NCBI RefSeq assembly: GCF_004851605.1
Contig: NZ_CP031093.1
Location: forward strand, 1,612,001 to 1,676,000
Direction of reading: 5' to 3'
From: Hydrocarboniclastica marina
GTDB lineage: Bacteria; Pseudomonadota; Gammaproteobacteria; Pseudomonadales; Oleiphilaceae
Length of the DNA stretch: 64,000 nucleotides
Position numbers and translations under genes: made by a program. Below, in pieces: positions 1 to 64,000 of this stretch. Under the pieces are notes generated by a model. The model did no database searches. It was not told the DNA's origin and saw only the letters and a list, made by a program, of their open reading frames with translations. Every line of letters starts with the position of its first letter. Positions within the stretch are counted from its first letter, which is position 1.

Positions 1-722
1 ACGCGGCCAACAAGCCCGTTGCGATCATTCCCAATTGCGCCGCCACACGTCACGCACACTTTGTCCTGAATGGCACGGGCCCCGCCTTGCAGACGCCGCC
101 GAGCCTGGACGACTGGCCAGACATTACCTGGGAAGTGGGCGAGAGCGTACGGCGGGTGAACCTGGACACCGTGACCCAGGCGGAGATCCAGGAGTGGCAG
201 CCTGGCGAGACCGTGCTGTTGTCAGGCAAGATGCTGACCGGTCGCGACGCTGCCCACAAGAAGATGGTCGACATGCTGAATAACGGCGAGAAGCTGCCCG
301 TCGATCTCAAAGGTCGCTTCATCTACTACGTCGGGCCGGTAGACCCCATTCGCGACGAAGTCGTTGGGCCCGCCGGTCCGACCACGTCCACCCGTATGGA
401 CAAGTTTACCCATCAGATGCTGGAAGAGACGGGGCTGATGGGCATGATCGGTAAAGCCGAGCGTGGCCCAGTGGCGATCGAGGCCATCCGCAAGTTCGGC
501 GCGGTCTACCTCATGGCGGTTGGCGGCTCGGCCTATCTGGTGTCCAAGGCAATCAAGTCTTCCCGGGTCGTGGCATTCGAGGAGATGGGCATGGAAGCGA
601 TCTACGAGTTCGAGGTGAAGGACATGCCGGTATCGGTCGCCGTCGACAGCCGTGGCGTGTCGGTGCATGAGACCGGACCCAAGCTCTGGAAGCAGAAGAT
701 AATCGAGGCCGCATCCGTCTAG
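1..722 (+). CDS. fumA: Class I fumarate hydratase, C-terminal part (5' end outside window)
   Basis: Iron-sulfur fumarase of the TCA cycle that interconverts fumarate and malate. The reading frame (codons from base 3) is open from the window edge. It begins in the conserved segment ending NCAATRHAHF, continues through the C-terminal Fe-S hydro-lyase domain with YYVGPVDPIRDEVVGPAGPT and TSTRMDKFTHQML, and stops with TAG at 720-722. About 239 codons are present, roughly half of the usual ~500-residue protein, so the N-terminal domain holding most cluster cysteines is missing only because of the window edge. No start can be assigned. A perfect 11-bp hairpin follows 33 bases after the stop. Class I fumarase and the related L(+)-tartrate dehydratase share this fold; fumarase is preferred from the motif wording. 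Confidence 0.93.
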   Translation, partial: AANKPVAIIPNCAATRHAHFVLNGTGPALQTPPSLDDWPDITWEVGESVRRVNLDTVTQAEIQEWQPGETVLLSGKMLTGRDAAHKKMVDMLNNGEKLPVDLKGRFIYYVGPVDPIRDEVVGPAGPTTSTRMDKFTHQMLEETGLMGMIGKAERGPVAIEAIRKFGAVYLMAVGGSAYLVSKAIKSSRVVAFEEMGMEAIYEFEVKDMPVSVAVDSRGVSVHETGPKLWKQKIIEAASV

Positions 723-1073
723 GATCACCTTGAGCAGTGCGTTTTTAGCGATGACCTGGCGTCCAGAACCCTGGACGCCAGCGCTGCCAGCCGCATAACG
801 GCGCCCGGGCTTCATCGCCCGGCCTCTCCCTCCGGCCTTTCAATTCCAGAACCAGTGGTTCATGTTTCGACCGCTTTCTCAGGTGTGAGCATGCGGCTTT
901 GACGGGGGCCGCCTTTCTTGATGTGATAGTTTCTCTGAATTATGACTATGAGCGACCGGCGGTTTCAGTGCCTGAACCGGTATCGGTTGCTATGCTGGGG
1001 CTGGACTTTCTGGGCCCGTATGCCCTCAGGCGCCGCCTCCCGAATGAGAAATCTGCAGGATAGGAGTCTATAG
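723..1073. other. Intergenic region between fumarase and phhB
   Basis: 351 bases without a credible gene. It holds the hairpin at 756-781 and the phhB ribosome-binding region (AGGATAGGAG just before 1074). No convincing sigma-70 promoter was recognised by eye. Confidence 0.6.
756..781 (+). terminator. Perfect hairpin downstream of fumarase (terminator-like)
   Basis: Arms CTGGCGTCCAG (756-766) and CTGGACGCCAG (771-781) pair over 11 bp around a 4-base loop. No T-run follows on the plus strand, so it could be a 3'-end stabiliser or a weak terminator rather than a classical Rho-independent one. Confidence 0.4.
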
Positions 1074-1418
1074 ATGAGTGGTCTTGATAGCGTTCAATGC
1101 GAGCCGTGCAGCAAAGACTCGTCCCCGATGCAAGACGCCGAGATTCGACAGAAGCTTGAACAGGTACCCCTCTGGCATCTGGAGGAGCGAAATGGCGAGA
1201 AGCAGATTGAGCGCCAGTACAAGTTCGGGAACTTTGCCCAGGCCCTGGCTTTTACGCGGGAGACCGGTGAGCTGGCCGAGCAGCAGGGCCACCACCCTGC
1301 GCTGTTGACCGAATGGGGTAAAGTTACGGTGACTTGGTGGACGCACAAGATCGGCGGGCTGCACCAGAATGATTTTATTATGGCCGCCAAGACTGATGCA
1401 CTCTACGCCGATCAGTAA
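1074..1418 (+). CDS. phhB: 4a-hydroxytetrahydrobiopterin dehydratase (pterin-4a-carbinolamine dehydratase)
   Basis: Small cytoplasmic enzyme that dehydrates 4a-hydroxytetrahydrobiopterin, the product of aromatic amino-acid hydroxylases, so that the pterin can be recycled. The 114-residue length fits the family. The signature is visible as HHPALLTEW (H73, H74, P75) followed by [13 protein letters not shown] with the third histidine at 91. The ATG at 1074 follows AGGATAGGAG. In Pseudomonas the gene sits next to phenylalanine hydroxylase (phhA) and a transcription activator; neither is visible here, where its neighbours are fumarase and purU. It may serve a distant hydroxylase or have another pterin role. 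Confidence 0.92.
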
Positions 1419-1603
1419 CGTCGCCTGAGGGCGAGGCCGACAATTACGTGTCCGGTCGGGTCATTCGTTCTCTAACTCAAAATGAACACCGTGATCTTTT
1501 CCGAAGAGCGGGGCGGAGGGCGCCCCGCTTACCTTGGTCTTCAGCTTCGGTTATCATTGCCGGCTTTGCAGCTACGCCTGAGTTTGAGCCGGAGAGCGTC
1601 ATC

Positions 1604-2458
1604 ATGGAACACACCTACCGACTGGTTATTTCCTGCCCGGACCGGGTCGGCATTGTCGCTAAGGTCAGTAGCTTCCTGGCCAATTACAACGGCTGGATTG
1701 TCGAGGCCAGCCACCACGCGGACCCTTCTGTCGGCTGGTTCTTCATGCGTTACGAGATTCGCGGCAGCTCGCTCCCATTCGGCCCCGATGCGTTTCACAT
1801 TGCATTCGAGCCCATCGCAAAAGAATTCGAAATGAACTGGAACATCCGGGACTCGCGTGACCCCAAGCGGGTGATCCTGATGTGCAGCAAAGAGTCCCAC
1901 TGTGTAGCGGACCTGCTTCACCGTTGGCACAGCAAGGAGCTGAACGCCAACATGGTCGCCGTAATCTCGAACCACGAAGACCTCCGGCGGATGGTCGAAT
2001 GGCACGACATTCCGTACCACCACATTCCAGTCAGCCGTGAGAATAAAGAAGAAGCGTTCTCCCGTGTTGAAGAGCTCTTTACCGAGTACCAGGCCGACGT
2101 CATTGTGCTGGCCCGTTACATGCAAATTCTTCCCGGTAGCCTTTGCGAGCAGTACAGTGGCCGCATCATCAATATCCACCACAGTTTCCTGCCTTCGTTT
2201 GCCGGAGCGAAGCCATACCATCAGGCTCACCAGCGCGGTGTGAAGCTGATCGGCGCGACATGTCATTACGTCACCCAGGATCTCGATGAAGGCCCGATCC
2301 TCGAGCAGGACGTCATCCGTGTGAGCCATAGCGACACCACCGATGATCTGGTGCGGCTCGGCAAAGATGTAGAGAAAAGCGTGCTGGCCAAGGGGCTGCG
2401 CTACCACCTGGAAGACCGGGTTATCGTGCATCAGAACAAGACGGTTGTTTTCGGCTAG
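1604..2458 (+). CDS. purU: Formyltetrahydrofolate deformylase
   Basis: Hydrolyses 10-formyl-tetrahydrofolate to formate and tetrahydrofolate, balancing one-carbon pools and feeding formate to PurT. 284 residues, close to E. coli PurU (280). An N-terminal ACT domain (about 5-85, starting YRLVISCPDRVGIVAK) precedes the formyltransferase fold with the Asn-His-Asp catalytic set in IINIHHSFLPSFAGAKPYHQ and GATCHYVTQDLDEGPI. The frame is open upstream to 1448, but the ATG at 1604 is chosen because GGAGAG lies 7-8 bases before it and the protein then starts like family members. The ACT domain implies Met/Gly-type allosteric control, as known for E. coli. Confidence 0.95.
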   Translation: MEHTYRLVISCPDRVGIVAKVSSFLANYNGWIVEASHHADPSVGWFFMRYEIRGSSLPFGPDAFHIAFEPIAKEFEMNWNIRDSRDPKRVILMCSKESHCVADLLHRWHSKELNANMVAVISNHEDLRRMVEWHDIPYHHIPVSRENKEEAFSRVEELFTEYQADVIVLARYMQILPGSLCEQYSGRIINIHHSFLPSFAGAKPYHQAHQRGVKLIGATCHYVTQDLDEGPILEQDVIRVSHSDTTDDLVRLGKDVEKSVLAKGLRYHLEDRVIVHQNKTVVFG

Positions 2459-2483
2459 ATCTGGCCACGTAAAACTCTCCCGG

Positions 2484-2514
2484 GAGACACCTCAGAACGC
2501 TTTTGTGCTATTAT
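2484..2514 (+). promoter_or_regulatory. Candidate gyrA promoter with extended -10
   Basis: TGCTATTAT (2506-2514) matches the extended -10 consensus TGnTATAAT with one mismatch; the -35 is poor, as is usual with extended -10 promoters. A 12-bp palindrome TCTCCCGGGAGA (2476-2487) abuts it and could be an operator or part of a purU 3' end. Assigned by eye only. Confidence 0.4.
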
Positions 2515-2660
2515 CCCGCGCTTATATCAGCCAGTCGCTGCCACTTCGCCAGCCTCTTACGCCGAATAAAAAAACCTAGAGCCGCCGCCCGTGAATACAG
2601 CGCTGTCGCTACCGCGGGCGAGGCAGCCGATGTCCCGTAAATCCAAAGGAACCATTCTCG

Positions 2661-5342
2661 ATGGGTGAATTAGCCAAAGAGATCCTGCCAGTCAATATCG
2701 AGGACGAGCTGAAGCAGTCCTACCTCGACTATGCCATGAGCGTTATCGTCGGTCGGGCCCTGCCGGATGTCCGTGACGGGCTCAAGCCCGTGCACCGCCG
2801 GGTGCTCTTTGCCATGTCCGAACTCGGCAATGACTGGAACAAGGGTTACAAGAAGTCCGCCCGTGTGGTCGGTGACGTAATCGGTAAATACCACCCCCAC
2901 GGCGACTCCGCGGTTTATGACACTATCGTTCGTATGGCGCAGCCGTTTTCGCTGCGCTACATGCTGGTAGACGGGCAGGGCAACTTCGGCTCGATCGACG
3001 GCGACAGCGCCGCGGCCATGCGGTATACCGAAGTTCGGATGGCAAAGATCTCCCATTCCCTGCTAGCGGATCTCGACAAGGAAACCGTCGACTTCGTGCC
3101 AAATTACGACGGCACCGAGCAGATCCCGGAAGTCATGCCCACCCGTGTCCCCAACTTGCTGGTAAACGGTTCTTCGGGCATCGCCGTGGGCATGGCAACC
3201 AACATTCCCCCGCACAACCTGGGTGAGGTCATTGACGCCTGCCTGGCATTGATTGACGACGACAACCTCACCGTCGACGATCTGATGGAATACATTCCCG
3301 GCCCGGATTTTCCGACCGCAGGCATTATCAATGGCCGTGCTGGCATCGTCGAAGCCTACCGGACTGGACGCGGCCGCATCTATATGCGCGCGCGTTACGA
3401 ATTCGAACACGACAAGAAGACCAACCGTGATGCGATCATCATCACCGAGTTGCCGTATCAGCTGAACAAGGCGCGACTGATTGAGAAGATCGCAGAGCTG
3501 GTCAAGGAAAAGCGCATCGAAGGTATTACGGAGCTGCGGGACGAGTCGAACAAGGAAGGTATTCGCGTCGTCATTGAACTGCGTCGCAACGAGAACCCTG
3601 AAGTCATAATCAATAACCTCTTCGCCCAGACCCAGCTGGAGAGTGTATTCGGGATTAATATGGTTGCCCTGCGGGACGGCCGGCCACAGATCCTGAACCT
3701 GAAGGAAGTGCTCGACTCATTTGTTCGTCACCGCCGGGAAGTGGTCACGCGTCGGACTATTTACGAGCTGCGCAAGGCCCGTGAGCGCGGGCATATTCTG
3801 GAAGGCCTCACGGTCGCGATTTCGAACATCGACCCGATTATCGAGCTGATCAAGGCATCCCCAAGTTCTGCGGAGGCCAAAGAGCGGCTGATCGCCAAAT
3901 CCTGGCCGCCAGGCAATGTTACCGCGATGCTGGAACGGGCAGGCGAAGATGTCTGCCGGCCGGACGACCTGCCGGAATACTACGGCATGCGCAACGGTGA
4001 GTATTTCCTTTCGCCAGAACAGGCCCAGGCCATCCTGGATCTGCGCCTGCACCGCCTGACCGGTCTCGAAACCGAAAAGCTATTCACCGAATATAAGGCC
4101 ATTGTCGAGAAGATCGCCGAGCTACTGCATATCCTCGGCGACCCTGACCGCTTGCTGGAAGTGATCCGGGAAGAGCTGATCGCCGTAAAGGAAGAGTATA
4201 ACGACAAGCGTCGTACCGAGATCACCAGCTCCCGGCGCGACCTGACGGTTGCCGACCTCATCGACGAACAGGATCTCGTAGTTACCATCTCCCATGGCGG
4301 CTACGCCAAGACCCAGCCGGTTGAGGATTATCAGGCCCAGCGCCGCGGCGGCCGCGGGAAGTCAGCTACGTCAATGAAAGACGAGGACTTCATCGAGAAG
4401 CTGCTGGTGGCCAATAGTCATGACACGATTCTGTGCTTCACCAACAAGGGTAAGGTTTACTGGCTCCGGGTGTTTGAGATCCCGCAGGCCAGCCGCAGCT
4501 CCCGTGGCCGGCCCATGGTCAACATTCTACCCCTGGACGAAGGCGAGCGGATTACCTCGTTCCTCGCGGTACGGGATTATCCGGAAGACCATTTTGTATT
4601 GATGGCGACAGCCTTCGGCACGATCAAGAAGACCCCCTTGGTCAGCTTCTCGCGACCGCGCAGTAATGGCCTGATCGCGCTTAACCTTGATGAAGGCGAT
4701 CACCTGATCGGGACCGCCATTACCGATGGCACCGCTGAGATCATGCTGTTCTCCACCGCGGGCAAAGCCATCCGCTTCCACGAAGATCAGGTCCGGGCCA
4801 TGGGCCGCACGGCTCGGGGCGTACGCGGTATTCGTCTGGGCAAAGGTCAGGAGGTTGTATCACTGATTATTCCCAATCCTGATGGCCTGGTGCTGACGGC
4901 CAGCTTGCATGGCTACGGCAAACGCTCGAAGCTGGATGAGTTCCCCCGCTACGGTCGCGGCAGCCAGGGTGTGATCGGCATGCAGTGCTCGGATCGTAAT
5001 GGCCCGCTGGTGACTGCACTGCAGGTCTTCGAAGGCGACGAGATGATGCTCATTACCGATAAAGGCACTCTGGTTCGCACGCGCACAGAAGAAGTCTCGG
5101 TCCTGAGCCGCAACACCCAGGGGGTCCGTCTGATCAAGCTCAGTCAGGAAGACGAAAAGCTTGTCGGTGTGGAGCGGATCGAAGAGCCCGAAGAAGAGGA
5201 ACTTGAGGAAGGCGCCGTAGATACCCCAGTCGAAGCAGCGGAAGGCGAAGCGACGATTCCCGCTGACGAAGCCGATCTTGACCAGTCCGGTAGCGGCGAT
5301 GCGGACGAGGGCGGCGCGGCTGACCCGGACGAGGAGATTTGA
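2661..5342 (+). CDS. gyrA: DNA gyrase subunit A
   Basis: Breakage-reunion subunit of the A2B2 gyrase that introduces negative supercoils. 893 residues. The winged-helix/tower region carries the catalytic tyrosine Y122 (AAMRYTEVR). The quinolone-determining region keeps E. coli numbering with S83 and D87 ([10 protein letters not shown]), the sensitive state. The C-terminal beta-pinwheel is marked by the GyrA box QRRGGRGK. The last ~50 residues are a very acidic tail rich in Glu and Asp, a regulatory feature in other gyrases. The start at 2661 follows AAAGGA. Its stop lies only four bases before serC, so gyrA heads the long aromatic-biosynthesis transcript typical of Pseudomonas-like genomes. 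Confidence 0.98.
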
Positions 5343-5346
5343 TCCC

Positions 5347-6429
5347 ATGAGCAGAGCGTTCAACTTCTGCGCGGGTCCTGCGGCGCTGCCTGAGCCGGTG
5401 CTGGCACAGGCCCAGGCGGACCTGATGGATTGGCAGGGCAAGGGCCTGTCGGTCATGGAAATGAGTCATCGCAGCGATGAGTTCGTCAGTATCGCCCAGC
5501 GGGCGGAGCGCACGTTGCGAGAGCTCATGGGTATCAGCGATGACTACGCTGTGCTGTTCATGCAGGGCGGGGCCAGCACGCAGTTCGCGACCATACCGCT
5601 GAACCTGCTGGGCGGCCATGACTGCGCCGATTACGTCAACACCGGCATCTGGTCCAAAAAAGCGATCGCTGAAGCCAAACGCTATACCCGGGTGAACGTG
5701 GTTGCCAGTACGGAGGCGGACAACTTTACCCGCTGCCCGGATCAATCCGAGCTTAAGCTAAATCCCGAGGCGGGCTATGTTCACTATACGCCCAACGAGA
5801 CTATCGGCGGGCTGGAGTACGACTACATACCTGATGTGGGCGATGTTCCCCTGGTGGCGGATCTGTCCTCGACCATCCTGTCCCGTCCGCAGGATATTAA
5901 CCGTTTCGGCCTGATCTATGCTGGCGCCCAGAAAAACATCGGCCCGGCAGGCCTCACGCTGGTGTTGGTGAGACGGGACCTGATGGGCCGTACGCGCCCT
6001 GAACTGCCCACCATGATGGATTACAGCGTCGCCGACAAACACGACTCCATGTACAACACGCCGCCGACGTTTGCCTGGTACCTGGCGGGCCTCGTATTTG
6101 ACTGGGTCCAGCAGCAGGGGGGCGTCCAGGCCATGGGAGAGCTCAACCGGCGTAAAGCCGAGAGACTTTACGGGGCAATAGACTCTTCTGATTTTTATGG
6201 CAACCCGATTCAGCCGCGCTTCCGGTCCTGGATGAATGTGCCCTTTACACTCGCTGATGAGCGCTTGAATTCGGCGTTTCTGGCCGGTGCCGAAGAGCGA
6301 GGATTGCTGAGCCTCCAGGGTCATCGTTCAGTTGGAGGCATGCGCGCCAGCATATACAACGCAATGCCGGAAGCTGGGGTGGAGGCCCTTGTCGCCTACA
6401 TGGAAACCTTCGAGAAGGAGAAGGCATAA
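5347..6429 (+). CDS. serC: 3-phosphoserine/phosphohydroxythreonine aminotransferase
   Basis: PLP enzyme that transaminates 3-phosphohydroxypyruvate to phosphoserine (serine pathway) and 3-hydroxy-2-oxo-4-phosphonooxybutanoate (pyridoxal-phosphate pathway). 360 residues, the normal length. It opens with AFNFCAGPAALPEPVL, and the Schiff-base lysine is K196 in YAGAQKNIGPAG. The ATG at 5347 is chosen over in-frame codons inside gyrA because GAGGAG from the end of gyrA precedes it. pheA starts one base after its stop, so the two are translationally linked. Confidence 0.97.
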   Translation: MSRAFNFCAGPAALPEPVLAQAQADLMDWQGKGLSVMEMSHRSDEFVSIAQRAERTLRELMGISDDYAVLFMQGGASTQFATIPLNLLGGHDCADYVNTGIWSKKAIAEAKRYTRVNVVASTEADNFTRCPDQSELKLNPEAGYVHYTPNETIGGLEYDYIPDVGDVPLVADLSSTILSRPQDINRFGLIYAGAQKNIGPAGLTLVLVRRDLMGRTRPELPTMMDYSVADKHDSMYNTPPTFAWYLAGLVFDWVQQQGGVQAMGELNRRKAERLYGAIDSSDFYGNPIQPRFRSWMNVPFTLADERLNSAFLAGAEERGLLSLQGHRSVGGMRASIYNAMPEAGVEALVAYMETFEKEKA

Positions 6430-6430
6430 C

Positions 6431-7540
6431 ATGGCTGGCTCAGGGAAGAACGGGGAAGAGCGGTTATCCCAGCTGCGCGAAGAAATAGATCGCATTGATG
6501 GGGAGCTGCTTCAGTTGATCAGCGCTCGTGCCCGCTGCGCTCAGGAAGTCGCCGAGGTCAAAACTGCGGCGGGCGACGGCTCAGACCCTGTTTTTTACCG
6601 ACCCGAGCGCGAAGCTCAGGTTTTGCGGCGTATCAAGGCAGAAAATCCGGGACCGTTGCCGTCGGAGGAAATGGCCCGGCTATTCCGTGAAGTGATGTCA
6701 GCGTGTCTGGCGCTTGAGAAACCCATGCGTGTAGCTTTTTTGGGACCGGTAGGCACCTTTACACAAGCTGCAGCGCTTAAACACTTCGGCCACTTCGTCA
6801 ACAGTGCTCCAATGGCCGCCATTGATGAGGTGTTCCGGGAGGTTGAGTCGCGTCAGGCCCATTACGGAGTAGTACCGGTCGAAAATTCGACCGAAGGTAT
6901 GATCAACCATACGCTCGATATGTTTATGACTTCGCCGTTGAAAATATGCGGAGAAGTCCAGTTGCGCATTCATCATCACCTGCTTACCGCACCGGATCGG
7001 GAAGAGGGCACTATCGCCCGCATTTATTCGCACCAGCAGTCCTTCGCTCAGTGTCGAAAATGGCTCGACAGCCACTGGCACGGCGTGGAGAGAGTCACGG
7101 TCAGTAGTAATGCCGAAGCGGCCCGTAGAGCTCGGGAAGAGCCTGGCACGGCCGCCATAGCCGGCGATATGGCGGCGGAACTCTATGGTTTGACAAAGCT
7201 CGCTGCGACGATCGAAGACCGGCCGGATAACACTACCCGGTTTCTTATTGTAGGACGTGAGGATGTGGCGCCCAGCGGCAAAGACAAAACATCCATTCTG
7301 GTCTCCATGCGTAACAAGCCCGGCGCGCTGTACCAATTACTCGAACCCTTTCACAGCCACGCGATCAGCTTGACCCGCATAGAAACGCGGCCATCGCCCA
7401 CCGGTACCTGGGCCTATGTTTTCTACATCGACTTCGAGGGACATGTTGAGGACGAGACGGTCAAGTCGGCACTTGCCCAGGTCGAGGCAGAGGCGGTAGA
7501 GGTTCGTCATCTGGGCTCTTATCCTCTGGGCGTCCTGTAG
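6431..7540 (+). CDS. pheA: Bifunctional chorismate mutase / prephenate dehydratase (P-protein)
   Basis: Converts chorismate to prephenate and then phenylpyruvate, the committed phenylalanine branch. 369 residues in the usual order: AroQ-type chorismate mutase helices (about 8-100, REEIDRIDGELLQLI), prephenate dehydratase (from FLGPVGTFTQAA, with the NTTRFLIVG catalytic motif), then an ACT regulatory domain (TSILVSMRNKPGALYQLLEPF, with ETRP in the Phe-binding loop). The ATG at 6431 sits one base after the serC stop. The ACT domain predicts feedback inhibition by phenylalanine. No leader-peptide attenuator is evident, unlike enteric pheA. Confidence 0.96.
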   Translation: MAGSGKNGEERLSQLREEIDRIDGELLQLISARARCAQEVAEVKTAAGDGSDPVFYRPEREAQVLRRIKAENPGPLPSEEMARLFREVMSACLALEKPMRVAFLGPVGTFTQAAALKHFGHFVNSAPMAAIDEVFREVESRQAHYGVVPVENSTEGMINHTLDMFMTSPLKICGEVQLRIHHHLLTAPDREEGTIARIYSHQQSFAQCRKWLDSHWHGVERVTVSSNAEAARRAREEPGTAAIAGDMAAELYGLTKLAATIEDRPDNTTRFLIVGREDVAPSGKDKTSILVSMRNKPGALYQLLEPFHSHAISLTRIETRPSPTGTWAYVFYIDFEGHVEDETVKSALAQVEAEAVEVRHLGSYPLGVL

Positions 7541-7566
7541 CGTCGGGCTGGAAGTTACGGCGGGTG

Positions 7567-7585
7567 GCGCCCGTGCCTCGGGCGC
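7567..7585 (+). terminator. Hairpin between pheA and hisC
   Basis: GCGCCC (7567-7572) and GGGCGC (7580-7585) flank a 7-base loop, 27 bases after the pheA stop. There is no T-run. It may be an intra-operon attenuation or processing hairpin. Confidence 0.3.
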
Positions 7586-7699
7586 TGCCTCATAAACGTA
7601 GCGGTTTCTTTTCTCCAATAGCCCAAGCGGTTTTATCCGGATCCTGCAGTTGCTGGGGCATCCATATCCTTTGAAAGCTTTGTTTCGTTGGAGTTAGCC

Positions 7700-8809
7700 A
7701 TGCATACCAATTATCGCGCGCTGGCAACGCCCGGCGTACAGGGATTGCAGCCCTACCAGCCGGGGAAGCCTATCGACGAACTCGCGCGAGAGCTCGGGCT
7801 CGATCCGGCAGCGATTGTGAAACTCGCAAGTAATGAAAATCCTCTGGGGCCGAGCAAAAAAGCACTGGCAGCGGTGAGCGCTGCCGCCGCCGATCTCTGT
7901 CGCTACCCGGACGGCAACGGTTTTAACCTGAAGCAGAAGCTGGCGGGGCGTTATGGTCTGAGTAGCGGGCAGATCACGTTGGGTAATGGTTCTAATGATA
8001 TCCTTGAGCTTGCGGCCCGCGCTTTTGTTTCTTGTGATGACGAGGTTGTGTATTCCCAGCATGCTTTTGCGGTGTACCCGATCGTTACCCAGGCCTTGGG
8101 CGCTCGACACGTCAAGGTGAAAGCCCGGGATTGGGGGCACGATCTCGAGGCCATGGCTGAAGCGGTCACTGACCGTACCCGACTTGTGTTTGTCGCAAAC
8201 CCTAACAATCCCACCGGTACCCTTGCCGGCAAGTCTGAGGTCAAGCGCTTTCTGCAGCGCGTGCCGGAGACTGTTATTGTGGTGCTTGATGAGGCCTACT
8301 GTGAGTACATGGTCGGCGATGACATGCCGAACGGCGTCGAGTTTCTTGCGGACCACCCCAACCTGATTGTCGCCAGGACTTTTTCCAAAGCATGGGGGCT
8401 GGCCGCGTTGCGTGTTGGCTACGCGCTTTCCTCGGTGGAGCTGGCTGATGTGCTGAACCGGGTGCGCCAGCCCTTCAACGTGGACGCGTTGGCGTTGGCT
8501 GCGGCTTCAGCGGTACTCGACGATGAGCACTATCTTGAGCTTTCTCGAGAAGTTAATCGCCTTGGAATACAGCAGCTTGAGGCCGGTTTTGACGAATTGG
8601 GGTTAAGTTGGATTCCGTCCCAGGGCAATTTCGTGGCGGTTGATGTAGGGCGCCCGGCCTTGGCCATTTACGAGGCGCTTCTGCGGGAGGGGATCATTGT
8701 GCGCCCGGTGGCCGCCTATGAGATGCCTGACCACTTGCGTGTCTCAGTAGGACTGGAGCATGAAAACGCACGCTGCCTGCTCGCCCTGAAGCGAGTTCTC
8801 GGGAATTGA
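7700..8809 (+). CDS. hisC: Histidinol-phosphate aminotransferase
   Basis: PLP aminotransferase acting on imidazole-acetol phosphate in histidine synthesis. Copies placed between pheA and tyrA often also act on phenylpyruvate or hydroxyphenylpyruvate (HisC2-type), an inference from context. 369 residues. Motifs: KLASNENPLGPS near the N-terminus, FVANPNNPTGT, DEAYCEY, and the PLP lysine K230 in FSKAWGLAALRVGY. The ATG at 7700 has GGAG seven bases before it; an in-frame TTG at 7688 is less likely. Located 160 bases after pheA and 17 bases before the tyrA-aroA fusion. Confidence 0.94.
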   Translation: MHTNYRALATPGVQGLQPYQPGKPIDELARELGLDPAAIVKLASNENPLGPSKKALAAVSAAAADLCRYPDGNGFNLKQKLAGRYGLSSGQITLGNGSNDILELAARAFVSCDDEVVYSQHAFAVYPIVTQALGARHVKVKARDWGHDLEAMAEAVTDRTRLVFVANPNNPTGTLAGKSEVKRFLQRVPETVIVVLDEAYCEYMVGDDMPNGVEFLADHPNLIVARTFSKAWGLAALRVGYALSSVELADVLNRVRQPFNVDALALAAASAVLDDEHYLELSREVNRLGIQQLEAGFDELGLSWIPSQGNFVAVDVGRPALAIYEALLREGIIVRPVAAYEMPDHLRVSVGLEHENARCLLALKRVLGN

Positions 8810-8825
8810 AAAGAGGTGATGGATC

Positions 8826-11060
8826 ATGACCGGCCAGCCGAACCCGTCCAGCCAGCTGTTTGAACGCATGGCCGTAATCGGAATGGGTCTGATTGGTGGC
8901 TCACTCGCTCAGGCGGCGCGAAGCCATCGTTTGGTAAGGCATGTCGTCGGCTATGACCGCCGTCCCTCAGAGACTGAGCAGGCCCTGGCGCTGGGGATAA
9001 TCGACGAGGGCGCTGCCAGTGCTGCCGATGCTGTAGCTAATGCCGACCTTGTGGTAATCGCCGTGCCGGTGCGAGCGACTGAGTCTGTTCTGCGTGAGCT
9101 GGCGAATAAACTGTCGCCACAGGCTGTTCTCACCGATGTGGGGAGTACCAAGCAGAGTTTTGTCACAGCCGTAGAAGCTGTTTTTGGCGGACTGAGTAGT
9201 CGGGTGATCCCGGGCCATCCCATCGCGGGCTCTGAGAAAAGTGGAATAGCAGCGTCCGATCCCGCGCTTTTTTCACGGCACAAGGTGATTCTCACGCCAG
9301 ACGACAATACTGACCCGGATGCACTGACACGCTTGTGTTCATTGTGGTCCGGCTGTGGGGCCAAAGTCCTGCAAATGCCTGTTGCCCGTCATGATGAGAT
9401 ACTGGCGGCGACCAGCCATTTGCCCCATTTGATCGCGTTTTCACTCGTGGATACGCTGGCGGGGGAGGACGACAATAAAGAGATATTCCGCTATGCCGCT
9501 GGTGGCTTCCGCGACTTTACGCGTATTGCCGCGAGTGACCCGGTTATGTGGCGTGACATCTTTCTGGCGAACCGCGACTCAGTTCTGGCGGCACTGGACC
9601 ATTTTTCCGGTGATCTGCAAAGACTGCGCCTCGCGATAGAGCAGAGCGATGGCGACACTTTAATGCGGGTGTTCAGTCGTGCCAAGGCTGCACGCGATCA
9701 CTTCTCGAAAATGCTATCAGGACAGGCTTACGTAACGACCATGACGCAAAAGAATCTGATTTTCCGCTTGCAGCCCGGCGGCCAGGTCCGCGGCGACATT
9801 CGCGTTCCCGGCGATAAGTCCATGTCGCACCGCTCTATAATGCTCGGTGCTTTGGCCGAAGGCATTACCGAAGTGGAGGGGTTTCTGGAAGGGGAAGACA
9901 GCCTTGCAACGCTCCAGGCCTTTCGGGACATGGGCGTAACCATCGAGGGGCCGGAACGCGGCTATCTACGCATCCACGGCGTGGGAATTCATGGCCTGCA
10001 AGCGCCGCGGGGCCCGCTCTACCTGGGCAACTCCGGGACGGCCATGCGGTTGTTTTCCGGCCTTCTGGCCGGGCAGGCGTTTGATACGGAGCTAACCGGG
10101 GACGCAAGCCTGACCAAGCGACCAATGGCACGCGTGGCAGATCCGCTCCGGCAGATGGGCGCAGAAATTGAAACTGCTGAAGGGGGTCGACCTCCACTGA
10201 AAATCCGGGGCGGCCGGAAGTTGCACGGAATTCACTACAATCTCCCGGTGGCCAGTGCCCAGGTCAAGTCCTGCCTGCTGCTGGCGGGACTCTATGCCGA
10301 GGGTGAAACCAGCGTCACCGAGCCGGCACCGACGCGCGACCATACCGAACGCATGCTTTCCGGTTTTGGCTACCGCGTCCAACGTGAAGGTGCTACTGCG
10401 AGGGTGCGGGGCGGTGGAGTGCTTACGGCAGCCAAGATCGACGTTCCGGCCGATATCTCCTCCGCCGCATTTTTTCTCGTGGCCGCCTCGATTACACCAG
10501 GTGCTGATCTCACGCTGCGGCACGTAGGCATGAATCCCACGCGCGTCGGGGTGATTAACATCTTGCAGGCTATGGGCGCAAAACTGACCCTCAGCAATGA
10601 GCGCGTGATTGGCGGTGAGCCGGTGGCCGATATTCGCGTTCAATATGCGCCGCTCAAAGGCATCACCATCCCCGCGGATCAGGTTCCCCTGGCAATTGAT
10701 GAGTTCCCCGTACTGTTTATCGCAGCGGTGTGTGCCGAAGGGCAGACAGTCCTGACCGGCGCAGAGGAGCTGCGGGTAAAAGAAAGCGATCGGATTCAGG
10801 TTATGGCGGACGGGCTGGAAGCCTGTGGTGTCAGCACCCGGGTCACAGCGGATGGCATAATCATTGATGGGCAGCCACTGGGTGGTGGGCTTGTCGATAG
10901 TCACGGCGACCATCGCATTGCCATGGCTTTCGCAGTCGCATCACTCAGGGCTTCGGCGCCTATCGAAGTTCAGGACTGCGCCAATGTGGCCACCTCTTTC
11001 CCCGGATTCGTAGCGCTAGCCAGAAAGGTAGGCATGCAGATCAGTGAGGAGCATTCATGA
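8826..11060 (+). CDS. tyrA-aroA: Fused prephenate dehydrogenase / EPSP synthase
   Basis: 744-residue fusion of two shikimate/aromatic enzymes. Residues about 12-300 are an arogenate/prephenate dehydrogenase with the NAD-binding [15 protein letters not shown] and the catalytic [11 protein letters not shown] and [11 protein letters not shown]. The AroA part starts about residue 306 (an internal ATG at 9741) and contains [36 protein letters not shown] and KESDRIQ, making 5-enolpyruvylshikimate-3-phosphate. This TyrA-AroA fusion is known from Pseudomonas and relatives. Several AroA motifs (RPMAR, NPTR, GDKSxSHRS) resemble class II enzymes, yet GNSGTAMR keeps the glycine typical of glyphosate-sensitive ones, so the type cannot be settled by eye. 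Overlaps cmk by four bases. Confidence 0.95.
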
Positions 11061-11743
11061 AGCCGGACAGTGACGCACCGCCCATCATCTGCCTCGACGG
11101 CCCAAGCGGCGCGGGGAAGGGTACAGTGTCGCAGTTGCTGGCCCGGCGGATGGGTTACCGGCTGTTGGACAGCGGTGCCCTTTACCGGGTTACGGCGTTG
11201 TCCGCCATGCGGCACGGGGTCAGCCTGGACGACGCTGAAGAGCTGGCGAAAACAGCCCGCAATCTGGCTGTTGCTTTCGAAGCAACTCCTCCTGGGGAAC
11301 CGGCCCGGGTGATACTCGACGGCAGCGACGTAACAGCGGAAATTCGCACAGAAAAGTGTGGAGACAATGCTTCGCGCGTCGCTGTTATCCCTGCGGTGCG
11401 TACCGCATTGCTGCAGCTACAGCGGGATTTCCGGCAAGCCCCGGGCCTGGTCGCTGATGGCCGCGATATGGGTACAGTCGTGTTTCCTGACGCGCAATTG
11501 AAAGTGTTTCTCACGGCCAGCGCCGAGGAACGGGCAGAGAGAAGACATCGGCAGTTGCTGGACGCTGGTATCGATGTTAAAATCTCGGACCTTTTAAAAG
11601 AAATAAAGGCGCGCGATGAGCGGGATATGAACCGCGAAACGGCGCCGCTCAAGCCTGCTGATGACGCTCACGTTGTTGATACTACCGGTTTGGGAATAGA
11701 AGAGGTGCTGGATCGGGTACTGGCTCTAGCAGGCCGGGACTGA
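11057..11743 (+). CDS. cmk: Cytidylate kinase
   Basis: Phosphorylates CMP and dCMP to the diphosphates. 228 residues, standard for bacterial CMP kinase. The P-loop GPSGAGKGT is at about 15-23; [15 protein letters not shown] is the nucleotide-binding segment, and the lid contains RAERRHRQL. The ATG overlaps the aroA stop (ATGA), giving translational coupling. cmk immediately before rpsA is a widely conserved arrangement. 176 bases separate it from rpsA, enough for an independent S1 promoter. Confidence 0.96.
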
Positions 11744-11919
11744 CAGCACCTTTTGTTGTTTTCCGGAAAACGGTTGGTGTGGTCGGGAATGTTGTAGCGG
11801 GTTCCAGATTCTTGTGTTCGGACAGCGTGGCCCTGCCAGTGTGGCACCGTTCGAACCTCTTTAAACAGACCGCGTAAACTGGCGACGCGGAGAACACCAT
11901 AGATCACATAGGACGCATA

Positions 11920-13605
11920 ATGAGCGAGAGCTTTGCTGAACTTTTTGAAGAAAGCCTGAAAGAAATCGACATGAAGCCGGGCTCTATTGTCCAGGGCACG
12001 GTTGTCGATGTTGACAGTGACTGGGTTACTGTTCACGCGGGCCTGAAGTCGGAAGGCGTCATCCCGGCATCGCAGTTCCTCAATGACAAAGGTGAGTTGG
12101 AGATCAAGATCGGCGACGTCGTCGATGTGGCTCTTGACGCCGTTGAGGATGGTTTCGGTGAAACGCGTCTGTCTCGCGAAAAGGCCAAGCGCGCAGAAGC
12201 ATGGCGCTTCCTCGAAAAGGCATTCGAAGCGGAAGAAGTCGTCAAAGGTGTGATCAATGGCAAGGTCAAGGGTGGATTCACCGTCGACCTCAATGGCATC
12301 CGCGCATTCCTGCCTGGTTCGTTGGTTGACGTGCGCCCGGTCCGTGATACCGCGCATCTTGAGAACAAAGACCTGGAATTCAAGGTTATCAAGCTCGATG
12401 CCAAGCGCAATAACGTGGTTGTTTCCCGCCGTGCAGTGCTTGAAGCTGAGAACCAGGAAGAGCGCGAAGCGTTGCTGGGCAGCCTGACCGAAGGTGTGGA
12501 AATCAAGGGTATCGTCAAGAACCTGACCGACTACGGCGCGTTCGTGGATCTGGGCGGCGTGGACGGCCTGCTGCACATTACCGACATGGCCTGGAAGCGT
12601 ATCAAGCATCCAAGCGAGATCGTCAATGTGGGTGACGAGATCAACGTCAAGGTCCTTAAGTTTGACCGCGAACGTAACCGCGTTTCCCTCGGGCTCAAGC
12701 AACTGGGCGAAGATCCATGGGTCAACATCGTCAGTCGTTACCCTGAAGGCACCAAGGTTGTGGCTCGCGTCACCAATCTGACCGACTATGGCTGTTTTGC
12801 GGAGCTGGAGGAAGGCGTCGAAGGTCTGGTACACGTTTCAGAAATGGACTGGACCAACAAGAACATTCATCCATCCAAGGTGGTCAATGTCGGTGATGAA
12901 GTCACTGTGATGATCCTGGATATCGATGAAGAGCGTCGTCGTATTTCCCTGGGTATCAAGCAGTGCCAGACCAATCCCTGGGAAGACTTCTCCGCCAACT
13001 TCAACAAAGGCGACAGCATTTCCGGCAAGATCAAGTCCATCACCGACTTCGGCATCTTTATCGGCCTGGACGGCGGCATCGACGGTCTGGTTCATCTTTC
13101 CGATATCAGCTGGAACGAGCCGGGCGAAGAAGCCGTACGTCGCTACAAGAAAGGCGATGAAGTTGATACCACTATCCTGTCTGTTGATCCTGAGCGCGAG
13201 CGTATCTCTCTCGGTATCAAGCAGCTTGAGAGTGATCCCTTCGCTGAATTCGTCCAGGTGAATGATCGCGGCACCATCGTTAAGGGCAAGGTCATTTCGG
13301 TCGATGCCAAAGGTGCTCAGGTTGAGCTGGCGGAAGATGTTGAAGCCACTCTGAAAGCTTCAGAGATCAGCCGTGACAAGGTCGAAGACGCGCGTAACCT
13401 GCTTAATGAAGGTGACGAAGTCGAAGCCAAGATCATCAGTGTCGACCGTAAGAACCGCCTGATCAGCCTGTCTATCAAGTCCAAGGACGTTGAAGATGAC
13501 AAGCAGGCTCTGCAGAGCGTCAGGGAACGCGCTACCGATAGCAGCAGTAGTGCCACTACCATCGGTGATCTGATAAAAGAGCAAATGCAGCAAAAGAAAG
13601 ACTAA
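11920..13605 (+). CDS. rpsA: 30S ribosomal protein S1
   Basis: mRNA-binding protein of the small subunit required for initiation on most messages. 561 residues, six S1 (OB-fold) repeats spread along the protein; repeats 3-6 are easy to see through the recurring motif [19 protein letters not shown] / [20 protein letters not shown] / [20 protein letters not shown]. Starts with [17 protein letters not shown], as in other gammaproteobacteria. The upstream region offers only a modest AGGA, in line with the known autoregulated S1 initiation region. A strong Rho-independent terminator follows 22 bases after the stop, and ihfB comes next as in E. coli. Confidence 0.98.
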
Positions 13606-13980
13606 CGCTTTCTTTTTGTTGAATTGTAAAAAAACGGGCCTTAGGGCCCGTTTTTTTTGTGTTTTCTTTAGCTTTGGCTAAACTGATATCCACATGAAAT
13701 TTTTGGAATAAATTTAACTAAACCTGTTAGCGTCACCCAATTACCTGGCGGACCCTTCCACCCGTGACTCGCTGAACCTAATGCGTTTTCCGGGAAAGAG
13801 TGTATAGTTGCGACGTATAAGTCGTGTCTTTTATCCAGCTCTGCTGAGGCAAGCCCTCGGGTGGCCGGTCGGAAGACAGGAACCGTGTAAATCCAGGTAT
13901 TTATCCGGGCTCAGGTACAGTTTATATAACTCAACTCCTGCTATTTAACAGACTGCCCAAGAAGAGTATAAGGAAGGGAC
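13606..13980. other. rpsA-ihfB intergenic region
   Basis: 375 bases. It contains the rpsA terminator and the ihfB ribosome-binding site (AAGGAAGGG before 13981). TATAAG (13816-13821) is a possible -10, but no matching -35 was found at the right spacing, so the ihfB promoter is not assigned. No small gene is supported. Confidence 0.6.
13628..13658 (+). terminator. Rho-independent terminator of rpsA
   Basis: A-run, then ACGGGCC (13634-13640), loop TTAG, GGCCCGT (13645-13651) and a run of eight T (13651-13658). The flanking A and T runs make it potentially bidirectional. It ends the gyrA-to-rpsA transcription block. Confidence 0.93.
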
Positions 13981-14277
13981 ATGACGAAGTCCGAATTGGT
14001 CGAGATTATTGCTTCCAAGCAAACCCAACTGTCTGTCAAAGATGTTGAACTGGCGGTGAAGACGATCATCGAGCATATGTCCCAGTCTCTGGCCGATGGA
14101 CAACGTATTGAAATCCGCGGCTTTGGTAGCTTTTCTCTGCATTACCGTGCGCCGCGCACGGGCCGTAACCCCAAAACGGGCGAAGCTGTTCAACTGCCTG
14201 CCAAGTATGTCCCCCATTTCAAACCGGGGAAGGAATTGCGGGAACAGGTAAACCTCAGCCTCAAAGCGGGCTACTGA
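13981..14277 (+). CDS. ihfB: Integration host factor subunit beta
   Basis: DNA-bending nucleoid protein that forms a heterodimer with IhfA. 98 residues. The DNABII fold is plain: [14 protein letters not shown] at the start, [13 protein letters not shown] in the beta-arm region and [15 protein letters not shown] containing the intercalating proline region. The beta rather than alpha subunit is inferred from wording ([16 protein letters not shown]) and from its place after rpsA. It is preceded by AAGGAAGGG. Confidence 0.97.
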
Positions 14278-14432
14278 TCCAGGCTGAACAAAACGTTCAG
14301 CTTCCGTTATTCTGCGGTTCGTCGCCTATCTCAGCAGTGGCATTATTGCTATCATTCGTTCCTTTAAAGCTCAGTTATTCCGCTTGTCCAGGCTGTCTGG
14401 AAGAGCTTATTGTCTGACTAATGGAGCGACCG

Positions 14433-14735
14433 ATGGCGCGTGTTCGAAAGCTGGTGCTAATTCTCCTTGTTATTGTGCTACTCCTCATCGCACTGGTTTT
14501 CTCTCTCAATAATCGCACTTCAGTATCAATAGATTTCCTGACCTATCAGACACCTGAGATGAGCCTGGCTATATGGCTTATCGGGGCTCTGGCGATTGGT
14601 GTGATCATTGGGCTGACCGTTGGGTCCCTTGCTTCGTTCCGTGCGGGAAGGAGCCGCCGGCATCTGGAGAAGAAACTACAGCAAACCCAGAAAGCCCTGG
14701 AACAGCAACGTGGTGTTAACGTCAAGGGCATCTGA
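14433..14735 (+). CDS. lapA: Lipopolysaccharide assembly protein A (DUF1049)
   Basis: Small inner-membrane protein that works with LapB in controlling LpxC and LPS assembly. 100 residues with two hydrophobic segments (about 6-24 and 43-66) joined by a short loop containing SLNNRTSVSIDFL, then a basic, coiled-coil-like tail (RRHLEKKLQQTQKALEQQ). Start: two in-frame ATGs exist; 14433 is preferred over 14421 because GGAG at 14423-14426 lies six bases before it, and the length then matches E. coli LapA (102). Its stop overlaps the lapB start by one base (TGATG). Confidence 0.9.
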   Translation: MARVRKLVLILLVIVLLLIALVFSLNNRTSVSIDFLTYQTPEMSLAIWLIGALAIGVIIGLTVGSLASFRAGRSRRHLEKKLQQTQKALEQQRGVNVKGI

Positions 14736-15904
14736 TGGAACTAGTTTTTCAGTGGCTGGCGCTGGCGCTGGCTGTTGCGGTCGGCTGGGTGATGGGCCGT
14801 TGGGGCGTCGGTAACAGTCGCCGTGCAGGCAGAATAGCCGATGAGGCAACGGTACGTGAGCGCCTGCAGTTCCTCTTCACCAACTATTCTGACGAAGCAA
14901 TCGATGCGTTTGTAGGTTCTCTCGCCGTTAGCCGTGACACGGTAAACCTGCACCTTTCGGTGGGCGCCCACTTTCGCAATAAAGGCGAAGTTGACCGGGC
15001 CATTCTTATCCACCAGAACCTCCTCGCCCGTCCCGAGCTGCCGCCCCGTTATTCATCGGAAGTTACGTTTGAGCTCGCGGTTGATTACCGCGCTGCCGGG
15101 TTACACGACAGGGCAGAGGCGCTCCTGCTGCAGGTTGTCGCATGCCGGCATTACGGTCCAAAAGCGGCCCGCCAGCTCATAGACCTCTACCAGCAGGAAC
15201 GCGACTGGGAAAAAGCCCGCCAGACTGCAATCGATCTGATGCAGATAGAAAACAGTCCGAAACTCGGCAAACAGCTTGCTTATATTCTCTGCGAACTTGC
15301 TGAGCAAGCTGCTGTTCTTGACGATCGATTTGCGGCTCGACAGCACCTGCGTGAGGCGTTGATGCGCGATCACACTTGTGTTAGGGCCTCTCTGCAGCTG
15401 GCCGCACTGCAGCATCGCGAGCAACAGTACCGGGAAGCTCGCGCATCTTTGGTCCGTGTTTTTGAGCAGAATCCGAATTTTGCCCCCGAGGCCGTCGAGC
15501 GATTGTTGGAATATGGCCGGGAAGAAAACAATCAGGCCAGCCTGGCGCGTCAACTGCGCAAGCTTTATAGCCAGGCACCTGGTACAAGCCTTTTGCTGGC
15601 TTTGGTGGACTGCGTAGAGAAAGCTGAAGGTCGTCCGGCGGCCATTGCGTTACTGAGGGCTGAGTTGGAGAAGCGCCCCAGCCTGAAGGGCCTGCTGAGG
15701 CTTATCCATTTGGCGGGCCGGGACGAACGGGCGCCGGGCGACGACAGTCGCCTGATCAGCCACATCGGTGAGCTTCTGCTCCATAACAAGCCGGTGTACC
15801 GCTGCATCAAGTGTGGATTTGGTGGTCAACACCTGCATTGGTTGTGCCCCAGTTGCAAGACCTGGGAGACCGTATTACCCATCCAGGGTGTCGAGGGAGA
15901 ATGA
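14735..15904 (+). CDS. lapB: Lipopolysaccharide assembly protein B (YciM)
   Basis: Membrane-anchored TPR protein that presents LpxC to FtsH, limiting lipid A synthesis. 389 residues: a single N-terminal transmembrane helix (about 3-22), a long run of TPR helices, and a C-terminal rubredoxin-like metal site with C357-x2-C360 and C371-x2-C374 (CIKCGFGG and CPSC). Length equals E. coli LapB (389). Directly coupled to lapA by a one-base overlap; pyrF follows three bases after its stop, as in many gammaproteobacteria. Confidence 0.96.
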   Translation: MELVFQWLALALAVAVGWVMGRWGVGNSRRAGRIADEATVRERLQFLFTNYSDEAIDAFVGSLAVSRDTVNLHLSVGAHFRNKGEVDRAILIHQNLLARPELPPRYSSEVTFELAVDYRAAGLHDRAEALLLQVVACRHYGPKAARQLIDLYQQERDWEKARQTAIDLMQIENSPKLGKQLAYILCELAEQAAVLDDRFAARQHLREALMRDHTCVRASLQLAALQHREQQYREARASLVRVFEQNPNFAPEAVERLLEYGREENNQASLARQLRKLYSQAPGTSLLLALVDCVEKAEGRPAAIALLRAELEKRPSLKGLLRLIHLAGRDERAPGDDSRLISHIGELLLHNKPVYRCIKCGFGGQHLHWLCPSCKTWETVLPIQGVEGE

Positions 15905-15907
15905 ATA

Positions 15908-16633
15908 ATGGTGGATCACGATCCCAAGGTAATAGTAGCGCTCGATTTTGATGAGCGCCTGGCTGCGCTTTCGTTGATAGAGAAACTGGATCCGGCGCTT
16001 TGTCGGCTGAAAGTGGGCAAGGAGATGTTCACGCGTTTTGGGCCCGGTTGGGTGGAAACTCTACAGGCTCATGGCTTTGACGTTTTTCTTGACCTCAAAT
16101 TCCACGATATCCCAAATACTGCCGCAAAGGCCGTTGCCGCAGCGGCCGATCTCGGTGTCTGGATGGTCAATGTCCATGCCAGCGGCGGTCGGCAAATGAT
16201 GGAGCAATGCGTCGAAACCCTGGCTGCCAGGAGCGGGTTGTGCCCTAAGCTGATCGCGGTGACCGTGTTGACGAGCATGCAGGATTCTGATCTCGCGGCG
16301 ATAGGATGTGGCGGCGATACCGCCTCTCAAGTTGATCGTCTCGCCTCGTTAAGCCGGGACTGCGGGTTGGATGGGGTAGTGTGCTCCGCGCAGGAGGCAG
16401 AGCGCCTGAAGTCATTGTGCGGCCGCGACTTTCTGCTTGTGACGCCCGGTATTCGACCTGCAGGGTCTCCCGCAGGGGATCAGCAACGCATTATGACGCC
16501 TGCTGAGGCCATTAAGGCAGGCAGCGATTACCTCGTCGTGGGTCGACCTATAACCCAGTCGGCTGAGCCGCTGTCGGTGGTCCAGGCGATTCTGGACGAC
16601 GTCGGGCAGGCGGTGGGGCGCAAACTGGCCTGA
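15908..16633 (+). CDS. pyrF: Orotidine 5'-phosphate decarboxylase
   Basis: Last step of de novo UMP synthesis. 241 residues, TIM barrel. The catalytic Asp-Lys-Asp tetrad segment is [11 protein letters not shown] with D62, K64 and D67. The substrate phosphate loop is in [10 protein letters not shown], and VVGRPIT near the C-terminus is the other family signature. The ATG at 15908 is preceded by GGGAG. End of the lapAB-pyrF transcript; only 39 bases separate it from the convergent lipoprotein gene. Confidence 0.97.
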
Positions 16634-16672
16634 TCCCGCGCCATCTTGGGCTTAGGGGGCAGCGGAGTTGAC

Positions 16673-17056
16673 TCAGGGCGAGCAGGGCTGGACCAGCTGA
16701 GCACCAATTATGCCCCCGAGGATGGTCACCAGCCAGTCGCGGTTGCTCGGCATGCCATCGTTGTGGTGCAGGTCGCGCCACTCTTTGCCCAGGCCCACCG
16801 AGAACCCAAGTGCGACTCCACTTGCGTTGGCGGTGCAGGCTGAGGCGCCCTTTGAGCTTGCAATGGCTGCACCTGCGGCGCCCAGGCCGATGCCGCTCAG
16901 CAAATGGAGCCCCTTGTCGGGCGCTATCCAGGGGTCGCGTTCCAAGGGCTGAACCATGTTCGCGCAGCCCGACAAAAGAAGCGTGGCCAGGATCAGCCAG
17001 GCACTGGCAGATCGGGCTGAGAGAGAAAATCGCTGGCGCACAAGTAGAAATCTCAT
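16673..17056 (-). CDS. YfiM-like lipoprotein
   Basis: 127 residues. An N-terminal hydrophobic segment ends in the lipobox LLLSGC, so signal peptidase II should process it at the cysteine and anchor the protein in the envelope. The mature part starts with the short motif DKGLHLLSGIGLGAAG, a pattern seen in the YfiM/DUF2279 lipoproteins, then a glycine-rich hydrophobic stretch, GKEWRDLHHND, and another hydrophobic segment. The function of the family is unknown. It is transcribed away from the LOG-family gene with only 27 bases between the start codons, so both promoters must overlap coding or leader sequence. Confidence 0.72.
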   Translation of the reverse strand: MRFLLVRQRFSLSARSASAWLILATLLLSGCANMVQPLERDPWIAPDKGLHLLSGIGLGAAGAAIASSKGASACTANASGVALGFSVGLGKEWRDLHHNDGMPSNRDWLVTILGGIIGAQLVQPCSP

Positions 17057-17083
17057 TGAAACAACCTTATCTGGAAAACTGTC

Positions 17084-17650
17084 ATGCGCATTGCCGTATT
17101 CTGCGGGTCATCGCCCGGCCGTTCAGCCGATTATGAGGTGCAAGCTCGCCAGCTTGGTGAGGTGCTGGTCACAAACAACATCGACCTGGTGTTCGGGGGT
17201 GGCCATGTCGGGCTTATGGGAATTATTGCGGACACTGTGATGGCGGCTGGTGGCCGGGCCTACGGCGTCATTCCGAGAGCGCTCTCCGAGAGGGAGGTAG
17301 CTCATCAGCGGCTCACATCGCTGGAGATTGTTGAAGATATGCACCAGCGCAAGGCCAGAATGGCAGAGCTTGCCGATGGCTTTATAGCTTTGCCCGGTGG
17401 CGTGGGAACGCTGGAAGAGCTGTTTGAGGTGTGGACATGGGCGCAGCTCGGACTGCATGCGAAACCGGTAGGCTTGTTGAATGTCGAAGGCTTCTATGAC
17501 CTCCTTGCCCGTTTTATCGACCAGCTGGTTACAGAGGAATTTCTGGGGCAAGTTTATCGGGACATGCTGCTGGTCGATAACAGCCCTCAAAATCTTATAG
17601 ACCGGTTCCGCGACTACACGCCGCCCCGGCGCAAGTGGTCGCAGGATTAG
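17084..17650 (+). CDS. LOG family nucleotide 5'-monophosphate phosphoribohydrolase
   Basis: 188 residues of the Lonely Guy family. Members release the base from cytokinin riboside 5'-monophosphates or from AMP and similar nucleotides; in bacteria the physiological substrate is often AMP-like. Visible motifs: AVFCGSSPG at the N-terminus, VFGGGHVGLMG, MHQRKARM and the catalytic PGGVGTLEE at about 104-112. A GGAA ribosome site lies before the ATG. Historically some relatives were annotated as lysine decarboxylase, which the motif pattern does not support. A nested tandem repeat begins 19 bases after the stop. Confidence 0.9.
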   Translation: MRIAVFCGSSPGRSADYEVQARQLGEVLVTNNIDLVFGGGHVGLMGIIADTVMAAGGRAYGVIPRALSEREVAHQRLTSLEIVEDMHQRKARMAELADGFIALPGGVGTLEELFEVWTWAQLGLHAKPVGLLNVEGFYDLLARFIDQLVTEEFLGQVYRDMLLVDNSPQNLIDRFRDYTPPRRKWSQD

Positions 17651-17669
17651 CAAAACAGGTGAGCTGTAG

Positions 17670-17749
17670 TACCGAGAGATACCAAAAGGCGCCAAGAGGT
17701 ACCGAGAGATACCAAAAGGCGCCAAGAGGTAGCGAGAGGTACCAAGAGG
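17670..17749. repeat. Nested 10-bp/30-bp tandem repeat
   Basis: Eight consecutive 10-base units: TACCGAGAGA, TACCAAAAGG, CGCCAAGAGG, then the same three again, then TAGCGAGAGG and TACCAAGAGG. Units 1-3 and 4-6 form two identical 30-base copies. It lies between the LOG gene and the convergent thiolase gene and immediately precedes a GC hairpin. Confidence 0.92.
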
Positions 17750-17771
17750 GGCCCGGCCAGGTTACCGGGCC
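17750..17771. terminator. GC hairpin between convergent genes
   Basis: GGCCCGG (17750-17756) and CCGGGCC (17765-17771) flank an 8-base loop. It sits between the LOG gene and the thiolase gene, both of which end here. There is no T-run on either strand. Confidence 0.4.
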
Positions 17772-17805
17772 ACGCCCTCAAGACAGTATCTGCGAGAAGC
17801 GTCGA

Positions 17806-18987
17806 TTAGAACACTTCGAAAAGTCCCGCCGCGCCCATTCCGCCGCCTACACACATCGTACAGACGACATAGCGGGCACCACGGCGCTTTCCTTCAATCA
17901 ACGTGTGCCCGACCATACGTGCGCCGCTCATGCCGTAAGGATGGCCAATTGAGATTGCGCCGCCGTCGACATTCATGAGCTCTTCCGGTATTCCCAGTTT
18001 ATCCCGGCAGTAAAGCGCCTGAACAGCGAACGCTTCATTCAGCTCCCACAGACCGATGTCATCGATAGTTAGGCCGAATCGCTTCAATAATTTGGGAATA
18101 GCGTAAACCGGGCCGATACCCATTTCATCAGGGTCGACACCTGCGATGGCAATACCTCGGTACGCCCCTAGCGGCGCCAGGTTCTGCCGCTCTGCGAGTT
18201 TGGCGTCCATGATGACACAGGCTGAGGCGCCGTCTGACAGCTGGCTGGCGTTACCTGCGGTTATGCTGCCGCCCTCTATGACAGGTTTGAGCTTGGCCAG
18301 CCCTTCGAGTGTCGTTTCCGGACGGTTGCCTTCGTCCTGGGTCAGCTTCACTTCGCGCGTCGAAACCTCACCTGTTTCTTTGTCCATGACCAGCTGAGTC
18401 GTTTCAACGGGTACGATTTCCTGGTCGAAACGGCCGGCTTGCTGTGCCTTGGCTGTATTCATCTGGCTCTTGAACGCAAACTCGTCCTGAGCTTCGCGGC
18501 TGATACCGTAGCGCTTGGCAACAACTTCGGCGGTTTCCAGCATCGGCATATAGATGTGAGGGTGGCTTTCTACCAGGCGGGGATCAACAGCGCGGTGTTT
18601 GTTCATGTGTTTGGTTTGCACCAGGCTGATCGAGTCCAGCCCCCCGGCAACCATCAAAGGAACCTTGTCATGCATTACCTGTTTGGCAGCAGCTGCGATG
18701 GCATACATGCCTGAAGAACACTGACGGTCGAGCGTCATGCCGCCAACACTTGTGGGGAGTCCGCCCGCCAGGGCGGCGAGCCGACCGATGTTGGGGCTTG
18801 CGCTGCCCTGGGTCAGGGCGCAGCCCATAATGACGTCGTCAATCTGCCCGGGGTCGACGCCTGAGCGCTTAACGGCTTCGCGGATAGCGATGCCGCCAAG
18901 TGATGGCGCTTCGAGGTTATTGAACGCCCCGCGGTATGCTTTGCCGATGGGGGTCCGTGCGGTGGATAAAATTACAGCGTCATTCAT
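17806..18987 (-). CDS. Thiolase (acetyl-CoA C-acyltransferase)
   Basis: 393-residue thiolase that either cleaves 3-ketoacyl-CoA with CoA (beta-oxidation) or condenses acetyl-CoA. All catalytic motifs are present: the acylated cysteine C90 in [11 protein letters not shown]349 in [10 protein letters not shown] and C379 in CTMCVGGG. The sequence following the active site lacks an obvious marker that separates degradative from biosynthetic thiolases, so the direction is not assigned. AAGGAA precedes the ATG at 18987. It is monocistronic here, with no fadB-like hydratase/dehydrogenase adjacent. Confidence 0.93.
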
Positions 18988-19479
18988 GGATTGTTCCTTT
19001 CAGCAATTGGGCTTCAGGGAGCCCGCTTGGGGCAGCCTCGTAAACCTGTGGTCAACTCGTCAATCCGTGGTCAGGCAGGACCTGGTAGGCTCATATCTGC
19101 CCCCCGGGTGGCTGCAACTGATCAGCGTACTTAACGACACTGCAGATCCGGGCGCTAATGTAAGAATGGCCTGAACGCGAACGGCCCAGAGCAGCATAGG
19201 CCCTACTGGAGCTCGCACTGCCGGAGCGCTAAGGAAACCCATCCTAATAAACTTCGCCATTCATGAGAAATACGGTCTGTTTATGGTAGCCAATAGGCCG
19301 GGCTAATCGGCTTCGTGTACTTGCTTCGCCCGGGTATCTGTGCGACATTAAACACTGTTTAAATGTACAGTTAAAGCCGTGCCAATCTATACCTCATGAA
19401 TGTTTGAACGGGCCCCGACGAACAGGATCTTTTCTGGGGCAAGAATTGCGCGCGCAAGACAGCGGAAGAGAGAATCATC
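18988..19479. other. Thiolase-yebG divergent intergenic region
   Basis: 492 bases with no credible gene. It carries the thiolase ribosome-binding site at the left edge and, towards the right, the LexA operator/promoter of yebG. The remainder (about 19000-19340) shows no structure that I recognise. Confidence 0.6.
19355..19370 (+). promoter_or_regulatory. LexA (SOS) box upstream of yebG
   Basis: CTGTTTAAATGTACAG is a full CTG-N10-CAG operator extended by A and T on either side (ACTGT...ACAGT), as in the E. coli consensus TACTGTATATATATACAGTA. It overlaps a possible -35 (TGTACA, 19364-19369) whose -10 would be TATACC (19388-19393), so LexA binding would block the promoter. Confidence 0.85.
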
Positions 19480-19782
19480 ATGGCAGTGAAGGCTTGTTAT
19501 ATGTCAGATCGAGATGAATCCCGGCTTTTCACAAGCAAAAAAGACGCAGATGCCTACGACCGGATGCTTGAGTTGGCAGAGAATATCTCCGCCATCATGG
19601 AGCACCGCTTTCCCGCACTGGGCGAGAAGGTCTCTGAGGAGATAGGGCTGTTTATTGCTGGTGAGCAGGACCTTTTCGCGAAAGCTATCAAGGGGCGGCC
19701 TGATGTACTGGGCGAGTGGCTGGCGGAGAACCAGGACAACGTAGCGGAGCTTTCAGGTCGCAAAAAGGCCGGTAACGAGTAA
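19480..19782 (+). CDS. yebG: SOS-induced protein YebG
   Basis: 100 residues. The N-terminal half matches the YebG family closely (MAV, then FTSKKDADAYDRMLELAENI), while the C-terminal part is acidic and charged. E. coli yebG is a LexA-controlled DNA-damage gene whose biochemical role is unsettled. The identification is strengthened by the LexA box 110 bases upstream. The ATG follows GGAAGAGAG. A bidirectional terminator stands between it and the convergent tRNA-Asn gene. Confidence 0.9.
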   Translation: MAVKACYMSDRDESRLFTSKKDADAYDRMLELAENISAIMEHRFPALGEKVSEEIGLFIAGEQDLFAKAIKGRPDVLGEWLAENQDNVAELSGRKKAGNE

Positions 19783-19853
19783 TCTTAAAACGGAGGCTTT
19801 CGCCGGTTAACCGTCATGGCCGTGGCGAAAACATGGGTGAGCTCAAGCGCAAA

Positions 19854-19881
19854 AAAAAGCCGCTCGTTTGAGCGGCTTTTT
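19854..19881. terminator. Bidirectional Rho-independent terminator
   Basis: AAAAAGCCGCTC (19854-19865), loop GTTT, GAGCGGCTTTTT (19870-19881), preceded by further A and followed by T. It can stop yebG on the plus strand and tRNA-Asn on the minus strand. Confidence 0.93.
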
Positions 19882-19888
19882 CGGTATT

Positions 19889-19964
19889 TGGCTCCTCGAG
19901 CTGGGCTCGAACCAGCGACCCACGGATTAACAGTCCGTTGCTCTACCAACTGAGCTATCGAGGA
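19889..19964 (-). tRNA. tRNA-Asn (GTT anticodon)
   Basis: 76 bases on the minus strand with a perfect 7-bp acceptor (TCCTCGA / TCGAGGA), D-arm AGCTCAGTTGGTAGAGC, anticodon stem-loop ACGGACTGTTAATCCGT with GTT, T-arm GGTTCGAGCC, discriminator G and an encoded CCA. All cloverleaf elements pair. Confidence 0.98.
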
Positions 19965-19988
19965 ATTGTCTCTGTCGACAGGGACGGC

Positions 19989-20017
19989 ATTCTAGGGAGG
20001 AGACGCCGGCCCGTCAA
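19989..20017 (-). promoter_or_regulatory. Promoter of tRNA-Asn
   Basis: Read on the minus strand, TTGACG (20017-20012) and TAGAAT (19994-19989) are separated by 17 bases. They lie just before the tRNA 5' end and are followed by a GC-rich discriminator (GCCGTCCC) typical of stringently controlled stable-RNA promoters. Confidence 0.8.
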
Positions 20018-20067
20018 GGCTTTTAGGCCTAAAAATACTAATCGCTTTTGTTTTTCACCTTAAAAGC

Positions 20068-21252
20068 TCAACTCAGTGCTTTCTGCAGGCGCTCGATGGC
20101 TTTTTCCAAAGTTTCCATACTGGTAGCGAAGCTCAAGCGCATAAAGCCCGGGGTACCGAATGCAGATCCAGGCACCATGGCCACGCCTGCGGTCTTCAGC
20201 AGGTGCTCTGCGAGTTCAACGTCGTTGCTGACGCCGTCGGTGGCATCGATGACCCCCTGGAAACTGGGAAAAGCATAGAAAGTGCCATCGCCGGGAATAC
20301 AGTTTACGCCGGGCAAACGGTTGAGTGCGTCAACCAGCCAGTCGTGGCGTTCATGAAAGGCTTTAACCATGACTGCTACACATTCCTGCGGTCCGTTGAG
20401 TGCGGCTTCTGCCGCAGCCTGAGAAATAGAGGCCGGGTTAGACGTGCTCTGGGACTGAATTTTTTTCATGGCCGCGATAACAGGCTGTGGGCCGGCTGCA
20501 TAGCCAATTCGCCATCCAGTCATGGAGTACGCTTTCGATACGCCATTGAGCACAAACGTACGGTCATAAAGTGCGGGGCATGCGTTAACAATGTTGCAGA
20601 AGGGCTCACCCGACCAGAGGATGTGCTCGTACATATCGTCGGTGGCAATCAGTACCTCAGGGTGCTTCAGCAGCACTGTGCCCAATGCCTCGAGCTCGGC
20701 GCGACTGTACGCCATGCCGCTGGGATTTGAAGGGCTGTTGAGTACGACTAGCCGTGTTCTCGGCGTGATCGACTCCGCCAGCTGTTCGGGTGTGATTTTG
20801 AACCGGTTGGCCTGACTGGTTTCAATAACGACGGGTACGCCTTCGGCCACCTTCACCATGTCAGGGTAGGAGACCCAGTAGGGGGCCGGAATGACAACCT
20901 CGTCACCCGGGTTCAGCAGCGCCAGGGAGAGATTGAAAAAGCTCTGCTTGCCGCCGCTCGATACCAGGATCTGGTTAGGCTCGTAGACGAGTTCGTTGTC
21001 CCGTTTGAACTTGTCGATGATGGCTTTCTTCAGCCCTGGTGTGCCGTCAACTGCCGTGTACTTGGTCTGGCCGCGACTGATCGCCTCGACTGCGGCTTTT
21101 TTGATATGGTCAGGCGTGTCGAAATCGGGCTCGCCCGCGCCCAGACCAATAATATCGTTGCCTGCTGCCCGGAGTTCTGCGGCCTTGTTTGTCACGGCCA
21201 GGGTAGGGGACGGTTTGATCTGCTGGACACGTTTGGAGAGTTGAACGTTCAA
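20068..21252 (-). CDS. aspC: Class I aminotransferase (aspartate aminotransferase, Ib type)
   Basis: 394-residue PLP aminotransferase of the class I fold. The subgroup resembles aspartate/prephenate aminotransferases of the Ib clade (KRVQQIKPSPTLAVTNKAAEL, GAGEPDFDTP, LNSPSNPSG). The Schiff-base lysine is K240 in NGVSKAYSMTGWRIGY, and the substrate-carboxylate arginine region FMRLSFA lies near the end. The start is TTG at 21252, supported by GAGGAG seven bases upstream and a normal family N-terminus; no ATG suits. Divergent from uvrB. Whether it prefers oxaloacetate or prephenate cannot be decided from sequence alone. Confidence 0.9.
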   Translation of the reverse strand: MNVQLSKRVQQIKPSPTLAVTNKAAELRAAGNDIIGLGAGEPDFDTPDHIKKAAVEAISRGQTKYTAVDGTPGLKKAIIDKFKRDNELVYEPNQILVSSGGKQSFFNLSLALLNPGDEVVIPAPYWVSYPDMVKVAEGVPVVIETSQANRFKITPEQLAESITPRTRLVVLNSPSNPSGMAYSRAELEALGTVLLKHPEVLIATDDMYEHILWSGEPFCNIVNACPALYDRTFVLNGVSKAYSMTGWRIGYAAGPQPVIAAMKKIQSQSTSNPASISQAAAEAALNGPQECVAVMVKAFHERHDWLVDALNRLPGVNCIPGDGTFYAFPSFQGVIDATDGVSNDVELAEHLLKTAGVAMVPGSAFGTPGFMRLSFATSMETLEKAIERLQKALS

Positions 21253-21317
21253 ACTGGCGCTCCTCGTTGGGACCTGATTACGTCACTGTGCCAGGGGCAT
21301 ACTCCGGCTAGTGAGCT

Positions 21318-21371
21318 GTGAATAAGTACTGGGCTGTTAATGGGTACCGGACTATGAATCCGTACTGACCG
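21318..21371. repeat. Three degenerate 18-bp tandem units
   Basis: 21318-21335, 21336-21353 and 21354-21371 align as GTGAATAAGTACTGGGCT, GTTAATGGGTACCGGACT and ATGAATCCGTACTGACCG. They lie in the aspC-uvrB divergent intergenic region. Degenerate, but the same phase is kept over three units. Confidence 0.6.
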
Positions 21372-21486
21372 CCCCAATGTTAGCATGTTGAACACTGATC
21401 GCTAAGCTGTGCGCCGCCACCAGGCGCGTGAAGAAGACGGGCCGCCGGTCCACTACTGACATCGATTCCGGAGGGGTTGCCCTTAC

Positions 21487-23517
21487 ATGGCGAAGACAGA
21501 TTCACTTTTCAGGGTTGCCTCGCCGTTCGAGCCGGCGGGCGACCAACCCAAGGCCATCGCGGGGCTGATCGACGGGATAGAATCCGGGCTTGCGCACCAG
21601 ACTCTCCTGGGCGTGACCGGTTCCGGCAAGACTTTCACCATCGCCAATGTGATCGAAAAAATTCAGCGCCCAACCATCGTGATGGCGCACAACAAGACGC
21701 TGGCAGCCCAGCTTTACGGTGAGTTCAAGGACTTCTTTCCCGATAACGCGGTTGAGTATTTCGTCTCCTACTACGATTACTATCAGCCCGAAGCGTATGT
21801 GCCTTCCTCAGATACATTCATCGAAAAAGACGCCTCGATCAACGAGCACATAGAGCAGATGCGGCTATCGGCAACCAAGGCCTTGCTGGAGCGTCCGGAT
21901 GCGATCATCGTCGCCACCGTATCCTCCATCTACGGCCTGGGCGACCCGCAGTCCTACATGAAAATGATGCTGCACCTCGACCGGGGCGACAAAATCGACC
22001 AGCGCCACATTCTCCAGCGTCTGGCTGAACTGCAGTACACCCGCAACGACGTCGAGCTGCACCGGGCCAATTACCGGGTACGCGGCGATGTTATCGATGT
22101 GTTCCCGGCAGAATCGGAGAAAGAGGCAATTCGAATCGAGCTCTTTGATGAAGAGGTCGAGCAGCTCAGTCACTTCGATCCTTTGACGGGTGAGGTTACG
22201 CGACGGGTTCCGCGCGTCACCATCTATCCCAAATCCCACTACGTCACGCCGCGCCAGACTGTTCTGGATGCCGTTGAGAACATCAAGACCGAGCTGGACC
22301 AGCGTCTCAAGCAGCTACGCGATAACAATAAGCTGGTGGAAGCCCAGCGACTGGAAGAACGAACGCGTTACGATATCGAGATGATGCTTGAACTGGGCTA
22401 CTGCAATGGCATCGAAAACTACTCGCGCTACCTTTCCGGGCGACCTTCTGGCGAAGCACCGCCGACGCTATTTGACTATCTGCCGGACAACGCCCTTCTG
22501 GTGGTTGACGAGTCCCATGTGACCGTCTCCCAGATTGGCGCCATGTATAAGGGCGACCGGTCGCGCAAGGAAACACTCGTGGAGTACGGTTTCCGTTTGC
22601 CCTCTGCCCTGGATAACCGGCCTATGCGTTTCGACGAGTGGGAACGTATTGCCCCGCAGATGATTTTTGTCTCGGCTACTCCCGGGAAATACGAGGAAGA
22701 ACACGCAGGGCAGGTCGTTGAACAGGTGGTGCGGCCTACCGGTCTGGTCGATCCGACCATCGTCGTACGACCGGCCACCACGCAGGTGGATGATCTGCTG
22801 TCGGAGATCAAACTTGCCAGCGACGCCGGTGAGCGGGTACTGGTCACGACTCTAACGAAACGCATGGCCGAAGATCTCACCGACTTTCTCCAGGAGCACG
22901 GGATTGCAGTGCGCTACCTGCACTCAGATATTGATACCGTCGAGCGCGTCGAGATCATCCGGGACCTCCGACGGGGCGAGTTTGACGTACTGGTGGGTAT
23001 CAATTTGCTGCGAGAGGGCCTGGACATGCCGGAGGTTGCGCTGGTGGCCATTCTGGATGCTGACAAGGAAGGCTTCCTGCGCTCAGACCGTTCGTTGATC
23101 CAGACCATGGGACGGGCAGCGCGAAACGTCAATGGTCGTGCGATTCTGTACGCCGACAAGATTACCGGCTCAATGGCCAGGGCCATGGAAGAGACCGAAC
23201 GCCGGCGCGAGAAGCAGATTGCCCACAACGAGGCTCATGGCATCACGCCGACCGGGCTCAACAAAAAAGTTGCGGACATCATGGAAGGTGCGCATTCGGC
23301 CGCGGCCCGCAGGCGCGGTGAAGTGCCTCAGGCAGCTGAAGAGCGGGCGGCCTATCAGGTTAAAGCGCAGGGCCGTACGCCGGCTGAAGCGCTGAAGTCG
23401 ATTTCCAGGCTCGAGGACGAAATGTACAAGGCAGCTGCCAATCTGGAGTTCGAGAAGGCGGCGCAGTTACGGGATGATATTGCTCGCCTGAAAGAAGCCT
23501 CGTTACGGGTGGGGTGA
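21487..23517 (+). CDS. uvrB: Excinuclease ABC subunit B
   Basis: Damage-verification helicase of nucleotide excision repair. 676 residues. The Walker A GVTGSGKT is at about 42-49, the beta-hairpin [13 protein letters not shown] inserts between DNA strands, helicase motifs include [14 protein letters not shown] and [12 protein letters not shown], and the C-terminal UVR motif ([26 protein letters not shown]) binds UvrC. The ATG at 21487 follows GGAGGGG. E. coli uvrB is SOS-regulated, but I found no CTG-N10-CAG box in the 234 bases upstream, in contrast to yebG in the same window. Confidence 0.98.
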
Positions 23518-23536
23518 GTACCTGCCCGTCGGGATG

Positions 23537-24682
23537 CTAGACAGAAACCCTGTCAGGCGTCGCTGCGGCACGTGCAGGACCGATGATAACGGCAGCTTGC
23601 AGCGGCACCTGGCTGCCATAACGAGCCATGCTCTCGAAAACCTTCCGGTCAATGGGCAGGTACTGTTTTTCAGCAACGGTCTCACCCACGTCCATGTCGA
23701 CGTCCGGATCGTGAATGTACACGAACTGGTCGTCTATCGCGCAGAGCGTTACCCAATGGGGTACTCGGCTGCGGTTCAGCTGCCAGGTGCTTATCAGCAT
23801 GATGGGGATACGCCCCTGCTCGAGCGCTGCCTCCATTTCAGCCAGATACAGCGGTTCATGGCGAATGGGGATGGCAGTGTCAGCCAGCTGTAGTAGAAAG
23901 TCTTCATGAACCAGACGTAGCAGGTCTTTTTTACGTTCATTGCGGACGGTATCCAGAAAAAGGGGCCCGGCGCGGCTTACCTGAATCTCCGCGTGAAATC
24001 CGCGCGACCACGCTGCCAGAGCCAGGCCGTGGGGTCCGCAGCCACCGTGGCCAGACAACATATAGATGGTTGTCGCTTCGCGCCAGATACGAAGTTCCTG
24101 GTGCGTGCTCATGGGCACGTCATCCTGCAACGTAGCGAGGGCCATCATCAGTGCGGCGGGACCACAGGAGAAATCCGTAGTCTGGGCGTAATAGGGAATG
24201 TTCCGGAACCGCTCTCCCGGGCGCGAGAAAAGGATACGTCGTTCGAACCTCAGCGCATCACCATGGTCAGCATAATAGTCCTTGAGGGTTCCGAACTGGC
24301 GATAGCCCAGACGACGGTACAGTGCGATAGCGGCGGGATTATCGGTGCGAACCTCAAGGCGCATGACGATACGTCCCGCCTCAGCGGCAAGTGCTTCAGC
24401 CTGGCGGATCAGCTTCTCTCCCAGCCCTTTGCCCCTCGCGGCAGGCGCCACTGCGATCGAGTAGATACGGGCAAGGCGGGTCGCCTTGTGCATCAGAACG
24501 AGAGCGTAGCCATGGAGGATCCCATCGGCTTCGGCTATAACCAGGCGATCACCTGGTGCTTCCAGGAACCGTCGAAAACTCCGCCGTGAGATCCGGTCGT
24601 CCTCGAAACAGGTCTTCTCAAGGGCCACCAGAGCATCAAGATCGCCAGGCTGGGCGAGTCGGAAAGCCGGGTCTTCAATCAC
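23537..24682 (-). CDS. GNAT acetyltransferase fused to C39-like cysteine peptidase
   Basis: 381 residues from a GTG at 24682. Residues about 1-155 are a GNAT domain (acetyl-CoA loop VAPAARGKGLGEKLI at about 78-92, then YRRLGY). Residues about 165-370 are a papain-like C39-type domain with Cys in DFSCGPAALMMAL (C173), His in VPHWVTLCA (H309) and Asp in YIHDPD. The frame is open beyond 24682. GTG is chosen because AAAGGAG lies 11 bases upstream and the GNAT fold then begins at once; an ATG at 24724 lacks a ribosome site. It is divergent from the RimK-like ATP-grasp gene, an association described for amidoligase systems; an acyl- or peptide-modifying role is inferred. Confidence 0.85.
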   Translation of the reverse strand: MIEDPAFRLAQPGDLDALVALEKTCFEDDRISRRSFRRFLEAPGDRLVIAEADGILHGYALVLMHKATRLARIYSIAVAPAARGKGLGEKLIRQAEALAAEAGRIVMRLEVRTDNPAAIALYRRLGYRQFGTLKDYYADHGDALRFERRILFSRPGERFRNIPYYAQTTDFSCGPAALMMALATLQDDVPMSTHQELRIWREATTIYMLSGHGGCGPHGLALAAWSRGFHAEIQVSRAGPLFLDTVRNERKKDLLRLVHEDFLLQLADTAIPIRHEPLYLAEMEAALEQGRIPIMLISTWQLNRSRVPHWVTLCAIDDQFVYIHDPDVDMDVGETVAEKQYLPIDRKVFESMARYGSQVPLQAAVIIGPARAAATPDRVSV

Positions 24683-24869
24683 GGAATCTCGGTCTCCTTT
24701 ACAGGGTGATGAATCTGGCCGCATTATCAGCTTAAACCCTATGCAAACATAGGCTAAATGATCGGGCGCGCATGCGTAGAATCCGCAGCCACAGGTAATA
24801 GGCCTGGGCCGGGTAACGCAGTATGCTGCGCCTCCTAGAGTCCAGTTTCGGACATAACCTGGAGTATGC

Positions 24870-26375
24870 ATGGCACGCCTGCTTATTGTCGTTGATGATG
24901 CCCAAGATTGGGCTCCGTTCTACCCGAGCGAAGACGTGATCACCTTCAGTCAGTACCTGGAGTATTCAGACGCTCGCAGCAGCAGCAGCAGGCTGCGGGT
25001 CATCAATCTATGCTCCAGTAGTCGCTACCTCAGCCAGGGCTACTATTGCTCGCTTCTGGCTGAAGCACGGGGGCATCAGGTCGTGCCATCCGTCATGACG
25101 CTCAACGATCTTGGGCGGAAAGGTCTGTTCACGCTGCAACTGGACGCGCTGGATAACTCAGTATCCGGTTGGCTTGACGGGCAACTGGAGCGGTCGGCTG
25201 CAGCGCGTGAGAGTGGGGCGACGCCGCAATCGGTCAGGATTCGGTTTTTCTTCGGTCACACTGGAGAGGAAAGCCTGAGGACCTTGGGGCGGGCGCTATT
25301 CGACCGTTTTCCGTGCCCGATACTCGAGGTGGAATTCCGCCGGCGCAAAGTCTGGCAGATAGAATCGCTTAAGGTCCTGGCTGTGGCGGACCTTACGGAA
25401 GCCGACCAGGATCCGTTTGCGGCGGCCCTCGATCGGGTCAGTCGCGTGCTCTGGCGTAAACCCCGGTCGCGCCGGCGCTACCGTTTTGACCTTGCCATGC
25501 TGGTCAATCCTGACGAAGAAATGGCGCCAAGTGATCGCACGGCCCTGAGTCGTTTCGTCAGGGCCGGCCGCAAGCTCGGGATTGATGTAGACCTTATTAC
25601 CCGGAAAGACTACATGCGTTTGCCTGAGTACGACGGTCTGTTTATTCGGGAGACGACGTCTATCGATCACCATACGTACCGCTTTGCGCGAAAAGCGGAG
25701 GCCGAGGGGATGGTGGTAATTGATGACCCTGTATCGATATTGCGCTGTACCAACAAAGTTTTTCTGGCGGACCTTCTGAAGAACAACAAGGTGCCGACAC
25801 CGGGCACCCTGATACTGTCCCGTGACCAGGAAGATGCTGCGAAAATCGCTATCGACACGCTGGGCTTGCCCGTTGTCGTCAAGATCCCTGACGGGGCCTT
25901 TTCCCGGGGCGTCATCAAGGCCAAGGACGAAGCAGAACTCAAGGCCGCGCTGAAGGAACTCTTCCGGCACTCGGCGCTGGTTCTGGCACAGGAATTTTTC
26001 TACACCGACTTCGATTGGCGCATTGGCGTACTGGGCGGGCGCGCGATTTTCGCCTGCAAGTACTTTATGGTGCGTAATCACTGGCAGATCTACCAGCACG
26101 GGCAGAACAAGACCGACTCGGGAGGCTTTGAAACACTTCCCACCTACGAGGTTCCGCGCAAGGTTATCCAGGCGGCACTGAATGCGACCCGACTGATCGG
26201 TGATGGCCTCTACGGGGTGGATATCAAGCAGGCAGGAAATCGCGTCGCGGTAATCGAAGTCAACGATAACCCCAATGTGGACGCGGGCGTCGAGGACAAG
26301 TTTCTCGGCGGCGAACTCTATACACTCATCATGCAGGAGTTCCTCACCCGCATGGAAGCAAACCGCAAGGGCTGA
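24870..26375 (+). CDS. RimK-like ATP-grasp ligase with RLAN-type N-terminal domain
   Basis: 501 residues. An N-terminal ~200-residue domain (LLIVVDDAQDWAPFYPSE at the start) is of the type found only in front of RimK-like ATP-grasp ligases. The ATP-grasp part (about 205-495) carries VVVKIPDGAFSRGV in the nucleotide-binding loop and the Mg ligands D451, E463 and N465 (YGVDIK and VIEVNDNPN). Such enzymes join an amino acid or amine to a carboxylate, as RimK does with glutamate on S6; the substrate of this subfamily is unknown. A (AGC)n tract encodes SSSS at about 37-40. Divergent partner: GNAT-C39 protein. ATG after GGAG. Confidence 0.88.
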   Translation: MARLLIVVDDAQDWAPFYPSEDVITFSQYLEYSDARSSSSRLRVINLCSSSRYLSQGYYCSLLAEARGHQVVPSVMTLNDLGRKGLFTLQLDALDNSVSGWLDGQLERSAAARESGATPQSVRIRFFFGHTGEESLRTLGRALFDRFPCPILEVEFRRRKVWQIESLKVLAVADLTEADQDPFAAALDRVSRVLWRKPRSRRRYRFDLAMLVNPDEEMAPSDRTALSRFVRAGRKLGIDVDLITRKDYMRLPEYDGLFIRETTSIDHHTYRFARKAEAEGMVVIDDPVSILRCTNKVFLADLLKNNKVPTPGTLILSRDQEDAAKIAIDTLGLPVVVKIPDGAFSRGVIKAKDEAELKAALKELFRHSALVLAQEFFYTDFDWRIGVLGGRAIFACKYFMVRNHWQIYQHGQNKTDSGGFETLPTYEVPRKVIQAALNATRLIGDGLYGVDIKQAGNRVAVIEVNDNPNVDAGVEDKFLGGELYTLIMQEFLTRMEANRKG

Positions 26376-26439
26376 AAGACATCCAGCTGATTTTGCAGCC
26401 CGTGTGCTTAACATAGAGTCTTCGGTCGGGTCTTCCGGT

Positions 26440-27597
26440 TTACGGCACCGGCCGGGTTATCCAGAGTCGAACGCTGCCCAGCCAGGGAAGGTCTTCCGCC
26501 CGGCGGATCGCTTCGGCCCGCAGGTTCGGCATTGCGCGCGCGGAAGGTTTGATTGCCTCGTCGCTGTTGAGAAAGACTTCTACGGAAACACGCTCGTCCA
26601 GGTAGTGCAGACGCGTGGTGCCCACGTGGTTGAAATCCAGTAGCGGCTCCCAGCATTCCTTCAATGCCGCCAGCACGGCTGCGCGGCCGGGCAGGTCGAG
26701 GTGATCCGGCCCTCGCTCGTCCCTCTCCGGATCGATATGGAAGGTGACATCCTTGATGTTGCCGAAAGCCTCGCGGATGTTCTCGGTGACTCTGACGCCA
26801 ATCTGATGCCCTTCTGATACTGAGATTGAAGGAGCGACCTGTAAGTGAAGATCGAGCAGAAAGTCCTGGCCCATCTTGCGGGTGCGCAGTTCATGCACAT
26901 CCCGTACGCCTTCCGTGGTCCGGGCAAGCTTCAGAATCTCTGCTGAGTCGTTGGCGGGCATGGCAGTATCAACCAGTTCCTTGACGTTCTCCCAGGCCAG
27001 ATCCCAGCCAATGCGAGCGATGATCAGCGCCACCAGAATTGCTGCGATGCCGTCCAGCCAGGCGAAACCGCCCATGGCGCCGAGGGCACCCGCAAAGACG
27101 ATAATCGACGAGAAGGCATCGCTTCGGCTATGCCAGGCGTTGGCGATAATCAGGTCAGAGCCGATGCGCGTTCCTACACGGCGGGTGTACCGGAAAATCC
27201 ACTCCTTCGACGCGACGGATAACCCGGCGACAACCAGAACCGGCCAGCCCGGGATCCCAAGGGATCCACCCAGCCACATCCGTTGCACGCTATCCCACGC
27301 AATCGCGCCTGCCACGGCCACGAGCACGCCACCCATCAAGACCGTGCCAAACGTTTCGATACGTTCATGACCATACGGGTGGCCTTCATCGGGCTCTTGT
27401 CTGGCCATTCGGGCCAAAGCCAGGACCATTAGATCGGAAACGACATCGCTGAACGAATGGATGCCATCCACTATCAGTGCGTAACTATTGAAGAGTGCGC
27501 CAATGACAATTTTTGCCGCGCCAAGGGCACCGTCCAGGGCCATGCCGATTAGAGTGACTTTGGTCGCCTGGCGCATGTTGTCTGCGCGGATATTCAT
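26440..27597 (-). CDS. Cation diffusion facilitator transporter
   Basis: 385-residue CDF antiporter for divalent metal (Zn, Fe, Mn or Co). Six transmembrane helices in the first ~210 residues with metal-site motifs DGIHSFSD (D44, H47, D51) in helix 2 and NAWHSRSD in helix 5, and the loop HPYGHERIE. The cytoplasmic C-terminal domain (from about 215, DVHELRTRKMG) binds metal and dimerises; it is extended by about 90 residues beyond the usual FieF length. The His in the first motif suggests Zn or Mn rather than strict Fe, but the metal cannot be assigned. Convergent with the RimK-like gene and upstream of the AT-rich island. Confidence 0.9.
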   Translation of the reverse strand: MNIRADNMRQATKVTLIGMALDGALGAAKIVIGALFNSYALIVDGIHSFSDVVSDLMVLALARMARQEPDEGHPYGHERIETFGTVLMGGVLVAVAGAIAWDSVQRMWLGGSLGIPGWPVLVVAGLSVASKEWIFRYTRRVGTRIGSDLIIANAWHSRSDAFSSIIVFAGALGAMGGFAWLDGIAAILVALIIARIGWDLAWENVKELVDTAMPANDSAEILKLARTTEGVRDVHELRTRKMGQDFLLDLHLQVAPSISVSEGHQIGVRVTENIREAFGNIKDVTFHIDPERDERGPDHLDLPGRAAVLAALKECWEPLLDFNHVGTTRLHYLDERVSVEVFLNSDEAIKPSARAMPNLRAEAIRRAEDLPWLGSVRLWITRPVP

Positions 27598-27898
27598 CAG
27601 TTTCTCTGCCTCGTTCTACGCATGCTGTTACTCCATTAAAAAAACGTTAGAAAGACCAGATTGAGAGGGTTTGTCAACCCTGATTCAGGGGAAAAACGAC
27701 TTTTTTGGAAATAATTATGCACAGAAAACGACCACATAAATGAGTACGCCAAAAATCTGTCATTTGCCGAGGGAATTACCTTGCAATAGATAACGTATTG
27801 ATAAATAAGGATAATAAGGCTGTACAAAAAATGATCAATCTGACGCGAGGGCGGCTATCTCAAGGCTTGGGCTGATTTGCACCGCCGTTTTCAACAGA

Positions 27899-27923
27899 GT
27901 TATCCACAGATTCCGTGGATAAC
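27899..27923. promoter_or_regulatory. Inverted pair of DnaA boxes
   Basis: A consensus DnaA box TTATCCACA (27900-27908) faces TTATCCACG on the other strand (27922-27914), five bases apart. Together they form a perfect inverted repeat GTTATCCAC / GTGGATAAC with a 7-base centre. An AT-rich island is adjacent. There is no dnaA, dnaN, mnmG or parA nearby, so a titration, reactivation or regulatory site is more likely than oriC. Confidence 0.65.
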
Positions 27924-28110
27924 GTAACAAGTGCTTCACGGCACAGTCATTTTTGCCTGATATTCTCGAAAAACGAGTCTGCGTCCCGGCATTATCTGCA
28001 CGTCGGCGGGCGCGCGCCAAACAGAGTTCGAGCCGTCTGTTAAACGACGGACGACCAGCCACTACAGAAGTCGGCAAACAGCGCGTCAAATTCTCGCTGA
28101 GAATCAATAC

Positions 28111-28139
28111 CTGTCAGCGTGGTGCCTATCAGTTATAAT
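28111..28139 (+). promoter_or_regulatory. pyrD promoter
   Basis: CTGTCA (28111-28116), 17 bases, then a perfect TATAAT (28134-28139). Transcription would start near 28146, giving a leader of about 25 bases before the TTG start of pyrD. Confidence 0.75.
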
Positions 28140-28171
28140 GCCGGATCTTTGCAAACTTGGGGTCCGTTCTG

Positions 28172-29233
28172 TTGTATTCCCTGATCCGCGCCTTACTTTT
28201 TACGCTTCCAGCCGAAGTTTCCCATGATCTTTCCCTATCAGCTATCAGCAGGCTGGAACGATTGAATGCCACTCGACTGCTGCCCGTAGCTGAGCCCGAC
28301 CCGGTAAAGGTCATGGGGCTTACCTTTCCCAACCCAGTTGGTCTGGCCGCCGGGTTGGATAAGAACGGTGCCCACATTGACGGGCTAGCGTCACTCGGGT
28401 TTGGGTCGGTTGAAATCGGAACCGTAACGCCCCGGGCACAACCTGGCAATCCTAAGCCCAGATTGTTCCGACTGCCTGAGCATCAGGCGATCATCAACCG
28501 TATGGGCTTTAACAACGCGGGGCTGGATCAGGTGCTGGCCAATATAGCAATGCGCCGCACCCGCGGAATTCTAGGTGTTAATGTAGGTAAGAACTTTGAT
28601 ACTCCGGTAGAACGTGCCGCTGACGACTATTGTCTGGGGATCGAACGAGTCTACAGCGCTGCCAGCTATATTACAGTCAATGTATCGTCGCCCAATACGC
28701 CGGGGCTGAGAGATCTTCAGTTCGGTGAGTCGCTACGGCACCTGCTTGAGCGCATTCGGCGATCGCAGCTGGCAATGGCGGACAAGCAGGGCCGCTATGT
28801 TCCGATCGCAGTAAAAATTGCGCCGGATATGGACGGTGCCGCGCTTCGGTTCGTGGCCGACTGTCTGGTCGAGTCCGGCCTGGACGGGGTTATCGCGACC
28901 AATACCACGATTGATCGGACTCGGGTCGCGGGCGCAAAGCACTGTGAGGAGGCGGGCGGCCTGAGCGGAAAGCCGTTAACGGCAGCATCTACTGCAGTCA
29001 TTTCCCAGCTAAGCAGCCATCTTCAAGGCGCGTTGCCGATTATCGGTGTGGGTGGGATAACCAACGCAGAGGATGCCCGGGCCAAATTCCGCGCAGGCGC
29101 GAGTCTTGTTCAACTCTATACCGGGTTCATCTATCGCGGCCCGGCACTCATCCGGGAGTCTGTCGAGGCGCTTCGTTCAGAAAAGAAACTGCCTGCAAAC
29201 AGGCATACAACTGGATCGGGACAGTCGGTATAG
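28172..29233 (+). CDS. pyrD: Dihydroorotate dehydrogenase (quinone), class 2
   Basis: Membrane-associated FMN enzyme that oxidises dihydroorotate to orotate using the quinone pool. 353 residues. The N-terminal amphipathic helix [18 protein letters not shown] contacts the membrane, followed by [10 protein letters not shown] (FMN), [10 protein letters not shown], the catalytic serine segment [22 protein letters not shown] and IIGVGGI. The start is TTG at 28172: it gives the exact family N-terminus, has GGGG eight bases upstream and fits the promoter; a TTG at 28157 is also in frame. Its neighbour rmf and the following rlmKL form a cluster known from Pseudomonas. Confidence 0.95.
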
Positions 29234-29269
29234 CGGGATAGTCAAAATAAACAGTCGAAGCAAATAGAA

Positions 29270-29288
29270 GGGCCCGCTAAGCGGGCCC
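29270..29288. terminator. GC hairpin after pyrD
   Basis: GGGCCCGC (29270-29277), TAA, GCGGGCCC (29281-29288): an 8-bp perfect stem 36 bases after the pyrD stop, without a T-run. Terminator or 3'-end protector between convergent pyrD and rmf. Confidence 0.5.
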
Positions 29289-29332
29289 GGGCGGAGAACT
29301 GGCTCCGTAGCATTGAGCTGATTTTTTGATAG

Positions 29333-29514
29333 AGGGTCGGGTGGACCCTGCCAGCAGGAAGGCTTTAACCCTTCCGAAGCAAGCGTCTCCTGGTAGCGGG
29401 TTAGGCCGCTCTGTCGATTGAGGCGCTGCGGTAGTGTGCTTCTTGGTCCCGGGAAGAAGCTGAACCCGTTTCTGGACAGAAGCTCCGTGTAGGAGCTAGC
29501 TGCCTGGGTGGCTA
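29333..29514. ncRNA. Hairpin array downstream of rmf (possible structured RNA)
   Basis: Four perfect short hairpins in a row: AGGGTC/GACCCT (29333-29349), GGAAGG/CCTTCC (29357-29375), GCTTCTT/AAGAAGC (29438-29460) and AGCTCC/GGAGCT (29481-29497), then a TAGC/GCTA pair to 29514. It lies just downstream of rmf on the minus strand. It could be a structured 3'UTR, a small RNA on either strand, or chance. No promoter or T-run is assigned. Confidence 0.3.
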
Positions 29515-29528
29515 CAAGCCAGAAAAGA

Positions 29529-29738
29529 TCACGCTGTGATGTTGGGAAGCTTGTGAATACCGGAAACACCAATCAAGCCGTCCCAATTGTCGGAGCGACC
29601 CTCACGCCAACCACTGAGCCACTCATGGCGGGTATCAGGATTATCGAGAGGGCAGGCGTCTTTGGTTTTGCCGGCCATACCTGCCATATAACCCTTTTTG
29701 AATGCCCGGGCTGACATGTCTCTTTTCTGTCTTTTCAT
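29529..29738 (-). CDS. rmf: Ribosome modulation factor
   Basis: Stationary-phase protein that pairs 70S ribosomes into inactive 100S dimers. 69 residues. The family signature is clear: MKRQKRD at the start, ARAFKKGYMAGMAGKTKDACP and WLSGWREGRSDNWDGL. It is longer than E. coli RMF (55) by a C-terminal tail ending GIHKLPN, which I recall as the usual form in Pseudomonas-like genomes. The ATG has GAGGTG about nine bases upstream. Expression probably depends on stringent-response signals, as in E. coli; no promoter was assigned. Confidence 0.95.
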   Translation of the reverse strand: MKRQKRDMSARAFKKGYMAGMAGKTKDACPLDNPDTRHEWLSGWREGRSDNWDGLIGVSGIHKLPNITA

Positions 29739-30123
29739 GCTGTTGTCACCTCATGGTTTATCCGAAAAGATCATGAGCGTGCGCACGGCCGGCTGACTTG
29801 CAAAAACCTCTGTACAAGAGCGGAGTCCACTTGAATAGCGGCTTCCAGCGCTCCGTATCGGAGGTGCAACCGGTTGGTCGACCTGTCCTGGGGTACCCTC
29901 GGTCCGAACCATCGTCCGGACCTGACAATTTGACGCGTCATCTTGAGTAAAGCCTATAGTGCGGCTGATGTATACAATTTATTTAACATAGATTTCAGTT
30001 TTCTTATGGTTTGTTGAAATATGGGTTTCGGGTTCGCGCGCAAAGCGGGCCTGCGAACGACATTGGATCCGCCCGAAACATTGTCCGCCCAACAGGGTGA
30101 CGAGCTGACGTTAGAGAATGCGT
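29739..30123. other. rmf-rlmKL divergent intergenic region
   Basis: 385 bases. Two hairpins are visible: CTCCG/CGGAG (29861-29873) and GGTCCG/CGGACC (29901-29922). Both would lie in a long rmf leader if transcription started near the AT-rich stretch 29965-30020. No reliable -35/-10 pair was found for either gene. Confidence 0.5.
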
Positions 30124-32292
30124 ATGAGTTCACGTTTTTTTACAACTTGCCCCAAAGGACTCGAGTCGCTGCTGGCCGAGGAACTCACCGCTCTGGGCCT
30201 CTCTGTCCAGAGAGAAACTCCGGCAGGCGTCTGGGTTGAGGGCGAGCTGCAGGAGGCCTATGTTGCCTGCCTGCATTCCCGGCTGGCTAACAGAGTCATC
30301 TGGCATCTCGCTGAAGCCGAGGTGAGCAGTGCTGCTGACATACATGGCGCCGTGGTAGCCATCGACTGGTCCCGACATCTGAAACCAACCGGGCGTTTCA
30401 AGGTCAGTTTCCAGGGCCTCGGTGCGGGTATTCGTAATACCCAGTTCGGGGTTCAATGTGTCAAGGATGGTATTGTCGATCGCCTTCGCGGTGAGGATGG
30501 GAGTCGTCCTGCGGTAGATCGGGTTGACCCCGATCTTTCTGTCCATGTGCGTTTGCACCGGGACCGTCTCCATATTGGTATTGACCTGGCAGGGGCGAGC
30601 CTCCATCGCCGTGGTTATCGCACAGAAAGCGGAGCGGCGCCTTTGAAGGAGAATCTGGCGGCGGCCTTGCTGCTGCGCGCCGGGTGGCCTGCCATCGCGG
30701 CAGCGGGGGGTGATTTTGTTGACCCGCTGTGTGGTTCCGGAACCTTGCTGGTGGAAGCCGCGCTTATGGCGACTGATACCGCGCCAGGACTGCTCAGGGA
30801 AGACTTTGCCCTTTGCCGCTGGCCCCAGCACGACGCTGACCTCTGGCATACGCTGCGTGAGGAAGCGCGGTCGCGAAGCGAGAAAGGTCGGGCCGCATCG
30901 GCCGTACGCTATTTTGGCTACGACGAGGACAAGCGCGTTGTAGCGACAGCCTGGCGCAATATAGATCGTGTTGGATTCGCTGATCGCATCCACGTTGAGC
31001 GACAGAGCCTGGTCGAGCTTGCAGCGACGGGTTCGAGCAAGCCCGGACTCATATTGACCAATCCGCCATATGGCGAGCGTCTCAGCGAGCGCGATAACCT
31101 CGGTGAGCTGTACCTGACGCTGGGCAGTAAGGTTCGCGAGCACTTTCAGGGCTGGCGTTTCGGGGTTTTCACAGCAGTACCCGAGTTTGGTCATGCGCTC
31201 GGTTTGCGCCCTGACCGCCGCTATAATCTCTACAACGGCAGTTTGCCAGCCAAGCTACTGATGTTCAGGTTGGAGAAGGATCAGGAAGCCCGGGCCTGGA
31301 CCCCGGAGGATCCGGATGCACCGCCACGGCCACGTGTGGCCAACCGTGAGCGGGCGGCCATGCTGGCCAACCGGTTGCGCAAGAATATCAAATCGGTTGG
31401 CGCCTGGGCGCGTAAGCGTGACCTGGAGTGCTTCCGGCTCTACGATGCTGATATGCCCGAATATTCACTGGCTATCGACGTGTACGGCGAATGGTTGCAT
31501 GTGCAGGAATACCAGGCGCCAAAAACCATAGACGCTGCCACAGCAAGGGAGAGACTGGCAGAAGCGATGGCGGTTATCCCTGAAGCCGTGGGCGTTCCGG
31601 CGGCGCAGATGGTTGTGAAGCAGCGCCGTCGACAACGAGGGGATGAGCAGTATGAACGACAGGGCCAGGGTGGCCACCGTTTGATCGTCAGCGAAGGGTC
31701 ATGCCGCTTTTATGTGAACCTTATCGACTACCTCGACACTGGGCTATTCCTGGACCACCGACCGGCGCGGCTCTGGCTGGGTAAGCAAGCCGAGGGTAAG
31801 CGCGTGCTAAATTTGTTCGGGTATACCGGCACGGCGACTGTACATGCGGCACTGGGCGGTGCCGTCGGTTCTCTGACAATCGATATGTCGAAAACCTACC
31901 TGGCCTGGGCACGGGAAAACTACACCTTGAACGGCGTTAGCCTCGCGGCCCATCGACTTGAGCAGGCAGACTGTCTGCAGTGGTTGGCGGAACCGCCGAA
32001 GGAGCGGTTTGACCTTATTTTCCTGGACCCTCCCACATTCTCCAACTCGGCCCGGATGGACGACGTGCTGGATGTTCAGCGGGATCACGAGCGCCTGGTG
32101 GATGACGCTATGGCTCGCCTGGAAAAAGGCGGCACCCTATTTTTCTCGAACAATTACCGCCGTTTCAAGCTCAGTGCCAGTCTGGAAGCCCGGTACCAGG
32201 TTGAGAATATAACGCGCTCAACCATTGACCGGGACTTCAGCCGAAACAGCAAGATTCATCAGGCATGGCTTATCCGCCATCAGAACTCGTAA
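30124..32292 (+). CDS. rlmKL: Bifunctional 23S rRNA methyltransferase RlmKL
   Basis: Methylates 23S rRNA at G2445 (N2, RlmL half) and G2069 (N7, RlmK half). 722 residues: an N-terminal ferredoxin-like plus THUMP region (FFTTCPKGLESLLAEEL), the RlmL Rossmann methyltransferase with FVDPLCGSGTLLVEAAL and the catalytic TNPPYGERL, then the RlmK half with VLNLFGYTGTATVHAA and LDPPTFSNSARM. Two start codons six bases apart are possible; 30124 is chosen because GAG at 30114-30116 is correctly spaced from it and not from 30118. The 3' end overlaps the convergent outer-membrane gene by 13 bases. Confidence 0.96.
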   Translation: MSSRFFTTCPKGLESLLAEELTALGLSVQRETPAGVWVEGELQEAYVACLHSRLANRVIWHLAEAEVSSAADIHGAVVAIDWSRHLKPTGRFKVSFQGLGAGIRNTQFGVQCVKDGIVDRLRGEDGSRPAVDRVDPDLSVHVRLHRDRLHIGIDLAGASLHRRGYRTESGAAPLKENLAAALLLRAGWPAIAAAGGDFVDPLCGSGTLLVEAALMATDTAPGLLREDFALCRWPQHDADLWHTLREEARSRSEKGRAASAVRYFGYDEDKRVVATAWRNIDRVGFADRIHVERQSLVELAATGSSKPGLILTNPPYGERLSERDNLGELYLTLGSKVREHFQGWRFGVFTAVPEFGHALGLRPDRRYNLYNGSLPAKLLMFRLEKDQEARAWTPEDPDAPPRPRVANRERAAMLANRLRKNIKSVGAWARKRDLECFRLYDADMPEYSLAIDVYGEWLHVQEYQAPKTIDAATARERLAEAMAVIPEAVGVPAAQMVVKQRRRQRGDEQYERQGQGGHRLIVSEGSCRFYVNLIDYLDTGLFLDHRPARLWLGKQAEGKRVLNLFGYTGTATVHAALGGAVGSLTIDMSKTYLAWARENYTLNGVSLAAHRLEQADCLQWLAEPPKERFDLIFLDPPTFSNSARMDDVLDVQRDHERLVDDAMARLEKGGTLFFSNNYRRFKLSASLEARYQVENITRSTIDRDFSRNSKIHQAWLIRHQNS

Positions 32293-32933
32293 CGGAAGCC
32301 GACGGTGTATTGCTCGGTATTAATATCGGTTGCCGTGTCGGTATGCAGTCGGCCGCCCTCAAGTAACAGGTAAGCACTGTCTATCAGTTTGAAGTCAAGG
32401 CCGATCAACCAGCTTGTGCTGAAGTCGCTCTCGTACAGTTCGCCCTCGATACCTTCGAACCGCCCGGGGGTTGCTGTCTCGGCTTCCGTACGCACGTAGG
32501 AAAAACCGAACTGGCCGTAGACACTGGAGAAGTCGGACCAGGGGTAAAGTCCACCGATGTACCAGCTGATAAAGTAGGGCATGCTTACGTCAAGATAAGC
32601 CCTGAAATCTTCGGGGTTATCCTCAGCCCTGGCTCCCGGTGGCAGGTAGGAGGCCTTGCCGTCGTCGAATTCACCGCCGGCGCGCAATTCAACCTTGAAA
32701 TGGTCGGTGATATAGGTACCAAGGCCAAGTCCTGCAGAGTAACTCTCAGCGGTGGCATCGGTCGGGCCGATGGACGAGTAGTTCATTGAGGTCGCAAACA
32801 GGAGGAGATAATCCAGCCCTTCCTTGCTCGGCTGCTCAGGCGCAGCAGGCGCTTGTCCCTGCTGGGCCTGAGCCAGGGCCAGGCCAGGGAACAGAAGCAC
32901 TGCCAGGGCGGTTGAACGTACAGCACGGTTCAT
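32280..32933 (-). CDS. Outer-membrane beta-barrel protein
   Basis: 217 residues. A typical signal peptide (MNRAVRSTALAVLLFPGLALA) is followed by a short Gln/Pro/Ala linker and about eight alternating amphipathic strands, ending in YTVGFRYEF with the C-terminal phenylalanine needed for Bam recognition. This fits the small OmpA/OmpW-like barrels (PF13505 type); strands such as YSAGLGLGTYI and FKVELRAGGEF are visible. The role is unknown: pore, adhesin or stress-induced barrel. The frame is open to 33077, but the ATG at 32933 starts the signal peptide and has AGGAAA upstream. A homologue with close identity would be needed for a name. Confidence 0.8.
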   Translation of the reverse strand: MNRAVRSTALAVLLFPGLALAQAQQGQAPAAPEQPSKEGLDYLLLFATSMNYSSIGPTDATAESYSAGLGLGTYITDHFKVELRAGGEFDDGKASYLPPGARAEDNPEDFRAYLDVSMPYFISWYIGGLYPWSDFSSVYGQFGFSYVRTEAETATPGRFEGIEGELYESDFSTSWLIGLDFKLIDSAYLLLEGGRLHTDTATDINTEQYTVGFRYEF

Positions 32934-33107
32934 AGGGATGTGTTTCCTGCTGGTAACGGGATCTTCTGTATGCGGGCTCGCATCGTCAGTGGCGGTCGCG
33001 AGGCTGCGTTGTCTGCTGCCCGGATGAGTAATGACAAGGCGCCCGGGAATTGTGCCTGCCCGCTGACGGGATGTCATCGAAGCCGGTCACAAATCGGCAG
33101 TGCTCGG

Positions 33108-33596
33108 CTATTCGGGTTGGGGCAGTTCTCCGCAGTCTGCTGTCAGCAAGAGCAGGGAAAGAACGGTTGCTTCGGGTAACTCTGGTTCCAGGTCATGTTC
33201 CTGGCAGAGTTCACGGCGGCGGTCGTCGATCTCGTCTACAGACAGTGTATTGATCAGATTTGAAATCGGCGCGACTTCAAAATTGGGATCTTGGCCAAAG
33301 GCTGCGTAGAGGAGTTCCACCAATTCTTCATCCGGGTCGACCCCGTCGCAGAATACCGTCCGGTCGGCCAGATCCATCGTCATTTCCTGGACAGCGTCGA
33401 TAGCAGGGACCCCGTGTTCCTGCAATCGCGTCATGTCTACAGAGAGATCCTCGGGGTCATCCGGAAGCCAGCTCTCGTCTGGCATAATCACCACGGCCTT
33501 GATGCGGCCGTCTTCCAGGGACCACGCAGCGGCGACTGGAATCAGCCGGCCCTCTGATTCAGCAAACTCGATATCGATAAACTGGGGTAAACGCAT
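33108..33596 (-). CDS. Acidic protein of unknown function, possible DEDD-exonuclease-like fold
   Basis: 162 residues, strongly acidic. I do not recognise a named family. The start FIDIEFAES has the Asp-x-Glu spacing of DEDD exonucleases, and VFCDGVDPDEELVELLYAAF would sit where the third acidic residue of that fold lies, but the final H-x4-D / Y-x3-D motif is not evident, so activity is doubtful. AAGGAA precedes the ATG at 33596, supporting a real gene. It is co-directional with, and 174 bases upstream of, the outer-membrane gene, and divergent from apeB. Confidence 0.6.
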   Translation of the reverse strand: MRLPQFIDIEFAESEGRLIPVAAAWSLEDGRIKAVVIMPDESWLPDDPEDLSVDMTRLQEHGVPAIDAVQEMTMDLADRTVFCDGVDPDEELVELLYAAFGQDPNFEVAPISNLINTLSVDEIDDRRRELCQEHDLEPELPEATVLSLLLLTADCGELPQPE

Positions 33597-33695
33597 TCAA
33601 GCTGTTCCTTGGCTTCGGCCCATAGCTGCGTATGCAGTGCCGCGGCGCGTAGTATACATTGGCAACGCCAACGTGTTTTTCATCACGCCACTTGG

Positions 33696-33758
33696 GAGTC
33701 GGCCCCTGACGCGATTAAGCGGTTGTGCCACACTAATGGGCCGACTCTATAGAGTCGG
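33696..33758 (+). promoter_or_regulatory. Competing hairpins in the apeB leader
   Basis: GAGTCGGCCC (33696-33705) pairs perfectly with GGGCCGACTC (33738-33747). The latter can instead pair with GAGTCGG (33752-33758) to give the tight hairpin CCGACTC-TATA-GAGTCGG, followed by TCTTTA. The 1:2 and 2:3 pairings exclude each other, as in attenuators. A second palindrome GGACGTC-T-GACGTCC (33777-33791) lies 39 bases before the apeB ATG. Confidence 0.45.
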
Positions 33759-33830
33759 TCTTTACATTACCACCAGGGACGTCTGACGTCCTGGCCACGT
33801 TATTCTGCCCCGAGGTCTCTGCCAGGCTTT

Positions 33831-35126
33831 ATGAACAGTGAAAACTTTGTTTCGTCGCTGCGGGAGTTCCTGAATCATTCTCCCACGCCTTTTCACGCTG
33901 TACGCTCCATGCAGGCGCGCCTGGATGAGGCTGGATTCGAAGCGCTTGATGAGCGTCAGGTGTGGCAGTTGGAGCCCAATCAGGGCTACTACGTCATTCG
34001 CAATGGCTCATCGATCGTCGCGTTTCGAACCGGTGCAGGCTCTGCCGTCGACAAGGGCGTAAGAATGGTGGGCGCCCATACGGACAGCCCCTGCCTCAAG
34101 CTCAAGCCGCAGCCGGACATCCACCGGCACGGCGCGTATCAGTGGGGGGCCGAAGTTTACGGCGGGGCTTTGCTGAATCCCTGGTTTGACAGGGATCTCT
34201 CCCTGGCTGGCCGGGTCGTGTATCTGGACAACAACGACATTACGGGCAAGGCGCTGATCGATTTTCGACGGCCGGTGGCAACGGTCCCCAGCCTGGCGAT
34301 CCACCTGGATCGGGAAGCCAACAATGCCAGGTCGATAAACGCTCAGAAGGATCTACCGGCTGTTGTCCTGCTGCCGGGTGAGGGTGAAAAGAAATCAGTA
34401 AAAGCAGTACTTCTGGCTGAACTGGAGCGGGTGAACCCCGAGCTGGCCGCAAAGGACGTGCTGGACTTTGAGATGAGCCTTTACGATAGCCAGCCAGCAG
34501 CGATAGTCGGGCTGGAGGGAGACCTTCTGGCTTCCGCACGACTTGATAACCTTCTCAGCTGCTACGTCGGGTTGCGGGCGCTGTTGGACATGGAACAGGG
34601 GCAGGCGGCGCTTTTGGTCTGCAATGACCATGAGGAAGTGGGCAGTATGTCAGCCGAGGGCGCCCAGGGCCCGTTATTGACCAGTATCCTGCGGCGCTGG
34701 CTGGGCGATGGAGACTACCATCGAGCGATGGCGGGCTCAATGATGGTCTCGGCTGACAATGCCCATGCAATCCATCCCAACTTTGCCGACAGACACGATG
34801 AAAACCATGGCCCACGGATCAATCAGGGTCCGGTGATCAAGGTTAACAACAATCAGCGTTACGCGACCAACAGCGTAACCAGCGCGTTCTATCGGCGCTT
34901 GAGCGGTAGTCTCGGCTTGCCCTGCCAGACCTTTGTCGTGCGCTCCGATATGGCCTGTGGAAGCACCATCGGGCCGCTGACTGCCGCCAACCTGGGCATT
35001 AAAACCCTGGATATTGGTGTTCCCCAATGGGGCATGCATTCAATTCGGGAAACTGCCGGCGTCAAGGACTGCGTCAATCTGTATCTGGTGCTCAAGCTGT
35101 TCTTCGCCAGTCCGGAACTGCCTTAG
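33831..35126 (+). CDS. apeB: M18 family aminopeptidase
   Basis: Zinc/cobalt-dependent aspartyl-type aminopeptidase acting on N-terminal acidic and other residues in the cytoplasm. 431 residues. M18 signatures: GAHTDSPCLKLKP (first metal His-x-Asp), GGALLNPWFDRDLSLAG, CNDHEEVGSMSAEGAQG (bridging Asp and Glu-Glu) and a last metal His near IGVPQWGMHSIRE. Length and motif order match PepC-type M18 enzymes of Pseudomonas. The ATG at 33831 has only a weak ribosome site (CCAGG). The leader contains an unusual set of competing hairpins. Confidence 0.94.
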   Translation: MNSENFVSSLREFLNHSPTPFHAVRSMQARLDEAGFEALDERQVWQLEPNQGYYVIRNGSSIVAFRTGAGSAVDKGVRMVGAHTDSPCLKLKPQPDIHRHGAYQWGAEVYGGALLNPWFDRDLSLAGRVVYLDNNDITGKALIDFRRPVATVPSLAIHLDREANNARSINAQKDLPAVVLLPGEGEKKSVKAVLLAELERVNPELAAKDVLDFEMSLYDSQPAAIVGLEGDLLASARLDNLLSCYVGLRALLDMEQGQAALLVCNDHEEVGSMSAEGAQGPLLTSILRRWLGDGDYHRAMAGSMMVSADNAHAIHPNFADRHDENHGPRINQGPVIKVNNNQRYATNSVTSAFYRRLSGSLGLPCQTFVVRSDMACGSTIGPLTAANLGIKTLDIGVPQWGMHSIRETAGVKDCVNLYLVLKLFFASPELP

Positions 35127-35259
35127 TGTTTAGCACGGCACTTGAGCGAGCCCGCCTCGGCACCAGCCATCGGCCCGCCGGGCCCCGTGAATTGGCGCTT
35201 TAAGCGAGTCAAAAAGCCTAAATAGAGGCGTGACGACAAGCATGAGAAGAGGATCGAGC

Positions 35260-36177
35260 ATGCAGCCCAGAAAAATTCTGGTGTCCCTGGAGTACGCACG
35301 CGACAACAGCGCTATTCTCCAGCGGTTAACGCGCTTCGCCCAAGGTCTGGGTACGGACGACCCGGCTGCGGAACTTGCAGTGCTGCTGGTCGTCGTGGAT
35401 TACAGTGACGGTCTTGAGCGGAGTTATCCCTTCGACAAAGACGCGTTGGCGAGAGCGCGCAGCGGATTTCTCAAGGCTCGGCAAAAATGGCTGGAAAACC
35501 AGGCGCAGGGGCTGCGCGCGCAAGGCATCCCCGTGGAGGTCAAAGCATGCTGGGGCAAGCCGAAGTATGTCGCTCTGCTGGAGGTCGCGAGCGAGTGGGA
35601 GGCTGATCTGATAATGAAGACCACATATCAGCACAGTGCTTTGCGACGGGCTTTACTCACACCGGGCGACTGGCACCTCATCCGTAAAACCCATGCACCG
35701 CTATGGCTGGTCCGGGATGTGCCATGGGGTACCCATGTCAGTGTTGCCGCTTGTGTCGACCCGTCGCCTGAAAGCCCCTCGGCCCGTGATGAGCGACTGT
35801 TGGCCGCAGCCCACGATCTGGCGGTGCTTTTGCCTGCTGAACTGCACGTCATCCACGCTTTCGAACCCGCCCCAACGGGACTGCTGCCTGAGTTCGATGC
35901 GTTGATGGACAACAGCGAAACTATTCGTCATGAGGTTGAGGCTCAGCAAAGAGAAGCGATCGATCATTTGCTGGCAGGCCGGGTAGAACCCGGTACCCGG
36001 TTGCATCTGGAGGAAGGGGAGGCAGTCGACCTGCTTCCAGACATCACTGCGCGGGAGTCGATCGACCTCGTTGTCCTGGGTGCTGTCGCCCGTAGCCCTC
36101 TGGAAAGAGTGCTCATTGGCAGCACGGCTGAACAGATACTTGATGAGATAACTTCGGATCTGTTGGTTATCCGATGA
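35260..36177 (+). CDS. uspE: Universal stress protein, two-domain (UspE-like)
   Basis: 305 residues comprising two tandem Usp (UspA-fold) domains, about 1-145 and 155-305. The second ends with the recognisable nucleotide-loop form LGAVARSPLERVLIGSTAEQIL, then SDLLVIR. The first keeps ADLIMKTTYQHSALRRAL but lacks the classic G-x2-G-x9-G-[ST] pattern, as in E. coli UspE. UspE is linked to stationary-phase and DNA-damage resistance. The ATG at 35260 is preferred to upstream codons at 35230 and 35242 because AGAGG precedes it. Overlaps yheT by four bases. Confidence 0.85.
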   Translation: MQPRKILVSLEYARDNSAILQRLTRFAQGLGTDDPAAELAVLLVVVDYSDGLERSYPFDKDALARARSGFLKARQKWLENQAQGLRAQGIPVEVKACWGKPKYVALLEVASEWEADLIMKTTYQHSALRRALLTPGDWHLIRKTHAPLWLVRDVPWGTHVSVAACVDPSPESPSARDERLLAAAHDLAVLLPAELHVIHAFEPAPTGLLPEFDALMDNSETIRHEVEAQQREAIDHLLAGRVEPGTRLHLEEGEAVDLLPDITARESIDLVVLGAVARSPLERVLIGSTAEQILDEITSDLLVIR

Positions 36178-37163
36178 ATGATCCGGTAATGCCCCCGTTG
36201 TTTCAACCGCCACGCTGGTTGCGCAATGGCCACCTGCAAACCGTCTGGCCGACGCTGTTCCGTCGTGTCGAGCTGGCACGCCCTCAGCGCGAACGGCTTG
36301 AAACCCCTGACAATGACTTTCTCAATCTGGACTGGTATCGGGCGGGCCATCGGCGACTCGCCATCATCAGCCATGGCCTCGAAGGTCACAGCCGACGTCC
36401 GTACGTACTGGGGATGGTCAGGATGCTGCAGGCGCAAGGCTGGGATGTACTGGCATGGAACTTCCGCTCCTGCGGGGGCGAGCTGAACCGCTCCGTCGGG
36501 TTCTACCACAGTGGCGCCACGGAAGACCTTGACCTGGTGGTTGGCCACGGTCTGGGCCAGGGCGCCTATGATCGGGCCGCGCTGGTCGGTTTCAGTATCG
36601 GTGGCAATATCAGCCTGGTCTATCTGGGGCGCAAGGGCGACGGCTTGGATTCAAGGGTACAGGGTGCGGTGGTTTTCTCGGTCCCCTGCGACCTGAAAGG
36701 CAGTGCCGAACAACTGGCTCGCCCGGAAAATCGTATCTATATGCGCCGATTCGTGCGGGATCTACGGGCGAAAATGATCGCGAAGCATCAGCACTTTCCC
36801 GACTTGATCAATCTGCACGGGATCGAACAGGTATGTACGTTTCGCCAGTTTGATGACCGATACACTGCACCGCTGCATGGCTTCCGGGACGCCGAGGATT
36901 ACTGGAAACAGTGCTCCAGTCTTTTCTATCTTCACAGGATTCGAAGGCCGACGCTAATTGTCAACGCGATCGATGATCCATTTCTATCCGCGGCTTGCTA
37001 CCCTCAGGCAGAGGTTCGCGGCAACAGCCATATTCAGCTGGAAACGCCGGCCCATGGAGGGCACGTTGGTTTTGTGCCGGCGAAATTGGCGCAGCCGGGC
37101 CATTACTGGTCCGAGCTTCGGGCCGCGAATTTTCTCGAAAATCTGGCGGCTATCGGCACCTAG
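36174..37163 (+). CDS. yheT: YheT-family alpha/beta hydrolase
   Basis: 329 residues. The family N-terminus PPRWLRNGHLQTVWPTLFR is clear. The nucleophile elbow is GFSIGGN (Ser), with ISHGLEGHS as the oxyanion-hole region and catalytic Asp and His expected in VNAIDDPFL and HGGHVGFV. Such proteins are esterase-like with no settled substrate in bacteria; related eukaryotic ABHD1/3 proteins act on lipids. Translationally coupled to uspE. Its 3' end lies 27 bases from the convergent tesA. Confidence 0.9.
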   Translation: MNDPVMPPLFQPPRWLRNGHLQTVWPTLFRRVELARPQRERLETPDNDFLNLDWYRAGHRRLAIISHGLEGHSRRPYVLGMVRMLQAQGWDVLAWNFRSCGGELNRSVGFYHSGATEDLDLVVGHGLGQGAYDRAALVGFSIGGNISLVYLGRKGDGLDSRVQGAVVFSVPCDLKGSAEQLARPENRIYMRRFVRDLRAKMIAKHQHFPDLINLHGIEQVCTFRQFDDRYTAPLHGFRDAEDYWKQCSSLFYLHRIRRPTLIVNAIDDPFLSAACYPQAEVRGNSHIQLETPAHGGHVGFVPAKLAQPGHYWSELRAANFLENLAAIGT

Positions 37164-37190
37164 CGGGAAGCGTCAGCCATAACAGGAAAG

Positions 37191-37823
37191 CTAACCGCCA
37201 GCCGTGTCCCGCAAAATCGCTTGAAGTTCTGGCCAGACGTTTTCCAGAAGTCGGGATTGGGCGTTGGCAGTCGGGTGGATTCCATCGGACTGCATCGCAC
37301 CCGGTCTGTTGTAGACACCTTCCAGAAAAAAAGGAACGAGCGGGACATCGTACTGTTCTGATATTTCCTTGAATACGCGGCTGAACGCCTGGGTATAGCC
37401 ACTACCGAAATTGGGGGGCATCTGCATCCCCACCAGAAGTACGTTGGCGCCGCTGCTGCGTGAGCGCTCAACCATCTCTACCAGGTTTTCACGTATAACC
37501 CTGGGCGGAAAACCCCTAAGTCCGTCGTTGCCGCCCAGCTCGATCACGACCACGTCGGGATCTATGTCGCGCAGCAGGCCGGGTAACCGGCGCAGGCCGC
37601 CGTCCGTCGTTTCGCCGCTGATGCTCTCGTTGGCAACATTCCAGTCCATATTTTCGCGCTGCAGCCGCTGTTTCAGTAAGCTGACCCACGCGTCTTCTAC
37701 CGGTACGTTGTAAGCTGAGCTCAGGCTGTCGCCCAGAATCATGAGGGTATTAGCGCTGCTGGCGTACGCACCAACAGAGAAGGTTAACAGTGTCGCAGCG
37801 AGAAGCGCAGCCATTCGAGGCAC
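37191..37823 (-). CDS. tesA: Periplasmic thioesterase I / lysophospholipase
   Basis: SGNH-fold hydrolase acting on acyl thioesters, lysophospholipids and some esters in the periplasm. Motifs: block I GDSLSSAYN (Ser), block III GGNDGL (Asn), block V DGIHPTANAQ (Asp-His). With a GTG start at 37823 the precursor is 210 residues (E. coli 208) and has a signal peptide ending VGAYASS. AAGG lies nine bases upstream. ATGs at 37814 and 37892 are alternatives, the latter giving a 46-residue leader. Divergent from the YbbA/YbbP transporter, the same arrangement as in E. coli, which hints at a linked role in lipid or lipoprotein handling. Confidence 0.9.
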   Translation of the reverse strand: MPRMAALLAATLLTFSVGAYASSANTLMILGDSLSSAYNVPVEDAWVSLLKQRLQRENMDWNVANESISGETTDGGLRRLPGLLRDIDPDVVVIELGGNDGLRGFPPRVIRENLVEMVERSRSSGANVLLVGMQMPPNFGSGYTQAFSRVFKEISEQYDVPLVPFFLEGVYNRPGAMQSDGIHPTANAQSRLLENVWPELQAILRDTAGG

Positions 37824-37980
37824 TAGACATCGCCTTAACCACAGTATTTTGACCAACCGCAACCGTTTGGGGAACCCGAGTAATGAAACCATAATCAGAT
37901 CAAGTCCTGCCTTTGCCCATACTGAGCCAGAACCACCCGGGCGCAGTGAAGGGTGCTGTTCCAGCATAAGGAGAAAATCG

Positions 37981-38736
37981 TTGTTTCAGACTGACACAGA
38001 CCGAAGCCGTTCCCCGTCGACGCCAAACTCCTCGATAGTGAGGGTTATTGGCATGAGCCACCGTGTTTATCTTGAACAGGATGCGCTGACGATCTTGCAA
38101 GGCATTGAGCTGGATATCAAGCGAGGCGAGTCCATCGCCATTGTCGGTCGCTCAGGATCGGGTAAAACCACTCTGCTGGGGCTTCTCGCAGGCCTTGATA
38201 CGCCAACAGAAGGGCGCATCGAACTCGACGGACACCCGATCAGTGCCTGGGATGAAGACCGTCGCGCGGCGCTAAGGGCCGAGTTGGTGGGTTTTATTTT
38301 CCAGTCTTTCCAGCTGCTGCCAGCCCTCAGCGCACTTGAGAATGTGATGCTACCGCTGGAGCTGCGACGGGAACGGGATGCCCGGAAGCTGGCGACGGAA
38401 TTACTGCAGCGGGTTGGACTGGGCGAGCGGCTGCAGCACTCGCCTCGGCAATTATCCGGCGGCGAGCAGCAGCGGGTGGCGATTGCCCGCGCGTTTGCGG
38501 CGCGGCCGGTGGTGCTGTTCGCGGATGAGCCAACGGGCAATCTGGACAACAGTACCGGGCGTCAAATTGCCGACCTGCTGATGAACCTGAACCATGAGGA
38601 GGGCACCACGCTGGTAATGGTGACCCACGACGAGCGTCTGGCTGCGCGGTGCGAACGGCAGGTAAATATTGAAGAAGGTCGATTGTCCGAGGATGCCCTC
38701 AAACACCGGACGCCATCGGTGGAGGCCGGCAAATGA
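37981..38736 (+). CDS. ybbA: ABC transporter ATP-binding protein YbbA
   Basis: 251 residues, ATPase of the LolD/MacB type. Walker A is GRSGSGKTT at about 56-64, the Q-loop is in FIFQSFQLLPAL, the signature is LSGGEQQR and Walker B with catalytic Glu is VLFADEPTGNLD; the H-loop is VTHD. The start is TTG at 37981, with a near-perfect TAAGGAG upstream; an ATG at 38054 would cut off the conserved first strand. Together with YbbP it should form a mechanotransmission-type exporter. The 4-base ATGA overlap with ybbP couples them. Confidence 0.93.
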   Translation: MFQTDTDRSRSPSTPNSSIVRVIGMSHRVYLEQDALTILQGIELDIKRGESIAIVGRSGSGKTTLLGLLAGLDTPTEGRIELDGHPISAWDEDRRAALRAELVGFIFQSFQLLPALSALENVMLPLELRRERDARKLATELLQRVGLGERLQHSPRQLSGGEQQRVAIARAFAARPVVLFADEPTGNLDNSTGRQIADLLMNLNHEEGTTLVMVTHDERLAARCERQVNIEEGRLSEDALKHRTPSVEAGK

Positions 38737-41225
38737 GCCGTGCGGGTGTGTTCTGGTGGTCCAGCCGTCGTGATTGGCGTCAACGTGAAGTGAAAGTAGT
38801 GCTGTCTTCGCTTATTGTTGCGGTAGCTACAGTCGCAGTCATTTCGCTATTTGCTGATCACCTTCGACGGACGCTGGTGAGTTCGGCCACCCAGTTTCTC
38901 GCCGCCGACCGCCAGCTTGAGAGCGAAAATGGCGAGCCCATACCGGCAGAATGGCGGGCCCAGGCGCGTTCCATGGGGCTGCGGACTGCCCAGATGATCG
39001 AGTTCTCCACCATGCTCGACGGTGGTGATAACTTTCAGATGGTGTCGGTCAAGGCGGTCGATGACGATTACCCGCTGCTGGGCGAGGTGGAGTTCCAGCC
39101 CGGGCCCGGAGGCGAGCGCTCTATGCGTGCAGAAGGTCCGCCCCCTGGCGAGCTTTGGGTAAATTCACGCTTGCTGCAGCTCCTGAACCTGTCTGTGGGC
39201 GAAACGGTAGCGGTTGGGCAAAAAGACCTGAGAGTGAGCGGGATACTGGTGCGCGAACCCGACTCCCGCTTCAATCTCGGTGGACTGGCGCCCAAAGTGA
39301 TGATGCATTTTGGGGATGTGCCCGAAACGGGCGTGATACAGCCCGGCAGCCGGGTAGAGTATGTGGATTTCTATGCTGGTCCGGAGGCGGCGTTGGAGCG
39401 CTACTACAGCTGGTTGCAACCTCGGCTTGGGCCCAGCCATGAGTGGGAGAGTATCCGCGACGGCGAGGCCATATCGGAATCCCTCGACAAAGCCGAAGGC
39501 TTCCTGCTTCTGGGCGGCAGCCTTGCCGTGCTCCTGGCCGCTGTAGCGGTGGCAGTTGCCAGTCGCCAATACGCACTTCAGCAAAGGGACAACGTTGCAC
39601 TCCTCAAGACCCTCGGCATGACCGGCCGGCAAGTCAACCGGCTGTATCTGGAGCGGCTGGGTCTGTGGGGGCTGCTTGGGGTGATCGTCGGTCTGGTACT
39701 GGCGGTGCCTGGGTTTATAGCGCTCGCTGTGACCGCAAACCGTATGCTGGACCGCCCGGTGGAATGGAGCCTAAACCCGGCAGCACTATGGCCGGCCCTG
39801 GTTACTGCACTGGTTGCGCTTTTCGCCTTTGCCTACCCGCCTATCAGCCGCCTGCGCACCGTGCCCGCCATGCAGGTGCTACGGAGCCAGCCGGGCGAGC
39901 AGGGGGAGGGGCTGGGTCGGGATCTGCCTGTGGCCCTTCTGGCAATTTTTGCACTGCTCTGGTTCTATTCTGGCCAGGCCACGCTGGTTCTGGCGCTCAT
40001 GCTGGGTCTGGGCCTGTTGATGGCCACTCTGACTGTTGTTTCCTGGCTGATTGTTGCTGCGCTGCGCAAAGTGCGCGGCGGCGGGAGCACCTGGCGGTTG
40101 GCTCTGGTATCGCTGTACCGGCACCGCCAGTCGAGTCTGTCCCAGATGGCGGTTTTCGCAATGACCCTCATGCTTGCGGCAACGCTCTTCCTGGTGCGCA
40201 GTGCCCTCTTGGAGGACTGGCAGGCGCAATTGCCAGACGACGCACCCAATCATTTTCTGATCAATATCGCGGACAATGACGTCGATGATGTTGAAGCATT
40301 CCTCATTGAACGCGGCCTTTCGGCGCCGATGCTCTACCCCATGGTCAGGGGTCGCCTGACAGCCGTCAACGGGACGCCGGTGCGGGAGACCGTCAGCAAG
40401 GACGCTGATATAAACGCCCTAAACCGGGAACTCAACCTGACCTGGATGGACACACTGCCCGAGGATAACCGCATTATCGCAGGCGATTGGTGGCCTGACA
40501 CGGAATCGGAAGGCGCGTCGGTTGAAGCCGAGCTGGCCAGCAAGCTGGGACTGGAGGTGGACGACACGCTGACGTTTACTATCGGCTCACGTGAGCTTTC
40601 AGCGCCGGTCCGGAGCATTCGCACTGTCCAATGGGACAGCATGCGCCCAAATTTCTATGTCGCCTTCGCCCCCGGCAGCGACTTGAGGGATTTCTCTTCC
40701 ACCTGGATTACCAGTTTCAACCTCGCGGAGGGTCGGAAGTCCATACTCAATGAGTTCAGCGCAGCGTTTCCTACCGTATCCATTCTCGAAGTGGACATTT
40801 TTATCGAGCGGATCCGGGAAATTATCCGGCAGGTGACGTCAGCGATCGAGTCGATACTCATCATGGTGTTGATTTCCGCCGCGCTTGTGATGGCGGCCGT
40901 CGTCAGCGCGACCCTGCTCGATCGCCAGCGGGAGGGTGCGCTGATTCGAACACTGGGCGGGGACCGCAAGCTATTGGTGCGCAGCACCATGCTGGAATTT
41001 GCATTGCTGGGATTCTTCGCCGGGCTGTTGGGGGTGGTTGCGGCAGAGCTTGTGGTTTGGATTCTTCAGTACCAGCTCTTTTCCGGCAGTTTCAGGTGGC
41101 ACGGCACATTATGGCTGGTGTTGCCAACGTTGAGCGCTGTCGTGCTTGCAATTTTTGGCCGCCTGCAACTGAGTACGGTACTGAACGTGTCGCCCATGAT
41201 TCTGTTACGACGGCTGGAAAGTTAG
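38733..41225 (+). CDS. ybbP: FtsX-like ABC permease YbbP
   Basis: 830 residues. Two FtsX-type permease modules with about ten transmembrane helices: an N-terminal helix (about 22-44), a periplasmic domain, a helix group near 260-385, a middle pair near 400-440, a second periplasmic domain and a last helix group near 700-815. The conserved cytoplasmic turn MQVLRSQPGEQG follows the first module. Partner of YbbA and divergent from tesA. The substrate is unknown. In E. coli the YbbAP-TesA set has been connected with release of hydrophobic compounds from the inner membrane. Confidence 0.92.
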   Translation: MSRAGVFWWSSRRDWRQREVKVVLSSLIVAVATVAVISLFADHLRRTLVSSATQFLAADRQLESENGEPIPAEWRAQARSMGLRTAQMIEFSTMLDGGDNFQMVSVKAVDDDYPLLGEVEFQPGPGGERSMRAEGPPPGELWVNSRLLQLLNLSVGETVAVGQKDLRVSGILVREPDSRFNLGGLAPKVMMHFGDVPETGVIQPGSRVEYVDFYAGPEAALERYYSWLQPRLGPSHEWESIRDGEAISESLDKAEGFLLLGGSLAVLLAAVAVAVASRQYALQQRDNVALLKTLGMTGRQVNRLYLERLGLWGLLGVIVGLVLAVPGFIALAVTANRMLDRPVEWSLNPAALWPALVTALVALFAFAYPPISRLRTVPAMQVLRSQPGEQGEGLGRDLPVALLAIFALLWFYSGQATLVLALMLGLGLLMATLTVVSWLIVAALRKVRGGGSTWRLALVSLYRHRQSSLSQMAVFAMTLMLAATLFLVRSALLEDWQAQLPDDAPNHFLINIADNDVDDVEAFLIERGLSAPMLYPMVRGRLTAVNGTPVRETVSKDADINALNRELNLTWMDTLPEDNRIIAGDWWPDTESEGASVEAELASKLGLEVDDTLTFTIGSRELSAPVRSIRTVQWDSMRPNFYVAFAPGSDLRDFSSTWITSFNLAEGRKSILNEFSAAFPTVSILEVDIFIERIREIIRQVTSAIESILIMVLISAALVMAAVVSATLLDRQREGALIRTLGGDRKLLVRSTMLEFALLGFFAGLLGVVAAELVVWILQYQLFSGSFRWHGTLWLVLPTLSAVVLAIFGRLQLSTVLNVSPMILLRRLES

Positions 41226-41280
41226 CGGTGGTTTAAAAAGGTCCGGCTATAAGATCAGAGGCGCAGGCAGTTGGTCGTGA

Positions 41281-41333
41281 GGCGTGGATTCCCACGCCCG
41301 TCGCCCTTAATGGACCTGCCGTCGGTTAAGGGC
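41281..41333. terminator. Two consecutive hairpins between convergent ybbP and iron ADH
   Basis: GGCGTGG/CCACGCC with loop ATTC (41281-41298), then GCCCTTAA/TTAAGGGC with a 15-base loop (41303-41333). Both are perfect. Neither has a T-run. Likely 3' ends of the two facing genes. Confidence 0.45.
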
Positions 41334-41387
41334 TCGTGGGCGTCCATGCCGTTATTGCCAAGGCATTGCCAGGAAGGATGGTTCGTT

Positions 41388-42575
41388 TCAGCCCCAGGCC
41401 TTCTCCAGTACTGCCTGTGCATCTTTCAGCCTGACTTCTCTTGGGTTGTACATGATCGAGCCGTCGTCGAGGCAAGCGCCGGCGATCCGGTCCAGCTGGC
41501 TCTTTTCCACTTTGCCGGTCTCCTGGAGCGTTCGCGGGAGTTGGCAGCGCTCATGGAGCGCATCCCGCATCTTACGGATTGCGCTTATCGAAGCCTGTGG
41601 CCGGTCGGCCTCTGGAGTCCTTGCGTAGATTTCCGGCCCTTCCAGATGGAGTAGCAGTTCGCCAAGTGGCTCGCGGATCTGCTCAATGTTGTATTCGAGC
41701 ACGTAGGGGAGAAACAGGCTCATACAGACGCCGTGGGGAATATGGCAGATGGCGCCCAGAGTGTGTCCCAGGGCGTGAACCAGACCGACCATTGAATTCG
41801 AAAAGGCGATGCCGGCCATCGTGGACGCTTCAGCCAGTTCCAGCCGGGCATCAGAGTCCTGAGGGTTATCCATGACTTTCAGCAGGTTATGGCTGATTTT
41901 CTTGATAGCGCCCGATGCGTAGGCGTCCGATAGCGGATTCTTGCCGATACAGGTAAAGGCCTCGACCGCATGGGTCATGGCATCCATCCCAGTCGCGGCC
42001 GTGATGTGCGGCGGCAGGGTCAACGTCATTCTCGGATCGATGATCGCGGCGTCGGGTAGCAGGAATGACGAGGTGAACGGCAACTTGACGGAACGCCGCG
42101 TGTCAGCAATGACCGCCACTGACGTCACTTCTGATCCGGTGCCGGCAGTGGTTGGGATAACGAAGAAGGGCTTAAGCGGACGCTTTAGCACACCGGCTCC
42201 CGCGTACGCGCTGATTTCATCGCCGCCTTCCGAGACCAGGATGTTAACGGCTTTGGCCGTGTCGATGGGCGAGCCTCCGCCGATCGCGATGATCGAGTCG
42301 CAATTGTTCTCCCGGTAGACTTTGGCAATTTCCCGGACCACATCCGTTGACGAATCGGGGGGCACATCATCAAATATGACAGTAATTTCCTGGTTGCTGT
42401 CCTCGCAGGCGCTAAGGACCGGGTCCAGCAAGCGGGCGCCGCGAACGCCTTTGTCCGTGATGATCATGGGCCTTTTGGCGCCAACCGAACGGAGTTCGTA
42501 GGGAATATGTTCCAGGGCCGCGTTGCCGGCGATAACTTTGACGGGGCAGAAGAATTCGTAGTAGCGCTTGCTCAT
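41388..42575 (-). CDS. Iron-containing alcohol dehydrogenase
   Basis: 395-residue type III ADH that interconverts alcohols and aldehydes with NAD(P). The Rossmann-like domain has IIAIGGGSPIDTAKA, and VIPTTAGTGSEVT follows. The metal domain keeps the Asp and His ligands (GMDAMTHAVEAFT, LVHALGHTLGA, CHIPHG). A close second family member lies at 62582-63739. It overlaps by four bases the upstream SCP2-like gene, so the two are co-translated. In hydrocarbon-using marine bacteria such enzymes often handle medium or long-chain alcohols; the substrate is not determinable here. Confidence 0.92.
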   Translation of the reverse strand: MSKRYYEFFCPVKVIAGNAALEHIPYELRSVGAKRPMIITDKGVRGARLLDPVLSACEDSNQEITVIFDDVPPDSSTDVVREIAKVYRENNCDSIIAIGGGSPIDTAKAVNILVSEGGDEISAYAGAGVLKRPLKPFFVIPTTAGTGSEVTSVAVIADTRRSVKLPFTSSFLLPDAAIIDPRMTLTLPPHITAATGMDAMTHAVEAFTCIGKNPLSDAYASGAIKKISHNLLKVMDNPQDSDARLELAEASTMAGIAFSNSMVGLVHALGHTLGAICHIPHGVCMSLFLPYVLEYNIEQIREPLGELLLHLEGPEIYARTPEADRPQASISAIRKMRDALHERCQLPRTLQETGKVEKSQLDRIAGACLDDGSIMYNPREVRLKDAQAVLEKAWG

Positions 42576-43120
42576 GATGCTTTCACCGTTGAGAACAGGT
42601 TGCCGGCCATTCGGAGGTAGATTCGTGTGGCCGACCTGAGTTTGCCGGAAAGCCTCAGGTCGACGGGATATTCCTTGACCGCCCGGTCCGCGATAAACCG
42701 TGGAAGTATGTAGGCCTCCAACTGGTTAAGAATGCGGGTAACCCGCAGGGCATGACCCAGGTCGCCGTCGACCAGGATCCGGTCATGGGCAAACGAAACC
42801 GAAGTCTTTTCCTGGAAAGACAGAACCAGGAAAGCATGGGTAAGGTGCTTGAACTGGATGCTCAGGTCCGGTTTACGCGGCGTTTTCTGACCGAGGTAGC
42901 GCAGGCTGCCGTCCGTCTGTTTCTGGACAACCAGCGCAGGTCCGTCGGGCATCACCGTCATCTCGAAAATAAAATCGTCGGGCATGACCGCTGCTTCCTC
43001 CTGAACATAGCGGTCGACTTCACTGGTGGCCTGCAGCGCACGCCCGACGACTTCCATCATCAGCCGCACATACATGCGCCGGGCAGTGGAGCACTTTCGG
43101 CCAGATTGTTTTGTTGGCAT
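42572..43120 (-). CDS. SCP2-like lipid-binding domain protein (tentative)
   Basis: 182 residues, soluble, no signal peptide. The central part (about 48-150) has the look of an SCP2/sterol-carrier fold: FEMTVMPDGPALVVQKQ, then LSIQFKHLTHAFLVLSF and VSFAHDRILVDGDLGHALR, where SCP2 domains have a loading loop and a G-D turn. Low certainty about the family. It ends inside the start codon of the iron ADH (ATGA), so product and enzyme are made together; a hydrophobic-substrate carrier for the dehydrogenase is an inference. The N-terminus is basic. GAGGA precedes the ATG. Confidence 0.6.
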   Translation of the reverse strand: MPTKQSGRKCSTARRMYVRLMMEVVGRALQATSEVDRYVQEEAAVMPDDFIFEMTVMPDGPALVVQKQTDGSLRYLGQKTPRKPDLSIQFKHLTHAFLVLSFQEKTSVSFAHDRILVDGDLGHALRVTRILNQLEAYILPRFIADRAVKEYPVDLRLSGKLRSATRIYLRMAGNLFSTVKAS

Positions 43121-43212
43121 GAAAACCTATTCCTCTTAATGAACGGCTTGAACGGCATATCGAAGTAAGAGCGGGCAACACTCTACACAGAAGACTGCCT
43201 TCCAAAGCAGTG

Positions 43213-44496
43213 TTACTGATTGAGCTGGTTCAACCTGGCCTGAGCCTGCTCACTGAACCTGCCGCCCCCGCTGGCGGCGACCTTGAAATATTCACGGGCT
43301 GCATCAGGGCGGCCCTGTGTTTGCGCTAGTTCGCCCAGCCCCAGGAATGCAAGTGAAGTCGGGACCCGCTCCGCAGACGCTTTCAGGTCTTCACGGGCCT
43401 CATTCAGATGCCCCATCTCTTTATGGATCAGGCCCCGCTGGAGTCTGAAGCTGAACATCTCCGGGTAGAGGTTCACAGCCTTGTTGAGACTTGCGATCGC
43501 AGCGTCGGGCTTGCCGGTGGCTTTGAGCAACTGACCCCGCAGGGCGTTGAAGCTGGGTTCATCCGGAACGATCTCCAGTGCCTGGTTAATCTTGGCCAGT
43601 GCCTGAGAGTATTGTTCCTGTTTGGCGAGTGCCAATGCTTGCTGCTCCAGGTCATAGGCAGGCTGTATCTTACGAAGGTAAGCGGTCTTTTCCTGATAGG
43701 TTTCAGCACCGATGCGCCCATCTGCTCCCAATTCCCGGGCGGTTTTTTCATTAGCCTCTACCCGAGCCATGGAAGGGGGATGAGAAGCAAACAGGCCAGA
43801 GATGAAATCCGAATCCTGACCTTCCGAAAGACGCACAAAGATGCGCTGGAGCTCAACGGCTTCCTGCGGGTCGTAGCCGGCCTCCGCCATGTATTCCATG
43901 CCGTAACGGTCGGATTCGAGTTCGTGGCCGCGCCCGTACTTTGCCATGGTCAATTGGGCTCCCAGGGCGGCGCCCCCTATCAGCATCTGCGCATAGTCAT
44001 TGTCGGCAACAGCCAGACCCAGGCCAGCCATGCCGGCATTGAGAAGCATCCCCTGCTGCATGCGTTGTGCGCTGTGGCCCGCAGCGGCATGGACAATCTC
44101 GTGACTGAGCACGGCAGCGAGCTGTGCTTCGTTTTCAAGCTCCATGAGCAGGCCGCGGTTGATCGCGATTTTGCCGCCAGGTAACGCCCAGGCGTTGGGC
44201 ACGCCGTTGTTCAGTACGGTGAACTCATAGGGCAGGTCGGGGCGATCACTCTGCGCTGCAAGCTTCTGGCCAATGTTGCTCACGTATTCAGAGAGTTCTT
44301 CGTCTATGGTATATTCGCCTCCCTGACTCTGAAGCGTAGGCTGATACTGCTGCTCGCCTATGCTGCGCTCTTCTTCGCCGGATATAAGCCGCAGCTCGCG
44401 CTCGCCGGTCACAGGGTTGGTAGAACAGCCAGCCAGTGAAATAACGATCAGGCAGAGGGCCAGCAATGTAGCCCTGGCAGGGTTGATTCTCGACAC
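43213..44496 (-). CDS. M48-family metalloprotease lipoprotein with TPR domain
   Basis: 427 residues. The signal ends in lipobox SLAGCS (C24), so it is an envelope lipoprotein. The protease domain has HEIVHAAAGH (H132, E133, H136) and the third ligand Glu in GHELESDRYG. The C-terminal third is a set of TPR helices (ALAKINQALEIVPDEPSFNALRG). This is the architecture of BepA, the periplasmic protease/chaperone that monitors outer-membrane protein and LptD assembly, so a BepA-like role is likely. Start is GTG at 44496, supported by AGGAGGAG eight bases upstream. Confidence 0.9.
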   Translation of the reverse strand: MSRINPARATLLALCLIVISLAGCSTNPVTGERELRLISGEEERSIGEQQYQPTLQSQGGEYTIDEELSEYVSNIGQKLAAQSDRPDLPYEFTVLNNGVPNAWALPGGKIAINRGLLMELENEAQLAAVLSHEIVHAAAGHSAQRMQQGMLLNAGMAGLGLAVADNDYAQMLIGGAALGAQLTMAKYGRGHELESDRYGMEYMAEAGYDPQEAVELQRIFVRLSEGQDSDFISGLFASHPPSMARVEANEKTARELGADGRIGAETYQEKTAYLRKIQPAYDLEQQALALAKQEQYSQALAKINQALEIVPDEPSFNALRGQLLKATGKPDAAIASLNKAVNLYPEMFSFRLQRGLIHKEMGHLNEAREDLKASAERVPTSLAFLGLGELAQTQGRPDAAREYFKVAASGGGRFSEQAQARLNQLNQ

Positions 44497-44640
44497 AGTA
44501 AGCTCCTCCTGAAAGTCTTTGCCGGGGTTTATACCATAGGCTACCGACCTTAACCCTGACTTTCACTCAAAGCTTTGAACAGAGTCCGGAAGTTGTCCGG
44601 TACCGCCCGGTCCACTGCCCATTGCGATAAGGAACCCTTG

Positions 44641-45114
44641 ATGAATGACCCCGGCCTCATGGGAAGCGTCAACCGCTTCGTAGGTACCCTGAAACACTGT
44701 CAGCACCTGGGCATTCGGGTGCTGGAAGCCGCCGATAACCATCTGCTGCTGGAGTTGCCTTACAGCGACCACATCATTGGTAACCCGGATACACGCGTAA
44801 TTCACGGTGGCGCCATCACGACGCTCATGGATACCGCCTCGGGGGCTGTGATTATCTGCGCGCTGCCGGAGTTCGAGCTTTGTCCGACGCTGGACCTGCG
44901 GATGGACTATATGCGTCCGGCCAAGCCGGACCTTCCGGTGTTCGCGGCAGCCCATACCTATCGGGTGACCCAGAACATCGTCTTCACACGCTGCGTCGCC
45001 TACCAGGGGTCGCCCGACAATACTATCGCTGACTGTGTGGCAACGTTCATGCGGATCGGGGTTGCTGCTACCCCGAAAGCGTATCGCGAGCTCATTTCGA
45101 GGGGACTGTCATGA
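44641..45114 (+). CDS. PaaI-type hotdog thioesterase (first of a coupled pair)
   Basis: 157 residues, single hotdog domain of the PaaI/acyl-CoA thioesterase group. Signature VIHGGAITTLMDTASGAVI contains the HGG motif and the catalytic Asp. The central beta-strands follow (LDLRMDYMRPAKPDL). The start at 44641 has AAGGA eight bases upstream; the frame is open to 44575. Its stop overlaps the next gene by four bases, and that gene encodes another hotdog protein, so the two may assemble as a heteromer or have different chain preferences. Confidence 0.85.
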   Translation: MNDPGLMGSVNRFVGTLKHCQHLGIRVLEAADNHLLLELPYSDHIIGNPDTRVIHGGAITTLMDTASGAVIICALPEFELCPTLDLRMDYMRPAKPDLPVFAAAHTYRVTQNIVFTRCVAYQGSPDNTIADCVATFMRIGVAATPKAYRELISRGLS

Positions 45115-45539
45115 TCGATAAGGCGGCGCTGCAGCGAGTGCGGGAAGAGGGCGACCTTTTTGAGCTGATTGCAGCGATACCCTACGCAAAGACGCTGGGG
45201 ATGAGTTGCGAGCGGTTCGGCGACGACATGATTTTTACGTTGCCACCGCGCGACACAAACCTTGGCAATCCGATCCTGCCAGCGATCCATGGCGGTGTTA
45301 TAGGCGGGTTCATGGAAATGTCTGCGGGTCTCTATCTTATGCTCCAGCAGGACGCTCCCAAATTGCCCCGCATTGTCGACTTCTCGATCGATTTTCTGAG
45401 AGCAGGACTCAACCGGAGTACTTTTGCCGAGTGCCGCTTAACCCGCCAGGGCAACAGGGTTGCCAACGTCACGGTGTGGTGCTGGCAGAAGTCCCGGCAG
45501 GAGCCTACAGCCACGGCGCGCGCCCACTTCATTCTCTAG
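45111..45539 (+). CDS. PaaI-type hotdog thioesterase (second of the pair)
   Basis: 142 residues. The hotdog signature is AIHGGVIGGFMEMSAGLYL: HGG is kept, but the acidic position found as Asp in the first gene is Glu/Met here, as in some FadM/PaaI members. Then IVDFSIDFLRAGLNRSTFAEC. Overlapping start with the preceding thioesterase (ATGA). A sigma-32 promoter and htpG follow. Confidence 0.82.
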   Translation: MIDKAALQRVREEGDLFELIAAIPYAKTLGMSCERFGDDMIFTLPPRDTNLGNPILPAIHGGVIGGFMEMSAGLYLMLQQDAPKLPRIVDFSIDFLRAGLNRSTFAECRLTRQGNRVANVTVWCWQKSRQEPTATARAHFIL

Positions 45540-45606
45540 TTGAAGCCCTCTCGCTCGCTGGCGGACAGCCGGGCGAATGGATGAACGGGCCGGTAGAAGT
45601 CACAGG

Positions 45607-45634
45607 CTTGAAATCAACTTCCTTAACCCCATCT
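45607..45634 (+). promoter_or_regulatory. Sigma-32 (heat-shock) promoter of htpG
   Basis: CTTGAAA (45607-45613), 13-base spacer, CCCCATCT (45627-45634): an exact match to the RpoH consensus CTTGAAA-N11-16-CCCCATnT. It lies 109 bases before the htpG ATG. Confidence 0.92.
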
Positions 45635-45743
45635 TGTGCCCAGACTCATTAGCCGCCCGAACATTCGTCCGGGCCGCCAAATCTGGCTGATGCTGCCCAT
45701 GGGCTGCATCGGCCGCCACCCGTCACTAAGGAGATAGGGGCAC

Positions 45744-47651
45744 ATGACGGTCGAAACACAGAAAGAAACCCTGAGCTTCCAGACTGAAGTGAAGCAGTTG
45801 CTTCACCTGATGATTCATTCGCTGTACTCCAATAAAGAGATATTCCTGCGGGAACTGGTATCGAACGCGTCCGACGCGTTGGACAAACTTCGCTTCAAAT
45901 CTCTTAGCCAGGCCGACCTGGTCGAGGACGATGCCGAGCTGAAAATCCGGCTGGATTTCGACGCCGCGGCGGGCACAATCACTCTTTCGGATAACGGCAT
46001 CGGCATGAGCCGGCAGGACGTCATCGAGAACCTCGGGACCATTGCCCGCTCCGGCACCGCTGACTTCATCCAGAATCTCTCCGGTGACCAGAAGAAGGAC
46101 TCCAAACTGATCGGTCAGTTTGGGGTGGGCTTCTACTCTGCATTTATCGTGGCGAACCGCGTCGAGGTTCTGACGCGCAAAGCCGGCGCACCTGCTGAAG
46201 AGGGCGTCCACTGGGATTCCACTGGTAACGGCGAATTTACTATTGGTGCGGTCGAGCTAGCCGAACGCGGCACGACAATTATCCTGCACCTGAAGGACGA
46301 GGAGAAAGAGTTTGCCGACGGTTACCGTCTTCGCAGCCTGATCAAAAAGTACTCAGATCATATTTCTTTCCCGGTCGTGATGAAGTCTGAACCCCAGGAG
46401 ACGGAAGAAGGCAAAGAGGCCGAGGCGCCCCAGGATGAGACTGTCAATGAAGCGACTGCGCTATGGACTTTGCCTCGCAATGAAATCAAGGACGACGAGT
46501 ACAAAGCCTTCTATAAGCACGTCGCCCATGACTTTGAAGACCCGCTGACCTGGTCCCACAACCGTGTGGAAGGCGCGTTGGACTACACCAGCCTACTGTA
46601 TATTCCTGCCCGTGCGCCTTTTGACCTCTATAACCGCGACGCGCCCCGCGGGCTCAAGCTCTACATCCAGCGCGTCTTTATCATGGACGACGCGGAGCAG
46701 TTCCTGCCGCTCTACCTGCGCTTCGTCAAAGGCGTAATCGACAGCAATGACCTGTCCCTTAACGTCTCCAGGGAAATTCTTCAGAACGACAAGACCGTTG
46801 ACACCATCCGTACTGCGTTGAGCAAGCGCGTTTTGGACATGCTCAAGAAATTGGCGGCCAACGAGCCTGAGCAGTACCAGAAGTTCTGGGATGAGTTCGG
46901 TCAGGTTCTCAAGGAAGGCCCTGCGGAAGACTTCTCCAACAAGGATAAGATCGCCAAGCTGCTTCGCTTCTCGACAACGCAGACTGGCGAGGCGGCCCAG
47001 ACCGTATCTCTGGACGACTATATCGGGCGCATGCGCGAAGGCCAGGAAAAGATCTACTACATCACCGCTGACAGCCACACCGCAGCCAAGAGCAGCCCGC
47101 ACCTGGAGGTTTTCCGCAAGAAAGGTGTCGAGGTTCTGATTCTGTCCGATCGTATTGATGAGTGGATGATGAACTACCTCAGCGAATACGACGGCAAGTC
47201 ATTCCAGGATGTCGGCCGTGGCTCGCTGGACCTGGGCAGTGTCGAAACAGAAGAGGACAAGAAGGAAGTCGAGAAGGCGGCGGAAGAGCACAAACCTCTG
47301 CTAGAGCGTCTGAAAAAGGCGCTAGAGGACCGGGTTCAGGATGTCCGCGTCACCAAGCGCCTGACTGACTCGCCGGCTTGTCTGGTGGTGGGCGACTTCG
47401 ACATGGGAGCCCAGATGCGCAAGATCATGGCCGCTGCGGGGCAGAAGGTACCTGACAGCAAACCGATCTTCGAAGTGAACGTGGAGCATCCGCTGGTGCA
47501 ACGGCTCGAAAGCGCCGATGGTGACGAACGCTTCAACGATCTGGCCACGGTGCTCCTGGACCAGGCAACCCTGGCCAGCGGCGAGCAATTGGAAGACCCG
47601 GGATCTTATGTAACCCGCCTCAACCGACTGCTGCTGGAACTCTCTCGGTAA
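45744..47651 (+). CDS. htpG: Chaperone protein HtpG (bacterial Hsp90)
   Basis: ATP-dependent cytoplasmic chaperone. 635 residues. The Bergerat/GHKL ATPase fold is at the N-terminus: [44 protein letters not shown] and GTTIILHL; the middle domain has the catalytic loop Arg region ([14 protein letters not shown]), and the C-terminal dimerisation domain follows. AAGGAG precedes the ATG. Heat control is directly visible as a consensus sigma-32 promoter. Confidence 0.98.
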
Positions 47652-47653
47652 GC

Positions 47654-47674
47654 GGGCCCGGCCGCCCCGGGCCC
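47654..47674 (+). terminator. GC hairpin directly after htpG
   Basis: GGGCCCGG (47654-47661), 5-base loop, CCGGGCCC (47667-47674), starting two bases after the htpG stop. There is no T-run. Confidence 0.5.
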
Positions 47675-47720
47675 AGCAGTGGCCTGGGGCGGAAACCGAT
47701 ATCCAGCCGACGTGCTGAAA

Positions 47721-47975
47721 ATGGCCCATCTACAGGAGCCACCGGACACCTTGGCCCAAAGCATCATTGTTGATCTTCGGATTTCCGCAGACGAATGGCT
47801 TCGGCTTTACCGTGGCGAAGCGCTGGATGTCGTCGCGCGAGCGCGTGATGGCCGGAGCGTCCGGTTTCCGGCACGTATTCTACGGCCGTTTGTCAGGCAT
47901 GACGGCATCAGTGGCGCTTTTCTGATCGAGTTTGGACAGGACGGGAAGTTTCAGTCAGTGGAACGGATGGGGTAG
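47721..47975 (+). CDS. DUF2835 family protein
   Basis: 84 residues. Matches the small DUF2835 pattern: IIVDLRISADEWLRLYRG, ARDGRSVRFPARILRPFV, then GAFLIEFG. Probably a small soluble beta-rich protein; no function is known. The start is uncertain: ATG 47721 has no ribosome site, while a TTG at 47751 follows AGGAG by 12 bases and would give a 74-residue protein closer to the family norm. Confidence 0.75.
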   Translation: MAHLQEPPDTLAQSIIVDLRISADEWLRLYRGEALDVVARARDGRSVRFPARILRPFVRHDGISGAFLIEFGQDGKFQSVERMG

Positions 47976-48015
47976 GGGTCAGTCGGTATATAACCGACCA
48001 GTGCCATGGGCGACT

Positions 48016-48594
48016 TCAATTTCTGACGAAGTAGTACTTATCCCACGCGTTCATGACTCTCTCCGGATACCAGGTTTTACCTAAGCTCCCGTTATAGCGG
48101 GCCAACGCGCGGGTAAGGTTGCCCTTTTCAATGTCCAGGTAGTGCCTGAGGATTGTCGAGCCGTAGCGCAGGTTGGTCTTGATCTGGGTGAGGTTGTCAT
48201 CCGGGCGGCCTATTTCGTTTTTCCAGAAGGGCATGACCTGCATGAGCCCCTGCGCGCCGGCGGACGAGACAGCAAAACGGTCGTAGAGACTTTCCACATG
48301 GATCAGGGCCAGCAGCAGCTCGGGTTCCAGATCGATGCGCTGTGCCTCCTGATGAATCAGACGAAGAATTTCAAGGCGCTCGTCGTCGTCCTTGATCCAG
48401 CTACGGGTACGCCCTGACATATCGACTAACCAGACCTCGGCGTCGAACCGGTCTTCGAAGCTGGTAGCGCCTTCAATGGTCTGCTTCAGCACGGCCCGCA
48501 GTTCACTATCCGGGGTCTGGGCAACGACGGGTGTGACCGACAGCAGCAGTGCTGAGCAAACCAGGGCTTTAAGAACGGCGTGCTTTCGAGTCAT
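48016..48594 (-). CDS. Lytic transglycosylase (SLT domain)
   Basis: 192 residues. A signal peptide (MTRKHAVLKALVCSALLLSVTP, cleavage near VVAQ) is followed by a linker and a family-1 SLT domain with the catalytic glutamate E101 in LIHVESLYDRFAVSSAGAQG, then LMQVMP, NLRYGSTIL and ALARYNGS. It cleaves peptidoglycan between MurNAc and GlcNAc with 1,6-anhydro formation. The frame opens further upstream, but the ATG at 48594 starts the signal peptide. It is in the same direction as proS and 119 bases downstream of it. Confidence 0.93.
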   Translation of the reverse strand: MTRKHAVLKALVCSALLLSVTPVVAQTPDSELRAVLKQTIEGATSFEDRFDAEVWLVDMSGRTRSWIKDDDERLEILRLIHQEAQRIDLEPELLLALIHVESLYDRFAVSSAGAQGLMQVMPFWKNEIGRPDDNLTQIKTNLRYGSTILRHYLDIEKGNLTRALARYNGSLGKTWYPERVMNAWDKYYFVRN

Positions 48595-48713
48595 CGGTTC
48601 ACATGCGGTCGTGAAATATGTGGAGGGCAGTGCTTGGGTTAAAGATAGCAGCAACGCACGAAGCCGCAATCAAACCGCGTGCGTTTGCTCCTGTACTGGA
48701 CCGCAGAGTTGCG

Positions 48714-50435
48714 TTAGATGCGCGCTTGCACAAAGGCGACAATCTCCGCAATCGCCACATCCTGCGATTCTCCGTCCCGGCGCCCCTTGTACTCCACACT
48801 GCCCGTCTTGAGCCCGCGGTCGCCAATGACTATACGGTGGGGGATGCCTATCAGCTCAAGATCGGCGAATTTGACGCCTGGCCGCTCGTTGCGGTCGTCC
48901 AGAAACACATCGCAGCCTGCCGCGCGCAACTGCTGGTAGAGTGACTCAGCAGCGTCCCGGACTGGCTCCGACTTATGGCCGTTAAGCGTAACCACGGCCA
49001 CATCGAATGGCGCCAAAGCCCGGGGCCAGATGATCCCGTTGTCGTCGTGATTCTGCTCTATCGCCGCGGCAACGATGCGGGTCACGCCGATACCATAGCA
49101 GCCCATATCGACAGTGACTGCCTTGCCGTTCTCGTCAAGCACGTTGGCGTTGAGGGCCTGGCTGTACTTCTTGCCCAGCTTGAAGACGTGACCGACCTCG
49201 ATGCCGCGCTTGATTTCGTAAACGCCTTTGCCGTCCGGGCTGGGTTCGCCTTCCACAATATTGCGCAGGTCGGCACACTGGCCCAGGGGAAGGTCGCGCT
49301 CCCAGTTGACGCCAGTCAGGTGAATGCCCTCGCGGTTGGCACCGCAGACAAAATCGGCCAGATGGGCAGCGCTGTAGTCCACTATGGTCGTGAAGGGTAA
49401 ATTGACCGGGCCGAGTGAGCCCGGGCCGCAACCCACGGCGGCAGTGATTTCCTCGTCACTGGCAAATACGAGAGGCTCTGCGACCTCGGGCAGGTTCTCT
49501 GCTTTTATCTCGTTAAGCTGGTGATCACCGCGTAGTATCAGTGCCACCAGTGGCGCCGGCGCGTCGTCTGCTTTTGCTACGCCCCGGACGATCAACGTTT
49601 TGACTGATTGTTCCGCGAGCGTGCCCAGGAACTCTGAAACTGCGTCGATGGTTTTCTGCCCAGGCGTGGCCACTTCCTCAAGCTGCCTCGAGGGCTCGGG
49701 GCGAGCGCCGGACGGTGCGAGCGCTTCGGCTTTCTCTATGTTGGCGGCATAGCTGCCCCCGGAGCTGAACGCGATGGCATCTTCGCCCGAGCTTGCCAGA
49801 ACATGAAACTCGTGGGAGGCGCTGCCGCCGATGCTGCCGGAATCAGCCTGCACGGCGCGGAATTCGAGGCCAAGGCGGGTGAAAATCCGCGTATAGGCGT
49901 CATACATGACCTGATAGGTCTCATCCAGTGATTCTGCGTTGGCGTGGAACGAGTAGGCATCTTTCATGATGAATTCACGCGAGCGCATGACGCCGAAGCG
50001 GGGGCGGCGCTCGTCACGGAACTTGGTCTGGATCTGGTAGAAGTTTACTGGCAACTGCTTGTAGCTTTTGAGCTCATTGCGCACAAGGTCCGTGATCACT
50101 TCCTCATGAGTCGGGCCGACGCAGAACTCGCGCCCGTGGCGATCCTTGAGTCTCAGGAGCTCATCCCCGTATTGTTGCCACCGACCGGACTCCTGCCAGA
50201 GCTCAGCCGGCTGAACCGCGGGCATCAGCACTTCCTGAGCGCCGGCGTTGTCCATCTCCTCTCGCACAATGTGTTCCACCTTGCGTAACACCTTGAGCCC
50301 GAGCGGCAGCCAGCTATAAAGCCCCGACGCGAGTTTGCGTATCATGCCGGCGCGAAGCATCAGCTGGTGGCTGATCACTTCTGCATCGGCAGGTGTTTCT
50401 TTAAGGGTGGCAATTAAAAAGCGGCTAGCTCGCAT
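48714..50435 (-). CDS. proS: Prolyl-tRNA synthetase
   Basis: Class II synthetase charging tRNA-Pro. 573 residues of the bacterial form with the editing (INS) domain between motifs 2 and 3: motif 1 [15 protein letters not shown], motif 2 [24 protein letters not shown] from about 225-390, motif 3 [16 protein letters not shown], then the anticodon-binding domain with [13 protein letters not shown]. The INS domain hydrolyses Ala-tRNA-Pro. The ATG at 50435 gives the normal N-terminus [15 protein letters not shown]. Confidence 0.98.
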
Positions 50436-50603
50436 GAAATTTCCCTGGGGTGCCTGGAGTTGGGTATTGGTTCGATCTGGCGTGAGCGGCGCGGTGGGCA
50501 GCCGATTACCATAATGACGAGGGTATTCTACGAAGCTGTTGCCGGGAGGTACAGCGGTGGCGTGCAGACGGCCAGTCTATTAAGGCACGGCTTGCCGGTT
50601 TGA

Positions 50604-50629
50604 TGAGGCGGCCGCCTCAAAGTTGAGGC
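50604..50629. repeat. Overlapping palindromes between the MvaT-like gene and proS
   Basis: TGAGGCGGCCGCCTCA (50604-50619) is a 16-bp perfect palindrome. Its right arm can also pair as GCCTCAA-AG-TTGAGGC (50614-50629). Likely the 3' end of the MvaT-like transcript or a regulatory site upstream of proS; no T-run. Confidence 0.4.
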
Positions 50630-50683
50630 TGGCATCACCTGGGGCTGCAGGCCTCACCGCAGACCCGGGCGAAAGCGCCAACC

Positions 50684-51028
50684 CTATTTTATACGCCAGG
50701 TCTGGACTGTCAGCCTGCCGTGACGCTTACGCCACTCGTTCAGCGTCTGATGGTTGAAACCGCGGCTCTTCACGACCTCCCGAGTGTAGGGATTGCGGAA
50801 TACCTTGAGTGGCGTTAGGGGGCGAGTACGGTCTGTTCCGGCATCAGGGTGGGCGACGACGAGTATCTCTGCGGCCTGCTGCGCGCTAAGCCCGTGTTCC
50901 GACAGAAGTTGCTCTATGGCCAGATAGAATTCGGTGTCAGTGTCTTGCTCCGTTTGCTCATCCAGTGCCCGTAATTCCCGGGCGAGCATATGTTCCAGCG
51001 ACTTTTCCTTAAGAGCTGCATTTGTCAT
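50684..51028 (-). CDS. MvaT-like nucleoid/xenogeneic-silencing protein
   Basis: 114 residues. An N-terminal helical part (ALKEKSLEHMLARELRALDEQ) could form the oligomerising coiled coil, followed by LLSEHGLSAQQAAEILVVAHPDA and a C-terminal domain FRNPYTREVV, FNHQTLNEWRKRHG that parallels the MvaT/MvaU DNA-binding domain (NPHTGEVIETKGGNHKTLKEW). In MvaT a Gly-Gly-Asn segment enters the minor groove; here the equivalent is GFN, so the first glycine is followed by a phenylalanine. Function as an AT-rich DNA silencer is inferred. AGGAAG precedes the ATG. Confidence 0.65.
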   Translation of the reverse strand: MTNAALKEKSLEHMLARELRALDEQTEQDTDTEFYLAIEQLLSEHGLSAQQAAEILVVAHPDAGTDRTRPLTPLKVFRNPYTREVVKSRGFNHQTLNEWRKRHGRLTVQTWRIK

Positions 51029-51215
51029 GGGTACTTCCTGTCATCCTCTCTGGTTGTTGTTGGAAATTGCCGCCGGGTTGCGGCAGCGCGTCCTGCCTGC
51101 GTATTGATGGCTTGAACCGGCCTGTAACCAGACCGCCAGCTGGGTCCATTACACCATACGCGTTGTCGTGCTGGGGTTAAGAAACTGTAGGGCGAGCTCT
51201 TCCGCTGTTCTGGCA

Positions 51216-51683
51216 TCAGAAAATGCCGGCGTCGAGACCAGCAGCGAGATACGTGCCCAACTCCTCGCAATCGGTGAGGAACGTCTCTTTGAATTCGCCC
51301 TGGCAGAGAAGCGGCGCTCGCACCGCGCCCCAGCGCAACCCGGTTGCGATGCTCTCAACGGCACGGCGGGTGCCGGTGCCGTCGTGGCCCGCACGTATGT
51401 AGAGCGCATAAGGCTTGCCTTGGGTTCGTTCAAGGCAGGGGTAGTAGCTTCTGTCAAAGAAGTCCTTGAGCGCACCGCTCATGTACCCCAGATTTTCTGT
51501 CGTCCCCAGTATCAAGGCATCAGCCACCAGAACATCCTCCGGTCCCGCCTCCAGCGGTGGCTTGAAACTTACCTCAACCCCCTCCACGTCAGGGTGCCGG
51601 GCGCCTTTGAGGACCGCGTCCAGCATACGGTGGGTGTTCGGCGAAGGCGCGTGCGCAACGACTAACAGGTTTTTTCGGGCCAT
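51216..51683 (-). CDS. Flavodoxin-family NAD(P)H-dependent reductase
   Basis: 155 residues. FMN-binding flavodoxin-like fold: NLLVVAHAPSPNTHRMLDAV is the phosphate loop, ILGTTENLGYMSGALKDFFDRSYY is the flavin-ring loop with YMSG and the following aromatic pair, then RAGHDGTGTRRAVESI. Likely a small NAD(P)H:FMN or quinone reductase. The ATG at 51683 is preferred to 51698 because GGGAG lies six bases upstream. The partner is not known. Confidence 0.82.
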   Translation of the reverse strand: MARKNLLVVAHAPSPNTHRMLDAVLKGARHPDVEGVEVSFKPPLEAGPEDVLVADALILGTTENLGYMSGALKDFFDRSYYPCLERTQGKPYALYIRAGHDGTGTRRAVESIATGLRWGAVRAPLLCQGEFKETFLTDCEELGTYLAAGLDAGIF

Positions 51684-51835
51684 AGCCTGCTCCCTCATGA
51701 AAGCTAATATGAATGTCCCGTGCAGTTGTTTCGGTCGCCGTATACTCAGCCTCGGTCATGCAGCCCATGCTAGCCGCGTGGAATAGCCTCTGCGGGACGA
51801 CCAGCGCAGGGTGAACAAACTGATTGCGCCGAAAA

Positions 51836-52339
51836 CTAAAGATATCCCAGCGGCAACTCGGTGTTGTCAACAACCCGGCGGAGCACAAAGCTGGAGTGTA
51901 CTCCGCTGACCCCGGGAATGCGGGTGACTTTGTCCAGCAAAAAATGCTGGTAGGCATCCATATGGGGCACGACCACCTTGAGCATGTAGTCTGCCTCCTG
52001 ACCCGTGACCAGGTAACATTCCTGCACCTCCGGAAACGTGGCAACCTGCTGCTCGAACGCCTCGAATCGCTCAGGCGTATGCCGGTCCATGCCGATCTGA
52101 ATAATGACTGTTAAGGTGAGCCCCAGCTTTTTACGCTCCAGCAAGGTTACGCGCCGCAGGATAATGCCGGCATCTTCCAGGGCTCGCACCCGCCGGGAAC
52201 AGGGAGAGGGCGACAGCCCTACCTGTTCCGCGAGCTGTTGGTTGGTCAAGCTGCCATCGCGCTGAAGCAGCTCCAGGATTCTGCGGTCGGTACGATCCAG
52301 CTTGATAAGTTTTTCGTCTGTCGTCATGAGTTTGGTCAT
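51836..52339 (-). CDS. Lrp/AsnC family transcriptional regulator
   Basis: 167 residues. N-terminal winged helix-turn-helix (LDRTDRRILELLQRDGSLTNQQLAEQVG, LSPSPCSRRVRALEDAG) joined to a C-terminal RAM/ACT-like ligand domain (VQECYLVTGQEADYMLKVVVPHMDAY). Lrp-type regulators sense amino acids such as leucine, and the divergent neighbour is leuA, so leucine or branched-chain control is an attractive inference. The start is uncertain: ATG 52339 is used; TTG 52348 and ATG 52327 are alternatives and none has a clear ribosome site. A 13-bp palindrome sits directly at the start. Confidence 0.88.
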   Translation of the reverse strand: MTKLMTTDEKLIKLDRTDRRILELLQRDGSLTNQQLAEQVGLSPSPCSRRVRALEDAGIILRRVTLLERKKLGLTLTVIIQIGMDRHTPERFEAFEQQVATFPEVQECYLVTGQEADYMLKVVVPHMDAYQHFLLDKVTRIPGVSGVHSSFVLRRVVDNTELPLGYL

Positions 52340-52343
52340 TTTA

Positions 52344-52356
52344 GCCAATTATTGGC
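52344..52356. promoter_or_regulatory. Palindromic operator candidate at the lrp-like start
   Basis: GCCAAT-T-ATTGGC, perfect 6-bp arms around one base, followed by AT-rich DNA up to leuA. The position suits autoregulation by the Lrp-like protein. Confidence 0.5.
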
Positions 52357-52563
52357 CGAATTATGGCTGATTCCGCTAAATCTAAGCTAAAAATACTAAA
52401 AAACGCAAACAGATAGCGCGATGTTTGTCGTAAACTGTCCGTATTATCGAATCAGGTCTTGGGTGCTGGCGGACCGCGTCGCCGGTACAGGCGTTACGGC
52501 TTGTGTGCCGGAACGTACAAAACCCAGGAGCCGGATCGAGATTTTTCCCAGAGGATATGAAAA

Positions 52564-54240
52564 ATGGCTTTCGACCACCGCAAGTATCGCCCGTTTACGC
52601 CCATCCGTAAGACAGACCGTCGCTGGCCCGACCGCGTTATCGAGCGCGCGCCGACCTGGTGCGCGGTGGATCTGCGCGACGGTAATCAGGCGCTGGTGAA
52701 GCCAATGAATATCCATCAGAAGCAGCGTCTTTTCGATCTTCTCGTAAAACTGGGTTTCAAACAGATCGAGATCGGGTTTCCCTCTGCCAGCCAACCCGAC
52801 TTCGACTTCTGCCGCAAGCTGATCGAGGAAGACCGGGTGCCGGAAGATGTCCAGATTCAGGCATTGACCCAGGCCCGCCCAGAGCTGATCGCGCGTACCT
52901 ACGAAGCGCTCAAGGGCGCCAGGAAAGCCATCGTTCATGTCTATAATTCGACCTCTACGGTGCAGCGTGAGCAGGTCTTCAATCTTGATCGTGCCGGTAT
53001 CTGTGACATTGCCCGCAAAGGGGCGGAGATGGTGCGCGACCACGCGCGCGACTACCCAGACACAGACTGGACCTTCCAATACTCACCGGAAAGCTTCACC
53101 GGGACCGAACTGGACTTCGCCAAGGAAGTCGTGGACGCGGTGACGGACGTATGGCGGCCGGACCAGGGTCAGAAAGTTATCCTGAATCTGCCCGCAACCG
53201 TAGAGATGGCGTCGCCGAATGTGTTTGCCGACCAGATCGAGTGGATTTGCGACAATATCAATTACCGCGAACATTTGAGTATCAGCGTGCACACCCATAA
53301 CGATCGTGGTTGCGGTGTCGCGGCAGCGGAGCTGGCGGTGATGGCCGGGGCTGACCGGGTTGAAGGCACGTTGCTGGGTAACGGCGAGCGCACCGGTAAC
53401 ATGGACCTGGTGACCATGGCCATGAACCTGTACTCCCAAGGCATTGATCCGGAGGTGGACCTTTCCGGTATGGCGGAGATCATCGAGACGGTCGAAGCCT
53501 GTACCGAGATAAGCACTCATCCCCGTCACGCCTACGCCGGTGAGCTGGTCTTTACGGCCTTCTCGGGAAGCCACCAGGATGCCATCCGCAAGTGTCTTTC
53601 ACGGCGCAAGGACGGCGATGTCTGGAACGTTGCCTATCTGCCGATCGACCCACGCGACCTGGGTCGCAGGTACGAGGAGGTGGTAAGGATCAACAGTCAG
53701 TCCGGTAAGGGCGGTGTCGCCCACGTGCTGGAACGCGACTACGACATAAGTTTGCCGCGCTGGTTACAGATCGAGTTTGCCCGCGTCGTCCAGAAGGAAG
53801 CCGAAGGCGAGGGTGGTGAGATCGACTCCTTCAGTATTCACAAACTGTTCGACAGGGATTACTTGCAGGTGCCGAAGGGCTGGCGGCTTCGCACCTACGA
53901 CCTGCATCGGACAGATGCAGGCGTGCAGGCCAGGATAGAGTTCGGTAACGGCACCAGCTCAGTCCTGAACGGTCAGGGGCAGGGGGCACTTGAGGCCTTG
54001 GCGGAAGCGCTTGAGAAACGATACGGCGTTAAAATAGTGATCGAAGCCTACGATGAATTTGCCCTTGGGGAAGGAACCAGCGCCAATGCCATGGCCTGTA
54101 TTCGGGCGCAGATCGATGGCGAGCTCTATAGCGCCGCGGCGTTAGCCGAGGATACAACATCAGCCAACCTGCAGGCGCTCCTCTCGGCGGTGGCGCGCAA
54201 GGTTGAAGCCGCCGCGGTGGATACCGCCGCCGTAGGCTGA
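52564..54240 (+). CDS. leuA: 2-isopropylmalate synthase
   Basis: First committed step of leucine synthesis: acetyl-CoA plus 2-ketoisovalerate. 558 residues, the longer LeuA form. TIM barrel with WCAVDLRDGNQALVKPM (metal and catalytic Arg), EIGFPSASQPDFDF, SVHTHNDRGCGVAAAELAVMAG (metal His pair), GNGERTGNMD; the C-terminal regulatory domain (from about 440) should confer leucine feedback. AGAGGA precedes the ATG. Divergent from the Lrp-like gene, 224 bases apart. Confidence 0.96.
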   Translation: MAFDHRKYRPFTPIRKTDRRWPDRVIERAPTWCAVDLRDGNQALVKPMNIHQKQRLFDLLVKLGFKQIEIGFPSASQPDFDFCRKLIEEDRVPEDVQIQALTQARPELIARTYEALKGARKAIVHVYNSTSTVQREQVFNLDRAGICDIARKGAEMVRDHARDYPDTDWTFQYSPESFTGTELDFAKEVVDAVTDVWRPDQGQKVILNLPATVEMASPNVFADQIEWICDNINYREHLSISVHTHNDRGCGVAAAELAVMAGADRVEGTLLGNGERTGNMDLVTMAMNLYSQGIDPEVDLSGMAEIIETVEACTEISTHPRHAYAGELVFTAFSGSHQDAIRKCLSRRKDGDVWNVAYLPIDPRDLGRRYEEVVRINSQSGKGGVAHVLERDYDISLPRWLQIEFARVVQKEAEGEGGEIDSFSIHKLFDRDYLQVPKGWRLRTYDLHRTDAGVQARIEFGNGTSSVLNGQGQGALEALAEALEKRYGVKIVIEAYDEFALGEGTSANAMACIRAQIDGELYSAAALAEDTTSANLQALLSAVARKVEAAAVDTAAVG

Positions 54241-54254
54241 GACTTCGGCGATCC

Positions 54255-54294
54255 GCAACAGGACCCGGCGCTGGATCAAGCCGTGTCCTGTTGC
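54255..54294. terminator. Hairpin after leuA
   Basis: GCAACAGGAC (54255-54264) and GTCCTGTTGC (54285-54294) are 10-bp perfect arms with an inner CGGC/GCCG pair (54266-54269 / 54280-54283). It lies between convergent leuA and the GT4 gene. T-run absent. Confidence 0.55.
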
Positions 54295-54304
54295 AGTCTG
54301 GCGG

Positions 54305-56554
54305 TTATCTGAGGGAGGCGCGCTTCTTTCGGCCTTGTGTTTTCTGCTGTTCCCGGGCCGCCAGAACATATGCGTATATCCGGCGTACGTCGCGGGCAAA
54401 GTTCTGGACGGAGAAATCGCGGGCGAACTCCCGCGCGTTCTTGCTCAGTTTGTCTCTCAGCTCATCGTCTTGCAGCAGCTCCGTGACTTTGGCCAGCCAC
54501 TTGTTCTGATCTTCGACTGTTTTGAAACCGTTTAGCCCCTCTTTCACCACATCATCAATGCCGCTGGACCTCACTGCCACGACGGGTAGACCCGCCGCCA
54601 TCGCCTCAAGGATGACCATGCCCTGGGTCTCGGACTTGGAGGCGAACAAAAAAGCGTGACCCAGCTGGTAGTAGGCACAGATATCATCGGGCGCTACGCT
54701 ACCGACCAGTGTCACCACCCTACTCAGACCCAAGTCATCAATTCGGCGTTGTAGCCTGTCCCGATCGCTGCCATCGCCAATGATAAGGAATCGAAACGGA
54801 ACCGGGCTGTTCTGATAGAGGGTGCGTGCGGCAGCCAACATGAACTCAATATTTTTTTCTCTGCTGAGCCTGGACACGCTGATCAGTACGCGCTCGCCTT
54901 TGAGGTTGAGTGACGCCCGGAGGCTCGTGAGTTTTTCAGGGTCTACCTGTTGAAACCGGTCAAAATCGATACCGGTAGGCTGGACGAAGATGTTGGTGCG
55001 TACGCCCAGCACACGCAGGTATTCTTCGGCGGAGTATGTCGGGACGATTACGCCGTCGCATTTGTTGGCAAATCGCTTGATCAGGTAGTGCGAGATCAGA
55101 TTGCGAAAGAGCAGGCCCGGCAGCGGAACGAAGTGCGCATAGTGCTCCAGGCGTGTGTGGTAGGTGTAGACCACCGGCACGCGACGTCGCCGTGCAATCC
55201 AGATACCCAGGCTGCCTAGCCAGAAAGGATGGTGAACATGAACAATGTCTGGGTTAAATTCTGCCGCGGCACGACGCAAACGGGGGTGAAAAATATTGGC
55301 GAGGCGGAACTCCTGCTGCTCGCCGAAGGCAAGTAGGGAGGTGGCACGTACCACTTCGTCATTTTCCGGCTTCTGGCCTTTATAGCTGGGGGCGATGATG
55401 AGGACTCTCTGACCGAGTTCCACCAGGCCCTGTCGCAAACGTTCAATCGAAATCGGAACGCCGCCGATAAAAGGGAGGTAGTTATTGGTCAGTAAGGCGA
55501 CTTTAAGGGGCTTTTCGAGAAAGGGGCCAGGGTCCAGGTCGAAATTGGGGTAGTAGTCGCGCTCCTCGAAAATGAGCTGATGGAGCTTGATCGCCACTAC
55601 GATCAATATGCATACGAGAAGTATGAAGTTGTGGTAGCCGACGTAAAAGAGCGAGTGGATGAAGAACCACAAGCTCTCCAGGGTCTTGAAGACGGTGTGT
55701 TGACCGATGTTCAGCGGCTCAAGCTGGATCTTTGCCGTGTCGCCGTCAACCGTCACAGTGACGAAATGATAGAAGCTTTCGTCATCATTTATGACGAGGC
55801 CACCCGCGCCACCCGTCGTAACGTAGATCGTGCCATCCCGCTCAATGCGTTGATACAGCGAGAGGTTCGCGGAAAAAACCGCGTCTACGGGATACTGCTG
55901 GATGAGGTCGATCAAACCTCTGCGAAACTCAGAATCGGCAATGTAGTGTTCGTCGCCGTAGAGAAGCGTTTCTTCATGAGTCTGGTAGACCGGATGCCCA
56001 AGGAACAGGAAGGTATTATCCGCTGTATTACCCGCGAGTTGTTCGTCCAGCCAGCGCAGCTGCCAGCCGCTGGGCGTCTTGCCCGTGGAATCCAGGAAAA
56101 TAAAGCGACTGTTGCCGGCGGTGAAACTGTAAAAGTAGGGTCCGTAATGCTCGTAAAAGCGGAAGCTGCCAAAATTGCTGAACTCGTTCTCGCCGAAGGT
56201 GAGCACATACGGAACGTCGAGATGGCTCAGGGTGCGGTTGAGCGCGCGGTACTTGTCCTCACCGCCGTTACTGACGGCGTTGCCGGCGGACACGACAAAG
56301 TCGACCCCAGCTGTGTTGAGCATGGGTACGATTTTGCGTTCATAAATCCCGACTGAATTGTTGATGTTACCGACAACCGCAAACCGGTATTGGTCTCGAC
56401 CGGCGAGATCAGTCTGTATCTGTTCAACCTGTTCACTGTGGACCGAATCGAAATCCTGCTCAAAGAAATTGAGATAGATCTTGTAGCCGATGAGTGCAAG
56501 CACGACGACAAGGTTGATGTAGAAAACCCATTTCAGGTAGTTACGCCCGCCCAT
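54305..56554 (-). CDS. Membrane-anchored pseudo-metallophosphoesterase / GT4 glycosyltransferase fusion
   Basis: 749 residues. An N-terminal transmembrane helix (about 9-30) leads to a calcineurin-like phosphoesterase domain (about 55-285), a second helix (about 300-325), then a GT-B glycosyltransferase of family 4 (about 350-735). The phosphoesterase motifs are degenerate: VGNIN for GDxH, GNAVSNG for GDxxDNG, GENE for GNHD/E, SANLSLY for SGHxHxY; only H187 of GHPVY is kept. N63, N92, N123 and N230 replace ligands, so catalysis is unlikely. The GT4 half is intact: FIGGVPISIERL, SVSRLSREKNIE and SKSETQGMVILEAMAAGLP. Similar GT4 domains glucosylate diacylglycerol or phosphatidylinositol. Overlaps by 14 bases with the upstream LPG-synthase-type gene. 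The lipid acceptor is inferred. Confidence 0.82.
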   Translation of the reverse strand: MGGRNYLKWVFYINLVVVLALIGYKIYLNFFEQDFDSVHSEQVEQIQTDLAGRDQYRFAVVGNINNSVGIYERKIVPMLNTAGVDFVVSAGNAVSNGGEDKYRALNRTLSHLDVPYVLTFGENEFSNFGSFRFYEHYGPYFYSFTAGNSRFIFLDSTGKTPSGWQLRWLDEQLAGNTADNTFLFLGHPVYQTHEETLLYGDEHYIADSEFRRGLIDLIQQYPVDAVFSANLSLYQRIERDGTIYVTTGGAGGLVINDDESFYHFVTVTVDGDTAKIQLEPLNIGQHTVFKTLESLWFFIHSLFYVGYHNFILLVCILIVVAIKLHQLIFEERDYYPNFDLDPGPFLEKPLKVALLTNNYLPFIGGVPISIERLRQGLVELGQRVLIIAPSYKGQKPENDEVVRATSLLAFGEQQEFRLANIFHPRLRRAAAEFNPDIVHVHHPFWLGSLGIWIARRRRVPVVYTYHTRLEHYAHFVPLPGLLFRNLISHYLIKRFANKCDGVIVPTYSAEEYLRVLGVRTNIFVQPTGIDFDRFQQVDPEKLTSLRASLNLKGERVLISVSRLSREKNIEFMLAAARTLYQNSPVPFRFLIIGDGSDRDRLQRRIDDLGLSRVVTLVGSVAPDDICAYYQLGHAFLFASKSETQGMVILEAMAAGLPVVAVRSSGIDDVVKEGLNGFKTVEDQNKWLAKVTELLQDDELRDKLSKNAREFARDFSVQNFARDVRRIYAYVLAAREQQKTQGRKKRASLR

Positions 56555-57611
56555 GCATGCTCCTCGTCCGCATCAGTTCGGCCTGGGTCACGAATACACC
56601 GATCAACATGCCCAGGTAGATCGTCAGCAGTCGCCACGCAACCGTAACCAGGACAAGATGATTACCGCTCAGAACTCCGCTGAAGAAATGCCCGAATACG
56701 CCTTCCGCTATACCGGACGCTCCAGGTGTAGGGGAGAAGTACATAATAAAGGTCGTAATCACCAACAGGCCGACAACATTGAGGTAAGAAACATCATAAC
56801 CGAGTGCCTGCATGAGCAGGGCCGGGAAACTGAACAGGCTGAGCAAGAACACGACGGTAAATATGACGGAGAGCAAGACATCACCGGGCGCTCCTTTTCT
56901 GTACGCTGCGAAACTATGGGCAAATCTCAGCATCTCCCGCTTGCTTTTGAAACGCCAGTGCATCTGACGATCGGTGTTGATCAGGTTCACCCGATGAAGC
57001 GCGTTAATAATGAGCGTCAGGGGGGGGAGCAACCAGCGGGTACGTAGTAGCAGAATCGCGAAAAAGCCCAGATACAACGTGATGAAGACTGCGAGGTAAG
57101 CGGCGATTTGTCCACTGATGGCACTGTTTTCCAAAGATTCCAGGCTAAGTAGAAAAAGAGGTGTTGCAACAAATATAAATACAACCGCAAGCAGTGTTCG
57201 TATTGTCGTGGCCGCGGTTGCGGTGCCCAGCGGTATTCCCTGGCGTTGCATGTACCAGATCTGGGCGAATCCGCCGCCGGTCGCCATCGGTGTGACGTTG
57301 GAGAAAAAGATGTTTATAAACACGAGTCGGAAGACTTTTCCCCGGGACATACGGTGGCCGAGCGCGCGCAGCGTAAAGTGCAGACGCAGACCGTCGGCCA
57401 CGTAATAGACGATCAGCAGCAGCAGAACCCAAAGCAGAAAGGGAAAGGAGACAAGTCGCCAGTCGAAAGAGAAGCTGCGTTCGGCAAATTGCGCATATAT
57501 AACGTAAACGCCAGCGCTACTCAGAAGGATAAACAGAATTGTGAACAGGACCAGACGCTTGAAGGGTATCGCGCGCAGGCCGCTACTTGAAGGTGACGTG
57601 TTGGGGTCCAT
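56541..57611 (-). CDS. LPG-synthase-type integral membrane protein (UPF0104/AglD-like)
   Basis: 356 residues with seven or eight transmembrane helices (for example about 19-41, 54-73, 95-107, 130-155 and 162-187). Contains the family cores FFSNVTPMATGGGFAQIWYM and SPTPGASGIAEGVF. The family (flippase-like part of MprF) moves lipids across the inner membrane or has regulatory roles. It lacks the MprF aminoacyltransferase domain, so simple lysyl-lipid synthesis is not supported. It is the upstream member of a two-gene unit with the GT4 fusion, suggesting synthesis plus translocation of a glycolipid. ATG at 57611. Confidence 0.85.
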   Translation of the reverse strand: MDPNTSPSSSGLRAIPFKRLVLFTILFILLSSAGVYVIYAQFAERSFSFDWRLVSFPFLLWVLLLLIVYYVADGLRLHFTLRALGHRMSRGKVFRLVFINIFFSNVTPMATGGGFAQIWYMQRQGIPLGTATAATTIRTLLAVVFIFVATPLFLLSLESLENSAISGQIAAYLAVFITLYLGFFAILLLRTRWLLPPLTLIINALHRVNLINTDRQMHWRFKSKREMLRFAHSFAAYRKGAPGDVLLSVIFTVVFLLSLFSFPALLMQALGYDVSYLNVVGLLVITTFIMYFSPTPGASGIAEGVFGHFFSGVLSGNHLVLVTVAWRLLTIYLGMLIGVFVTQAELMRTRSMHGRA

Positions 57612-57784
57612 GGAATTCCGCAGAGTCTAATTTGCCGGCAGTTTACGTGTGCACGGGAAAACTGGCGAGCCTCAATATGGCTCCGCGTTTCCGAAGATCA
57701 TCATTTGCTGTAATCTTCTCGATCCGCAGGATCTACAAATACGGCCCCGGCCTTTGATTAACCTGAATCTGGAGAGCCAACACG

Positions 57785-58213
57785 GTGACGATCTGGCATA
57801 GCAAGCCCACGATAGAGCAACTGACGGCTTCGTCCCAGCAGACCCTGGTCAGCCATCTGGGCATTGAATTACTTGAGCTTGGCGACGACTTCCTGAGCGG
57901 GCGTATGCCCGTCGATAAGCGGACGATTCAGCCGGCGGGCATTCTTCACGGCGGTGCCTCCGTAGTACTCGCTGAAACCCTTGGCAGTATCGCCGCCAAT
58001 CTATGCCTGAAGAAGCCCGACACGATGGCGGTAGGGCTCGATATTAACGCCAATCACGTACGCCCCATGATGCAGGGCTGGGTGTACGGCTTTGCCAGGC
58101 CGCTGCACATAGGCGGCTCGACCCAGCTTTGGGAAATCAGGATTGTGGACGAGGATGATCGTCTGGTCTGTATTTCCCGTTTGACCATGGCGGTTGTGCC
58201 GCGTCGGAACTGA
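57785..58213 (+). CDS. PaaI-family thioesterase (YdiI/EntH type)
   Basis: 142 residues, hotdog fold. Signature ILHGGASVVLAETLGSIAANL has HGG and the catalytic Glu, which marks the YdiI/EntH/4-hydroxybenzoyl-CoA (Arthrobacter) branch acting on aromatic or DHNA-type CoA thioesters. The start is GTG at 57785 after GGAGAG. Upstream is the divergent membrane-protein gene; downstream is a tandem repeat and arfB. Confidence 0.88.
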   Translation: MTIWHSKPTIEQLTASSQQTLVSHLGIELLELGDDFLSGRMPVDKRTIQPAGILHGGASVVLAETLGSIAANLCLKKPDTMAVGLDINANHVRPMMQGWVYGFARPLHIGGSTQLWEIRIVDEDDRLVCISRLTMAVVPRRN

Positions 58214-58238
58214 TCACAAGACCAGCTGAACACCCGCA

Positions 58239-58339
58239 GGCAGCAGTATTCACCCCGACCGGCGGCAGTAGTCACTCCGACAGGCAGTCGCTACTCCAAC
58301 AGGCGGTAGTTGCTCCAGCAGGCAGCAGTTACTCCAGCA
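58239..58339. repeat. Five-unit imperfect tandem repeat (19-22 bp)
   Basis: Units at 58239-58260, 58261-58282 (22 bp each), 58283-58301, 58302-58320 and 58321-58339 (19 bp each) share GGCRGYAGT...CTCCARCA; a sixth partial unit starts at 58340. It lies between the thioesterase and arfB. Confidence 0.85.
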
Positions 58340-58383
58340 GGCAATTGTCAGGAGCCCACAAGCAACCAACCGGAGCTAATGTC

Positions 58384-58797
58384 GTGCTTACACTTTCTCG
58401 AGGCGTGGTTATTCCCGAACAAGAGATCGAGATAACGGCCATTCGGGCGCAGGGGGCCGGTGGTCAGAACGTGAACAAGGTCTCCAGTGCGGTTCACCTG
58501 CGTTTCGATATCCGCGCGTCTTCACTCCCTGAAGACTATAAAGAGAAGCTGTTGGCCTTGAGCGACCAGCGCATTACCCGCCAGGGCATCGTTGTTATAA
58601 AAGGCCAGCAGTTCCGCAGTCAGGAAGTCAATCGTGAGAATGCCCTTGCGCGCCTGGCTGAGCTGATCGAATCCGTAGCTAAGGTCGATAAGCCGAGAAG
58701 GCCCACCCGGCCCAGCCTTAATGCCCGTAAGAAGCGGGTAGACCGCAAAACACAACGGGGCCGACTTAAGCAGGCGCGGGGTAGAGTCGACCCATGA
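58384..58797 (+). CDS. arfB: Alternative ribosome-rescue factor B (peptidyl-tRNA hydrolase)
   Basis: Frees ribosomes stalled on non-stop mRNA by hydrolysing peptidyl-tRNA. 137 residues (E. coli 140). The RF domain with GGQ is in ITAIRAQGAGGQNVNKVSS, followed by HLRFDIRASSLPEDYKEKLL, and a basic C-terminal tail (RRPTRPSLNARKKRVDRKTQ) that enters the empty mRNA channel. The start is GTG at 58384 with GGAG eight bases upstream; a longer frame from TTG 58345 would translate part of the tandem repeat and is not favoured. ATGA overlap with rluF. Confidence 0.95.
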   Translation: MLTLSRGVVIPEQEIEITAIRAQGAGGQNVNKVSSAVHLRFDIRASSLPEDYKEKLLALSDQRITRQGIVVIKGQQFRSQEVNRENALARLAELIESVAKVDKPRRPTRPSLNARKKRVDRKTQRGRLKQARGRVDP

Positions 58798-59762
58798 ACA
58801 ACACCAACTCGGGCACGACACGTCTGAATAAATTCATCAGTGAGACCGGCATCTGTTCACGTCGTGAAGCAGACCGGTTCATCGATGAAGGCAGGGTCCG
58901 GGTCAATGGCCGTACGGCCGAGATGGGCATGCGAGTGTCGCCTGAGGACAAGGTCGAGGTTAATGGGAAAAACCTGCGCGCCAAGCCGGCCCCTGTGTAC
59001 ATCGCCTTCAATAAACCAGTCGGTATAACCTGCACCACAGATCCCGAAGTGCCGGGTAACATTATCGAGGCTGTGCGTTACCGCGGCCGTATCTTCCCCA
59101 TAGGCCGCCTCGATAAGCCCTCCGAAGGTCTCATCCTGCTGACAAACGACGGCGACATCGTCAACAAGATCCTGCGGGCGGGTAACGCCCACGAGAAAGA
59201 GTATCTTGTAACCGTCGACCGGCCAGTCGACAGTGAATTTGTGCAGAAAATGGGGGGCGGGCTACCTGTGCTTGGCACCGTGACGCAACCCTGTAAAGTT
59301 CGCCAGACTTCTGCCACCAGCTTCAACATCATTCTGACACAAGGTCTGAACCGCCAAATTCGGCGAATGGCCGAATACCTGGGCTATAACGTGACGCGCC
59401 TGAAGCGATTGCGGGTAATGAATATAGGCCTGGGAAAACTGAAAGTCGGGGAGTGGCGCGAGCTGACCCGTGCCGAGATACGGACAATCGATGCGATGAT
59501 CGCTGGTTCAAGCAAAACTGAGGAGGCTTCCGGCACTTCTCGCAGCACCAAGGCGTCGGATGAAAAACGCAGCCCTGGTGCTCCGGCGCGCGCCAGACGG
59601 CGCGTGAAAGCCGGGCCGGGCGTTTCACGTAAGCCTGCCGGTGCAGACAGCGGTAGCCGGCGTGGAAGAGATAAAGCACCAGCGCCCAAGCCATCATCTA
59701 CCAGAAAACCCTCAACCACAGCGCCTTCCACAAAAGCCCATAGGCGTAGAAAAAGCCGGTAG
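58794..59762 (+). CDS. rluF: 23S rRNA pseudouridine synthase F
   Basis: Makes pseudouridine at 23S position 2604. 322 residues. An N-terminal S4 domain (LNKFISETGICSRREADRFI, VRVNGRTAEMG) precedes the RsuA-family catalytic domain with GRLDKPSEGLILLTNDGD (catalytic Asp), then LTQGLNRQIRRM. The last ~85 residues are a low-complexity Ser/Thr/Lys/Arg/Pro-rich basic tail, probably RNA-binding and disordered. Coupled to arfB by a 4-base overlap. Confidence 0.93.
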   Translation: MNNTNSGTTRLNKFISETGICSRREADRFIDEGRVRVNGRTAEMGMRVSPEDKVEVNGKNLRAKPAPVYIAFNKPVGITCTTDPEVPGNIIEAVRYRGRIFPIGRLDKPSEGLILLTNDGDIVNKILRAGNAHEKEYLVTVDRPVDSEFVQKMGGGLPVLGTVTQPCKVRQTSATSFNIILTQGLNRQIRRMAEYLGYNVTRLKRLRVMNIGLGKLKVGEWRELTRAEIRTIDAMIAGSSKTEEASGTSRSTKASDEKRSPGAPARARRRVKAGPGVSRKPAGADSGSRRGRDKAPAPKPSSTRKPSTTAPSTKAHRRRKSR

Positions 59763-59792
59763 ATCGGCCTGAACAGGTCGTGCCAGGACGTG

Positions 59793-60167
59793 CTAACTCG
59801 ACGCCTCGAGCGCCTGAGACAGCTCGGCAGTGCGGCCGCTGGATACGATGCCGTTGCCAGAAACAACGCCGTCGCTGCAACGAGCCTGCTGGTGGAGGGA
59901 GCCGATCAGCGCATTCCATCTGCTTTCAACCTCTTCAAGCCAGTAGAACCGCTGTTCGCCGCCCTGAGAGGCGCATATTGCTGCCTGCACAACATGGTCC
60001 ACCAAGGTTCGTATGGTCGGAGCCAAGTAGGGGCGCTGGCGTGATGTCATCGTTTCGAGACGCTGCTGCGCGCAACGTAATTCGGCGACTGTCGCCCCGT
60101 GCATGAGTACTTCAAGCGTGTTCCACAGTTCCTGCTGCTCATCCTGAGTCAAAGTCGGCCACTGCAT
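59793..60167 (-). CDS. Conserved-looking hypothetical protein
   Basis: 124 residues, soluble and alpha-helical by appearance (LTQDEQQELWNTLEVLMHG, LAPTIRTLVDHVVQAAICA, FYWLEEVESRWNALIGSLHQQ). No family recognised. AGAGGAA lies seven bases before the ATG at 60167 and codon use looks normal, so it is probably a real gene. It faces rluF, ending 30 bases from it. Confidence 0.55.
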   Translation of the reverse strand: MQWPTLTQDEQQELWNTLEVLMHGATVAELRCAQQRLETMTSRQRPYLAPTIRTLVDHVVQAAICASQGGEQRFYWLEEVESRWNALIGSLHQQARCSDGVVSGNGIVSSGRTAELSQALEASS

Positions 60168-60716
60168 GGTGTGTTCCTCTGTTTCATGTAAGTCTGCTCA
60201 TTCGAAGCTGGCGTCCTGCCAGTCGAGGACGGCGGGATTATGCCACTCAATATGCTGCAGAAAAGTGAACAGTCGGGTTTCTGATAAAGGTTTAATGACC
60301 GAAACAGATTGGAATCGGCTGTTATGAAGGACACTGGACCCTTCTTCGCGGGGACGTCCTGCGCATGGCCATGCGGTACCCTGGGCGATGCGGTACTTAG
60401 TGTTGCGGTACTTAGTGTTAAAGGATATTCAGCTGCGCGGTGCCGTAGCGCTTCTGCAGATGTCAGATGCTCACTTTCAGGCGCATCTGGAAGCCTGCCT
60501 CAGGATAAGCCGAAAACGATCAATTGCCGGTGCGTGACTGCGTTGCCTCTGCCGGTAAACCTTGAAGGTAAGCACTGTACAACACTGTAAACGATTATCT
60601 GATGCCAGAAGATACGTTGGCTTTTAAGGCAAAGCCTGCGCGATCTGAGGTACGCTGAGTGCTCAGAATCGCGCTGAACCTTCAAAGTGATTCCAAGCAA
60701 CAGGAGCATTGAGGCC
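60168..60716. other. Intergenic region before the DUF1840 gene
   Basis: 549 bases. It holds the hypothetical protein's ribosome site at the left edge, the 15-bp repeat and the DUF1840 ribosome site at the right edge. An open frame at 60309-60590 lacks a ribosome site and family features and is not called. Confidence 0.55.
60390..60419. repeat. Perfect 15-bp direct tandem repeat
   Basis: GCGGTACTTAGTGTT occurs twice head-to-tail (60390-60404 and 60405-60419), preceded by a degenerate copy beginning GCGGTACC (60373). It is intergenic, in a region with no gene. Confidence 0.8.
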
Positions 60717-61067
60717 ATGCTGATAACCTTCAAGAGCCCGGCAGCGAGCGACACCACCTACGTGGGCCCCATTGGCGAACGTTTTCTGAAGATGATGGGC
60801 AGGAGCAAGAATGTACCCGGCGCAATGTTTGCTGATGACGTGCCTGGCGCACTGGCGCAGCTTCGGGATGAACTGCAACGGATAGAAGAACAGGAGCGGC
60901 AGGCTGAAGAGGCCGCTCGCGAGCGCAGGACGCAAGACGCCGGAGATCCCAACCGAAAGGATGAGAATGGGTCTGAGAATTATGTTTCCATAACCCGACG
61001 TGCCCATCCCCTGATACAACTGCTCGAGAAGTCGATTGACGCCGAATGTGAAGTAATCTGGGAATAG
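60717..61067 (+). CDS. DUF1840 family protein
   Basis: 116 residues. Family pattern: MLITFKSPAASDTTYVG, GERFLKMMGRS, MFADDVPGALAQL, a charged coiled-coil (RIEEQERQAEEAARERR) and the C-terminal RRAHPLIQLLEKS. Function unknown. The start at 60717 is chosen because two ribosome-like sites (GGAG, GAGG) precede it; the frame is open to 60687. tpx follows 123 bases downstream. Confidence 0.85.
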   Translation: MLITFKSPAASDTTYVGPIGERFLKMMGRSKNVPGAMFADDVPGALAQLRDELQRIEEQERQAEEAARERRTQDAGDPNRKDENGSENYVSITRRAHPLIQLLEKSIDAECEVIWE

Positions 61068-61190
61068 TCGTTGCCTGAACCACACGCTGCACTGGCATGA
61101 GCCCGCGTAGCCCACGCTTGCGTCGAGCCACCGGTTGACGTCATCGGGGCACCGGTCCTGAAAACAACTGCTAAAAAACGGAGAAGTGAG

Positions 61191-61691
61191 ATGAATCAAG
61201 TAATGCTGAAAGGGAATCCGGTAGAGGTAGAGGGCAAGTTTCCAGAACAAGGTGACAGGGCGCCTTCCTTTACACTGACTAAAACTGACCTGCAGGATGT
61301 AGGGCTCAGCGATTTTTCAGGGAAGAAGAAGTTGCTGAATATCATTCCCAGCGTCGACACAGGAGTCTGTGCAGCTTCCGCAAGAAAGTTCAACGAAAAA
61401 GCGCAGAAGACAGCGGATACCGTTGTTCTGGTGGTGTCAGCAGACCTGCCGTTTGCGGCAGCCCGATTTTGCGGCGCCGAAGGGCTGGACAATGTTTTGC
61501 CGCTGTCGACCTTCAGGCACCCTGAGTTTGCACTGGACTACGGTGTGGCGCTAAACAGTGGTCCTATGGCCGGGCTGTGTGCAAGGGCAGTGGTCGTGCT
61601 GGACGAAGCCGACAAAGTGCTCTATTCCCAGCTGGTGACCGAAATCACCGAAGAGCCTGATTATGACGCCGCGCTGGCCGCGCTGCAGTAG
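61191..61691 (+). CDS. tpx: Thiol peroxidase
   Basis: Atypical two-cysteine peroxiredoxin that reduces hydroperoxides with thioredoxin. 166 residues. The peroxidatic cysteine is C60 in [15 protein letters not shown], resolving cysteine C94 in [11 protein letters not shown], and the conserved arginine segment [10 protein letters not shown] follows. The ATG follows CGGAGAAGTGAG. In some marine gammaproteobacteria Tpx defends against organic peroxides; no regulatory box was identified. Confidence 0.96.
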
Positions 61692-61789
61692 CACGGTTCG
61701 TTCACCTCGGGCTGGCGACCTGGGCGCCCGAGGGTTGAGAGTCAACACCACCCGCATGTAATCCCGCTATCCGTCCTTGGAGTACCGAC

Positions 61790-62086
61790 ATGGCCGACCA
61801 GAGTCCCAGCGACAGAACCGAAATCGAAGCAGCAGTGTTCCGGCGGCTTTTGGCCCACCTCGACACCCATAAAGAAGTACAGAATATAGACCTCATGAAC
61901 CTCGCCCATTTTTGCCGCAACTGTCTTTCCAAATGGTACGCGGCGGAGGCAGGAGAGAGAGGCCACAGTCTGGGTTATGAAGAGGCTCGGGAACGCGTCT
62001 ACGGAATGCCCTACGAGGAGTGGAAAACACGCTATCAGAAGCCGGCAACGAAAGAACAGCAGGCAGCGTTTGAGAAAAAAGCCTAG
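61790..62086 (+). CDS. DUF1244 family protein
   Basis: 98 residues. Characteristic middle motif NIDLMNLAHFCRNCLSKWY with the His-Phe-Cys-Arg-Asn-Cys cluster, followed by LGYEEARERVYGMPYEEWK. This suggests a metal or redox site at the two cysteines. No function known. The ATG follows TTGGAG. A hairpin ends the gene. Confidence 0.9.
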   Translation: MADQSPSDRTEIEAAVFRRLLAHLDTHKEVQNIDLMNLAHFCRNCLSKWYAAEAGERGHSLGYEEARERVYGMPYEEWKTRYQKPATKEQQAAFEKKA

Positions 62087-62111
62087 CCGTGCATTGTTCC
62101 GCGGGCACGGC
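62086..62111. terminator. Hairpin after the DUF1244 gene
   Basis: GCCGTGC (62086-62092) and GCACGGC (62105-62111) flank a 12-base loop; the left arm starts on the last base of the stop codon. Separates DUF1244 from the convergent thioesterase. Confidence 0.45.
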
Positions 62112-62138
62112 CCGGCAGTCCAGGCAGCAGGGCTGCGA

Positions 62139-62570
62139 TCAGCGAAGTTGCTCCAGCGCTCGGCGGATACTGGCCGGAACAGGCGTGCTGCTATTATCGC
62201 TTCGGCTTACAAAGACATGCACGAACTGGCCATAAGCGGCGGGCTCGTCTTCACCCGCCCTGAAAATGCCCACTCCGTACTGGACTGAACTATTACCTAT
62301 ACGGTCTACCTTGATGCCCGCTTCAATAGGCTCCGGAAACGCGATAGGGCGTCGGTAGGTGCAGTTCGAGCTGACCACAAAACCGGCAGCGTCCCCGTTA
62401 TGAATATCGAGCCCGCCCTGGCGAATCAGAAACGCGTTAACCGCAGTGTCAAAGTAAGAGTAATAGGTGACGTTATTGACATGGCCATACACGTCGTTGT
62501 CCATCCATCGTGTCGAAATGGACTCGAAGGCCTTGAAATCTCTTCTGATGGGGTCTCGTTCGTCGCTCAT
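62139..62570 (-). CDS. YbgC/4HBT-type acyl-CoA thioesterase
   Basis: 143 residues, hotdog fold of the 4-hydroxybenzoyl-CoA/YbgC branch. The catalytic segment is TRWMDNDVYGHVNNVTYYSYF with Asp. GGGAG sits five bases before the ATG at 62570. It starts 11 bases after the stop of the iron ADH transcribed ahead of it on the same strand, so both are probably one operon: dehydrogenase then thioesterase. Confidence 0.88.
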   Translation of the reverse strand: MSDERDPIRRDFKAFESISTRWMDNDVYGHVNNVTYYSYFDTAVNAFLIRQGGLDIHNGDAAGFVVSSNCTYRRPIAFPEPIEAGIKVDRIGNSSVQYGVGIFRAGEDEPAAYGQFVHVFVSRSDNSSTPVPASIRRALEQLR

Positions 62571-62581
62571 TTACGCTCCCG

Positions 62582-63739
62582 TTAAAACGCGGCCTGATAA
62601 ATTGCCAGCGCCTCGTCCCGTGACATTTCGCGAGGGTTATTGACCAGCAAACGTTGTTGCAGCATCGCATCATCGGCCAGCTGCGGCAGGACGCTTTCGG
62701 GCACGTTGAGTTCCCGCAGGCGTGTTGGCAAGCCTGCGTCAACAATCATGGTTTCAAGGTGATCGATCAACTGGTCGGCGGGCGCGGAGCCCCGTTTTAG
62801 CTGCTGACCCATAATAATCTCCGCCAGTTCCCCGTAGTGTTCTGCCGCAACACCCACGTTGAAGCGCAGGACATGGGGCAGGACGAGGGAGTTGCTCAAC
62901 CCGTGAGGTATGTGGAAGTGGCCGCCCAAGGGGTAGGCCAGCGCGTGGACCGCCGCAACAGGTGCGTTGGCAAACGCCTGGCCCGCCATCATAGCCCCCA
63001 GCAACATCTGGCCGCGGGCCTCGAGGTTGGTTCCGTCCTTCACCGCCGTCAGTAAGTTGGCTGAGAGACGACGGAGAGCTTCCCGGGCGAAGAAATCCGA
63101 CATCTCGTTTTTACGAATCTTGCTGGTGTAGGCCTCAATCGCGTGCACCATTGCATCGATGCCTGTCGCTGCAGTCACATGAGGCGGAAGTCCCACCGTG
63201 AGCTGCGGGTCGAGCAAGGCAATGTCGGGCAGCAGGCGCTCCGAAACGACGCCGCTTTTGGTCGTTTCGCCAGTCGTTACGATAGCGATGGGGGTGACTT
63301 CGGATCCGGTACCGGCGGTTGTCGGGACCTGGATCAGAGGCAGGCGTCCGCCGCGGGCTTTCTCCACCCCGTAGACGTCTGCAAGGGTCTGAGTAGAGTC
63401 TGGGTGTGCGAGGAGAGCGACAAGCTTGGCTACGTCCATGGAACTGCCGCCGCCGAACCCGATAATCATGTCCGCGCGCTGTGTTCGCGCCACGTCAATT
63501 GCCCGGGTGACGATGTGGTCAGCCGGATCGGCTTCCACGTCCTGAAATACCACTACGGGCAAACGTTCCCGGTCGAAGTCGGCCAGTACGTCATCAAGCA
63601 GGCCCAGTTTCATTATTCCCGGATCGGTAATGATGACGACGGCGCGGGCGTTATTCTCACGGCATACGCGTGCCAGCCTTGCGGCGCTGCCTGCTTCGTA
63701 TATTACGGTTTTTACAGATGAGAAGCTGAAGGGACCCAT
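62582..63739 (-). CDS. Iron-containing alcohol dehydrogenase (second copy)
   Basis: 385 residues, type III ADH. Nucleotide motif IIGFGGGSSMDVAKLVAL, PTTAGTGSEVTPIAIV, metal ligands in GIDAMVHAIEAYTS, VHALAYPLGGHFHIPHG. Compared with the member at 41388-42575, the Asp after GGGS is preceded by Met rather than Pro-Ile. The ATG at 63739 has GGAG seven bases upstream; a TTG at 63811 is less likely. The substrate is unknown; the fusion-free family includes propanol, butanol and maleylacetate-type enzymes. Confidence 0.92.
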   Translation of the reverse strand: MGPFSFSSVKTVIYEAGSAARLARVCRENNARAVVIITDPGIMKLGLLDDVLADFDRERLPVVVFQDVEADPADHIVTRAIDVARTQRADMIIGFGGGSSMDVAKLVALLAHPDSTQTLADVYGVEKARGGRLPLIQVPTTAGTGSEVTPIAIVTTGETTKSGVVSERLLPDIALLDPQLTVGLPPHVTAATGIDAMVHAIEAYTSKIRKNEMSDFFAREALRRLSANLLTAVKDGTNLEARGQMLLGAMMAGQAFANAPVAAVHALAYPLGGHFHIPHGLSNSLVLPHVLRFNVGVAAEHYGELAEIIMGQQLKRGSAPADQLIDHLETMIVDAGLPTRLRELNVPESVLPQLADDAMLQQRLLVNNPREMSRDEALAIYQAAF

Positions 63740-63996
63740 GTGGTTTCTCCAAACGCCGGGGGTACGGAGGATGATCCTGCCATTGCAGGTCCCCAATGGC
63801 AACGCGTGCAAGCTGCTGCCGGGGTTGAGCTTCGCACCCGGGCCTGAAACTAGCCTTTTACGCCATTATAAACCCTTTATTAACAAAGCATTATTCTGGC
63901 CTTTTAACTTTTACTCCCAAGCTGATCCTGCGTACATTGATTGCGAGGTGCAGGAAAAGAAATCCTGTTTATAAACCGAGTGAGGGAGAGACTCCT
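63740..63996. other. Intergenic region at the right edge
   Basis: 257 bases between the divergent iron ADH and the next gene. About 63850-63930 is moderately AT-rich (TTATAAACCCTTTATTAA) and likely carries promoters, but no -35/-10 pair was accepted. Confidence 0.5.
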
Positions 63997-64000
63997 ATGA
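63997..64000 (+). CDS. Start of a further gene (cut by window edge)
   Basis: ATGA at 63997 follows a strong ribosome-binding site GAGGGAGAG about nine bases upstream. Only the first codon is inside the window, so the product is unknown. Confidence 0.45.

Follow-up and report, generated by a model that had tools for sequence, protein, structure and literature searches.

A 64,000-nucleotide stretch of the Hydrocarboniclastica marina chromosome, here termed the window, encodes a protein (W) in which a GT4 glycosyltransferase domain is fused to a calcineurin-like phosphoesterase domain that has lost its metal site; across its family, the neighbor of the W gene nearly always encodes a putative lipid-moving protein, which belongs to either of two unrelated kinds. 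The partner of W is exchangeable between an LPG_synthase_TM protein related to the flippase domain of MprF (the F type, as in the window) and a VTT-domain protein of the DedA superfamily (the VTT type), which is a new observation. The inner-membrane carriers of bacterial glycolipids are, to our knowledge, still largely an open question, as are the substrates of bacterial LPG_synthase_TM and TVP38-like VTT proteins. Two unrelated families replacing each other beside one enzyme bear on bacterial glycolipid transport. Further, the conserved pseudo-phosphoesterase is a candidate for interleaflet feedback built into a biosynthetic enzyme. We found no published description of this fusion; most subscription journals lay outside the search, which makes this weak evidence of absence.

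Locus and domain architecture

The following features were delineated in the window, all on the minus strand:

56541 to 57611, minus strand: F, 356 residues, LPG_synthase_TM (MprF flippase-domain family), from Pfam and TIGR00374
54305 to 56554, minus strand: W, 749 residues, TM/pseudo-metallophosphoesterase/TM/GT4 fusion, from the open reading frame, Pfam, and 29 full-length W proteins
56471 to 56539, minus strand: TM helix 1 of W, residues about 6-28, from a hydropathy peak at 6-24 and a helix at 4-29 in a low-confidence model
55685 to 56407, minus strand: calcineurin-like (purple-acid-phosphatase-like) domain of W, without a metal site, residues 50-290, from Pfam, PDB, hhalign, ligand counts, and dN/dS
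55568 to 55684, minus strand: aromatic linker and TM helix 2 of W, residues 291-329, from a hydropathy peak at 310-328 and model helices at 289-302 and 307-329, mostly of low confidence
54356 to 55507, minus strand: GT4 glycosyltransferase domain of W, residues 350-733, from Pfam, NCBIfam, model matches, and the E642-x7-E650 pair

Open reading frame coordinates, Pfam matches, and hydropathy all agree on the TM/calcineurin-like/TM/GT4 order that an earlier note on this DNA had proposed. The two hydrophobic segments, residues 6-24 and 310-328, flank the phosphoesterase domain, although the first of them stays below the hydropathy threshold in homologue L040. Based on hydropathy and the charges at the segment ends, residues 50-290 are probably extracytoplasmic, lying outside the inner membrane. 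The reading frame of F lies upstream and overlaps that of W by 14 nucleotides, and the same note's description of F as an LPG-synthase-type protein lacking an aminoacyltransferase likewise stands: F matches LPG_synthase_TM (Pfam code PF03706) with 130.1 bits (cut-off, 33.4), with no other Pfam match over the cut-off and no aminoacyltransferase domain found, and the flippase-like model TIGR00374 with 96 bits (cut-off, 43.2). It scores 33.8 bits against the GpgF model NF053789, below the equivalog cut-off of 320. The family sample comprises 29 full-length W proteins, including that of the window, with 1 of 30 Pseudosulfitobacter plasmid records used (L074).

A phosphoesterase domain without its metal site

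Membership of the N-terminal domain in the calcineurin-like superfamily is indicated by several comparisons. W matches the Pfam Metallophos model (PF00149) with 24.3 to 26.1 bits (cut-off, 21.5), and 10 of 14 homologous domains match it at E values up to 1; purple acid phosphatases in the PDB are recovered at an E value of 4e-5; and hhalign against an alignment of four phosphoesterases (L001, L049, L050, and L072) gave 99.2%. The structural models speak neither for nor against the calcineurin fold. AlphaFold models of the full chain and of the domain, each built on a four-row alignment, have mean pLDDT values of 65.6 and 47.9, respectively. No phosphoesterase appears among the best 50 Foldseek matches of either model, and the domain model (pLDDT, 47.9) has no Foldseek match at E values up to 0.001.

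Active metallophosphoesterases carry the ligand set D, D, N, H, H, H, which is not present in the W family (n = 29). The ligands expected as D63, D92, N122, and H230 are kept in none of the 29 proteins and H232 in only 3; no W protein has the full set, the observation that the earlier note had named as refuting its reading. The replacements recognized in the window's protein (N63, N92, N123, N230, and S232) are real, and their register agrees with that of L072, the nearest homologue in which most of the site survives; in the C-terminal half, purple acid phosphatases agree as well. The loss of the GDxH histidine at N65 tells little by itself because L072 has an arginine there (GDTR). The view that H187 is a retained ligand finds no support: this residue is histidine in 14 of 29 W proteins and is no conserved remnant. 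A MAFFT alignment anchored on the proline of H-x-P places histidine at residue 186 in all four phosphoesterases, in agreement with the purple acid phosphatases, and this position is Gly, Ala, or Gln in all W proteins (histidine in 0 of 29). Two ungapped profile alignments to L072, one of them from hhalign, place the ligand histidine at 187; because these differ from MAFFT, the register around 186/187 is not wholly settled, although the ligand probably did not occupy the position of H187. The pattern of substitutions indicates that the metal site was lost across the W family, leaving a disabled phosphatase-like domain.

This domain is under purifying selection much like the GT4 domain, with dN/dS values of 0.046 to 0.194 versus 0.044 to 0.169 in seven pairs (dS reaching 1.04 in one pair). 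In 46 of its 241 columns, 25 or more of the 26 rows share one residue. Where the metal-site motifs once lay, the sequence is constant or nearly so: G62, N66, S67, G91, N92, E124, T247, and G251 are invariant (29/29), and N65 and G249 are kept in 28 of 29. Genome searches with the domain model (E values up to 1e-8) recovered 9 matches in 369 genomes of the class, 7 of them strong (the window's own genome included) and 2 weak, and 8 in 398 genomes of the phylum, 7 strong and 1 weak. The weak matches (L049, L050, and L072) are reading frames of 258 to 328 residues without a GT4 domain and with most ligands present.

An intact GT4 domain related to glycolipid synthases

The glycosyltransferase half of W was rightly described as intact. 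It exceeds the cut-offs of Pfam GT4 models (PF13439 and PF00534), with up to 128 bits; the E-x7-E pair (E642 and E650) is present in all 29 proteins; and the GG loop is found at G364-G365, with glycine in 29 of 29 proteins at 365 and in 22 of 29 at 364. The best 50 Foldseek and best 50 VIA matches of the full-chain model are all glycosyltransferases by title, with Z scores up to 29.8 against GT4 structures among the matches listed. The best NCBIfam model is alpha-monoglucosyldiacylglycerol synthase (NF049988; 208.6 bits; E value, 1.9e-61), which is matched nearly whole by residues 351-733, below its equivalog cut-off of 400 bits; W resembles this enzyme in the GT4 domain only, its TM helices and phosphoesterase domain lying outside the match. 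GlcNAc-phosphatidylglycerol synthase (GpgS, NF053787) follows with 124.4 bits, below a cut-off of 480. These affinities suggest that W is probably a glycolipid synthase transferring sugars onto lipids; the two shortfalls count against this reading.

Two exchangeable partners

F adjoins W in 20 of 29 loci (19 of 26, plus G822). In 19 of these the two genes lie on the same strand, spaced by -23 to +14 nucleotides, with no space between them for a further gene such as gpgD. A VTT-domain gene takes the place of F in 8 of the 29 loci; four of these were scanned with PF09335 and scored 84.8, 86.6, 87.2, and 89.3 bits (cut-off, 33.9), and the other four were assigned by BLAST similarity. The earlier note's coupling of W to a flippase-like protein holds in that W is associated with a putative translocator of lipids. 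The F type is not universal, being absent beside 9 of 29 W genes, 8 of which have a VTT-type protein and 1 neither; by the refuting condition that the note set itself, homologues lacking the membrane-protein partner, the pairing with F is not obligatory. Since those eight loci carry another superfamily with lipid-translocating members, the general idea of a translocator partner is strengthened. Two observations on the partners stand against the glycolipid module proposed below. The VTT genes are on the strand opposite to W, convergent or divergent, and therefore are not cotranscribed with it, and one W (G818) has neither partner in its 13-kb stretch.

Whole-genome searches for F (E values up to 1e-5) found it in 6 of 6 F-type genomes, in 0 of 7 VTT-type genomes (two of which are small assemblies), in the one lone-W genome not at all, and in 0 of 26 genomes without W. 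A forecast fixed beforehand, of F in G818 and G822 and none in G841, held for G822 and G841 and failed for G818. The W tree requires at least two partner changes; branches with good support make two changes of the VTT label unavoidable.

The VTT partner also has an association with a GT4 enzyme outside the W fusion. In a sample of 51 genomes from a single family (probably Halomonadaceae), a VTT gene (E values up to 1e-30) is present in 29, along with a plain GT4 gene in 25 and with W in 4. The paired plain GT4 proteins are at least 58% identical to the query, and 24 of the 25 genes are within 400 nucleotides of the VTT gene in convergent orientation. In this sample no plain GT4 gene of that identity occurs without VTT (25/25), and no VTT gene occurs without a plain GT4 or W.

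A proposed glycolipid module

Taking together the architecture, the ligand loss, the purifying selection, the intact GT4 motif, and the partner exchange, all of which are read from the sequences themselves, we propose that F and W form a two-gene glycolipid module combining GT4 synthesis, translocation, and a periplasmic binding domain, a reading that we regard as evenly balanced between right and wrong. W would be an inner-membrane-anchored protein whose GT4 domain faces the cytoplasm and, as its family suggests, might move a sugar from a nucleotide-sugar donor onto a lipid of the inner leaflet; glucose to diacylglycerol is the most likely candidate reaction, with phosphatidylglycerol as the second choice of acceptor. 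By family, F, or the VTT/DedA-type protein in other lineages, could then bring the glycolipid across to the periplasmic leaflet. The phosphoesterase without a metal site might have been retained as a periplasmic binding module; most likely it would either recognize a headgroup, on a phospholipid or on the product once flipped, or serve as a docking site for the translocator, thereby tying synthesis to transport.

Parallels are offered by known systems. In Pseudomonas aeruginosa, the GT4 gene gpgS has as its neighbor gpgF, whose product is described as a UPF0104/COG0392-family protein predicted to be a flippase, and the GpgSDF system for GlcN-phosphatidylglycerol synthesis resembles F-W in joining a GT4 lipid glycosyltransferase and such a flippase in one predicted operon (PMC12713373). 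It differs in that GpgS is there predicted to be cytoplasmic without TM helices (PMC12713373), in the deacetylase gene gpgD, for which no counterpart fits between F and W, and in that the scores of W and F fall well short of the GpgS and GpgF model cut-offs, with the TM and phosphoesterase parts of W outside them. MprF, which shares the flippase-domain family PF03706 with F, is reported to scramble several lipids in vitro (PMC11980842); unlike MprF, F has no aminoacyltransferase domain that we could find, and its partner is a glycosyltransferase. As for the VTT type, eukaryotic DedA homologues are described as scramblases and some bacterial ones as undecaprenyl-phosphate flippases (PMC10127716).

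A more specific and doubtful version of our proposal is that W is a lipid glycosyltransferase with a built-in outer-leaflet sensor and that one and the same glycolipid is translocated interchangeably by LPG_synthase_TM and VTT/DedA proteins. Here the former metal pocket (N65, N66, S67, N92, and E124) would bind the headgroup of the product or a phospholipid after flipping, with the signal passing through the aromatic linker and the second helix to the cytosolic GT4 domain. A comparable case is YejM, the domain of which has a hydrolase fold devoid of catalytic activity. In a published model, LPS building up in the periplasmic leaflet binds YejM/PbgA (PMC13333357), which, as described there, is like W a membrane protein that has a sizeable domain in the periplasm (predicted in W) and for which feedback on lipid synthesis is proposed; it is a different protein acting through LapB/FtsH, and the likeness is one of working principle only.

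Alternative explanations

An unlikely alternative to the glycolipid module is that the substrate of W is a surface-glycan intermediate linked to undecaprenyl or polyprenyl, with F or VTT translocating this polyprenyl lipid. The undecaprenyl-phosphate flippases among DedA proteins (PMC10127716) fit this proposal, as do archaeal UPF0104 domains described as fused to or encoded beside glycosylation enzymes (PMC5898192). Yet the best GT4 models are those of glycerolipid enzymes, and on three roseobacter plasmids F-W is a two-gene cassette with no O-antigen or capsule cluster among the annotated neighbors. Some W neighborhoods nevertheless hint at surface glycans (L066, where W has an asparagine-synthase gene and two more GT4 genes nearby; L084 and L105, with ExoD-family genes); these speak for this alternative and count against the glycolipid module.

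Equally improbable is that the dead domain has no role beyond structural spacing or dimerization and that the proximity of F or VTT reflects insertion at a favorable locus rather than function. The opposite-strand transcription of VTT and the solitary W are consistent with this, but the former metal-site motif residues are invariant or nearly so (28 to 29 of 29), VTT is never without a plain GT4 or W in the 51 genomes, and the tree calls for two or more changes of the partner label.

PlcP is a phosphoesterase by family. In the lipid remodeling of Pseudomonas aeruginosa, the phospholipid-degrading PlcP and the glycolipid glycosyltransferase Agt are described as separate proteins that act in concert, with PlcP reported to supply most of the diacylglycerol (PMC8528852). 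A comparable fusion for phosphate starvation, with the phosphoesterase freeing diacylglycerol from phospholipids for glycosylation by GT4, would suit the closeness of the GT4 domain to the glucosyl-diacylglycerol synthase model but is very unlikely, as none of the 29 W proteins retains the metal site, the domain apparently lies outside, apart from GT4, and the window, the only sequence scanned, has no Pho-box-like site near F (around 57600). Dde_3613 of Desulfovibrio, considered as a fused precedent, was set aside, as it is described as an Agt homologue, not as a fusion. In the window as a whole, Pho-box-like sites with up to 3 mismatches number 3, against 4.4 expected.

Architecture of the pair

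The F-W pair lies on the minus strand of the window, with its two genes overlapping by 14 nt. It is bordered by a divergent and a convergent gene, neither of which, given these orientations, is obviously part of it:

56541-57611, minus strand, F (356-aa LPG_synthase_TM protein), first gene of the pair
54305-56554, minus strand, W (749 aa), second gene of the pair
57785-58213, divergent, thioesterase-superfamily gene
52564-54240, convergent, 2-isopropylmalate-synthase-type gene

In W, two TM helices enclose a calcineurin-like domain (Pfam, 24.3 bits against a cut-off of 21.5), and a complete GT4 glycosyltransferase domain (Pfam, 128 bits) follows the second helix. F matches LPG_synthase_TM at 130 bits, and its Pfam scan returned nothing else above cut-off. 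We assembled 29 full-length W proteins (26 first, 3 added later), namely, that of the window and 28 collected: 10 from 57 other related genomes (all within the 36 of the same family), 3 from named genome contigs, 6 from a class-wide sample, 2 further from a phylum-wide sample, 4 from plasmid records, and 3 from a family sample. W is a real, conserved fusion. Its component parts are of known kinds; a description of the TM/dead phosphoesterase/GT4 fusion was not found in the literature searched, and the combination, with the exchange of putative translocators beside it, is apparently new.

Loss of the metal site and conservation of the domains

Across the 29 proteins, Asp is absent from ligand positions D63 (Asn in 26, Glu in 3) and D92 (Asn in all), N122 and H230 are each retained in none, and H232 is His in 3. 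The register was anchored on purple acid phosphatase structures (E = 4e-5) and Pfam, and also on other phosphoesterases (hhalign probability 99.2%, 24% identity). The earlier note took H187 to be the sole retained ligand, which was not borne out: His is found there in 14 of the 29 proteins and at residue 186 in none. In the four comparison phosphoesterases, MAFFT places the His of the H-x-P motif at 186 (three also have His at 187); two ungapped profile alignments to L072, the closest homologue keeping most of the metal site, place it at 187 instead. As no protein in the set keeps the metal site, its loss predates all W proteins seen, which come from Gammaproteobacteria and roseobacter plasmids.

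Judged from the alignments, this loss does not look like decay. Of the 26 aligned rows, 25 or more share one residue at 46 of 241 columns of the dead domain and at 96 of 381 of the GT4 domain, and dN/dS over seven pairs is 0.046-0.194 versus 0.044-0.169, respectively (simple counting method, with dS close to saturation in one pair). Within the old metal-site motifs, G62, N66, S67, G91, N92, E124, T247, and G251 are invariant in all 29 proteins, and N65 and G249 are kept in 28, which suggests a remade pocket.

The GT4 domain keeps E642 and E650 in all 29 proteins. Its best curated model is alpha-monoglucosyldiacylglycerol synthase (208.6 bits, cut-off 400), followed by GlcNAc-phosphatidylglycerol synthase (124.4 bits, cut-off 480). 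Scoring below both cut-offs, it resembles glycerolipid glycosyltransferases and is a member of neither equivalog. Compared with known structures, the predicted full W chain scores as high as Z = 29.8 against GT4 enzymes.

An exchangeable partner

F lies directly upstream of W on the same strand at 20 of the 29 loci, with a spacing of -23 to +14 nt in the 19 measured (the remaining one is in genome G822). At eight others, a gene with a VTT domain (DedA superfamily; identified by Pfam in four and BLAST in four) adjoins W but is read from the other strand, the two genes converging at five loci and diverging at three. The W of G818 (L103, 4695-6974) has neither within its 13-kb stretch. Whole-genome searches (E up to 1e-5) found F in all six F-type genomes searched, in none of the seven VTT-type genomes (two being small, perhaps incomplete assemblies), and in neither the one lone-W genome nor any of 26 W-less genomes; for the eighth VTT-type locus, L075 on a Halomonas plasmid record, the search covered 16 kb. 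F had been predicted in advance in G818 and G822, the two W genomes lacking VTT, and not in G841, correctly for G822 and G841 and wrongly for G818. On the W tree, well-supported branches force two changes of the VTT label, one VTT group nesting with an F-type Methylophaga (99/98) and the other standing apart (100/99); the tree fits equally with VTT having been gained twice or gained once and later reverted.

VTT was further surveyed (E up to 1e-30) in 51 genomes of the family of G421, probably Halomonadaceae, going by its named loci and synteny with the Halomonas plasmid locus. It occurs in 29, of which 25 carry a plain GT4 (L095, 5170-6495; L096, 4909-6444) and 4 carry W; plain GT4 without VTT was found in none of the 51, these genomes being akin, such that a Fisher value for the co-occurrence overstates independence. 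The plain GT4 is 58-100% identical to the query and, in the cases compared, shares 33-34% identity with the GT4 domain of W. Several family genomes, some of which lack VTT, also have weaker GT4 matches, at no more than 36% identity. The plain GT4 is convergent with VTT and at most 400 nt away in 24 of the 25 and 3.4 kb away in G833. In G421, W occupies the position of the plain GT4 of the W-less G328, with four flanking gene families in common. Plain GT4 and VTT are themselves a candidate glycolipid synthase/translocator pair. Another plain GT4 adjoins a gene for a 750-aa protein (L097, 6911-11150; L098, 5936-9480), for which Pfam gave nothing in either copy (E threshold 0.001), nor did NCBIfam in the L098 copy (E threshold 1e-15). 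In L097, a VTT gene lies in the same stretch and strand.

Possible function

In the mechanism that we consider likeliest, the GT4 domain of W would glycosylate a lipid of the cytoplasmic leaflet, with F or VTT carrying or scrambling the product outward and the pseudo-phosphoesterase acting as a periplasmic binding domain that couples glycosylation to transport. The glycosylation-then-transport reading finds support in four papers: in P. aeruginosa gpgS/gpgF, less GlcN-PG was apparent in a gpgF mutant in preliminary analysis (PMC12713373); MprF is a promiscuous scramblase in vitro (PMC11980842); DedA homologues act as scramblases in eukaryotes, and in bacteria some are undecaprenyl-phosphate flippases (PMC10127716); and UPF0104 proteins are predicted flippases beside glycosyltransferases (PMC5898192). 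YejM, whose periplasmic domain feeds back on lipid synthesis, offers a precedent for the domain of W (PMC13333357). Against this mechanism stand the lone W, the presence of glycan-type neighbors at a few loci, and the fact that VTT is not cotranscribed with W. A surface-glycan role for W gains some support, as glycan-type genes lie near it at three loci:

L066, 122-3977, a pair of GT4 genes plus one for an asparagine synthase
L105, 4741-5352, ExoD family
L084, 13497-14129, ExoD family

Mobility and other neighbors

The two-gene F-W cassette is carried by a conjugative Sulfitobacter faviae plasmid and an Alloyangia plasmid, and on a Pseudosulfitobacter plasmid it lies between IS3 and IS110 transposase genes (L074, 6101-12535). 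The dead domain matched 33 of 72,556 plasmid records, 30 of them Pseudosulfitobacter. Cation transporters also recur near the W cassette:

L073, 5821-7759, calcium/sodium antiporter and CorA (annotated)
L084, 6377-7342, calcium/sodium antiporter (annotated)
L105, 8708-9682, calcium/sodium antiporter (Pfam)
L039, 2909-3862, CorA (Pfam)
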